Notes under the pieces: model-generated
What the model was told of the DNA's origin: nothing
The model's input: the letters and a program-made list of their open reading frames with translations, nothing else
Databases searched by the model: none
From: a virus
Direction: 5' to 3' (one strand)
Virus record (IMG/VR): IMGVR_UViG_3300017717_000031
Span: 1 to 32,823 of that record
Length of the DNA stretch: 32,823 bases
Shown here: positions 1-32,823 of the stretch, piece after piece
Layout: every line of letters begins with the position of its first letter
Numbering within the stretch: position 1 is the stretch's first letter
Position numbers and translations under genes: made by a program

Positions 1-489
1 AAGACACGAATGGTACAAATTAATCCTGTGGTATATGCTTTACTACAAGCGCATATTTCAGAGCACATTTCTATGAAAGCAAGAGCACAAGTTGTAGCGA
101 TGATGGGTGAAGAACGCCCTGATCTGTTAGAATTACAAAAAACAGATCCAGCTTTATTTCAAGTTGAGTTTGATTCTATGGTTTCTTTGAGAGTCATGGC
201 CTTGACACAAGAATTACAACAAGCAGAAGAGATGACGGAAAAAGGTGATCCCCTTGTTGAATTAAAACAAAGAGAACTTGATCTTCGTGCTATGGATATG
301 CAAAGAAAATCAGGTGAGTTTATGACAGAAGAACAACGTAAAGCTGGTGAGTTTGAACAGCGTATTGATTTAGATAAAATGAAAAGAGAAGATTCTGAGG
401 ATGCATCAAAAGAAAGAATACGTATTGCAGATGAGAAACTTGGCTTGAATGCAGTAAAACTTGGTATACAGGATTTAAAAAATGAGTGA
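1..489 (+). CDS. C-terminal part of a large virion protein, probably portal (5' partial)
   Basis: The reading frame is already open at base 1 (K-T-R before the first Met at base 10), so this is probably the 3' end of a gene starting upstream rather than a 159-aa protein. The first ~60 residues are alpha-helical, with an 'ALLQAHISEHISMKARAQ' stretch. After that comes a long charged coiled-coil region rich in Glu, Lys and Gln (about residues 65-150). P22-like portal proteins end in a similar helical, Gln/Glu-rich tail, and the position just before the head genes fits. The portal assignment is an inference from context and composition; a small scaffold-like protein starting at base 10 is the alternative. 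The last codons overlap the next gene by 8 bases. Confidence 0.5.
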   Translation, partial: KTRMVQINPVVYALLQAHISEHISMKARAQVVAMMGEERPDLLELQKTDPALFQVEFDSMVSLRVMALTQELQQAEEMTEKGDPLVELKQRELDLRAMDMQRKSGEFMTEEQRKAGEFEQRIDLDKMKREDSEDASKERIRIADEKLGLNAVKLGIQDLKNE

Positions 490-874
490 AGATAGACTAA
501 TAGAACCTAAACTAAAAAAAAGAAAAAGATATGACATAAATCCTTTCTTAAAAATTAAAAGGTCTGAGTATTCAAAGACAATTAAAACTGATAAAGGTTA
601 TACAAACGTGCCTTCAATGTATGAGGGTCAAGAATATGATGAAGATTTTTTAATTGAATTATACAAAGATAATAAAACAGATCCTGAAACAGGAAGAAGA
701 GTTAAAACTTTTAAAACACCTGAAGAAGCAACAGTTGCTGCAAAACGTAGATCCAGTAGATTAAAAGAAGGCGGTATGAGTGGTTGCCCACACCGAGAAA
801 ACGGAGTCAAGAGTGATATTAAGGGAATCTCTGATATTCAAGTCAAAGGTAAAAAGTTTATAGGTGTCAGATAA
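482..874 (+). CDS. Small virion-associated protein with GK-EE-A type phage motif
   Basis: 130 aa, unknown function. The first 20 residues are strongly basic (LKKRKR). The central part reads 'NVPSMYEGQEYDEDFLIELY ... FKTPEEATVAAKRRSSRLKE'. This looks like a divergent copy of a short module common in phage structural and ejection proteins, in which 'vPTi.nGk...eeeAi..Y...' is followed by 'F.tpeeA..yA..lh'. The last ~30 residues contain 'GGMSGCPHRENGVKSDIKG' and look like a separate small tail. It overlaps the partial gene upstream by 8 bases and so is probably translationally coupled to it. Comparison with the widespread motif is from memory, not from a search. Confidence 0.6.
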   Translation: MSEDRLIEPKLKKRKRYDINPFLKIKRSEYSKTIKTDKGYTNVPSMYEGQEYDEDFLIELYKDNKTDPETGRRVKTFKTPEEATVAAKRRSSRLKEGGMSGCPHRENGVKSDIKGISDIQVKGKKFIGVR

Positions 875-974
875 GCTTGAAAAACTAGTAAATATAATTA
901 TCGTTTTGTGTATTATAGAAATTATGATACATTCTGTGGAAGTAATAATTGACACAATACCTTATTTAAAATGA
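864..974 (+). CDS. Possible 36-aa GTG-start membrane peptide
   Basis: A GTG at 864 opens a 36-codon frame that ends in TGA at 972-974. It fills the gap between two genes exactly: it overlaps the upstream gene by 11 bases and shares an ATGA with the downstream methyltransferase start at 971. The peptide begins (M)SDKLEKLVNIII and is dominated by Ile, Leu and Val (about residues 8-30), enough for one membrane helix, with a short polar end DTIPYLK. There is no strong Shine-Dalgarno; AAAGG lies ~15 bases upstream. The double overlap argues for a real gene, but AT-rich DNA easily yields Ile-rich frames, so it stays tentative. Confidence 0.35.
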   Translation: MSDKLEKLVNIIIVLCIIEIMIHSVEVIIDTIPYLK

Positions 975-978
975 TAAT
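949..978 (+). promoter_or_regulatory. Possible sigma70-type promoter
   Basis: TTGACA (949-954) is followed after 18 bases by GATAAT (973-978), an 11/12 match to the -35/-10 consensus. The -10 covers the first codons of the methyltransferase gene, so a transcript starting near 985 would lack that start. It could instead serve the holin-like gene, pqqA and the GroES-like gene downstream. In DNA this AT-rich such matches arise by chance. Confidence 0.25.
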
Positions 979-1570
979 AAAAGGCGACTCTTCAGAATAC
1001 CATTTACTTACTAAACACATAGGTAAGCTTAAAATAGATAAAGCTGTTTTAACTTGTGAGATTGGTTTAAGAGAAGGTTTGGGTTCAAAGATAATTATGG
1101 ATTCAATCAGGGATAAAAACCCACCCTTCTACAAGCATGTTGCTGTTGATCCTTACAACAACTTATATTATCAACATTGTGATGATGAAGAACAAACCAC
1201 TGCTGATTATACAGAAGACATGAAACAAAGAATTGTTTCTTATTTGTATCAAAACTATCAAGAGTTTGATTTTTATCATATGACAGATGAGTATTATTTT
1301 GAAACTATGGGTAAGGGTCATCAATTTTCTGTAGATGGGAATTGTATGATGTTTGGCTTGTATAAAGTAGCTCACCTTGATGGGCCACATACAACACATG
1401 CTGTTTTAGACGAGTTAAAGTTTTTTATCCCACGTATGGACGAGGAATCTATAATAATCATTGACGATTATAAACACATCAAGATGGGTATTGTGGATAT
1501 GCTCCTAAAGACTTATAATTTTAATGTTGCTGAAGAAGGTGACAATAAAATTATTTATAAAAAGGAGTAG
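971..1570 (+). CDS. Class I SAM methyltransferase-like protein (Methyltransf_24-like)
   Basis: 199 aa. The order of motifs fits the small Rossmann-fold methyltransferases related to macrocin O-methyltransferase. 'LTCEIGLREGLGSKIIMDSI' near residues 28-47 is a degenerate motif I (normally E-x-G-x-x-x-G-x-S). 'HVAVDPYNN' near residue 57 supplies the acidic residue after strand 2. 'HLDGPHTTHAVLDELKFFIP' followed by 'SIIIIDDY' near residues 136-166 matches the D-G-x-H ... DD(Y/W) block typical of the family. The glycine loop is weak, so SAM binding is likely but not certain. The substrate is unknown; sugar or virion modification is possible given the glycosyltransferases downstream. The start has no clear Shine-Dalgarno and overlaps a possible small ORF by ATGA. 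It ends inside the AGGAG ribosome site of the next gene. Confidence 0.65.
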   Translation: MIIKGDSSEYHLLTKHIGKLKIDKAVLTCEIGLREGLGSKIIMDSIRDKNPPFYKHVAVDPYNNLYYQHCDDEEQTTADYTEDMKQRIVSYLYQNYQEFDFYHMTDEYYFETMGKGHQFSVDGNCMMFGLYKVAHLDGPHTTHAVLDELKFFIPRMDEESIIIIDDYKHIKMGIVDMLLKTYNFNVAEEGDNKIIYKKE

Positions 1571-1572
1571 AT

Positions 1573-1941
1573 ATGCTTACAGCAATATTAGGTCCAGTAG
1601 CGAGTCTTGCTAAAACCTGGATTGAAGGAAAACAAAAAAAAGCTCAGCTTAAATCACAAGTAGAGTTAACAAAACTTGAAGCTACAAAAACTAAAATTGA
1701 ACAGGATGGATCTTGGGAAGATAAAGCCATGTCAGCCGCAGACGGCTCGTGGAAAGACGAAGCTTGGACCCTAACTTTTATTTTTATAATTTTTGCATCC
1801 TTCGTACCTGCTTTTCAACCATATATGCAACAGGGTTTTTTATTTCTTAAAAACGATTGTCCTGATTGGATATCGTACGGAATTTTAGCCAGCATAGCTG
1901 GATCGTTTGGGTTGAAGAGTATTGCCAAGTTCAAAAAATAG
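1573..1941 (+). CDS. Holin-like membrane protein
   Basis: 122 aa. It has a short hydrophobic/amphipathic start (MLTAILGPVASLAKTWI), a charged coiled-coil linker (residues ~18-60), then 'WKDEAWTLTFIFIIFASFVP' and 'WISYGILASIAGSFGLKSI', which are membrane helices, and a basic tail KFKK. An N-terminal segment, a W-K-D-E-x-W-T-L stretch, two helices and a basic end resemble the three-TM holins of gene-transfer-agent and marine phage type. Its role would be to permeabilise the inner membrane and release the M15 endopeptidase encoded ~6 kb downstream. It has a good ribosome site (AAGGAG) three codons before the end of the upstream gene. Holin is the most likely call; any small membrane protein remains possible. 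Confidence 0.6.
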   Translation: MLTAILGPVASLAKTWIEGKQKKAQLKSQVELTKLEATKTKIEQDGSWEDKAMSAADGSWKDEAWTLTFIFIIFASFVPAFQPYMQQGFLFLKNDCPDWISYGILASIAGSFGLKSIAKFKK

Positions 1942-2007
1942 ATTAAAATATATTTAGTGGACTGCGGTCGTGAGGACAACCAGCACTTTAAATTTTAGGA
2001 GTTAATT

Positions 2008-2082
2008 ATGTGGTCTAAACCTATAATTACAGAAATTTCTGTTGGTCTTGAGATTAACAGTTATGCCTGTGCTGAAAAATAA
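2008..2082 (+). CDS. pqqA: PqqA, precursor peptide of pyrroloquinoline quinone (PQQ)
   Basis: 24-aa peptide (MWSKPIITEISVGLEINSYA, then CAEK). PqqA is the ribosomal peptide whose Glu and Tyr side chains are cross-linked by the radical-SAM enzyme PqqE with the chaperone PqqD; the linked pair is then cut out and matured to PQQ. The defining features are all here: length 23-29 aa, start M-(K)-W-x-K/P-P, a central V-G-L/M-E, and the E-x3-Y pair (Glu15 and Tyr19). The 'GLEINSYACAE' end looks like alphaproteobacterial PqqA. A textbook AGGAG site lies 6 bases upstream of ATG. No pqqB, C, D or E is visible here, so it would act through host enzymes. A strong hairpin starts right after the stop codon, as expected for a highly expressed short gene. 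PQQ serves periplasmic methanol, alcohol and sugar dehydrogenases. Confidence 0.85.
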   Translation: MWSKPIITEISVGLEINSYACAEK

Positions 2083-2108
2083 AGTGATGGGGACTGAGTC
2101 CCCACACT
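2083..2108 (+). terminator. Strong hairpin directly after pqqA (attenuator or mRNA-stabilising)
   Basis: AGTG-A-TGGGGACT-G-AGTCCCCACACT forms 12-bp arms with one bulged A (2087) and a minimal centre at 2096. It begins one base after the pqqA stop. No T-run follows (AAATTTGTGT), so it is not a classical intrinsic terminator. It more likely acts as partial attenuator or 3' end protector for the pqqA message. Its GGGGACT/AGTCCCC stem is the same as that of the terminator at 6195-6226. Confidence 0.6.
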
Positions 2109-2118
2109 AAATTTGTGT

Positions 2119-2238
2119 ATGGCTACCAAGATTGACAGAGTATTGTGGTTTACATTACAAATTTTATTTGGATTTTTGATAGGTTTGTTGTTGTTTTTAA
2201 CTTTATATTTTATAGGAGATTATTATGTTACTAACTAA
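2119..2238 (+). CDS. Small single-helix membrane protein (39 aa)
   Basis: ATG at 2119, stop at 2236-2238. Residues ~9-33 form one long hydrophobic helix (LWFTLQILFGFLIGLLLFLT) after a short charged start (MATKIDR) and before an acidic end (IGDYYVTN), so the likely topology has the N-terminus in the cytoplasm. It fills the gap after the pqqA hairpin and overlaps the next small ORF by 14 bases. No clear ribosome site. It could assist lysis or be an unrelated small membrane protein; function unknown. Confidence 0.45.
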   Translation: MATKIDRVLWFTLQILFGFLIGLLLFLTLYFIGDYYVTN

Positions 2239-2347
2239 AAATTTTGTAAAATTTAATAACCTTTTGGTTAAAATACCTAATCAAACAAAACGTGTTTGGG
2301 ATCTATCTGAAAATAGATGGGGTTACAAACTTGTCCGATATATTTAA
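2225..2347 (+). CDS. Small basic protein (40 aa), unknown
   Basis: ATG at 2225 lies 7 bases after a clear AGGAG (2213-2217), the best evidence that it is translated. The peptide is basic with 'KFNNLLVKIPNQTKRVWDL' and ends GYKLVRYI. It overlaps the preceding membrane ORF by 14 bases. No recognisable domain. Confidence 0.5.
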   Translation: MLLTKNFVKFNNLLVKIPNQTKRVWDLSENRWGYKLVRYI

Positions 2348-2421
2348 AATAAAAGATTGTAGTGGTGAAAGATTTTCAAGAAAAAGACGTATACTAGATT
2401 ATAAGTCACCAGTGGTATGTT

Positions 2422-2544
2422 ATGGTAAAAAGATTTCAAAAAGTAGAAATAGTAATTGCAAAAAAGACAAAGAGAAGGTATAACAAAAAAGGACTTACAC
2501 ACAGAAAGAAACTTGGACCTAAGTCTCATTTAAGACATGCTTGA
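2422..2544 (+). CDS. Small very basic protein (40 aa), unknown
   Basis: ATG at 2422, stop TGA at 2542-2544. About 40% of residues are Lys, Arg or His (MVKRFQKVEIVIAKKTKRRY, then a second basic block ending SHLRHA), consistent with nucleic-acid binding. It overlaps the start of the next gene (ATG 2537) by 8 bases. No clear Shine-Dalgarno. A competing frame in the same stretch is less convincing. Confidence 0.4.
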   Translation: MVKRFQKVEIVIAKKTKRRYNKKGLTHRKKLGPKSHLRHA

Positions 2545-2743
2545 TATAGATACCTTACAATCAATTCGCCACTATATAAGAAAAGAAATTCAAAAAACAA
2601 AAGACCATATTTGTTATGGTATAGACAAACTTGATCAACTACACTATGCTAAAGGCAAGCTCAACGGATTAGAATCGTTGCTTCAGGATCTTAAAGACCT
2701 GCAAAATAAGGAGAATAGTATAGATGACATTGATCAAACCTAA
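2537..2743 (+). CDS. Small coiled-coil protein, unknown (68 aa)
   Basis: 68 aa, predicted almost wholly alpha-helical, with heptad-like spacing of Leu and Ile ('LDQLHYAKGKLNGLESLLQD'). It overlaps the GroES-like gene by 20 bases (the two frames share 2724-2743), so the pair is probably translated together. A head-assembly accessory role is possible from position only. Confidence 0.6.
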   Translation: MLDIDTLQSIRHYIRKEIQKTKDHICYGIDKLDQLHYAKGKLNGLESLLQDLKDLQNKENSIDDIDQT

Positions 2744-3155
2744 TACTAAATTAGTCACACCTGAAAAAGATGTTGACGAACCCTTAGTTCCAAAGGGTGC
2801 AAAACAAGTGGAAGAATATCTAAAATTATTACCAAAGCCAGTAGGATATAGACTTTTAGTAAGGCCATATCAGCCAAAAGAAAAAACTAAAGGTGGTCTT
2901 TATCTGACGGAAAAAACTCTTGAAACACAACAGCTGACTACAGTAGTTGGTATGGTAGTGAAGATGGGTGACCTTTGTTATAAAGACAAAGAAAAATTTC
3001 CAACTGGACCGTGGTGTAAAGAGGGACAGTTTATTGTTTATGGACGGTATGCTGGCGCTCGATTTAAGACTAAATATGGTGAGCATCGTATTTTAAATGA
3101 TGATGAAATCATAGGAACTATTAACAAACCCGAGGATATCCTCGCATTATTCTAA
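2724..3155 (+). CDS. GroES-like co-chaperonin (Cpn10 fold)
   Basis: 143 aa. After a ~35-residue extension the Cpn10 pattern begins with 'PVGYRLLVRPYQPKEKTKGG', then a mobile-loop region 'LYLTEKTLETQQ', a 'VVGMVVKMGDLCY' strand, and 'GQFIVYGRYAGARFK' followed by the C-terminal 'DDEIIGTI'. Phage co-chaperonins (T4 gp31 is the model) cap the host GroEL ring and enlarge its folding chamber so the capsid protein can fold. The position just before scaffold and capsid genes supports this. It is longer than bacterial GroES (~95 aa) because of the N-terminal extension and a lengthened roof region. No GroEL is present in the window. Confidence 0.8.
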   Translation: MTLIKPNTKLVTPEKDVDEPLVPKGAKQVEEYLKLLPKPVGYRLLVRPYQPKEKTKGGLYLTEKTLETQQLTTVVGMVVKMGDLCYKDKEKFPTGPWCKEGQFIVYGRYAGARFKTKYGEHRILNDDEIIGTINKPEDILALF

Positions 3156-3168
3156 GGAGTAATTTATT

Positions 3169-4119
3169 ATGAATGAAGAAAATAAAGTAGAGTTAGATAC
3201 AGATGATGTTCAAGAGCAAAGCATTGATGTAGCACAAGAGCCTAAAGAGGAAAAGGTGGAACGCCCTGAAGTTGATTTAGGGTATACTGATCCTATAAAA
3301 AAAGAAACTAAAAGTGAGGTAATTCAAAAAGAAGAAGAGCCTAAAGAAGAAAATAAAGAAGATAATTTACAAGATTTATCTGATAATGTTCAAAAAAGAA
3401 TTGATAAACTTACACGTAAATACAGGGAGGCTGAAAGAAGAGAAAGAGCGGCTCTTGATTTTGCTAAAGGTTTACAAAAAAAATATGAAACTACCGATCA
3501 AAAATTAGCAAATATTGATTCAAATTATTTTAAAGAATTTGAAGCTCGTGTAGATGCTCAAAGAGAACAAGTAAAAGGATTTCTAAAAACAGCTATAGAA
3601 AATAATGATACAGATAAAATCATGGAAGCAAATGATAAGCTTACACAATTAGCTGTAGAAAAAGAAAAAGCACGCATACATTCAGAACAAAAAAAAGAAA
3701 AAGAAGAACAAGCAAAAGCTGAAAAAATTGAACAAACTCAAACGTTACAACAACAGGCACCACAACAAACACAAGAACAAGCCAAACCTGCAAGTCCTCG
3801 TGCTCAAGAATGGGCAAAAGAAAATGAATGGTTTGGTAATGATAAAGTCATGACTAGCGCAGCCTTTGGTATACACCAAGATTTAGTAGAGCAAGGGTTT
3901 GACTCTGAGTCAGATGAATATTACAATGAGATAAACAAACTAATGAGGGATTATTTCCCAAATAAGTTTGCTAGTGAAAAGAAACCCGTTCAAACTGTTG
4001 CCTCTGCGGGGCGTAAACAGGAAGGACGCAGGACTGTGAAACTCACTCGTTCACAGGTGGCTATTGCCAAAAAATTAGGAGTGCCACTAGAAGAATACGC
4101 AAAGCACGTGAAAGGGTAA
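3169..4119 (+). CDS. Head scaffolding (capsid assembly) protein
   Basis: 316 aa, highly charged. The first ~85 residues are acidic and disordered (Glu/Asp/Lys-rich). Residues ~85-190 form long coiled coils, followed by a Gln/Pro linker (QQQAPQQTQEQ). The C-terminal third contains 'AQEWAKENEWFGNDKVMTSA' and ends with 'LTRSQVAIAKKLGVPLEEYA'. This build (acidic disordered N-terminus, coiled coil, short basic helix at the C-terminus that contacts the coat protein) is typical of scaffolds, and the LTxSQVAIAKxLGVxxEEYA ending recurs in marine phage scaffolds. It lies between the GroES-like gene and the major capsid gene. A strong AAGGAG precedes the start. Confidence 0.75.
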   Translation: MNEENKVELDTDDVQEQSIDVAQEPKEEKVERPEVDLGYTDPIKKETKSEVIQKEEEPKEENKEDNLQDLSDNVQKRIDKLTRKYREAERRERAALDFAKGLQKKYETTDQKLANIDSNYFKEFEARVDAQREQVKGFLKTAIENNDTDKIMEANDKLTQLAVEKEKARIHSEQKKEKEEQAKAEKIEQTQTLQQQAPQQTQEQAKPASPRAQEWAKENEWFGNDKVMTSAAFGIHQDLVEQGFDSESDEYYNEINKLMRDYFPNKFASEKKPVQTVASAGRKQEGRRTVKLTRSQVAIAKKLGVPLEEYAKHVKG

Positions 4120-4123
4120 GAAT

Positions 4124-4594
4124 ATGAATGATATTAAAAGAACCACACGCAGTTCAAGTGAAAAACACGAAGTAAGAAGTAAACCTTGGACTCCTCCATC
4201 AAGTTTGGACGCACCTCCTGCACCTAAAGGATTTGTGCACAGATGGATAAGAACTGAACTCATGGGTCAAGAAGATACAGGTAATGTGTCTAAAAAGCTT
4301 AGAGAGGGATGGGAATTTGTGAGAGCCGAAGAAATTAAAAACACACTCGGTGATCATGATTATCCAGTGATACAAAAAGGGCAATATCAGGGGTTGATCG
4401 GGGTTGGTGGCCTTGTGTTGGCAAGGATACCTGAAGAAACAGTCGAGCAACGCAAGCAGTATTTTCAAAATAAAACTGCTGACCAAGTAAAAGCTGTTGA
4501 TCAAGACATTCTTAGGGAACAACGACCAGAGATGCCTGTTAACATTAACAGACAATCTCGTGTAACTTTTGGTGGTGGTCGTAAGTCAGAATAA
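4124..4594 (+). CDS. Conserved head-region protein, unknown
   Basis: 156 aa, soluble and basic. The most conserved-looking part is 'GFVHRWIRTELMGQEDTGNV SKKLREGWEFV' (residues ~37-68), followed by a Gly-rich 'GLIGVGGLVLARIPEE' and a C-terminal helical region ending in a basic, Gly-rich tail. This protein type is regularly found between scaffold and capsid genes in marine podoviruses. I know no function for it; a scaffold or decoration accessory is a guess. It starts 4 bases after the scaffold stop. Confidence 0.6.
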   Translation: MNDIKRTTRSSSEKHEVRSKPWTPPSSLDAPPAPKGFVHRWIRTELMGQEDTGNVSKKLREGWEFVRAEEIKNTLGDHDYPVIQKGQYQGLIGVGGLVLARIPEETVEQRKQYFQNKTADQVKAVDQDILREQRPEMPVNINRQSRVTFGGGRKSE

Positions 4595-4648
4595 TTTTTT
4601 GATAAAAGCCATCGCTGTAATATTAATGCTTATTTAAGGAGAATCTAA

Positions 4649-5248
4649 ATGGCAAATGTAAGTGAAAAGTTTGGTCTTAGACCTTATAAATCTCTTAACG
4701 GTGCTCCATGGAATGGTGCTCAGAATAGGTATACTATTGCAGCCAACTACGGAACAGCAATCTTCCAAGGTGACTTGGTAGTCCCAACTGGAGCTGGTAA
4801 CATTGAACGTTATGATGTTACTGCAAGTTCGGGAGCTGTAAAACCTATTGGTGTGTTTAATGGTGTATTTTACACTGACCCAACAACGAGCAAACCAACA
4901 TTCAGTAATCATTATCCTGGTAGTGTAAACGCTAGTGATATTGTTGCTAATGTAATTGATGACCCAAATACATTGTTTTTAGTTGATTCAGATGATGCTT
5001 TTACAAGAGCAGGTCTGTTTATTGGTTATAAAACGACAAATGTAACTGGGAACACGGTAACTGGTATATCTAAAGTACAACTTGATACAAGTACAGCAGA
5101 CTCAACGAATGCTATACCTCTTCAAGCTGTAGATATATGCCAAGATGTTAACAACGAGGACACAACGGCTGCTAACGCAAACATTGTTGTCCGTATTCAA
5201 AACCATTTTCTGAATCCGCCATCAGCGGCTGCAGATACTGGGGTATAA
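4649..5248 (+). CDS. Head decoration/structural protein
   Basis: 199 aa, beta-rich, Asn/Thr/Gly-rich and without charged clusters, as expected for a virion surface protein. It starts 'MANVSEKFGLRPYKSLNGAP'. It has a strong AAGGAG and sits immediately before the major capsid gene, only 12 bases apart, which fits a stoichiometric head protein. Family members next to capsid genes in marine phages are annotated as structural. Decoration (cement) versus head fibre cannot be settled from sequence. Confidence 0.6.
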   Translation: MANVSEKFGLRPYKSLNGAPWNGAQNRYTIAANYGTAIFQGDLVVPTGAGNIERYDVTASSGAVKPIGVFNGVFYTDPTTSKPTFSNHYPGSVNASDIVANVIDDPNTLFLVDSDDAFTRAGLFIGYKTTNVTGNTVTGISKVQLDTSTADSTNAIPLQAVDICQDVNNEDTTAANANIVVRIQNHFLNPPSAAADTGV

Positions 5249-5260
5249 GGGAGATATAAT

Positions 5261-6172
5261 ATGGCTATTTCAAGATCACAACTGGTCAAAGAGCTAGAGC
5301 CTGGTTTAAATGCTCTCTTTGGCTTAGAATATAATCGTTACGAAAACGAACATGCAGAAATTTTTGTTTCAGAAGCATCTGATAGAGCTTTCGAAGAAGA
5401 AGTAATGCTAAGTGGTTTCGGTAGTGCTCCAGTTAAAGAAGAAGGTTCAGGGGTCGCATTTGATCAAGCAACCGAATCTTTTACTGCGAGATACACTCAC
5501 GAAACAATCGCTATGGCTTTTGCTATTACTGAGGAAGCAATTGAAGATAATCTGTACGACAGATTAGCTGCAAGATACACAAGAGCATTGGCAAGATCAA
5601 TGGCTAACACTAAGCAAGTAAAAGCTGCAAACGTACTTAATAATGCGTTTAATAGTAGCTTTGCTGGTGGTGACGGCGTTGAACTTTGTTCCACAGCTCA
5701 TTCGTTAGCAACTGGTGGTACATTCGCAAATGAATTATCAACTGCTGCTGACTTATCTGAAACATCACTAGAGCAGTCTCTAATTGATATTGCTGCTTTC
5801 GTTGATGAAAGAGGACTTAAAATTGCAATGCAAGGTGTTAAACTGATTATTCCAAAAGAACTTCAGTTTACTGCTGAAAGAATTTTAAGATCACCTCAGA
5901 GAGTTGGTACTGCGGATAATGACATCAACGCTATGGCTTCTATGGGTATGATCCCACAAGGCTATAGAGTTAATCATTATCTAACAGATACTGATGCTTT
6001 CTTCATCATGACTGATGCTCCTAACGGAATGAAACAATTCGTTAGAGCGCCAATCAAAACTGCAATCGAAGGTGACTTTGATACTGGTAACGTCAGATTT
6101 AAAGCAAGAGAAAGATATTCTTTTGGTTTTTCTGATCCAAGAGGTATCTTTGGTTCACCTGGAGCTGCATAG
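5261..6172 (+). CDS. Major capsid protein (HK97-like fold)
   Basis: 303 aa. The N-terminus 'SRSQLVKELEPGLNALFGLE' is followed by a helix-rich spine segment ('ETIAMAFAITEEAIEDNLYD', 'ALARSMANTKQVKAANVLNN') and 'GGDGVELCSTAHSLATGGTF', a signature of Mu gpT-like and related marine major capsid proteins. The C-terminal part contains 'GVKLIIPKEL', 'TDTDAFFIMTDAPNGMKQFV' and 'RERYSFGFSDPRGIFGS', typical of the A-domain end. It follows the scaffold and decoration genes and is followed by a strong terminator, which fits the most abundant late product. The fold is assigned by resemblance. Confidence 0.85.
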   Translation: MAISRSQLVKELEPGLNALFGLEYNRYENEHAEIFVSEASDRAFEEEVMLSGFGSAPVKEEGSGVAFDQATESFTARYTHETIAMAFAITEEAIEDNLYDRLAARYTRALARSMANTKQVKAANVLNNAFNSSFAGGDGVELCSTAHSLATGGTFANELSTAADLSETSLEQSLIDIAAFVDERGLKIAMQGVKLIIPKELQFTAERILRSPQRVGTADNDINAMASMGMIPQGYRVNHYLTDTDAFFIMTDAPNGMKQFVRAPIKTAIEGDFDTGNVRFKARERYSFGFSDPRGIFGSPGAA

Positions 6173-6194
6173 TTTCAGTGGTGAAATAAATTAG

Positions 6195-6226
6195 AAGGGG
6201 GGACTTACGAGTCCCCCTTTTTTTTT
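6195..6226 (+). terminator. Intrinsic terminator after the major capsid gene
   Basis: GGGGGACT (6198-6205), loop TACG, AGTCCCCC (6210-6217) form a perfect 8-bp GC-rich stem that extends by A-T and G-T pairs into a run of nine Ts (6218-6226). It is a textbook rho-independent terminator 25 bases after the capsid stop codon, and would cap the head operon. Confidence 0.9.
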
Positions 6227-6271
6227 GTATAATATAAAAACCAAGATAATATAAACTTGATATAGACTGAC

Positions 6272-6300
6272 TTGGCAGACACCCTAGAGGACTATATCTT
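6272..6300 (+). promoter_or_regulatory. Possible promoter downstream of the capsid terminator
   Basis: TTGGCA (6272-6277) and TATCTT (6295-6300) are 17 bases apart (9/12 match). A promoter is expected here because the terminator at 6195-6226 separates the head operon from the genes that follow. The predicted start would be only about 10 bases before the ATG at 6318 and on top of its AGGA, which weakens the call. The alternative TATAAT at 6228 has no good -35. Confidence 0.3.
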
Positions 6301-6317
6301 TTAACTAGGAAAAACTA

Positions 6318-6797
6318 ATGGGTAATACAACTTTTTCAGGTCCAGTTCGTTCGGAAAATGGATTTAAAAATATAATTAAAAACAGTATTGGTACAGTAAC
6401 AAATGATATGACTTTGTCTGTTTACTCTACTTCAATTACTATCGCAGCAACAGGAACTTCTCACAAAGAGGCTTCAATTGGTATTCCGTCAAACTTTATT
6501 CCAATGGGCGTAGCTGTTACTGTTACAAGTGCTGCTGCTAACGCAGTGAACTTAGTTGATATTGGTACAGATGCTGATACAGATGGTTTTGTTGATGGCA
6601 TTACTGCGGCAATCAATAGCACAGGTTTCAAAGGCTTCTTTCCATGTAACGGCGTTCTTGGAATGTCAGGTGGTACAACAACTGCTGCTACAGAAACAGC
6701 AGACGAAGTTGAAGTTGTTATTTCTGGCACTGCTGGTGCTGGAGGTGTAATTGCATTAAAGTTTTTTGGTTTATCATCTGATTCACCAACTACATAA
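6318..6797 (+). CDS. Beta-rich virion protein, unknown
   Basis: 159 aa. It begins 'MGNTTFSGPVRSENGFK', a start I associate with structural proteins next to capsid genes in marine phages. The rest is Ala/Thr/Val/Gly-rich and low in charge ('SIGIPSNFIPMGVAVTVTSA', 'EVEVVISGTAGAGGVIALKF'), with the strand pattern of a beta-sandwich. It could be a head decoration or fibre-base protein. First gene after the terminator. Confidence 0.55.
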   Translation: MGNTTFSGPVRSENGFKNIIKNSIGTVTNDMTLSVYSTSITIAATGTSHKEASIGIPSNFIPMGVAVTVTSAAANAVNLVDIGTDADTDGFVDGITAAINSTGFKGFFPCNGVLGMSGGTTTAATETADEVEVVISGTAGAGGVIALKFFGLSSDSPTT

Positions 6798-6809
6798 TAG
6801 GAGATTAAT

Positions 6810-7118
6810 ATGAACTCTGATGTAGGTGCAAAAACATTAACAACAACAGGAACAGTGCAATCTGGCAGAACAAGATTATTGTCAATTTACTATGTTGGTC
6901 ATGCTTCGGCAGGTACTCTTACATTCAAAGATGGAGGAGGAAGTGGTACACAAAAATTAGTTATTACAACACCAGCTAGTAGTGCAGCAGATCAATATCA
7001 AATTGATATACCTCTTGATGGTATTGTTTTTAAAACAGATATGCATTTAACAATTGCTAATGTTACTTCAGTGACTGTGTTTGTAACACCAGTTACAGCT
7101 GATACTGACAATGGATAA
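6810..7118 (+). CDS. Small beta-rich virion protein, unknown
   Basis: 102 aa, Thr/Ser/Val-rich, almost no helix, with alternating strands ('RTRLLSIYYVGHASAGTLTF', 'DIPLDGIVFKTDMHLTIANV'). The composition and size resemble small virion proteins such as the one at 21427-21765, with which it shares overall style. It has a clear AGGAG site and overlaps the next gene by 8 bases. Confidence 0.5.
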   Translation: MNSDVGAKTLTTTGTVQSGRTRLLSIYYVGHASAGTLTFKDGGGSGTQKLVITTPASSAADQYQIDIPLDGIVFKTDMHLTIANVTSVTVFVTPVTADTDNG

Positions 7119-7431
7119 TAGTTACTATGATGATCTAGACCTTTTTGGTTTAGCGAAAGGTGGAATGCCAGCTCGCAACAAAAAAAACTATAGGTCTACA
7201 AAATCGGGTGCGGGAATGACTAAAGCTGGGGTAAAAGCGTACAGACGTTTAAACCCCGGCTCTAAGTTGAAAACTGCTGTTACTGGTAAAGTTAAAAAAG
7301 GTAGTAAAGCAGCTAAACGAAGAAAGTCATATTGTTCTAGAAGCAAAGGGCAGATGAAAATGCATAATATTAATTGTCAAAAAACGCCAAACAAAAGAAT
7401 TTGTCAGGCGAGAAGGAGATGGAAATGTTAA
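7111..7431 (+). CDS. Conserved small basic Cys-containing protein (DUF6321-like)
   Basis: 106 aa, strongly basic. The core 'KSGAGMTKAGVKAYRRLNPG SKLKTAVTGKVKKGSKAAKRR' is followed by 'SYCSRSKGQMKMHNINC' and 'KRICQARRRWKC'. Four Cys residues in the C-terminal half could bind metal or form crosslinks. I recall this pattern as a domain of unknown function (DUF6321) seen in many marine phages and some giant viruses; the label is from memory. Such small basic proteins may travel in the virion bound to DNA. It overlaps its upstream neighbour by 8 bases. Confidence 0.65.
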   Translation: MDNSYYDDLDLFGLAKGGMPARNKKNYRSTKSGAGMTKAGVKAYRRLNPGSKLKTAVTGKVKKGSKAAKRRKSYCSRSKGQMKMHNINCQKTPNKRICQARRRWKC

Positions 7432-7538
7432 ATAAAGTAAAAGAAAAAATAGAATTAATTAAAAACTTGTATATTGATAACAAAGATTATATAGTATTTG
7501 TATTATGCGTACTTTTGAGCCTTTGTTGGATTTTTTAA
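7425..7538 (+). CDS. Small membrane peptide (37 aa)
   Basis: ATG at 7425 sits 6 bases after AAGGAG (7413-7418) and overlaps the previous gene by 7 bases. An amphipathic charged N-terminal half (MLNKVKEKIELIKNLYIDNK) leads into one membrane helix (IVFVLCVLLSLCWIF) that runs to the C-terminus, a tail-anchored layout. It lies two genes before the M15 endopeptidase and might be a holin or lysis accessory protein. Confidence 0.5.
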   Translation: MLNKVKEKIELIKNLYIDNKDYIVFVLCVLLSLCWIF

Positions 7539-7696
7539 TAACTTCTATATTATTTTCAGGATATATATTATTTTTAGCAATATGGGGATTATGGGCTGTT
7601 GTTTCACTACCTATAAATAAATGTTATGCAACTTACAGAAAATTTTTCATTAGCAGAACTGACCAAGTCTCAAATGGCAACACGCCTAGGCTTTAA
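7505..7696 (+). CDS. Possible overlapping membrane protein before the endolysin
   Basis: 63 aa in a second frame. Residues ~7-40 are hydrophobic and could form one or two membrane helices (LITSILFSGYILFLAIWGLW), followed by a basic tail. It overlaps the 37-aa membrane peptide by 34 bases and the M15 gene by 71 bases. No Shine-Dalgarno is visible. Without it, the DNA at 7539-7625 would be empty, which is rare in this window. A holin or spanin-type role would fit the place; a chance hydrophobic frame cannot be excluded. Confidence 0.35.
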   Translation: MRTFEPLLDFLITSILFSGYILFLAIWGLWAVVSLPINKCYATYRKFFISRTDQVSNGNTPRL

Positions 7697-8084
7697 TAAT
7701 AAACCAAGTCAGCAAGAGATATTATCTTTAAAAAAATTATGTGAAAACGTTTTACAACCTATTCGTAATCGTTTTGAAAAACCAGTAATTATATCTTCAG
7801 GTTTTAGATCAGCTCAACTCAATAAAGCTATTGGCTCATCGAGTAAATCGCAACATTGTAAAGGTGAGGCTGCTGATATTGAAATATATGGAGTTGATAA
7901 CAAACAACTAGCTCAATGGATAAATAACAACACCAAATATGATCAGTTAATTTTAGAGTTTTATAAAGAGTCTGATCCACAAAGTGGATGGGTGCATGTA
8001 TCGTATACTGATAAATGTAGAAAACAATTTTTAAAAGCTTACAGAGATACTGACGGAAAGACGAGGTATATACCATGGCAATAG
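7626..8084 (+). CDS. M15-family peptidoglycan endopeptidase (endolysin)
   Basis: 152 aa, the size of a single peptidase M15A domain. It starts 'LTENFSLAELTKSQMATRLG', the usual beginning of phage M15A proteins. Zinc ligands are visible: His77 and Asp84 in 'SQHCKGEAAD' (S-x-H-x-x-G-x-A-x-D type) and His124 in 'GWVHVSY'. 'SSGFRSAQLN' near residue 58 is the conserved strand before them. It would cleave peptide cross-links of peptidoglycan at lysis; a virion-associated role is possible. No signal peptide, so export would need a holin. No obvious Shine-Dalgarno; translation may be coupled to the overlapping ORF upstream. Confidence 0.85.
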   Translation: MQLTENFSLAELTKSQMATRLGFNNKPSQQEILSLKKLCENVLQPIRNRFEKPVIISSGFRSAQLNKAIGSSSKSQHCKGEAADIEIYGVDNKQLAQWINNNTKYDQLILEFYKESDPQSGWVHVSYTDKCRKQFLKAYRDTDGKTRYIPWQ

Positions 8085-8176
8085 GAAGATCACAAATGAA
8101 AAAACAAATAACAGATGGTTCACAAAAACGTAAGTTTGCGAAGACTAGAAATAAGAAAAGAAAGGTGTTAGTATAA
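8075..8176 (+). CDS. Small conserved basic peptide (33 aa)
   Basis: ATG at 8075, stop at 8174-8176, overlapping the endopeptidase gene by 10 bases, with GAGG 8 bases upstream. The peptide (MAIGRSQMKKQITDGSQKRK, then FAKTRNKKRKVLV) is strongly basic. The 'M-A-x-G-R-S-Q-M-x-K-Q' start recurs in marine podoviruses next to the basic proteins found here. Function unknown; DNA binding is plausible. Confidence 0.55.
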   Translation: MAIGRSQMKKQITDGSQKRKFAKTRNKKRKVLV

Positions 8177-8179
8177 GTT

Positions 8180-8782
8180 ATGACAAAATTATGTGCTAGA
8201 GGCAAAGCTGCCGCAAAAAGAAAATTCAAGGTATACCCAAGTGCTTATGCAAATGCATATGCATCGAAAATCTGTGCAGGTAAAGTAAAAGATCCGAGCG
8301 GTGTAAAACGTAAAGATTTTAAAGGACCTAAACCAGTTAAAAAAGGGGCAATGATAAAAGCAAGTGAGGGTAAACAAATTAAAGATGATTACTCTTTTCT
8401 AGATGATTTAAAAGACCCAAATAGAAGACGTGAGGCAATGGCTGGTTATCGTGGTAGAAAAATTAGAAAACAGGAACAAAAAAGAGGGCCAGTGACTTAC
8501 AAAAAAGGGAAAGATACTGAAGAAATTTTATCATATCCAAATCCTTTTATAGACGTTTTACAAATGGAAAATGTTTATGGTAAAGACAAAGGAAAAAAAC
8601 GTCTTAAATTTGGTAAAACTGATGCAGAAAAAGCATCAGAAAGTAGATTTAAAAAGGCAGAGGGTGGCTTTAACAAAGTAGGTAATCACGAGGTTATGGG
8701 TTCACCAATCTCAGTAGATGTTGATGATGATAATTTAATGAACTCTTCAGCTCAGGCATACTACAAAGATTTATTAAAATAA
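8180..8782 (+). CDS. Basic protein with a 'CARGKAAAKRKF' N-terminal domain
   Basis: 200 aa. The first ~35 residues, 'LCARGKAAAKRKFKVYPSAY ANAYASKICAGK', form a conserved small module found in many phage and some large-virus proteins, with a Cys at each end. The middle is lysine-rich and disordered; the C-terminal 40 residues include 'GGFNKVGNHEVMGSPISVDV' and an acidic patch. This looks like a fusion of the small basic module to a virion-type tail. It starts 3 bases after the previous stop and ends at the start of the next gene (TAATGG overlap). Confidence 0.6.
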   Translation: MTKLCARGKAAAKRKFKVYPSAYANAYASKICAGKVKDPSGVKRKDFKGPKPVKKGAMIKASEGKQIKDDYSFLDDLKDPNRRREAMAGYRGRKIRKQEQKRGPVTYKKGKDTEEILSYPNPFIDVLQMENVYGKDKGKKRLKFGKTDAEKASESRFKKAEGGFNKVGNHEVMGSPISVDVDDDNLMNSSAQAYYKDLLK

Positions 8783-9075
8783 TGGCCAAGAGTGGTTTAA
8801 AAAAATGGTTTTCCGAAAAATGGGTTGACATCGGTTCTAAAAAGAAAGGTGGAGGTCATAAAGAATGTGGTCGTAAAAGTGCAAGTGGTTCCAAACGAAA
8901 ATACCCTAAATGTGTACCAGCTTCAAAAGCCTCAAGAATGACTGAATCTGAAAAGAAAAGTGCAGTTGCAAGAAAAAGATCAAAGGCGCAAGGAGTTGGT
9001 GGTAAACCTACTAATGTTAAAACATTTGCAAGCAAGGGGATGTTGATACAAACCTATTATAACGATATACTGTGA
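8782..9075 (+). CDS. Small basic protein (DUF5872-like)
   Basis: 97 aa, basic. The pattern 'LKKWFSEKWVDIGSKKKGGG', then 'ECGRKSASGSKRKYPKCVPA SKASRMT' and 'GGKPTNVKTF' matches a domain of unknown function I know as DUF5872, which is widespread in marine phages and in nucleocytoplasmic large DNA viruses. Two Cys residues flank the basic loop. It belongs to the run of small basic proteins at 7111-9895, which may be co-packaged with DNA. Confidence 0.65.
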   Translation: MAKSGLKKWFSEKWVDIGSKKKGGGHKECGRKSASGSKRKYPKCVPASKASRMTESEKKSAVARKRSKAQGVGGKPTNVKTFASKGMLIQTYYNDIL

Positions 9076-9077
9076 CT

Positions 9078-9551
9078 ATGAAAAAAGAACTTAAAAATTC
9101 AAAAAAAGCTGATCTAAACAAAGACGGGCAACTATCTGGTTATGAAAAAAAAAGAGGTATGGCTATTGAAGAGGCTATGGGAGCAAACCTTGGTAAATTT
9201 ATTAAAGAAAAAAAGGCAGAAAAAAATTTTAAAAAAGAACTTAAAAAAGGTAAGGTAGATATTAAAGGGGACAAAGGTGGTAAAAAATTAAGCACTTATG
9301 TTATGGAAAAAAGAAACGAACCAAAAATACCTGAATTTTTACAAAGACAAAAAAACGCACCTGTAACAGGATTATCCAAAAATAAGAACCTTGCAAAAGT
9401 TTTAGGTAAAACTATGGGTGTCATTGGAATTCTTACACCAAGTGAGTTAGGCTCAGCAGAATTAAAAGACATGGAGAAAAAAAAATACGGAGGCCCTGTG
9501 GGCGTGAAAATGGCAAAGGGTGGCTTTAAAAAGAAAACACCAATTTATTAG
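9078..9551 (+). CDS. Lysine-rich protein with an EF-hand-like loop
   Basis: 157 aa from ATG 9078 (a GTG at 9072 would add two residues and overlap the previous stop). Near the N-terminus 'ADLNKDGQLSGYE' has the spacing of a calcium-binding EF-hand loop (D-x-N-x-D-G-x-L-x-x-x-E). The middle is very lysine-rich. The C-terminal part contains a hydrophobic stretch (LGKTMGVIGILTPSE), then 'GSAELKDMEKKKYGG' and a basic, Gly-rich end. The C-terminal block is shared with the next gene, so the two look like paralogues. Function unknown. Confidence 0.55.
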   Translation: MKKELKNSKKADLNKDGQLSGYEKKRGMAIEEAMGANLGKFIKEKKAEKNFKKELKKGKVDIKGDKGGKKLSTYVMEKRNEPKIPEFLQRQKNAPVTGLSKNKNLAKVLGKTMGVIGILTPSELGSAELKDMEKKKYGGPVGVKMAKGGFKKKTPIY

Positions 9552-9563
9552 GATGAATTATGG
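9548..9563 (+). repeat. 16-bp gene-boundary repeat, copy 1
   Basis: TTAGGATGAATTATGG spans the stop codon region, the AGGA ribosome site and the ATG of the following gene. An identical 16-mer lies at 9892-9907. Confidence 0.7.
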
Positions 9564-9895
9564 ATAAAAAAGACAAACTTTTTTTTAAAACAAGAGATAA
9601 ATTAAAACTTGAGGGTGACGCAAGAGACGATCCACACTTAAAAGATGGAGTTGAATATTTAGAAAGACATTCAGGTAAAACATCCAAAGAAATAGACAAA
9701 ATGTCTTATAAAAAATTTAAAAAATTAATAAGAAAAGTGTTAGACCCTAAAGCAGGTTTGAAAAAAAGTGTTATAGGCGCAGCCCTTGCACCAACAGTAG
9801 CAGGATCTGCTGAATTAATAGACATTAAGAAAAAAAAATTTGGTGGGTTAGCAATTAAAGGTGTTAAAGATCCAAATAAAATACACAGAAGTTAG
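9560..9895 (+). CDS. Lysine-rich protein, paralogous C-terminus with upstream neighbour
   Basis: 111 aa. The N-terminal two thirds are charged and helical ('TRDKLKLEGDARDDPHLKDG'). From residue ~75 there is a short hydrophobic segment (VIGAALAPTVA) and 'GSAELIDIKKKKFGGLAIKG', which parallels 'GSAELKDMEKKKYGG' in the gene before it. Gene ends and spacers are also repeated (identical 16-mer at both boundaries), which suggests tandem duplication of the 3' part or modular exchange. Confidence 0.55.
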   Translation: MDKKDKLFFKTRDKLKLEGDARDDPHLKDGVEYLERHSGKTSKEIDKMSYKKFKKLIRKVLDPKAGLKKSVIGAALAPTVAGSAELIDIKKKKFGGLAIKGVKDPNKIHRS

Positions 9896-9907
9896 GATGA
9901 ATTATGG
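9892..9907 (+). repeat. 16-bp gene-boundary repeat, copy 2
   Basis: Identical to 9548-9563 (TTAGGATGAATTATGG). It contains the stop, ribosome site and ATG of the adaptor gene that follows. Confidence 0.7.
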
Positions 9908-10593
9908 CCACATCAGAAACAACTTCATTTGATCTCAATATTGATGATATCATTCAAGAAGCATACGAACGTTGTGCTGCAAGAACCAACAGTGGGTATG
10001 ATTTAAAATCGGCAAGACGAAGTTTAAATATTCTTTTTTCAGAGTGGGGAAACCGCGGGGTGCACCTTTGGAAGGTAGCAAACCAAGAACAGCTACTGAC
10101 AGCAGGGACAGCGACCTACACAGCACCGACAAATGCGAACGACATACTGGAAGCGTACGTAAGTACAACTACGGGTCAATCCACCACTACCAACGATGTT
10201 TCGCTGACAAAGATCAGTAGGAGTGAATATGCCGCTTTACCAAATAAAGGGTCAAAGGGACAACCTAGTCAATACTACGTTGATCGTTTAACAACACCTA
10301 CGATTACATTATATCAAACACCTGATGCTGTAACTTATACATATTTAAAGTATTATTATTTAAAAAGAATTGAAGATTCTGGAGCATATACAAATACAGC
10401 AGATGTTGTGTTTAGGTTTATACCTTGTATGGTAGCGGGTTTGGCGTATTACTTGTCTATGAAGTATAATCCACAAGTAGTGCAACAGAATAAACTGATA
10501 TACGAAGATGAGCTTTCACGAGCGCTAAATGAAGACGGTCAAAGAACATCTGTATATATAACGCCACAAACATATTATCCACAGGGGTTTTAG
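9904..10593 (+). CDS. Neck/adaptor protein (P22 gp4-like, head-to-tail connector)
   Basis: 229 aa. 'IDDIIQEAYERCAARTNSGY' is followed by 'SLNILFSEWGNRGVHLWKV', 'TYTAPTNANDILEAYV', 'LTKISRSEYAALPNKGSKGQ PSQYYVDR' and 'YLKYYYLKRIEDSGAYT'. This series is characteristic of the P22 tail accessory factor gp4 / packaged-DNA-stabilisation family in marine podoviruses. The protein binds the portal ring and closes the head after packaging. The assignment rests on motif order seen by eye. A second, more distant adaptor-type protein is encoded at 12227-12877. Confidence 0.65.
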   Translation: MATSETTSFDLNIDDIIQEAYERCAARTNSGYDLKSARRSLNILFSEWGNRGVHLWKVANQEQLLTAGTATYTAPTNANDILEAYVSTTTGQSTTTNDVSLTKISRSEYAALPNKGSKGQPSQYYVDRLTTPTITLYQTPDAVTYTYLKYYYLKRIEDSGAYTNTADVVFRFIPCMVAGLAYYLSMKYNPQVVQQNKLIYEDELSRALNEDGQRTSVYITPQTYYPQGF

Positions 10594-11535
10594 ATGAAAA
10601 ATTTTAGAATGAGAAAAATGAAAAATGGAGGTTATTTAACTGGGTTAGAAAAATACCCAAGTCTTCAAACAACTATTCAAAATTACAGAGACAGACTGAA
10701 AGATGATCAAGATTTACTTCAGAAATTCGATAAAACTGCTCAATCTCAAATGCAAGCTACAGCAAACATGCCTACTGCTGAAAGATCAGCGTACATTGCA
10801 GATATTCAAAAACAGTATGCAAAACCATCAGATGAACAATTTGCTACAATTAAAGAAGACTTACAAAGTGACAAAAGAATTGGATTAACCTATAGATATC
10901 CTGTAGATACAGAATCTTATGGCCCTACTCAAGGATATTACAGAAATTTATCAAAAGAACTTAGTGAAAAACAAAAAGATATTGATGCTCTGAAGGTAAC
11001 TGAAACTTCTACTAAAAAAGTACCTGTTTACAGTTATTATGAGGGACGTAGTGGTCCCCCAGGACTGGCAGGAAGTCAACCTGGTGTGGCTCGAACCACA
11101 ACAGAAATACCAAAAGGTGCTACTTATAGACCAGCTTCACAGTCAGGGTTTATGTCAAATCCTGCTGGTTATGTTGGTTCAGATGGTACAAGTTACAGAC
11201 AGCAAGGAACTAAAAATGTTACTGTATCAAATACTCGTACTGCAAAAGCAGGAGATCCTGAATATGATAAAGCGCAAAGGGAGTTAGCAAGACTTCAGAA
11301 AAGACACGATTACAGAAATGTCTATTCATCTAACCAAGGTAATCAGTTAACAGGTCAAAACATTTATTCAAGTTTAGGAATAACTTCTCCCTCACCTCAA
11401 CAAACAAGTGGGCCACTTAATCGTCCACAAACAGCCTTTGCTTCATTTATAAAACCTAAAACTTTAAATAAAGGTGGTGAAATAAAAGGTAGAGGAAAAG
11501 CGATAAGAGGTTTTAAATTTGGAGGAATTAAATAG
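10594..11535 (+). CDS. Virion-type protein with GG-RG-FGG C-terminal motif, unknown
   Basis: 313 aa. The N-terminus is basic (FRMRKMKNGGYLTG), residues ~20-125 are helical and Gln-rich, and the middle is disordered and rich in Gly, Ser, Pro and Thr. The C-terminus 'KGGEIKGRGKAIRGFKFGGIK' belongs to a short Lys/Arg-Gly motif (K-G-G-x-x-x-x-R-G-x-A-x-R-G) that I have seen at the ends of many marine podovirus proteins. Neighbours are neck proteins, so it is probably in the virion. It abuts the previous gene without spacing. Confidence 0.5.
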   Translation: MKNFRMRKMKNGGYLTGLEKYPSLQTTIQNYRDRLKDDQDLLQKFDKTAQSQMQATANMPTAERSAYIADIQKQYAKPSDEQFATIKEDLQSDKRIGLTYRYPVDTESYGPTQGYYRNLSKELSEKQKDIDALKVTETSTKKVPVYSYYEGRSGPPGLAGSQPGVARTTTEIPKGATYRPASQSGFMSNPAGYVGSDGTSYRQQGTKNVTVSNTRTAKAGDPEYDKAQRELARLQKRHDYRNVYSSNQGNQLTGQNIYSSLGITSPSPQQTSGPLNRPQTAFASFIKPKTLNKGGEIKGRGKAIRGFKFGGIK

Positions 11536-12224
11536 TGGGTTATGCAAGAGGCAAATATGCGCAGGCAATTTCAGATCGCTCTGGTATGGCTTTTCCATAT
11601 AATGAAATGGTCAAAGAATGGAATGGTTCTTTTGTTCACAAGTCTGAATTTGAAGCAAAACATCCTCAGATAAGAAGAAAACATATTAAGGCAGATGCAA
11701 TAGCTTTAGCAAACGCTAGACCAAGAACGCCAGATAATACTGGTGACTTTGTTTTATATATTACAAACGGATTACTTACAAATCCTGGTATGAGACCAAC
11801 TGATGGTCAAGGTATTTTAGGCACAGAACTTCAAAGCTACAATGCAACACTGTCACTTGGTAATGTAAGTATTGTAAATACAGAAACTATAACGACACTA
11901 ACCACAACTGTTGCAAATGTAAGTGGCAGTAATTATTATTTTATTGATGGTGTTCAACAGAACACCTTATCCTTTACTAGAGGTCAAACTTATAAATTTG
12001 ATCAATCGGCAGGCACAAATGATAATCACCCATTAAGACTTTCAACCACAAGCAATGGAACACATAGTGGTGGCTCACCATACACGACAGGAGTGACTAC
12101 AAGTGGCGTTGCAGGTACGTCAGGAGCTTATACTCAAATTTCTGTAGCAGGTGATGCTCCAGACACTTTATATTATTATTGTTCTAATCACTCAGGTATG
12201 GGTGGACAAATAAATGTGAGTTAA
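11535..12224 (+). CDS. Virion protein with cupredoxin-like C-terminal domain
   Basis: 229 aa; GTG start directly after the previous stop (TAGTGG). The N-terminal ~60 residues, 'GYARGKYAQAISDRSGMAFP YNEMVKEWNG', are a conserved module of neck-region proteins in marine phages. From about residue 130 a separate beta-rich domain begins ('YYFIDGVQQNTLSFTRGQTY KF'), with 'DNHPLRLS' (His165) and 'YYYCSNHSGMGG' (Cys216, His219, Met222). His plus Cys-x2-His-x2-Met is the complete type-1 copper ligand set, with the same loop spacing as amicyanin. The domain order (strand with His, then C-terminal Cys/His/Met loop) fits the cupredoxin fold. Whether copper is bound is unknown; it may serve as a stability or receptor domain. 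Confidence 0.65.
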   Translation: MGYARGKYAQAISDRSGMAFPYNEMVKEWNGSFVHKSEFEAKHPQIRRKHIKADAIALANARPRTPDNTGDFVLYITNGLLTNPGMRPTDGQGILGTELQSYNATLSLGNVSIVNTETITTLTTTVANVSGSNYYFIDGVQQNTLSFTRGQTYKFDQSAGTNDNHPLRLSTTSNGTHSGGSPYTTGVTTSGVAGTSGAYTQISVAGDAPDTLYYYCSNHSGMGGQINVS

Positions 12225-12226
12225 AT

Positions 12227-12877
12227 ATGTCAATAAGCCATGCAAATTTTTTAACACAAGTACGTAACTACACAGAGGTTGATTCTAATGTTTTAACAGA
12301 TAGTCTTTTAGATGAATTTATAAGACATGTTGAAATTGATATTGCAGGTAAAGTTGATTATGACGATTTAAGAAAGTATTCTACATCTAACACAATTACT
12401 TCACAAAGATATCTAACGATGCCCTCTGATTTAATTTATTTACGTTCAGTGCAAGTAACAAATTCAGGAGTAAGAACATTTTTAGAAAAAAGAGATACAA
12501 GTTTTATATCAGAGTACAATTCATCTGATTCAACAGGAGTTCCTAAATATTATGCTAATTGGGATGATCTTACTATTGTTTTAGCGCCCGTGCCAAATGC
12601 GGAGTATACAGTGCAAATTAATTATATAATAGACCCACCACACTTTGATGGATCTAATAATACTTACCTATCAACTTATCAAGAAGCTATGCTTTTGAAT
12701 GGTGTTTTAACTGAATGTTTTAGATATCTTAAAGGACCAGCAGACCTATACAAAGTGTATTTAGATAAGTATAATGAAGATGTTCAAGCATTTGCCTTAC
12801 AGCAAATGGGACAACGTAGAAGAGGACAGTATGAAGAAGGCGTTCCAAGATTGCCCATACAGTCACCTTCACCTTAA
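12227..12877 (+). CDS. Phage adaptor (gp6/gp11-like neck) protein
   Basis: 216 aa. It starts 'SHANFLTQVRNYTEVDSNVL' followed by 'DEFIRHVEIDIAGKVDYDDL', then 'YLTMPSDLIYLRSVQV', 'YYANWDDLTIVLAPVPNAEY TVQINYII' and a helical C-terminus. The pattern (N-terminal helices, a core with 'LP.D...l..v', 'i.l.P.P.....y.i.Y') is shared by HK97 gp6-like and T7 gp11-like adaptor proteins found in marine phages. It would form a ring at the portal-tail junction. The neighbouring 9904-10593 protein probably occupies another layer of the same neck. Confidence 0.6.
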   Translation: MSISHANFLTQVRNYTEVDSNVLTDSLLDEFIRHVEIDIAGKVDYDDLRKYSTSNTITSQRYLTMPSDLIYLRSVQVTNSGVRTFLEKRDTSFISEYNSSDSTGVPKYYANWDDLTIVLAPVPNAEYTVQINYIIDPPHFDGSNNTYLSTYQEAMLLNGVLTECFRYLKGPADLYKVYLDKYNEDVQAFALQQMGQRRRGQYEEGVPRLPIQSPSP

Positions 12878-12894
12878 TTTTATGGAGTAATAAT

Positions 12895-13332
12895 ATGGCT
12901 ATAACAACAAGTGTACTAACAAACTCATTTAAGAAAGAGTTGCTTGAAGGAACACACAACTTCAAACAATCTGGAGGAAATAGTTTTAAGTTATCTTTAT
13001 ATACAAATTCCGCTACTCTAGGTAAATCCACAACAAGTTTTACAACTGATAACCAAGTATCAAATACTGGTCAATATGCAAGTGGTGGTGGAGCTTTAGT
13101 AAACGGAGGCACTTCAGTTGCTACTAATACTGCAATTGTTGATTTTGCAGATCGTTCTTTTACTGGAGTTACTTTGACGGCAAGAGGAGCTTTGATATAT
13201 AATGATACCGCATCTGGGGATCCTGCTGTAGCTGTTCTGGATTTTGGTTCTGATAAGTCAGCTACCTCTGGAACATTTACAATTCAATTTCCTGCGTTTA
13301 CAACATCTGCTGCCATTATAAGAATTAGTTAA
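12895..13332 (+). CDS. Beta-rich virion/appendage protein, unknown
   Basis: 145 aa, rich in Ser, Thr, Gly and Ala. 'SVLTNSFKKELLEGTHNFKQ' followed by 'FKLSLYTNSATLGKSTTSF' and an 'ALVNGGTSVATNTAIVDFAD' strand pair resemble a conserved phage protein found next to tail fibre genes in many marine and enteric podo- and siphoviruses. It is likely an accessory of the fibre or baseplate region. Strong ribosome site (GGAG) upstream. Confidence 0.55.
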   Translation: MAITTSVLTNSFKKELLEGTHNFKQSGGNSFKLSLYTNSATLGKSTTSFTTDNQVSNTGQYASGGGALVNGGTSVATNTAIVDFADRSFTGVTLTARGALIYNDTASGDPAVAVLDFGSDKSATSGTFTIQFPAFTTSAAIIRIS

Positions 13333-13340
13333 GGTTAGAT

Positions 13341-13781
13341 ATGTCTAGCACTTGGGGTTCTTATACTTGGGGACAAGGTAACTGGGGAGAAAATGCTAAT
13401 GCCACTTTAACGTTAAGTGGTCTTACAATGACATCTGCTCTTGGAGCTGTTCAACAAGCGAATGTAGGAGAGGCAACAGGCATTGCTTTAACCCCTGCTA
13501 TAGGTTCAAGTTCAATTACAGCTGATGCAAATGTTACACTTACGGGACTAAGTAGCACTTTATCTTTCGGATCTTTCTCAGCAACACCAAGTCAAGAAGT
13601 AGCATTAACTGGATTAAGTCTAAGTCTTACATTAGGAAATGCTGCGGATGTAGTGAGCACTCCAATTTTAGTAAATGGTTTTAATTTAACATCTAGTTTA
13701 GGCACCACTGCTATAACAGGATGGGCAGAAGTAAATAGAGGTTCAACTTCAACTTGGGCAGAGGTTGATAAAGCGGCGTAA
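13341..13781 (+). CDS. Repeat-containing beta-rich appendage protein
   Basis: 146 aa. It starts with a Trp/Gly-rich stretch 'TWGSYTWGQGNWGE' and then has about five copies of a ~22-residue unit with the core L/V-x-L-x-G-L-x-x-x-x-x-L/F-G (near residues 22, 46, 65, 87 and 109), for example 'VTLTGLSSTLSFGS' and 'VALTGLSLSLTLGN'. The end has two copies of a W-A-E-V motif. Regular short beta units suggest a small solenoid or fibre shaft. The end of this gene contains the -35 of a good promoter for the next gene. Confidence 0.55.
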   Translation: MSSTWGSYTWGQGNWGENANATLTLSGLTMTSALGAVQQANVGEATGIALTPAIGSSSITADANVTLTGLSSTLSFGSFSATPSQEVALTGLSLSLTLGNAADVVSTPILVNGFNLTSSLGTTAITGWAEVNRGSTSTWAEVDKAA

Positions 13782-13793
13782 GTCGCTTATAAT
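13765..13793 (+). promoter_or_regulatory. Sigma70-type promoter before the tail fibre gene
   Basis: TTGATA (13765-13770), 17-base spacer, TATAAT (13788-13793): an 11/12 match with ideal spacing. It lies at the end of the repeat protein gene and would start transcription near 13800, just before the AAGGA and ATG of the fibre gene at 13811. It is the best promoter match in the window. Confidence 0.5.
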
Positions 13794-13810
13794 ACATTGA
13801 AAGGATAATT

Positions 13811-14860
13811 ATGGTTTCATATACAAACAGTTTAGGAATTGAACTTCAGGTTACAGGTACTAATTCAGGAACTTGGGGCACAAAAACAAATAACAATTTT
13901 GAATTATTTGAACAAGCGATTGCTGGTTATCAAGATGTTTCAATTGCAGGTGGGGCACAAACAACAGCTTTACTAATGTCAGATGCGACAGTATCCAATG
14001 CTCGAAACGCAGTAATAAAATTATCAGGAACAATAACAGGTAACCAAATAGTAACTATTCCAAATAGTATTGAAAAAGTTTACATAATATCAAACGAAAC
14101 TTCTGGTGCACACACAGTGCAATTTAAAACTGTAGGTGGCACTGGGTATACTTTTGCAGCAGCAGATAAAACAAAACGAGTTCTATATTCAGACGGAACA
14201 AATATCGTTGATACAGGAATTGTTACAACAGCATCAACAGATACTTTATCTAATAAAACGTTTTCAGGTACAATTACAAACTCAGGAACAATTGTTGGTG
14301 GTGGTGTTAGTGCCGTAACTTTAACTAAGCCTAAATTTGCAGATGCTGGCTTTATCGCTGATTCAAACGGAAACGAACAGTTAGTATTTCAAGAAACAGC
14401 CAGTGCGGTAAATGAATTAGAAATTACAAATGCAGCTACTGGTAGCAATCCTGGTTTTGCAGCTACTGGTGGAGATTCTAATGTGGGTATAAACTTTAAT
14501 GCAAAAGGTAATGGTAAATTTGTATTTAATGATGCTGCTTATTTTCCTGAAGTTACACTAACAGATGGAGCAACAATAAATTGGGATGTGCAAGCAGCAC
14601 CTGTTGCAAAGGTAACTTTAGGTGGGAATAGAACTTTTGCAGCACCGACAAATGGGTCAACAGGACAGTTTGTATCGCTTTTAATAATTCAAGATGGCAC
14701 AGGAAGTCGTGTACCAACCTTCAATGCAATATTTGAATTCACCGCAGACACCGCACCAACATTGACTACTACTGCTGCAAAAGGTGATTTGTTTGTGTTT
14801 TATTATAATGGTTCAAAATTTCTTGAAGTAGGAAGAAATTTAAATTTAACACTAAGTTAG
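13811..14860 (+). CDS. Tail fibre-like protein
   Basis: 349 aa, beta-rich and Thr/Gly/Asn-rich. The N-terminus 'SYTNSLGIELQVTGTNSGTW GTKTNNNFELFEQAIAG' is a common start of marine phage fibre proteins ('G.q....G...gtWG...N.n...ie.ai.G'). Further on come 'TASTDTLSNKTFSGT', the fibre-shaft motif 'T-x-T-L-T-N-K-T', and a C-terminal segment 'GGNRTFAAPTNGSTGQFVSL' reminiscent of fibre domains ('l.gN.tl..p.n...G....l.i'). It probably forms a trimeric appendage anchored near the neck. Confidence 0.7.
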   Translation: MVSYTNSLGIELQVTGTNSGTWGTKTNNNFELFEQAIAGYQDVSIAGGAQTTALLMSDATVSNARNAVIKLSGTITGNQIVTIPNSIEKVYIISNETSGAHTVQFKTVGGTGYTFAAADKTKRVLYSDGTNIVDTGIVTTASTDTLSNKTFSGTITNSGTIVGGGVSAVTLTKPKFADAGFIADSNGNEQLVFQETASAVNELEITNAATGSNPGFAATGGDSNVGINFNAKGNGKFVFNDAAYFPEVTLTDGATINWDVQAAPVAKVTLGGNRTFAAPTNGSTGQFVSLLIIQDGTGSRVPTFNAIFEFTADTAPTLTTTAAKGDLFVFYYNGSKFLEVGRNLNLTLS

Positions 14861-14868
14861 GATAATAT

Positions 14869-15501
14869 ATGTGGGCACAGGTAAAAAATGAACAAGTTAT
14901 AGAAATTTATAACGGAGCTAAAGCAATAAAAATTGGAGATTATCAATATCCAAGCGGTATTTTTTCAAAATGGAGTAAATCGCAATTAGCAGAAATAGGT
15001 ATATACCCAGTACATCAAGACAGAACAAATTATAAAAATGGTGAATTTCACAAAAATACAGATCACACTTATACTGTAGATAATACAAATAAAGTTGTTA
15101 AAATGGCTTGGGGTAAAGCAACTGCACATAGTTTGATAGATGTGGAAGTTAAAGATGCAGATGGAAAAAATCTTTTAGATTCAAATGGTAACAAAATTAT
15201 TAATAAAGGTTTAAAGACAGTAAAAAAAGAGGAAATAAACAGACAAACTCGTGATATCCTAAACGAAACTGATTGGTATGTTACTAAAGCAAGTGAAGTT
15301 TCTGACTATACTCTTCCAACAAATATAGCAAAATTCAGAGCGGCAGTGAGAACAAAGTGTAATGAAATGCAAACACAAATTGATAATGCAAGTGATGTTG
15401 ATGCTTTAAAAACTCTTTATGAATATACCAACACTGGAACGGAAGAAAATCCAGATATGACAAGACCTTTAGGGGAGTTTCCAAAGCTGGAGGACTTCTA
15501 A
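14869..15501 (+). CDS. Tail fibre assembly/chaperone-like protein
   Basis: 210 aa. It starts 'MWAQVKNEQVIEIYNGAKAI' with a beta-rich N-terminal half. The C-terminal half has 'RQTRDILNETDWYVTKASEV' and 'NIAKFRAAVRTKCNEMQTQI', corresponding to the R-x-x-x-L-x-x-T-D-W ... P ... YR-x-x-L-R pattern of phage tail fibre assembly (DUF4376/APC-like) domains. Sandwiched between fibre genes, it likely helps fold or trimerise them. Confidence 0.6.
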   Translation: MWAQVKNEQVIEIYNGAKAIKIGDYQYPSGIFSKWSKSQLAEIGIYPVHQDRTNYKNGEFHKNTDHTYTVDNTNKVVKMAWGKATAHSLIDVEVKDADGKNLLDSNGNKIINKGLKTVKKEEINRQTRDILNETDWYVTKASEVSDYTLPTNIAKFRAAVRTKCNEMQTQIDNASDVDALKTLYEYTNTGTEENPDMTRPLGEFPKLEDF

Positions 15502-16932
15502 ATGCCTTTAATTCTAGGAGCGAATAGTGTTAGAGGTGCAGCCGTTCACCAAATAGACCAATCAATTAGATTTAATGCTGCTGATAGTGCTTATATGCAA
15601 AGAACTTATGGTGCTGGTGGTAATGTAGATGCTTCTACAATAAGTTTTTGGTTCAAAAGGTCTAAACTTGGGGTTGAAGTTACAATGTTTGGAAGTGGTG
15701 CTAACACAAGCAATACTTTTGATATATTTTTTAAAACTGATGATACATTGTTTATTCAAGATTATGCTGGTGCTTATACTCTTTATTTAGGAACTACTCA
15801 AGTTTTTCGTGACCCATCAGCATGGTATCATCTCGTATTTGCATACGACTCTGCTAATGCAATAGAAACAGAAAGAGCAAGGTTGTATATAAATGGACAA
15901 AGAGTAACTAGTTTTGGTGGAGCATCACCATCACCAAAATACCCTTCTCAGAATGCAGACTCAATTTTAGGCACTAATGTTGCGATTGGTTTTGGTAGGT
16001 ATATATCTCTTGGTTCTAGTAATACAAGTCAATATTTTGATGGTTACCTTGCAGAAATGAATTATGTAAATGGGTTAGCATTAGACCCTAGTTACTTTGG
16101 CGAAACCAATGATAACGGGATTTGGATTCCTAAAGAATATTCTGGTAGTTATGGTACAGGAGGATTTTTTGTTGATGGAAGAGATGCAAGTGATTTGGGT
16201 GATGACGAATCGGGAAGTGGTAATGATTTAACAACAAGTGGACTTGCCTCACATGACCAAATGGCTGACTCACCAACAAATAATTTTTGTGTAATGAATC
16301 CTCTTAATACTCACTCAAGTATTACTTTAAGTAATGGTAATTTACAATCAACTGCCTCAGCATTTACTGGAAGTGGTGCATCAATATTATTACCAAGTAC
16401 AGGAAAATGGTATGCTGAGATTAGATATAATAATGCAAGTGTAGGTGAATATCCAATGGTGGGAATTTATAATACTATTAAAAATTTAAGTACTTCTGGA
16501 TTAAATCCTGGTAACACAAGTGGTGATAAAGATATTGGTTTTGGTGCTGATGGTATTAGACGAGAAAATGCTACTGATACTTCTAGCTGGGGTAATGCTG
16601 TTGGTGATGGAAAAATTGGTGCTTTCGCTATTGATATGGATAATAAAAAGATTTGGTTTGGACATAATAATAGTGGTTCTTTTGTATGGCAAGCTAGTGG
16701 AAATCCATCAGCAGGAAGTAATGAAGCTAATACAATAGCTTTTGCTGATGATGTAATTTTTGGCAATAGTCATTATGGTGGTTCAATAGTATGTTGGAAC
16801 TTTGGACAAGATGGAACTTTTGGTGGAACAGAAACAGCACAAGGTAATGCAGATGGTAATGGAGTGGGTAACTTCTATTATGCACCACCAACAAATTATC
16901 TAGCACTATGTACAAAGAATATAGGGAGTTAA
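15502..16932 (+). CDS. Fibre protein with LamG-like and SPRY-like domains
   Basis: 476 aa. Residues ~12-210 carry a concanavalin A/LamG-like domain: 'IDQSIRFNAADSAYMQRTYG', 'ASTISFWFKRSK', 'AWYHLVFAYDSANA', 'RLYINGQRV' and 'FDGYLAEMNYVNGLAL' are standard elements. From about residue 290 a SPRY-like segment follows: 'STGKWYAEIRYNNA', 'GDGKIGAFAIDMDNKKIWFG' and a Trp-Asn-Phe-Gly end. These domains bind glycans or proteins, so it is a likely receptor-binding protein. The next gene has the same architecture and is clearly related. Confidence 0.7.
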   Translation: MPLILGANSVRGAAVHQIDQSIRFNAADSAYMQRTYGAGGNVDASTISFWFKRSKLGVEVTMFGSGANTSNTFDIFFKTDDTLFIQDYAGAYTLYLGTTQVFRDPSAWYHLVFAYDSANAIETERARLYINGQRVTSFGGASPSPKYPSQNADSILGTNVAIGFGRYISLGSSNTSQYFDGYLAEMNYVNGLALDPSYFGETNDNGIWIPKEYSGSYGTGGFFVDGRDASDLGDDESGSGNDLTTSGLASHDQMADSPTNNFCVMNPLNTHSSITLSNGNLQSTASAFTGSGASILLPSTGKWYAEIRYNNASVGEYPMVGIYNTIKNLSTSGLNPGNTSGDKDIGFGADGIRRENATDTSSWGNAVGDGKIGAFAIDMDNKKIWFGHNNSGSFVWQASGNPSAGSNEANTIAFADDVIFGNSHYGGSIVCWNFGQDGTFGGTETAQGNADGNGVGNFYYAPPTNYLALCTKNIGS

Positions 16933-16933
16933 C

Positions 16934-19348
16934 ATGGCAACACCAACAATACCAAATGGCGAAGAATATTTCTTTCCGATAATCTACGAAGGCAACGGAG
17001 CTGGGCAGAGGGTCGGTAAGTTCGTACCTTTTACAGACAATGGTACGATTGCTAATAGTTGTATATTTAATGATGATGATAGTCCAGAATTGAGTAGAAC
17101 ACCATCTTCAGAAACAAACAGAGATACATTCACTTTAAGTTTTTGGATAAAAAGATGTAATATAGGATCATTACAATTAATATTTCAACATGGTGCAAAT
17201 GCTAACAATTGTACTCAGTTTAGTTTTGATTCAAGTGATAGATTACAATACCAACAAGTTGATGGAGGAAGTAATACTGATTCTCTTGTAACAAACAGAA
17301 CTTTTGAAGATACCTCTAAATTTTATCATATTCTTTTGGCTGTAGACACAACTCAAGCAACCGAAGCCAACAGAGTAAGAATGTATGTTGATGGTGATGA
17401 AATAACTTCATGGAGTACAGCTAATTATCCAACTCAAAATACAGATACAGATGTGAATACTACAACAGAGTTCAGTATTGGTAGACAATTAAGTGGCACA
17501 GCGTACTCACCAGATTGTTATTTTGCTGAAATGAACTTTGTAGACGGAACACAACATACACCTTCAACCTTTGGCATCACCGATACAAGCACAAATCGCT
17601 GGATTCCAAAAACATTAACTGGTATTACTTATGGCACTAATGGATTTAGATTACAGTTTCAAGATAGTTCATCACTCGGAGATGACACGAGTGGAAATAC
17701 AAATGATTTCACAGCCACAAATTTAGCTAGTACAGATCAGACCACCAGTAGCCCTACTCAAAACTTTAACACATTTGCTTCTTTTAATTCTGGCACATCT
17801 GCAACTGATGGTAATTTAATAGTTAGCACAGGAACAACAAATGGTGCTGCTCAAGCAGTAGCACAATCTGGGTTTGGTGTGGCAACTGGTAAATGGTATT
17901 GGGAAGTAAAAATCACAACCACTGGTGCTGGATTATGGGGTTGGAAAGATGACGGAAGTGCTGGAGGTTCACAAGCTAGTACTAGTGGCACACAAGGAGG
18001 TGGTAATTTTTCTGGGGCATTATCAACAGGTGCATCTGGACAATATTCTGCTGGGTCTTGGTTTATTGACCACAGATATACTGAAGAGGTAAATTACACA
18101 ACAGTTTCAACTAATGATGTTTTAATGTTTGCAATGGATTTAGATAGTGGCAAAGGGTATTGTGGTAAGAACGGCACTTGGTTTAATAGTGCTAATCCAG
18201 CAAATGGCACAGGAGCAATTGGTGGGTGTCATAGAGCAAATGGAATAAATAAATTCTATCCTTGTGCTGTTAGGTCTGATTCAAATAGTGTAGGAGAGTT
18301 TAATTTTGGTCAAAAAAGTTTTGCACATACTCCACCAACTGGTTTTTCTACCTTACAACAGGACAACCTACCAGAAACAGCTAAAGGCATAAGTGGATTA
18401 GTGTGGACGAAGAACAGAGATGCTGCTGACAATCACCAATTATACGATAGTTCAAGAGGTAAACAATTAGTTTTAGCATCTAATACTGATGGTATAGAGT
18501 CAACAGTTGTAGATGGTTTACAAAAGTTTTTAAAAGGTGGTCAGCAAATTGAAGATAGTGATGCAATCAATACAGCTGGTGAATCTTTTGTAAGCTGGAA
18601 CTGGGTAGCAAATGGTGGTACTACTGCAAGTAATACTGATGGTTCAATTGCCTCTACTGTCCAAGCTAATACAACTGCTGGCTTTTCAATCGTAAAATAT
18701 GTTGGAACGGGTGCTAATGCTACAGTTGGACATGGGTTATCTTCAGCACCAGAGTGGGTTATGACACGGATTCGTAATGCTGGTTCAGTTGCTGGTTTTG
18801 CTGTAGGTTGTACAGCAGACCCTAGTGGATTCAATAACTTTTTATATTTAAATGAAACAACTGCAAGTACAGCAAGTGCGGCAACATGGAATAATACAGC
18901 ACCAACAAATAGTGTATTTAGTGTTGGAACTTCAGAAATAGGAAATTATAATGGTTATAATATGTTAGCTTATTGTTGGCATAGTGTAGATGGCTTTAGT
19001 AAAATTGGTTTCTTCAAGGGCAACGGCAGTACAGATGGGCCGATGATTTACACAGGATTCCGACCAGCTTGGTTACTAATTAAACGGACAGATTCTAGCA
19101 CTGGTGGTAATTGGTCAATAATTGATAGTACCAGATACCCAGCAAATCCAATCGGTCCACCATTACTTGCTGATAGTACAGATGCAGAATCTGGTCTTTC
19201 ATCAATAACTATGGATTTATTATCAAATGGTTTTAAAATTAGAAACACTTTAAACTCCAATAATAATTCTAGTGGAACTTATATTTATATGGCATTTGCC
19301 TCTAATCCATTCGTTGGGGACGGAACCAGTCCTGTGACTGCGAGGTGA
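16934..19348 (+). CDS. Large fibre protein, LamG-like, SPRY-like and C-terminal fibre repeats
   Basis: 804 aa. After a ~30-residue N-terminal part the LamG-like domain spans ~residues 40-215 ('FTLSFWIKRC', 'FYHILLAVDTTQ', 'RMYVDGDEI', 'CYFAEMNFVDG'). A SPRY-like domain follows at ~320-470 ('ATGKWYWEVKI', 'MFAMDLDSGKGYCGKNGTW'). The last ~320 residues contain two related units with 'G.vw.Kn' and 'NTDGSIASTVQANTTAGFSI VKYVGTGA', 'GHGLSSAPEWVMTRIR', 'GPMIYTGFRPAWLLIKRTDS'. This H-G-L-x-x-x-P-x-x-x/ W-N-W pattern is a fibre tip domain seen in many marine phages. It is a longer paralogue of the preceding protein and probably the main adhesin. Confidence 0.7.
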   Translation: MATPTIPNGEEYFFPIIYEGNGAGQRVGKFVPFTDNGTIANSCIFNDDDSPELSRTPSSETNRDTFTLSFWIKRCNIGSLQLIFQHGANANNCTQFSFDSSDRLQYQQVDGGSNTDSLVTNRTFEDTSKFYHILLAVDTTQATEANRVRMYVDGDEITSWSTANYPTQNTDTDVNTTTEFSIGRQLSGTAYSPDCYFAEMNFVDGTQHTPSTFGITDTSTNRWIPKTLTGITYGTNGFRLQFQDSSSLGDDTSGNTNDFTATNLASTDQTTSSPTQNFNTFASFNSGTSATDGNLIVSTGTTNGAAQAVAQSGFGVATGKWYWEVKITTTGAGLWGWKDDGSAGGSQASTSGTQGGGNFSGALSTGASGQYSAGSWFIDHRYTEEVNYTTVSTNDVLMFAMDLDSGKGYCGKNGTWFNSANPANGTGAIGGCHRANGINKFYPCAVRSDSNSVGEFNFGQKSFAHTPPTGFSTLQQDNLPETAKGISGLVWTKNRDAADNHQLYDSSRGKQLVLASNTDGIESTVVDGLQKFLKGGQQIEDSDAINTAGESFVSWNWVANGGTTASNTDGSIASTVQANTTAGFSIVKYVGTGANATVGHGLSSAPEWVMTRIRNAGSVAGFAVGCTADPSGFNNFLYLNETTASTASAATWNNTAPTNSVFSVGTSEIGNYNGYNMLAYCWHSVDGFSKIGFFKGNGSTDGPMIYTGFRPAWLLIKRTDSSTGGNWSIIDSTRYPANPIGPPLLADSTDAESGLSSITMDLLSNGFKIRNTLNSNNNSSGTYIYMAFASNPFVGDGTSPVTAR

Positions 19349-19349
19349 C

Positions 19350-21269
19350 ATGCCTCTAATCAAAGTACCTTTTAAACCTGGTTTTAATAAACAATTAACA
19401 AAAACAACAGCTGAATACCAATGGACAGATGGTGACTTTGTACGTTTTAGATATGGAGAGCCAGAGAAAATGGGTGGTTGGACTCAACCTTTAGCTAATA
19501 CTTTGCCAGGAGTTGCAAGAGATATTCATAATTGGTCGGCGCTTGATGGAACTAAGTATATAGGAATAGGAACAACTAAAGGGTTGTTTTTATATTTTGA
19601 AGGTGCTTTTTATGACATTTCACCGCTCGGAACAGCATTAACATCTTGCACGTTTACCACCACAAATGGATCAGCTACTGTTACTGTAAACAAAACTTCT
19701 CATAATTTAGTTGTAGGTGAATATGTTGTATTTACAAGCGTAACTCTTCCCGGTTCAGGTACAGGTTTTGCAACTGCTGATTTCACAACAAACCCTTTTG
19801 AAATAATATCTGTTCCAACTGCTAATAGTTTTACAATTACCATGTCTGCTGTGGAATCAGGGGCTGGTATAACAGCTGCTGGATCAGCAACAACAACACC
19901 TTATGAAGAAATAGGTCCCACAATTCAAACACAAGGTTTTGGTTGGAGTACTGGCACATGGAGTGGCTCACAAAATTGGGGTGAAGCAAGCACAACCTCG
20001 ACAACCACTTTAGAGCCTGGAAATTGGTCATTAGACAATTATGGTCAAATACTTATTGCGACTGTAAGAAATGGTAAAAGTTTTGAATGGAATCCATCGG
20101 CCTCTAATGCATTAACCACAAGAGCAACAGCTGTAGCAACAAACCCAACATCATCTGTTCATACTATTGTATCCGATACAGATAGACATCTTATTCATCT
20201 AGGCACTGAGACTACAATAGGAACGCCAGCTTCACAGGACAAAATGTTTATTAGATTTTCAGATCAAGAAGACAGAACAACTTATGCACCAACCTCAACA
20301 AACACAGCAGGAACTTTTCAACTAGACTCTGGATCAAAAATTGTTGGAGCTGTGCGTGCTAAAGATTTGACATTTATTGTCACCGATACGTCCGCCTATA
20401 TAATGCAATTTGTTGGGCCCCCTTTTACATTTTCTATACGTCAAGTTGGTACTAACTGTGGAGCTATGTCACAACATTCAATCATTCATGTTGATGGTGT
20501 TGTTTACTGGATGGGTCGTTCTGGTGGTTTCTTTGTTTATGATGGCGCAGGTGTAAAAAAAATACCTTGCTCTGTTGAAGACTTCGTATTTACTACACAG
20601 ACATCTAACGATCTTGGTTTTAATTTTAATCAAAATGAAATTATATTTGCTGGTTTCAATGGTTTATTCACAGAGATAAATTGGTTCTATCCAAAAGCAG
20701 GTTCTGATGTAATTGATAGATGTGTAACATTAAATTATAGAGAAGGTGTATGGACAACAAGTTCGTTAGATAGAACAACGTATATTGATAAGTTTACATT
20801 TGATAATCCTTATGCAACACAATACAGTTCAACAGCTACACCTAATTTTTCAATAAATGGTATTACAAATACTTATGGAGCTACTACATTATATGAACAT
20901 GAAGTTGGTACAAATCAGGTTGATAGTGCTGGTAGTAAAACAGCTATTCCTGCTTTTATTGAATCTGGTGATTTCAGTTTGGATATGGAAGGTGCGCAAG
21001 GTGAGTTTTTTCTGAAGATTAGACGTTTTATACCTGACTTTGCTAAAATAGATGGTAATGCTAAAGTATCCTTATTGTTAAAAGATTTTCCAGCAGAAAC
21101 AGAAAGTTCCTCAAGTCTAGGTCCGTTTACTGTAACTGCCTCAACAAATAAAATTGATACAAGAGCACGCGGACGTTTTGCAGCTTTAAAGATAGAAAAT
21201 GAAAGCACAGATGAAACTTGGCGTTTTGGTTCTTTTCGTGCTGACGTTCAGCCTGATGGGAGAAGATAA
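19350..21269 (+). CDS. Tail nozzle/hub protein (P22 gp10-like)
   Basis: 639 aa, the usual size for the podoviral nozzle. It starts 'PLIKVPFKPGFNKQLTKTTA EYQWTDGDFVRFRYGEPEKM GGW', the signature opening of the stabilisation/hub protein of P22-like and marine podoviruses. The rest is beta-propeller-like, with repeated W/G-rich strands ('WSLDNYGQILIATVRNGKSF EW', 'GVVYWMGRSGGFFVYDG', 'NYREGVWTTSSLDRTTYID') and a C-terminal beta domain ending 'WRFGSFRADVQPDGRR'. It would plug the neck and carry the tail appendages. GAGGTGA precedes the start. Confidence 0.75.
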   Translation: MPLIKVPFKPGFNKQLTKTTAEYQWTDGDFVRFRYGEPEKMGGWTQPLANTLPGVARDIHNWSALDGTKYIGIGTTKGLFLYFEGAFYDISPLGTALTSCTFTTTNGSATVTVNKTSHNLVVGEYVVFTSVTLPGSGTGFATADFTTNPFEIISVPTANSFTITMSAVESGAGITAAGSATTTPYEEIGPTIQTQGFGWSTGTWSGSQNWGEASTTSTTTLEPGNWSLDNYGQILIATVRNGKSFEWNPSASNALTTRATAVATNPTSSVHTIVSDTDRHLIHLGTETTIGTPASQDKMFIRFSDQEDRTTYAPTSTNTAGTFQLDSGSKIVGAVRAKDLTFIVTDTSAYIMQFVGPPFTFSIRQVGTNCGAMSQHSIIHVDGVVYWMGRSGGFFVYDGAGVKKIPCSVEDFVFTTQTSNDLGFNFNQNEIIFAGFNGLFTEINWFYPKAGSDVIDRCVTLNYREGVWTTSSLDRTTYIDKFTFDNPYATQYSSTATPNFSINGITNTYGATTLYEHEVGTNQVDSAGSKTAIPAFIESGDFSLDMEGAQGEFFLKIRRFIPDFAKIDGNAKVSLLLKDFPAETESSSSLGPFTVTASTNKIDTRARGRFAALKIENESTDETWRFGSFRADVQPDGRR

Positions 21270-21430
21270 TGAAAATAAATTTAATGTTACCAGATTTAAA
21301 AAGTGAGTATAATTTTGAAGACAAAAGGCAACTTACCCAAGCATTATCAACACTTGTAAATCAGTTAAATTTTAGTTATAAAACTAATATTAAAAATGAA
21401 CAAGATACATTTAATTATTTTATGTCATGA
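21269..21430 (+). CDS. Small conserved virion-region protein (53 aa)
   Basis: ATG at 21269 overlaps the nozzle stop (TAATG) and its own TGA overlaps the next ATG (ATGA), so this short gene sits exactly between two neighbours. The protein reads 'LPDLKSEYNFEDKRQLTQAL STLVNQLNFSYK', then a polar end. An 'LP-D ... L...L..LV.QLN..Y' pattern recurs in small marine podovirus genes after the nozzle gene. Function unknown, possibly a tail accessory. Confidence 0.6.
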   Translation: MKINLMLPDLKSEYNFEDKRQLTQALSTLVNQLNFSYKTNIKNEQDTFNYFMS

Positions 21431-21765
21431 CAATACAATATAAAAGTGAAACATTTGATCTTACTACCACTGATGTCACTACAATTTTAACTTGTCCATC
21501 AGATGCAACTATTATTGTAAAACTAGTTCAAGCTAGTCATGAGGCGTCAAGCAATGTAGATGTAGATTTATTTTTACGAAAATCTGATGGGTCAGCTGAT
21601 GTTGAAATTTCAAATGTTCAGCTTAATAAATCTTTTGATAATTTAGTCAAGGATAGTTTAAATCTTGAAGCTAGTGACATTCTTAAAATACAAGCAGGTT
21701 CGGCTAATCAAATAACAGGTTGCATATCCTATGCTCTTATTGATCGTTCTCAAGAAAATGGTTGA
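21427..21765 (+). CDS. Small beta-rich virion protein, unknown
   Basis: 112 aa, Thr/Ser/Asp-rich with alternating strands ('YKSETFDLTTTDVTTILTCP', 'IIVKLVQASHEASSNVDVDL'). It is of the same kind as the protein at 6810-7118 and may be a decoration protein. ATGA overlap with the 53-aa gene upstream. The 80 bases after it (21766-21845) are very AT-rich and hold no gene I can support. Confidence 0.5.
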   Translation: MTIQYKSETFDLTTTDVTTILTCPSDATIIVKLVQASHEASSNVDVDLFLRKSDGSADVEISNVQLNKSFDNLVKDSLNLEASDILKIQAGSANQITGCISYALIDRSQENG

Positions 21766-21845
21766 TTTTATTTTTTAATTATGTAAATTTAACAGTATGA
21801 CAACATATATAATAATAAATATTTTAATATTCCTTATTTTTTGAT

Positions 21846-22031
21846 ATGAAAGTAATACACTGCGAATCGAAAACTAAGATTACCAACAAAAGAACTGGAA
21901 AAGTATATGCATCAGAAAATGAAGCAAAGTTCGATGTCAAAGATCAGTTGTCTGCGACAACTGAAGAAGAGATTCAAAGGGACGTTACAATTATCGTACC
22001 GCAGTTGGATATTGAAGGAGGAACAGATTGA
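21846..22031 (+). CDS. Small conserved phage protein (61 aa), unknown
   Basis: 61 aa: 'MKVIHCESKTKITNKRTGKV YASENEAKFDV' followed by 'EEEIQRDVTIIVPQLDI'. This pairing is typical of a small protein found near tail genes of many marine phages. It ends within the ribosome site and start of the glycosyltransferase gene (overlap 22028-22031), so the two are probably translated together. Function unknown. Confidence 0.6.
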   Translation: MKVIHCESKTKITNKRTGKVYASENEAKFDVKDQLSATTEEEIQRDVTIIVPQLDIEGGTD

Positions 22032-22957
22032 ATCCTCTAGGGGGAACTGAACTTCAACATAATTTTTTAATCGACAATGTTAAAAAAGAATTGTTGGAAG
22101 GTGTTCAAATTTGTTTATCTGTTCCTGAAAAAACACCTTTGTCTAAAGATAAAGTAAATATTCTGTGGCAGAAAAATGCACCAGATCAACCTAATATTAA
22201 ACCTTGGTTTGATGATAAAAATAATCACACTAAATATGATTGGTATGTATTTAATTCACATTGGAATTACGAAGAATATAGGAAGTGTTTTAATATACCA
22301 ACCGACAGATGTCATGTTATTAAAAATGGTGTGACAAGTTTTCCCAAACCAAGCACTTACAATAAAGGGGATCGTCTTAGAATTATACATCATAATACAC
22401 CTTGGCGTGGTTTAAATGTTCTGTTAGGAGCTATGCAGTATCTAGAGGGTGAGAATATTGAGCTTGATGTATATAGTAGTTGTGAAGTTTATGGAGATGA
22501 GTTTAAAGAAGATAATGATCATAATTACCAAGAGTTATATGATCAAGCAAAAGAGTTACCAAATGTTAATTATATTGGATATAGACCAAATGACTTTATA
22601 TTAAGTAAATTACCAAACTATCATTTATATGTTTATCCAAGTATTTGGGAAGAAACATCATGCATCTCTTTGTTAGAGTCTATGGCTGCTGGCTTGTACT
22701 GTGTTGTGACTAATTATGGTGCTTTATATGAAACAGGATCCGAGTTTCCTATATACATCAACTATGAAACAAATTTTAATAATCTTGCTTTTCAATTTGC
22801 AGAAGCTATCAAAGTAGCACGGGACACGCTCCACGAACCTATGATAAGAGAACATTTATCTTTACAACAAGATTTTGTAAAAAGGTTTTATTGTTGGGAA
22901 AAAAAGGCATTTGAATGGACAAATTTTCTTACAGGTGTTTTAGATGCAAAACAATAA
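22028..22957 (+). CDS. Glycosyltransferase, GT-B fold (group 1/GT4-like)
   Basis: 309 aa from a TTG start that overlaps the upstream TGA (ATTGA); GGAGG lies 7 bases upstream, which decides this start. The N-terminal 'GGTELQHNFL' is the glycine loop of group 1 enzymes. 'YVFNSHWNYEEYRKCF' and 'HVIKNGV' mark the middle of the GT-B fold, and 'RIIHHNTPWRGLNVLLGAM' the start of the donor domain. 'YPSIWEETSCISLLESMAAG' contains the E-x7-E donor-binding motif. It is shorter than bacterial members (350-400 aa) because of a brief N-terminal domain. It probably transfers a sugar to a virion protein or host surface glycan. Confidence 0.8.
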   Translation: MNPLGGTELQHNFLIDNVKKELLEGVQICLSVPEKTPLSKDKVNILWQKNAPDQPNIKPWFDDKNNHTKYDWYVFNSHWNYEEYRKCFNIPTDRCHVIKNGVTSFPKPSTYNKGDRLRIIHHNTPWRGLNVLLGAMQYLEGENIELDVYSSCEVYGDEFKEDNDHNYQELYDQAKELPNVNYIGYRPNDFILSKLPNYHLYVYPSIWEETSCISLLESMAAGLYCVVTNYGALYETGSEFPIYINYETNFNNLAFQFAEAIKVARDTLHEPMIREHLSLQQDFVKRFYCWEKKAFEWTNFLTGVLDAKQ

Positions 22958-23774
22958 GCCACTTTGGATCAATAAATCAAAAAATACCGATAAATATAAA
23001 ATAAAACTTTTTGTAGCTACTCCTGTACATAGTGAAGTATCCATACACTTTACGCAAACAATGCTTGAATTACAAAAAGAATGTATGAAAAGAGATATAC
23101 TTGTTACATTTCAACTAATGAAATCTTCTTTAGTTACGCAAGGGAGAAACTTATGTGTGAGTGCTTTTTTACAAACAGACTATACACACCTTTTGTTTGT
23201 TGACTCTGATATTGCTTTTGATGTTGAAAGCATATTTAAAATGATAAGTAAAGATAAAGAAATAATCTCACAACCGTATCCAATTAAAACAGCTAAATGG
23301 GAAAATCTCATTGACAAAATAAAAGGTGATTTTATTAAAAACCCTAAACAATGCCAATTTCATATAAATCAATATCCAATACTTTTAGAAGATGAAGAAC
23401 ATGACGTCAAATGTGAAGAGGGTGTTATTGAAGTTACACACGCACCAACTGGTTGTATGTTAATACAAAGACAAGTCTTTGATAAATTAATTAAAGCTTA
23501 CCCTAATATGGATATTGTACAAAAAACTGTGATAGATGGTGAGTTTAAAGACAGACCACATTTCTATGCTTTTTTTGACACTTATTATGATACTGAGAGC
23601 AAAAGATATTATGGAGAAGACTTTGCTTTCTGCCGTTTATGGAAAAATATAGGTGGTAAATTATATTGTTACATTATGGATTACATCACACATGTTGGTG
23701 AGTTTCAGTATACTGGTCGTTTATATGATGAGATGACCAAGCAGGTGGTTGAAAAACCTCCACAATCAGAGTAA
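22944..23774 (+). CDS. Glycosyltransferase, GT-A fold (GT2-like)
   Basis: 276 aa. 'KLFVATPVHSEVSIHFTQTM' opens the nucleotide-binding fold, 'SLVTQGRNLCVSAFLQTDYT HLLFVDSDI' (near residue 70-90) gives the D-x-D metal site. Then come 'EVTHAPTGCMLIQRQVFDKL' and 'YYGEDFAFCRLWKNIGGKLY', which is the G-E-D acceptor/catalytic region of family 2-like enzymes. It overlaps the preceding glycosyltransferase by 14 bases, so the two enzymes are co-expressed and probably modify one target in sequence. The target may be the fibre or capsid proteins encoded nearby. Confidence 0.8.
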   Translation: MQNNKPLWINKSKNTDKYKIKLFVATPVHSEVSIHFTQTMLELQKECMKRDILVTFQLMKSSLVTQGRNLCVSAFLQTDYTHLLFVDSDIAFDVESIFKMISKDKEIISQPYPIKTAKWENLIDKIKGDFIKNPKQCQFHINQYPILLEDEEHDVKCEEGVIEVTHAPTGCMLIQRQVFDKLIKAYPNMDIVQKTVIDGEFKDRPHFYAFFDTYYDTESKRYYGEDFAFCRLWKNIGGKLYCYIMDYITHVGEFQYTGRLYDEMTKQVVEKPPQSE

Positions 23775-23809
23775 AATAAACTCTAAGTAATTACTAAGGA
23801 GATTTTTTT

Positions 23810-24922
23810 ATGCCAGGTCCATTAGCAATAGGATTGATGGTTGGTACAGCCGCATTTGGAATAGCTAAGCTTGCAGGCTTATCAACTAAAAAAGCATTAG
23901 GTATTGGTTTATTGGGTGGACTAGGGGCGGGTGGTATTAAGGCATTAATGGCTGCGCCAACAAGTGCATCCGTAAGCGCTGCAACACAAGGTTTAGGCAC
24001 GGCTGCAGGAGCAGGTTCCACGGCTGCTGGTCAAGCCGCTTCACAATTGGGCGCATCCTATGGTGCAGGGACAAGTGCTATATTAGGCCCGGGTGGAACT
24101 GCTATAGCAACTCCGGGTTCATTAGGAGCGGGAGTTTCAGGCTCAATAGCTCCTGGAGTAGCAGGTACTGGCTTAAACACCTTGGCTACTCGTAGCTTAC
24201 CTTTACCTTTAGGTACTCCAGAAATGTTTAAAACTGTAACAGACGCCTCAGGTGCAGTAAAGTCAGTTGTAAAACCAGATTTAGTTTCAGCACCTGTATC
24301 ACCAATAAGTGAAGGTGCTTCTGCCGTAGGTCAATATATAAAAGAAAACCCACTTACGACAATCGGTGGTGGTGCTACTTTATTAAGTTTAGCAAGTCAA
24401 CCGAAAACTCCTGCTTATGGAACCACGGCTGAGGGTCCTTTTTCAGAAGAGGAATACAGACAAGCTTATGAACGTCAAAGAGCACGTGTTGAACCATTAA
24501 GTGAAAGAGCTGAGTATGAAAGAGATCCAGATTCTTTAACACCTAAAAATATTTATGATCGTCAAGAAATGATGTATGCAAATAAGGGTGGCTTATCTTC
24601 ATTTAGGGAAGGTGGAGTAAACTACTTACCAAGTAAATCAGATCACGATGAAAAAGATTCAAACAATTATGTTCGTGCTACAGGTTATGTTGAGGATGGT
24701 TCTGGTAATGGTGACAAAGATGAAGATACTATGTTAGCACAATTAGCTGATGGTGAATTTGTATCAAGAGCGGATGCTGTTTTAGGGGCAGGTATTATGC
24801 AAGGCGCTAACCCAGAAGACTTTAAAGATATGCGAAGAAAAGGTGCTCAGTTTTTTTATAAACAACAAGACCAATTTAAAAGAATTTATGATATTGTAAA
24901 TGATGGAAATAAAACAAGTTGA
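23810..24922 (+). CDS. Gly/Ala-rich ejection protein with 'DGEFV' C-terminal domain
   Basis: 370 aa. The first ~50 residues are glycine-zipper-like and hydrophobic ('GLMVGTAAFGIAKLAGLS', 'LGIGLLGGLGAGGIKALM'), suited to membrane insertion; residues ~55-150 are Ala/Gly/Ser-rich. From about residue 255 comes 'YANKGGLSSFREGG', then 'DTMLAQLADGEFVSRADAVL GAG' and 'DMRRKGAQFFYKQQDQF'. The last part is a recurrent phage module in which D-G-E-(F/Y)-V is followed by x-A-D-x-V and a Gly-rich helix; its role is unknown. Position at the head of the ejection block suggests an internal virion protein. Confidence 0.6.
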   Translation: MPGPLAIGLMVGTAAFGIAKLAGLSTKKALGIGLLGGLGAGGIKALMAAPTSASVSAATQGLGTAAGAGSTAAGQAASQLGASYGAGTSAILGPGGTAIATPGSLGAGVSGSIAPGVAGTGLNTLATRSLPLPLGTPEMFKTVTDASGAVKSVVKPDLVSAPVSPISEGASAVGQYIKENPLTTIGGGATLLSLASQPKTPAYGTTAEGPFSEEEYRQAYERQRARVEPLSERAEYERDPDSLTPKNIYDRQEMMYANKGGLSSFREGGVNYLPSKSDHDEKDSNNYVRATGYVEDGSGNGDKDEDTMLAQLADGEFVSRADAVLGAGIMQGANPEDFKDMRRKGAQFFYKQQDQFKRIYDIVNDGNKTS

Positions 24923-25319
24923 TATAGAGTGTATAGATGTGTTTTGGGATAGAGTAAAAGGTTGGATTGGAAGAGTGGTAAAACAGACAAACGGACGTCA
25001 TACTGTTGAAACTACTTACAATCTTTTAAAACAAGGTACAATGACTATGTTTTTAGTTACACATAAAAAACAAATTACTGCTGTTGTTGTTACTCAAAAA
25101 GTCTATTACCCTGCAAAAGTTGTGTTAGGTTTTTTATTTATTGGAGGAAAAAAAGTGTGTAAGTATTTAAAAGAGATAGAGGACTACTTTATTAAATATG
25201 CACAAAGTTTAGGTCTTGATATAATTGAGTGTTGCGGAAGAAAAGGATGGATAAAAGTGTTGAAAGAACAAAAACAAACTATGAAATTAACAGGGTATGC
25301 TTATGAAATTTTTGCTTAA
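24900..25319 (+). CDS. GNAT-like internal virion protein (T7 gp13-like)
   Basis: 139 aa. Strand and helix order and 'FWDRVKGWIGRVVKQTNGRH TVETTYNLL', 'MTMFLVTHKKQITAVVVTQKV', 'VLGFLFIGGKKVCKYLKEIE DYFIKYAQSLG' and 'IIECCGRKGWIKVLKE' are those of the GCN5-like fold in T7 gp13-type proteins. The acetyl-CoA loop (Q/R-x-x-G-x-G/A) is degenerate ('FIGGKKVC'), so it may have lost acetylation and be structural. Starts ATGATG, overlapping the gene before it by 23 bases; its end overlaps the next start. Confidence 0.65.
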   Translation: MMEIKQVDIECIDVFWDRVKGWIGRVVKQTNGRHTVETTYNLLKQGTMTMFLVTHKKQITAVVVTQKVYYPAKVVLGFLFIGGKKVCKYLKEIEDYFIKYAQSLGLDIIECCGRKGWIKVLKEQKQTMKLTGYAYEIFA

Positions 25320-26367
25320 ATTATTACCAAATAAAATTAAAATTTGGTTACTAAATGTTCTCTACAAAGAGATTGCAGGTAAAGGGACATGCGGAGATAC
25401 TGAACTTGCACATATAAATAAAGATGAAGCCTTATTGTTAAAACTTGCAGGTGGTTCAGGAACAATAAATGAACACACTGGGTTAAGACAATATGGAAAA
25501 GGTGGTGGTGGCGGAGGTCAACCTGCTCCTGCACCTGCCGCTCCAGCAAATACTACTACGACACAAAGGGAAGCACCTGAGATTGAGGCTCGTAAATTAG
25601 CATTATATGATGAAGCAATAGATTTAGCTTCTGTACCCATTCCAGTACCAGAGTTTCAAGTTGCAGGGCCTTCTCCTCTTCAACAACAACAATTTCAAGC
25701 AGCAGCTAATTTAGGAACAGTAGGTCAACAGGCCTTTCAAGAAGGTATTGCCTCAGTGCTAGGCACTCAACAACTTGCTTTACAAGGTCCAGACATAATG
25801 AGATTTATGAATCCTTATCAAAGTTATGTTACTGATGAAATAAATAGACAAGCTGAGATTGGCCGTAATCAACTTTCAAGTCAAGCTATTCAAGCAGGTG
25901 CTTTTGGTGGAGGTCGTGAAGGGGTTGCTATGGGTGAACTTGAAACGGGTAGAATACGTTCAATAGGTGATGCTCAAAGACAAGGGTATGAGTCTGCACT
26001 TAGAGCTGCACAAACTCAACAAGGACAAGTATTGACAGCAGGTTTACAAGGAGCCTCAGAATTAGGTCGTTTAGGAGCTGCTCAAGCTCAGACTGGTGCA
26101 AGTGCCGCTCAAGAAATGGCAAGAGCAGGAGCCGTACAACAACAATTAGCACAACAAGCTTTAACAGCACAAAGACAAACAGAAGTAGCAAGAGCCTATG
26201 AGCCTTATCAAAGAATAGAATTTCAAAAAGGTATAATGACAGCTCTACCAACTGCTGCATCTACTGTAACTCAAACGACTGCACCAGGTATAGATCCACT
26301 AGCCAAAGCTGCTTCCACAGGACTTGGTGCTTATGCTGCATATCAACTATTAAAACCGATGGGTTAA
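25303..26367 (+). CDS. Internal virion/ejection protein (T7 gp14-like)
   Basis: 354 aa from ATG 25303, chosen over ATG 25297 because AGGG lies at better distance. The N-terminus 'MKFLLKLLPNKIKIWLLNVL' is amphipathic and basic. 'GDTELAHINKDEALLLKLAG GSGTINEHTGL' is a short conserved element that recurs in marine podovirus virion proteins. A poly-Gly/Pro/Ala linker follows. The rest is a long Gln/Ala-rich helical region ('MNPYQSYVTDEINRQAEIGR', 'AIQAGAFGGGREGVAMGELE') matching the ejection-protein family in which 'NPY...V....I...' leads to 'G.AFGG.R....'. It would leave the virion with the DNA and form part of a trans-envelope channel. Confidence 0.7.
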   Translation: MKFLLKLLPNKIKIWLLNVLYKEIAGKGTCGDTELAHINKDEALLLKLAGGSGTINEHTGLRQYGKGGGGGGQPAPAPAAPANTTTTQREAPEIEARKLALYDEAIDLASVPIPVPEFQVAGPSPLQQQQFQAAANLGTVGQQAFQEGIASVLGTQQLALQGPDIMRFMNPYQSYVTDEINRQAEIGRNQLSSQAIQAGAFGGGREGVAMGELETGRIRSIGDAQRQGYESALRAAQTQQGQVLTAGLQGASELGRLGAAQAQTGASAAQEMARAGAVQQQLAQQALTAQRQTEVARAYEPYQRIEFQKGIMTALPTAASTVTQTTAPGIDPLAKAASTGLGAYAAYQLLKPMG

Positions 26368-26370
26368 GGT

Positions 26371-28152
26371 ATGGATAAAACTTTACTTAGACCTTTATTT
26401 CAGAAAAAGTACATGGAGATAAACAAACCACAAGGTTTTCGTTCTGGTGCTGCTATTGATTTTCAACAGTTGGCTATGGCTAATCAAAGTCAACCAAGTA
26501 ATGATCAAGGTATAATGACTGTAACAAGGCCCTCTGGTATGCAGGAGAATGTTGAAGTTAGAGAAAGAACACCAACTCAGGATGTAAATATAACTGAGAG
26601 TATAGTTAGTGGTAGAAATAATCAAAATGCTTTAGAAAAAGACAAACGTTTTGAACAAGAACTTGATCAAGGTATAATGTCTATTCAAAAAGAAAACCAA
26701 CAAAGACCTAGTCAAGATCCTAATACTACTTTTATTGATCAACGTGTAAACGCACAAAGATTAGAAAATGATCAAGAACGAATTCAAAAATTAGAAGAGG
26801 AAAAAGAAAAAGTAAAATCAGAGGGACTGTTTAGTAGAGATGATCAATTAGGGATGTTTGCTGCCTTAGTAGCTAGAAGACTAGCACAACCAGGAGCAAC
26901 CTTATCAAGTGGTTTTGCTTACGGTGTTGGTGATTTTGCAAGTGTATATGGAAAAACAAAAGCTGCTGAAGCTGAGCTACTTGCTACAAAAACAAAAAAA
27001 GGTAAAAATATGTGGGTCTTTGACTCAAGAGCTGATGGTGGTAAGGGTAAAAATATTTATATACCAGAGGGAGCTTATGACCCAAGATATCATACAAAAG
27101 CTATAACTGAAGAAAAAGGATTTATGGATGTAGTGCAGTTTGATGAAGAGGGTGTCCCAAACGTCATGTCAGTTGCAACTAAAAACTTTAATCCAAAAAA
27201 TCAAGAAAGATTTTTAGGTAGGACATCTGTAATGCTTGCTAATGATTCAAATCAAACAGTCATTGAAATAACAGCTAATGAATTATTCAGAGATAATTAT
27301 TTTGCAGAAAAAGTTCCAGGGTATAAAAGAAAATATGTTAAACCACCTAGCACAAGAGAATCTGCTTTTGCAGACTCACTAAAGAGAAAAGAATATGAAG
27401 CGGATATGAAAGAAAGACTTAAACTTGAAGCAAGACTTAAAAAATCTTTTAATCTTGCACAGCTTGGTGATAAAGCTTTAGGGTATATAAATGAAGGTGC
27501 AAGAGCTGGACAAACTGCTAATTTTTCTTCTTTGACTGCTGGATTAGGCGCTTTCATAAAAAACCAATTTACACGAAATGAACAAGGTTTAAATATTCCT
27601 GAAAGTGTTTACAATTCTGAAATAAGTCAGATGCAAGAAAAATTAAAAGATCAGTATGGTGATCAAGCAGTATTTGAGACGGGTGTTGATGGCTCTCAAG
27701 TTAATTTAACTTCTCTAAGTAAGAGATTTCAAACTTTGGACGCTGGTTTGCAGTCTTTAGTTATTGAATTAGCCTATGCTAAAGCAAAACAAAGAGAAGA
27801 AGGAGGACGTTTTTCTGTCAGTGATATTGAGAATGCAATGCGTTCAATTGGTGATGTTTCAGAACCAACTTTACTAAGACAAAAATTATCTGAAACTTTA
27901 TATAATGATTTAAACAATCCAATGGAAGAATGGCGTAGAAAATATGGTGAGTTACCATCAGAATACAAAGAATTAAATATGTATAGAGATCTTTTTGAAA
28001 GAAACAGACCTATAAAAGTAAAACCAGCAAGTCAACAAGAAAAAGAAGGTACATTACCTTCTGGTGAACCAGGTATTCAAATTTTAAAACCTGGTCAACA
28101 GCCAAAACCAAAAGGTAATGATACAAATAAAGGTAAAGGACAAACTTACTAA
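26371..28152 (+). CDS. Internal virion protein, unknown (gp15 position)
   Basis: 593 aa, soluble, mostly helical and highly charged. The first 130 residues are disordered and Gln-rich. A 5-residue unit 'DQGIM' occurs twice, encoded by an identical 16-mer (26502-26517 and 26664-26679). Residues ~150-195 are 'LFSRDDQLGMFAALVARRLA QPGATLSSGFAYGVGDF'. The C-terminal third contains 'GRFSVSDIENAMRSIGD' and 'LYNDLNNPMEEW', and ends in a Pro/Lys/Gln-rich tail. No family recognised. Location between the gp14-like and the very large protein suggests the gp15-like member of the ejection complex. Confidence 0.55.
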   Translation: MDKTLLRPLFQKKYMEINKPQGFRSGAAIDFQQLAMANQSQPSNDQGIMTVTRPSGMQENVEVRERTPTQDVNITESIVSGRNNQNALEKDKRFEQELDQGIMSIQKENQQRPSQDPNTTFIDQRVNAQRLENDQERIQKLEEEKEKVKSEGLFSRDDQLGMFAALVARRLAQPGATLSSGFAYGVGDFASVYGKTKAAEAELLATKTKKGKNMWVFDSRADGGKGKNIYIPEGAYDPRYHTKAITEEKGFMDVVQFDEEGVPNVMSVATKNFNPKNQERFLGRTSVMLANDSNQTVIEITANELFRDNYFAEKVPGYKRKYVKPPSTRESAFADSLKRKEYEADMKERLKLEARLKKSFNLAQLGDKALGYINEGARAGQTANFSSLTAGLGAFIKNQFTRNEQGLNIPESVYNSEISQMQEKLKDQYGDQAVFETGVDGSQVNLTSLSKRFQTLDAGLQSLVIELAYAKAKQREEGGRFSVSDIENAMRSIGDVSEPTLLRQKLSETLYNDLNNPMEEWRRKYGELPSEYKELNMYRDLFERNRPIKVKPASQQEKEGTLPSGEPGIQILKPGQQPKPKGNDTNKGKGQTY

Positions 28153-31100
28153 TGACAAAAGCAACTAAAGAAAATTTAGAAAAGTTAGGAGAACTTAACC
28201 CCTTCTCTGAAACTGTATCAAATATAAAAAGAAAATTTAACAGATATAATGTCTACAAAAACACCGATCAAGCGATGGAACTTGATCCTGATCTAACTAA
28301 TCAAAATAGACATGACGTAACAAATTATTTGTATCAACTTGAGTTACAAGACAATCCAAACACAGATTACTTTGAATTCTACAAAGAGTTTAATCCAAAA
28401 GGCCCACTTGCAAGTCAAAAAAATTATGTTGAGGCATTTTCAAAGTTTGATCCAAACTTACAAACTATGGATGATCTTGAAATAGCTAAACACGCTTATA
28501 ATACAATAAATGTGCCGTTTGAAGCATTAACTCCCCAAGGAGATCAAATTTTAATTCCTAGAGTATCAAATATTAAATATAGAGATTTCTTTGATAATTT
28601 TGCATCTAAGTCAGTTGAAAGGGATAATGTGGCTTTTTCTCCCACAGAATTTTTAGATGATCCAATTGATATTAACCCTAATTATTCTACTAAAGAGATA
28701 GCAATAAGAAATGATATTAGTGCAGATGCCTATGAAGGAGCAGCGGAAGTTGCTTTTGCAAAATCATTAGGAGATTTAGATACTGATAAATTACAGGCGG
28801 CAAGTAATGTGTTATCAGCTAGGTTTGGGCAAGACGTAAAACCTTTCTACGAAGAAAATACTGGAGAGTATGTTTTTATGAATCCAGAAACTGGTAAAAA
28901 ACAATTGTTAAATCCTCCAGGCATGGGTTTGGAAAGTATTGCGGGTATGGGTGGAGATGCTATTGTGATGGTACCAGATGCAATTGGTGCAACTATGGGT
29001 TTAATTTTAGGTTCTACACCTGCTACTGCTATAGCTTCTGGCACAACAATTGGTGCTTTAGAGGGAGGTTTGCCTGGTGGAACGACAGGTGCTTTAGGTT
29101 CTTTTGGAGCATCTTTTTTTGGTCCGGGTTTTGGATCAATGGTTGGTGCGGGTATTGGTTCAGGCTATGGTTCTGCATTTGGCGATGCTGCTCGTATTTA
29201 TCTTGGTAATGAACTTTATGGTGTAAATAAAGGCTACGATGGTTTTATTGATGTGTTGAAAAAAAAAGGTAAATTTGACACTTTAAATGCAGCCGTTACT
29301 GCTGGTGGCTTAACTATGGAGAAAACATTTAATCTAATTAAAGGGGTAGTCAAAGGTCATAAAATCAATCCAAATATAGTGAAAGATATTAAAAATAACA
29401 AACTTAACGCCGCAGAAACAAAAAAACTATTAGATGAAATGAATGAAACACTTGGTTTAGCTAATGTAAAAGAAAAACTTCATTTTTCCTTAGGTGAAAT
29501 TATGAATAATCCAAAAAACCTTAGAAAACAAAAACGTTATGAGGATAATGATAAGTATGGCTTGCAAGGTAGGTTTGACACATTTAATAAAGAAAGAGCA
29601 GATGCTTTAAAAGCATATGTTGAACTGAACGCAAAAAATTTAGGTATTGATGATTTTATTGGTGCCAATCCACAGCATAAAGAAAATATAGGTAAGATGA
29701 TTCAGAAAGTTATTCAAAAAAGACTTGAACCTAGAAGAAAAGTAGCAATTGATGCTATGCAAAATGCTGAAAAAAACCTTACAAATCAAACCGTAAATTT
29801 GGCATCTGGTGATACTAAAGCAAAAGGAGTTGAAATAAGTGGAATAATAAAAGATATTTATAAAACTCAAAGCAAAGATTTCGCAAATGAATATGCATCT
29901 TTGTTTAATATTGGAGGTAATAGAACAATAAAACTTGCAAAAGATGGTCCAGTAGTAAAAGAGTATCAACGTTTAAAAAATTTACTTGAGGCTAATGATA
30001 TTCCAAAAACACAAATAGACGAACTTGTTAAAAACCCTTTAAGAAAATTAAAAGTTGTAGATAAACAAGGTAAAAAAATAAAATTAGAAGCAGGAGAGAG
30101 ACGTTTAGAAGATATTAAACAAACGATTACATCTTTGATGAGAAAAGATGGTGATTATTTTGGAGTCGCAGGATATCCTGAAAAATTAGAAAAAGCTTAT
30201 AGACAAGAATTTAGTGATCAGCTTGGAGCTGATGATCCTTGGTTGCAAGATTACATAAAACTATCAAAAAAATACGAAACATTTAGAAATAAATTTGCGG
30301 GCACTTTAAGTGATGTTGTAAAAATTGGTGACGGCTCCGTAAAAATAGGTGACGAAGATGTTTTTAAACAAGTATTTAAAAAAGGGTCTCAAAATATGGA
30401 TAGAACAAATGTTGATCTTACTTATGATGTTTTAAAATCAAGACCTGATGCAATATCTACAATGCGTGATGCAGTAGAGAGTAAATACAGAAGAGAGGTT
30501 ATTGATCCAGAAACTGGTATTCCTAATCCAAACAAACATAAAGCGTTTATGGATTCAGAAGACGGTTATGGCTATGCTGTCAAAAAGTTTTTTGGTGACA
30601 GAGACTTTGCAAGAATAAATGCTTTAGGTGACCTTACTAAAGTTAACAAAACAACAAAAGAGAAAGCGGAAAGAGTTTTAAAAAACATTGAAAAATCAAC
30701 AAAAGGGCAACTTGCATCTGCAAGGCCAAGTCAAGTGTATGATTATTTGTTTGATAAAAATAATCCAAATCAAGCTCGTAGTGTTATGAATATTTTAAAA
30801 GATGATCCAGAGGTCGTGCAACAAATTAAAGAAAAAGTACATGCAAGAATTTATAGAGAAATATTAGATGATAGAGGAAATATTACACCACAATCCTATA
30901 AAAATCTTAAAAAATTTTTAGACACCTCAGATGAGGGGTATGGTCAAACCCTACGTGCAATTTTTAATGATGATGCAGGTAAACAGTATATTAAAAATTT
31001 AAAAAAGGTTGAGCAAGCGACTGACTTAATGACTCGTTCTCGTGTAGTAAGGGGGACGGAGGGTCTACAAGAGGCAGCTAATATACCTCAATATGCTGTT

Positions 31101-31610
31101 GATATGGCAAGAGGTTTACTGTTTAGACCTCTAAGTAGAGAAGGTAAAATGTTTACTGGTCTTTTAAAATATACTGGGATTGCAATAGATGAAGCTATGG
31201 CCGATATTTTAACGCAACCGAAATTACTTGATGAATATCTTAAAGCCGCAGGCAAACCAATACGTTCAAAAGCTTTTAGAAACGCTATGGGTTTATCTTT
31301 AGGTGTTCCTTTAAAAATTGATTATGAAACTATTCCTGAAGGAGAAGAGTTTGATGTAATACAAGAGACTTTTCCAGTTCCTAAAGAAGAGGACATTCAA
31401 CCACAAAGTCAAGTTGATTCACCAACAGTAGACATGTTCGCCATGCAAACACCAGCCACGCAACCTGCATCACGGCCCTCGGCTCCTCCAGCTCCACCAG
31501 CTCAACAAGGAATTGCTGCTATGCAACCTAATAGAGCACAACAGTATGCAGGATTATTTCCAAATGATCCATCTGGACAAATGATAGCTCAAGGAAAACA
31601 AAATGCCTGA
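28152..31610 (+). CDS. Very large internal virion (ejection) protein
   Basis: 1152 aa, the longest protein in the window. Residues ~255-360 contain a long Gly/Ala-rich hydrophobic block ('GDAIVMVPDAIGATMGLILG', 'FFGPGFGSMVGAGIGSGYGS AFGDAARIYLGNELYG') with glycine-zipper spacing, as in proteins that insert into membranes during DNA ejection. The remaining part is long helical segments rich in Lys and Glu. The C-terminus is Pro/Ala-rich and ends 'RAQQYAGLFPNDPSGQMIAQ', a short tail motif (Y-A-x-L-F-P-N-D) that recurs at the ends of marine podovirus ejection proteins. It corresponds to the T7 gp16 position. No lysozyme-type transglycosylase motif was found. Starts with TAATGAC overlap of the previous stop. 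Confidence 0.65.
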   Translation: MTKATKENLEKLGELNPFSETVSNIKRKFNRYNVYKNTDQAMELDPDLTNQNRHDVTNYLYQLELQDNPNTDYFEFYKEFNPKGPLASQKNYVEAFSKFDPNLQTMDDLEIAKHAYNTINVPFEALTPQGDQILIPRVSNIKYRDFFDNFASKSVERDNVAFSPTEFLDDPIDINPNYSTKEIAIRNDISADAYEGAAEVAFAKSLGDLDTDKLQAASNVLSARFGQDVKPFYEENTGEYVFMNPETGKKQLLNPPGMGLESIAGMGGDAIVMVPDAIGATMGLILGSTPATAIASGTTIGALEGGLPGGTTGALGSFGASFFGPGFGSMVGAGIGSGYGSAFGDAARIYLGNELYGVNKGYDGFIDVLKKKGKFDTLNAAVTAGGLTMEKTFNLIKGVVKGHKINPNIVKDIKNNKLNAAETKKLLDEMNETLGLANVKEKLHFSLGEIMNNPKNLRKQKRYEDNDKYGLQGRFDTFNKERADALKAYVELNAKNLGIDDFIGANPQHKENIGKMIQKVIQKRLEPRRKVAIDAMQNAEKNLTNQTVNLASGDTKAKGVEISGIIKDIYKTQSKDFANEYASLFNIGGNRTIKLAKDGPVVKEYQRLKNLLEANDIPKTQIDELVKNPLRKLKVVDKQGKKIKLEAGERRLEDIKQTITSLMRKDGDYFGVAGYPEKLEKAYRQEFSDQLGADDPWLQDYIKLSKKYETFRNKFAGTLSDVVKIGDGSVKIGDEDVFKQVFKKGSQNMDRTNVDLTYDVLKSRPDAISTMRDAVESKYRREVIDPETGIPNPNKHKAFMDSEDGYGYAVKKFFGDRDFARINALGDLTKVNKTTKEKAERVLKNIEKSTKGQLASARPSQVYDYLFDKNNPNQARSVMNILKDDPEVVQQIKEKVHARIYREILDDRGNITPQSYKNLKKFLDTSDEGYGQTLRAIFNDDAGKQYIKNLKKVEQATDLMTRSRVVRGTEGLQEAANIPQYAVDMARGLLFRPLSREGKMFTGLLKYTGIAIDEAMADILTQPKLLDEYLKAAGKPIRSKAFRNAMGLSLGVPLKIDYETIPEGEEFDVIQETFPVPKEEDIQPQSQVDSPTVDMFAMQTPATQPASRPSAPPAPPAQQGIAAMQPNRAQQYAGLFPNDPSGQMIAQGKQNA

Positions 31611-31824
31611 ACCAAGAACAACTAAAGAACATATTATATCTTTGTATGGTCACATTGAGGGTGTGAAAAAAGATGTGGAAACGATAAGAGAAAATCATTT
31701 AGCGCACATTCACGAAGATATTGATAAACTTGGTGAAAAAGTCGATAAGTTGTTATTTTGGTTAATGAGCGGTATGCTTACAATTATTATAACAATTATA
31801 GGACTTGTGGCATGGATCCAATAA
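31603..31824 (+). CDS. Small membrane protein, holin/XhlA-like
   Basis: 73 aa. Charged amphipathic helix with 'HIEGVKKDVETIRENHLAHI HEDIDKLGEKVDKLLFWLM', then one membrane helix 'SGMLTIIITIIGLVAWIQ'. A heptad-rich helix directly before a C-terminal membrane helix is the build of XhlA-like holin accessory proteins. It overlaps the gene before it by 8 bases and the next gene by 13. Lysis function is probable but not proven. Confidence 0.6.
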   Translation: MPEPRTTKEHIISLYGHIEGVKKDVETIRENHLAHIHEDIDKLGEKVDKLLFWLMSGMLTIIITIIGLVAWIQ

Positions 31825-32243
31825 CTATCGCAACGGCGGCTTTCGGAGCAATAAAATCTGGAATCGAAGTCGGTAAAGAATTAAATAGCCTTTCTGGTTA
31901 TATTATAAAATTTGTCAAACAAATGAGTGATGTAGAAGAGCAACACAAAAAAGAAAAAAGTAAATGGTTTACGTCTTCTAATGAAGAAGCTCTACATACC
32001 TACTTTAGTTTAAAACAAGTTCACGATATGGAAAATCAATTAAGAGAAATATTTACTTGGCACGGATCACCAGGTGCTTGGAGTGAATTTGTAGCTATTC
32101 GAACAGATATAAGAAAAAAGAAAGTTGCAGCAGAGGCAAAACGTAAGGCAGAAAGAGAAAAACGTATGGTAAATTGTGCTTATGGATTACTTGCAGTAAC
32201 TTTAATCGGTTTAATTGTATTTTTAATAATGATGCTAAATTAG
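31812..32243 (+). CDS. Conserved protein with C-terminal membrane helix (lysis/virion type)
   Basis: 143 aa from ATG 31812; the frame also contains an upstream ATG at 31758, but 'MDPITIATAAFGAIKSGIEV GKELNSLSGYI' at 31812 is the typical start of this marine phage family, and it follows the upstream gene by the usual overlap. It has 'EQHKKEKSKWFTSSNEEALH TYF', then 'DMENQLREIFTWHGSPGAW', a basic coiled-coil region (KKKVAAEAKRKAEREKRM) and a C-terminal membrane helix 'YGLLAVTLIGLIVFLIMML'. It could be a spanin-like or holin-associated protein. Confidence 0.6.
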   Translation: MDPITIATAAFGAIKSGIEVGKELNSLSGYIIKFVKQMSDVEEQHKKEKSKWFTSSNEEALHTYFSLKQVHDMENQLREIFTWHGSPGAWSEFVAIRTDIRKKKVAAEAKRKAEREKRMVNCAYGLLAVTLIGLIVFLIMMLN

Positions 32244-32292
32244 GCTAAAATTTGGGAAAAAACGACCGATTTTAAGAGCTGTCAGCGATTGT

Positions 32293-32354
32293 TTTTAGTG
32301 TAAGTTGACCTTTACTACCTAGCTAAAATACACTAAAATACACTTAGTTAACTA
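32293..32354. promoter_or_regulatory. Intergenic cluster of inverted and direct repeats
   Basis: TTTTAGTGTA (32293-32302) is the exact inverse complement of TACACTAAAA (32329-32338). The second overlaps a tandem 10-bp repeat CTAAAATACA x2 (32323-32342). A 10-bp perfect palindrome TAGTTAACTA follows (32345-32354). TTGACC (32305-32310), a -35-like hexamer, lies in the loop of the inverted repeat; TAAAAT boxes lie 13 and 23 bases later, not at the ideal distance. The region 32244-32377 has no gene. It may be a regulatory or replication/recombination site before the small basic gene. Confidence 0.4.
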
Positions 32355-32377
32355 AAAAACCTTATAAGGAGAAAATT

Positions 32378-32617
32378 ATGAGAAAAGGTATGAAATCAAA
32401 AGGCTATGCCAAAGGTGGAGCCAAAATGATGAAAGCTATGGGTGGCAGAATGATGGCTAAAGGCTATGCTAAAGGTGGAACAAAAATGAAAATGACTAAA
32501 GATATGAAAGTCAAAAAAACACCAGTTAAGGTAAGTAAAGCAACAACTAAAAAAATGACTGTAGCTCAGTTAAAGAAACAAGCAAAAATGCTTGGCATGA
32601 AAGTAAGCAAAGCATAA
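32378..32617 (+). CDS. Small basic repeat protein with SAP-like C-terminus
   Basis: 79 aa, strongly basic, with Met. 'KGYAKGGAKMMKAMGGRMMA' and 'KGYAKGGTKMKM' are two copies of a K-G-Y-A-K-G-G-x-K-M unit separated by a Gly/Met linker, so the gene grew by internal duplication. The end 'MTVAQLKKQAKMLGMKVSKA' resembles the helix-turn-helix of SAP/HeH DNA-binding motifs ('L.v.eLk..lk..Gl..sG.'). It probably binds DNA. It has a clear AAGGAG site and no overlap with neighbours. Confidence 0.55.
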   Translation: MRKGMKSKGYAKGGAKMMKAMGGRMMAKGYAKGGTKMKMTKDMKVKKTPVKVSKATTKKMTVAQLKKQAKMLGMKVSKA

Positions 32618-32655
32618 TTCACTTGCTTTATTAAATTAAAAACTTATTATGGGGT

Positions 32656-32823
32656 ATGGCCTACTTAATAAAAAACATACCCTATTTTAAGGTCTGGGTA
32701 AGAAAAGAATTCACACACAATCACAGAAAATATCAAGGCGAATACATTCATGCATTAGCTTGCGCAGTCACTAGTATTCCTGATAGATGTTTAAGTTTTC
32801 AAGTTATATTTACTGGTTGTGAA
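32656..32823 (+). CDS. Conserved phage protein, 3' end cut by the window
   Basis: ATG at 32656 opens a frame that stays open to the last base (56 codons). It reads 'MAYLIKNIPYFKVWVRKEFT HNHRKYQGEYIHALACAVTS IPDRCLSFQVIFTGCE'. No motif I can name; similar short conserved proteins occur near packaging or structural genes in marine phages. No clear Shine-Dalgarno. A second ATG at 32649 opens only a short frame. Confidence 0.55.
   Translation, partial: MAYLIKNIPYFKVWVRKEFTHNHRKYQGEYIHALACAVTSIPDRCLSFQVIFTGCE

Follow-up and report, generated by a model that had tools for sequence, protein, structure and literature searches.

Could a frame of only 24 codons in a marine phage encode a genuine PqqA, the precursor peptide of PQQ, and what would a phage gain by carrying this substrate without the enzymes that process it? 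The window, by which we mean the whole 32,823-nt stretch of viral DNA that was analyzed, contains such a frame at 2008–2082 on the + strand, with the product MWSKPIITEISVGLEINSYACAEK. The earlier note on this DNA had read it as pqqA from the letters alone. In the PF08042 search that the note proposed, the peptide scored 33.3 bits (curated cut-off 21.1; E 4.6e-8), and against TIGR02107 of NCBIfam it scored 39.1 bits (cut-off 20; E 4.6e-10), so that the reading holds above both curated cut-offs. The peptide contains Glu15-x3-Tyr19, the backbone of PQQ, and is like the PqqA family in sequence, length, Glu-x3-Tyr, and scores; PHROGs held no family matching it. Furthermore, a degenerate PqqA DNA pattern matched once in the 32.8-kb window (at 2008–2082) and not at all in 100 dinucleotide shuffles. 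The profile scores and the Glu/Tyr spacing indicate that the window peptide is a member of the PqqA family. The good ribosome site described earlier is there as well: a Shine-Dalgarno AGGAG at 1997–2001 (+ strand), with the ATG 6 nt downstream. The hairpin described after the stop stands in part, as a stem-loop is present at 2087–2105 (+ strand) and has the form of an intrinsic terminator in close relatives, but in the window its + strand tail is T-poor and thus weak as a terminator.

Capsid homology and gene order identify the window as a marine HTVC023P-type podovirus, and pqqA lies in the late region, where the note had placed it. The major capsid protein (5261–6172, + strand; phrog_371) and its counterpart in Pelagibacter phage HTVC023P are 81.6% identical, and GroES, the endolysin, and their adjacent genes are consistent with the same assignment. 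Upstream of pqqA lies a gene of an unknown phage family, phrog_2524 (1573–1941, + strand), which is a conserved neighbor of pqqA in the window group; downstream lies the co-chaperonin gene GroES (2724–3155, + strand; phrog_3188). HTVC023P-type pelagiphages have the same capsid, GroES, and gene order, but, unlike the window, HTVC023P, HTVC027P, 023Pt_psg01, and DSL-LC04 have no pqqA in the corresponding stretch, and neither has CRP-902. In a quick tree built from 56 capsid rows, the presence of pqqA changes at least four times within the capsid family, two of the changes being forced by well supported branches; L102 and L345 are scored there as lacking pqqA only because their copy sits farther off. 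No tRNA gene was found in the window.

How widely is the gene distributed? At least 120 IMG/VR loci match the degenerate PqqA pattern. Among the matches listed, all are short PqqA-like ORFs; they come from several unrelated phage lineages and represent two main allele classes, GLEIN[SC]Y and [F/L]GFEVTMY. Clustering by gene sharing (single linkage, with fragments included) gave at least seven groups of more than one member, besides singletons. Group representatives encode phage portal, terminase, baseplate, tail, and replication genes. An SD-like 4-mer precedes the start of 126 of 128 phage pqqA genes, compared with 17.8% of all ATGs. pqqA is carried by many unrelated viruses of methanol-using bacteria.

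Isolated phages are among them. Using the GFEVTMY allele as the tblastn query, we found pqqA in Venkman, P19250A, MEP301, MEP401, MEP402, and four Melnitz records (E 2e-7 to 5e-4), the known hosts of which are methylotrophic Methylophilales; the window peptide and the GLEINCY allele gave no match in tblastn against isolated phages. The isolates counted here are the methylotroph phages matched by the GFEVTMY query (L326, L327, L328, L329, and L330 among our loci); the taxonomy lists further methylotroph phages by name. Like the window, they have a stand-alone, unannotated pqqA with a ribosome site; they differ from it in their [F/L]GFEVTMY alleles, which belong to another host class, and in lacking the R1 leader described below. 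In the isolate regions examined, any feature overlapping pqqA is on the opposite strand, and the complete annotations of P19250A and MEP301 contain no pqq gene. The papers on MEP401/402, MEP301, and Venkman do not mention PQQ or pqq, and in the Melnitz paper PQQ appears solely as a medium component. The suspicion that gene callers overlook the gene was thus well founded, as it is unannotated in all isolated methylotroph phages checked. Some 24 codons evade standard gene calling and, consequently, a host-metabolism gene present in all matched isolates went unnamed in their papers; the isolate annotations should gain pqqA.

Beyond what the earlier note had described, the locus contains a predicted sigma-70-like promoter (1922–1949) and a conserved structured RNA leader (1956–1987, + strand). 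The leader is a 32-nt imperfect hairpin that was first seen in an alignment of the window's relatives. Stem P1 pairs 1956–1959 with 1984–1987, P2 pairs 1962–1964 with 1981–1983, and P3 pairs 1967–1969 with 1975–1977; the unpaired parts are a GA bulge and an internal loop in which CG (1965–1966) faces AAC (1978–1980). A pattern for the hairpin alone retrieved 54 viral stretches, 48 of them new, and 47 of these 48 have pqqA 21–23 nt downstream; in the remaining one, the contig end falls inside pqqA. Two looser patterns added 72 loci, of which 51 have pqqA, 1 is cut within it, and 20 are GC-rich and without it; these 20 look like chance matches within coding DNA. Low-GC loci contain 104 copies of the leader, and after every one of them the first SD-preceded start codon opens PqqA (four of the ORFs end at a contig boundary). 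The orientation of the leader is fixed, and its distance to the start codon is 21–42 nt.

Covariation in the leader is strong. Across 29 distinct sequences, 96.2% of the cells are paired, compared with 86% in shuffles; both sides change in 6 of the 10 pairs, and the covariation score, which kinship of the sequences can inflate, was reached by none of 500 shuffles. When the partner columns were slid by one to three positions, the covariation was lost. P1, P2, and P3 each vary on both sides, and RNAalifold gives the same fold as our alignment, which uses one fixed structure and scores two rows with a one-base bulge as unpaired in P1. G7 of the bulge never varies, nor do CG and AAC in the internal loop. 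The stretch 1942–2125 folds better than its shuffles (z −3.4), and the window leader scores 50.7 bits against the covariance model R1, which matches 11 of 51 phage records, once each. A comparison with 4227 Rfam models gave no match, only sub-threshold chance hits. R1 was absent from the tested methylotroph phages, GLEINCY-GroES phages, and host pqqA loci, and a leader-like pattern was no more frequent in 385 alphaproteobacterial genomes than its reversed control. R1 matches in G287, which are antisense in a GC-rich coding region, were judged to be chance. In MQW/MEW-type phages (L088/G002), an extra small stem (AGTACA...TGTACT) lies just 5′ of the leader.

Where would the transcript begin? 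The predicted promoter, TTGCCA-N16-TAAAAT (+ strand), lies inside the upstream gene, at its 3′ end, and matches 10 of 12 consensus positions, but the region has 12 promoter-like sites compared with 6.8 in shuffles, so the match carries little weight alone. Many relatives have the same hexamers equally far from the leader, the −10 box ending 12 nt ahead of the C of CUGCG in many of them, and the relatives match the consensus at a mean of 8.6 of 12 positions, compared with 7.0 for random stretches. Transcription is predicted to start at or near the first base of the leader (about P1), in which case a short pqqA transcript would open with the leader. It would close, in L007 and L008, with a stem that carries a T run.

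Is the peptide itself maintained by selection? Search patterns that fix PqqA residues bias pN/pS, and we therefore used the collection obtained through the leader, in which no PqqA query was involved. In the MWSKP group, to which the window belongs, 16 distinct coding sequences gave a pS of 0.336 and a pN of 0.0114 (ratio 0.034); for 40 coding sequences from all groups, pN/pS was 0.184. The Glu and Tyr are invariant in every complete copy of this set, which confirms the conservation in related phages on which the earlier reading depended. The peptide is under purifying selection.

None of 50 pqqA-bearing phage records, many of them fragments, had a PqqE above the cut-off in the profile search, and a HIMB59-type PqqE used as the query found no close relative in IMG/VR; the claim that the phage carries the substrate peptide only is thereby upheld. 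Radical-SAM-like matches in G041 were rejected as PqqE, being far under its cut-off. Which host could provide the enzymes? The closest bacterial peptides are those of marine alphaproteobacteria, the commonest being MAWTKPMISEISVGLEINSYACAEK. In the HIMB59-type family (including the HIMB59-named MAG MED-G10), PqqA was found in 31 of 32 genomes at 1–5 copies each, while PqqE passed its cut-off in 21 of the 32 and an MDH-type PQQ dehydrogenase did so in 20; the nearest solved structure to the latter by sequence is the lanthanide-dependent XoxF. G080 of this family includes a window-type phage contig with a capsid 73–74% identical, the available part of which is without pqqA. These circumstantial links point to HIMB59-type alphaproteobacteria as the likely host. 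Of the host PQQ machinery that the note had assumed, this family has PqqE and a XoxF-like PQQ enzyme, but we infer, rather than prove, that these bacteria are the host. Several stand-alone pqqA copies occur per streamlined HIMB59-type genome (e.g., G070:C19 309–527, G055:C20, and G081:C2), and two copies in G070 are on opposite strands.

The pqqA–leader pair is also found in phages that have little else in common. At E 1e-5, G002 (60 kb), G030, and G004 have no protein other than PqqA in common with the window, whereas G045 shares PqqA and the endolysin, and G038 shares 31 proteins. Since the first three have no other common protein, the comparison indicates that pqqA and the leader moved between unrelated phages, or were gained together more than once. 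One R1 match (E 2e-11; L480 1502–1540, − strand) was found in the single-cell genome AG-896-A16 (G062), downstream of an RNA pseudouridine synthase gene and directly 5′ of a sigma-70-family gene, with a strong promoter. The sigma-70-family gene is most likely rpoH, and among the family's 28 rpoH loci this is the only one with the leader, the other 27 lacking it.

Why, then, carry the peptide alone? PqqA is consumed one-for-one in PQQ synthesis, whereas PqqB–E act repeatedly. If host expression drops in infection, PqqA would run out first, and it would therefore be economical to carry pqqA alone. We consider it probable that the phage has a genuine pqqA in the form of an autonomous cassette that supplies the consumable substrate of host PQQ synthesis. 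In such a cassette, a promoter of its own and the structured 5′ leader would precede a strong ribosome site and the 24-codon gene, and a hairpin resembling a terminator would follow. In the infected cell, phage-made PqqA would be processed to PQQ by host PqqB–E, and the PQQ would serve the host XoxF-like PQQ-dependent methanol dehydrogenase, so that respiration is sustained while host gene expression fails; here we infer the host, the expression, the processing by PqqD/PqqE, the PQQ gain, and the role of the leader. The raised PQQ flux suggested by the earlier note would be the outcome. In acetic acid bacteria, overexpression of pqqA or pqqAB increases PQQ (PMC7936290, PMC8102297), which supports a modest effect of precursor supply. 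However, the increase was 29% with pqqAB and about eightfold with the whole operon (PMC7936290), so that the chief limit may lie elsewhere than in PqqA. Counted against the supply reading are also the several pqqA copies that the hosts already have, the lack of pqqA in HTVC023P and HTVC027P, and its patchiness within the capsid family.

Could the peptide instead hinder the host? As a decoy, it would occupy PqqD or PqqE, slowing host PQQ synthesis or freeing radical-SAM capacity. The substrate is carried alone and a small peptide could titrate PqqD, but a decoy would benefit from losing the reactive Glu or Tyr, whereas both are invariant under strong purifying selection, and the allele classes resemble those of plausible hosts. 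We regard this version of the "hijack" raised in the note as unlikely, given how strictly the two substrate residues are conserved. The leader–pqqA transcript might also act mainly as a regulatory RNA or sponge, with the peptide secondary, in keeping with the strong leader structure and the copy before a different gene, rpoH. Yet many phages have pqqA without the leader, and synonymous sites are free to vary while the peptide is fixed, which makes an RNA agent distinctly unlikely. Contamination of the viral contigs by host DNA, or a transferred gene that is merely neutral, is a highly improbable source of the signal overall and is refuted for the window group: L202, L179, L203, and L199 may be host flanks rather than phage, and "Acinetobacter phage MD-2021a", rejected as a case of phage pqqA, is a plain host pqqABCDE contig that serves as a control, but complete isolate genomes have pqqA, the flanking genes are those of phages, and selection is purifying.

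With substrate supply as the preferred role of the peptide, what would the leader do? We lean toward an undescribed family of cis-acting RNAs that would control phage pqqA at the 5′ end of the transcript during infection, spread with pqqA among unrelated phages, and now also stand before host rpoH. Its role would most likely be in mRNA stability or translation control at that end. A riboswitch sensing PQQ or a metabolite is a much less likely form of this RNA and, in our view, quite doubtful; a strictly PQQ-specific sensor is disfavored because the leader also precedes rpoH. A DNA site, either for recombination or as a protein-binding inverted repeat, would fit the palindromic sequence and its occurrence in unrelated phages, which implies that the leader or the cassette is mobile. 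The fixed orientation 21–42 nt ahead of a start codon, the tolerance of G-U pairs, and the invariance of the bases left unpaired on either strand of the asymmetric loop nevertheless make it improbable.

Phage pqqA as an idea is already on record and is not new. In VP_266, a methylotroph phage from Lake Baikal, PqqA was reported to be encoded along with methanol dehydrogenase (PMC7678222), and a list of AMGs in reservoir sediments includes pqqA (PMC13188868). The open-access literature yielded no report of the leader, nor of how widely isolated methylotroph phages carry pqqA. VP_266, a Methylophilaceae phage, has a phage-borne pqqA with a proposed support of methanol oxidation, as here, but it is T4-like, comes from fresh water, and has a methanol dehydrogenase, whereas the window is a marine podovirus in which no such gene was noted; the window has the structured leader, and a different PqqA allele class is expected. 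Compared with the typical PqqA family, the window gene is phage-borne, has its own leader, and belongs to phage records without PqqE. Like phage morons and auxiliary metabolic genes, it is dispensable for the virion and patchy, and its predicted promoter and terminator-like stem-loop would make it a transcription unit of its own, but it provides a consumable precursor peptide instead of an enzyme. The distribution suggests that phages of abundant methanol-oxidizing marine bacteria commonly maintain host PQQ supply, for which providing the consumed substrate would be the cheapest route. The leader adds an RNA element unmatched by any Rfam model, and the isolated phage–host pairs make the pqqA claim directly testable.

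Several minor observations accompany these results. L209 is a phage contig by gene order, yet it is binned in a Maricaulis MAG; L247, binned in a MAG that is probably Flavobacteriaceae, has a phage-like leader and pqqA and looks like phage. Two adjacent long genes of the window (15502–16932 and 16934–19348), probably encoding tail proteins, are 42–45% identical to those of the near relative G038, unlike most structural genes, which are 80–99% alike between the two. The gene at 22028–22957 encodes a glycosyltransferase of the phage moron family phrog_2170, and the next gene belongs to the unknown family phrog_1574. Finally, TAATGATT is enriched upstream of GFEVTMY-class pqqA (11 of 53 stretches, compared with 0.55 expected), about 63–92 nt before the start (e.g., L126, L131, L170, L327, L328, and L330), in unrelated phages including isolates; it is a different regulatory signal, perhaps a host promoter site.
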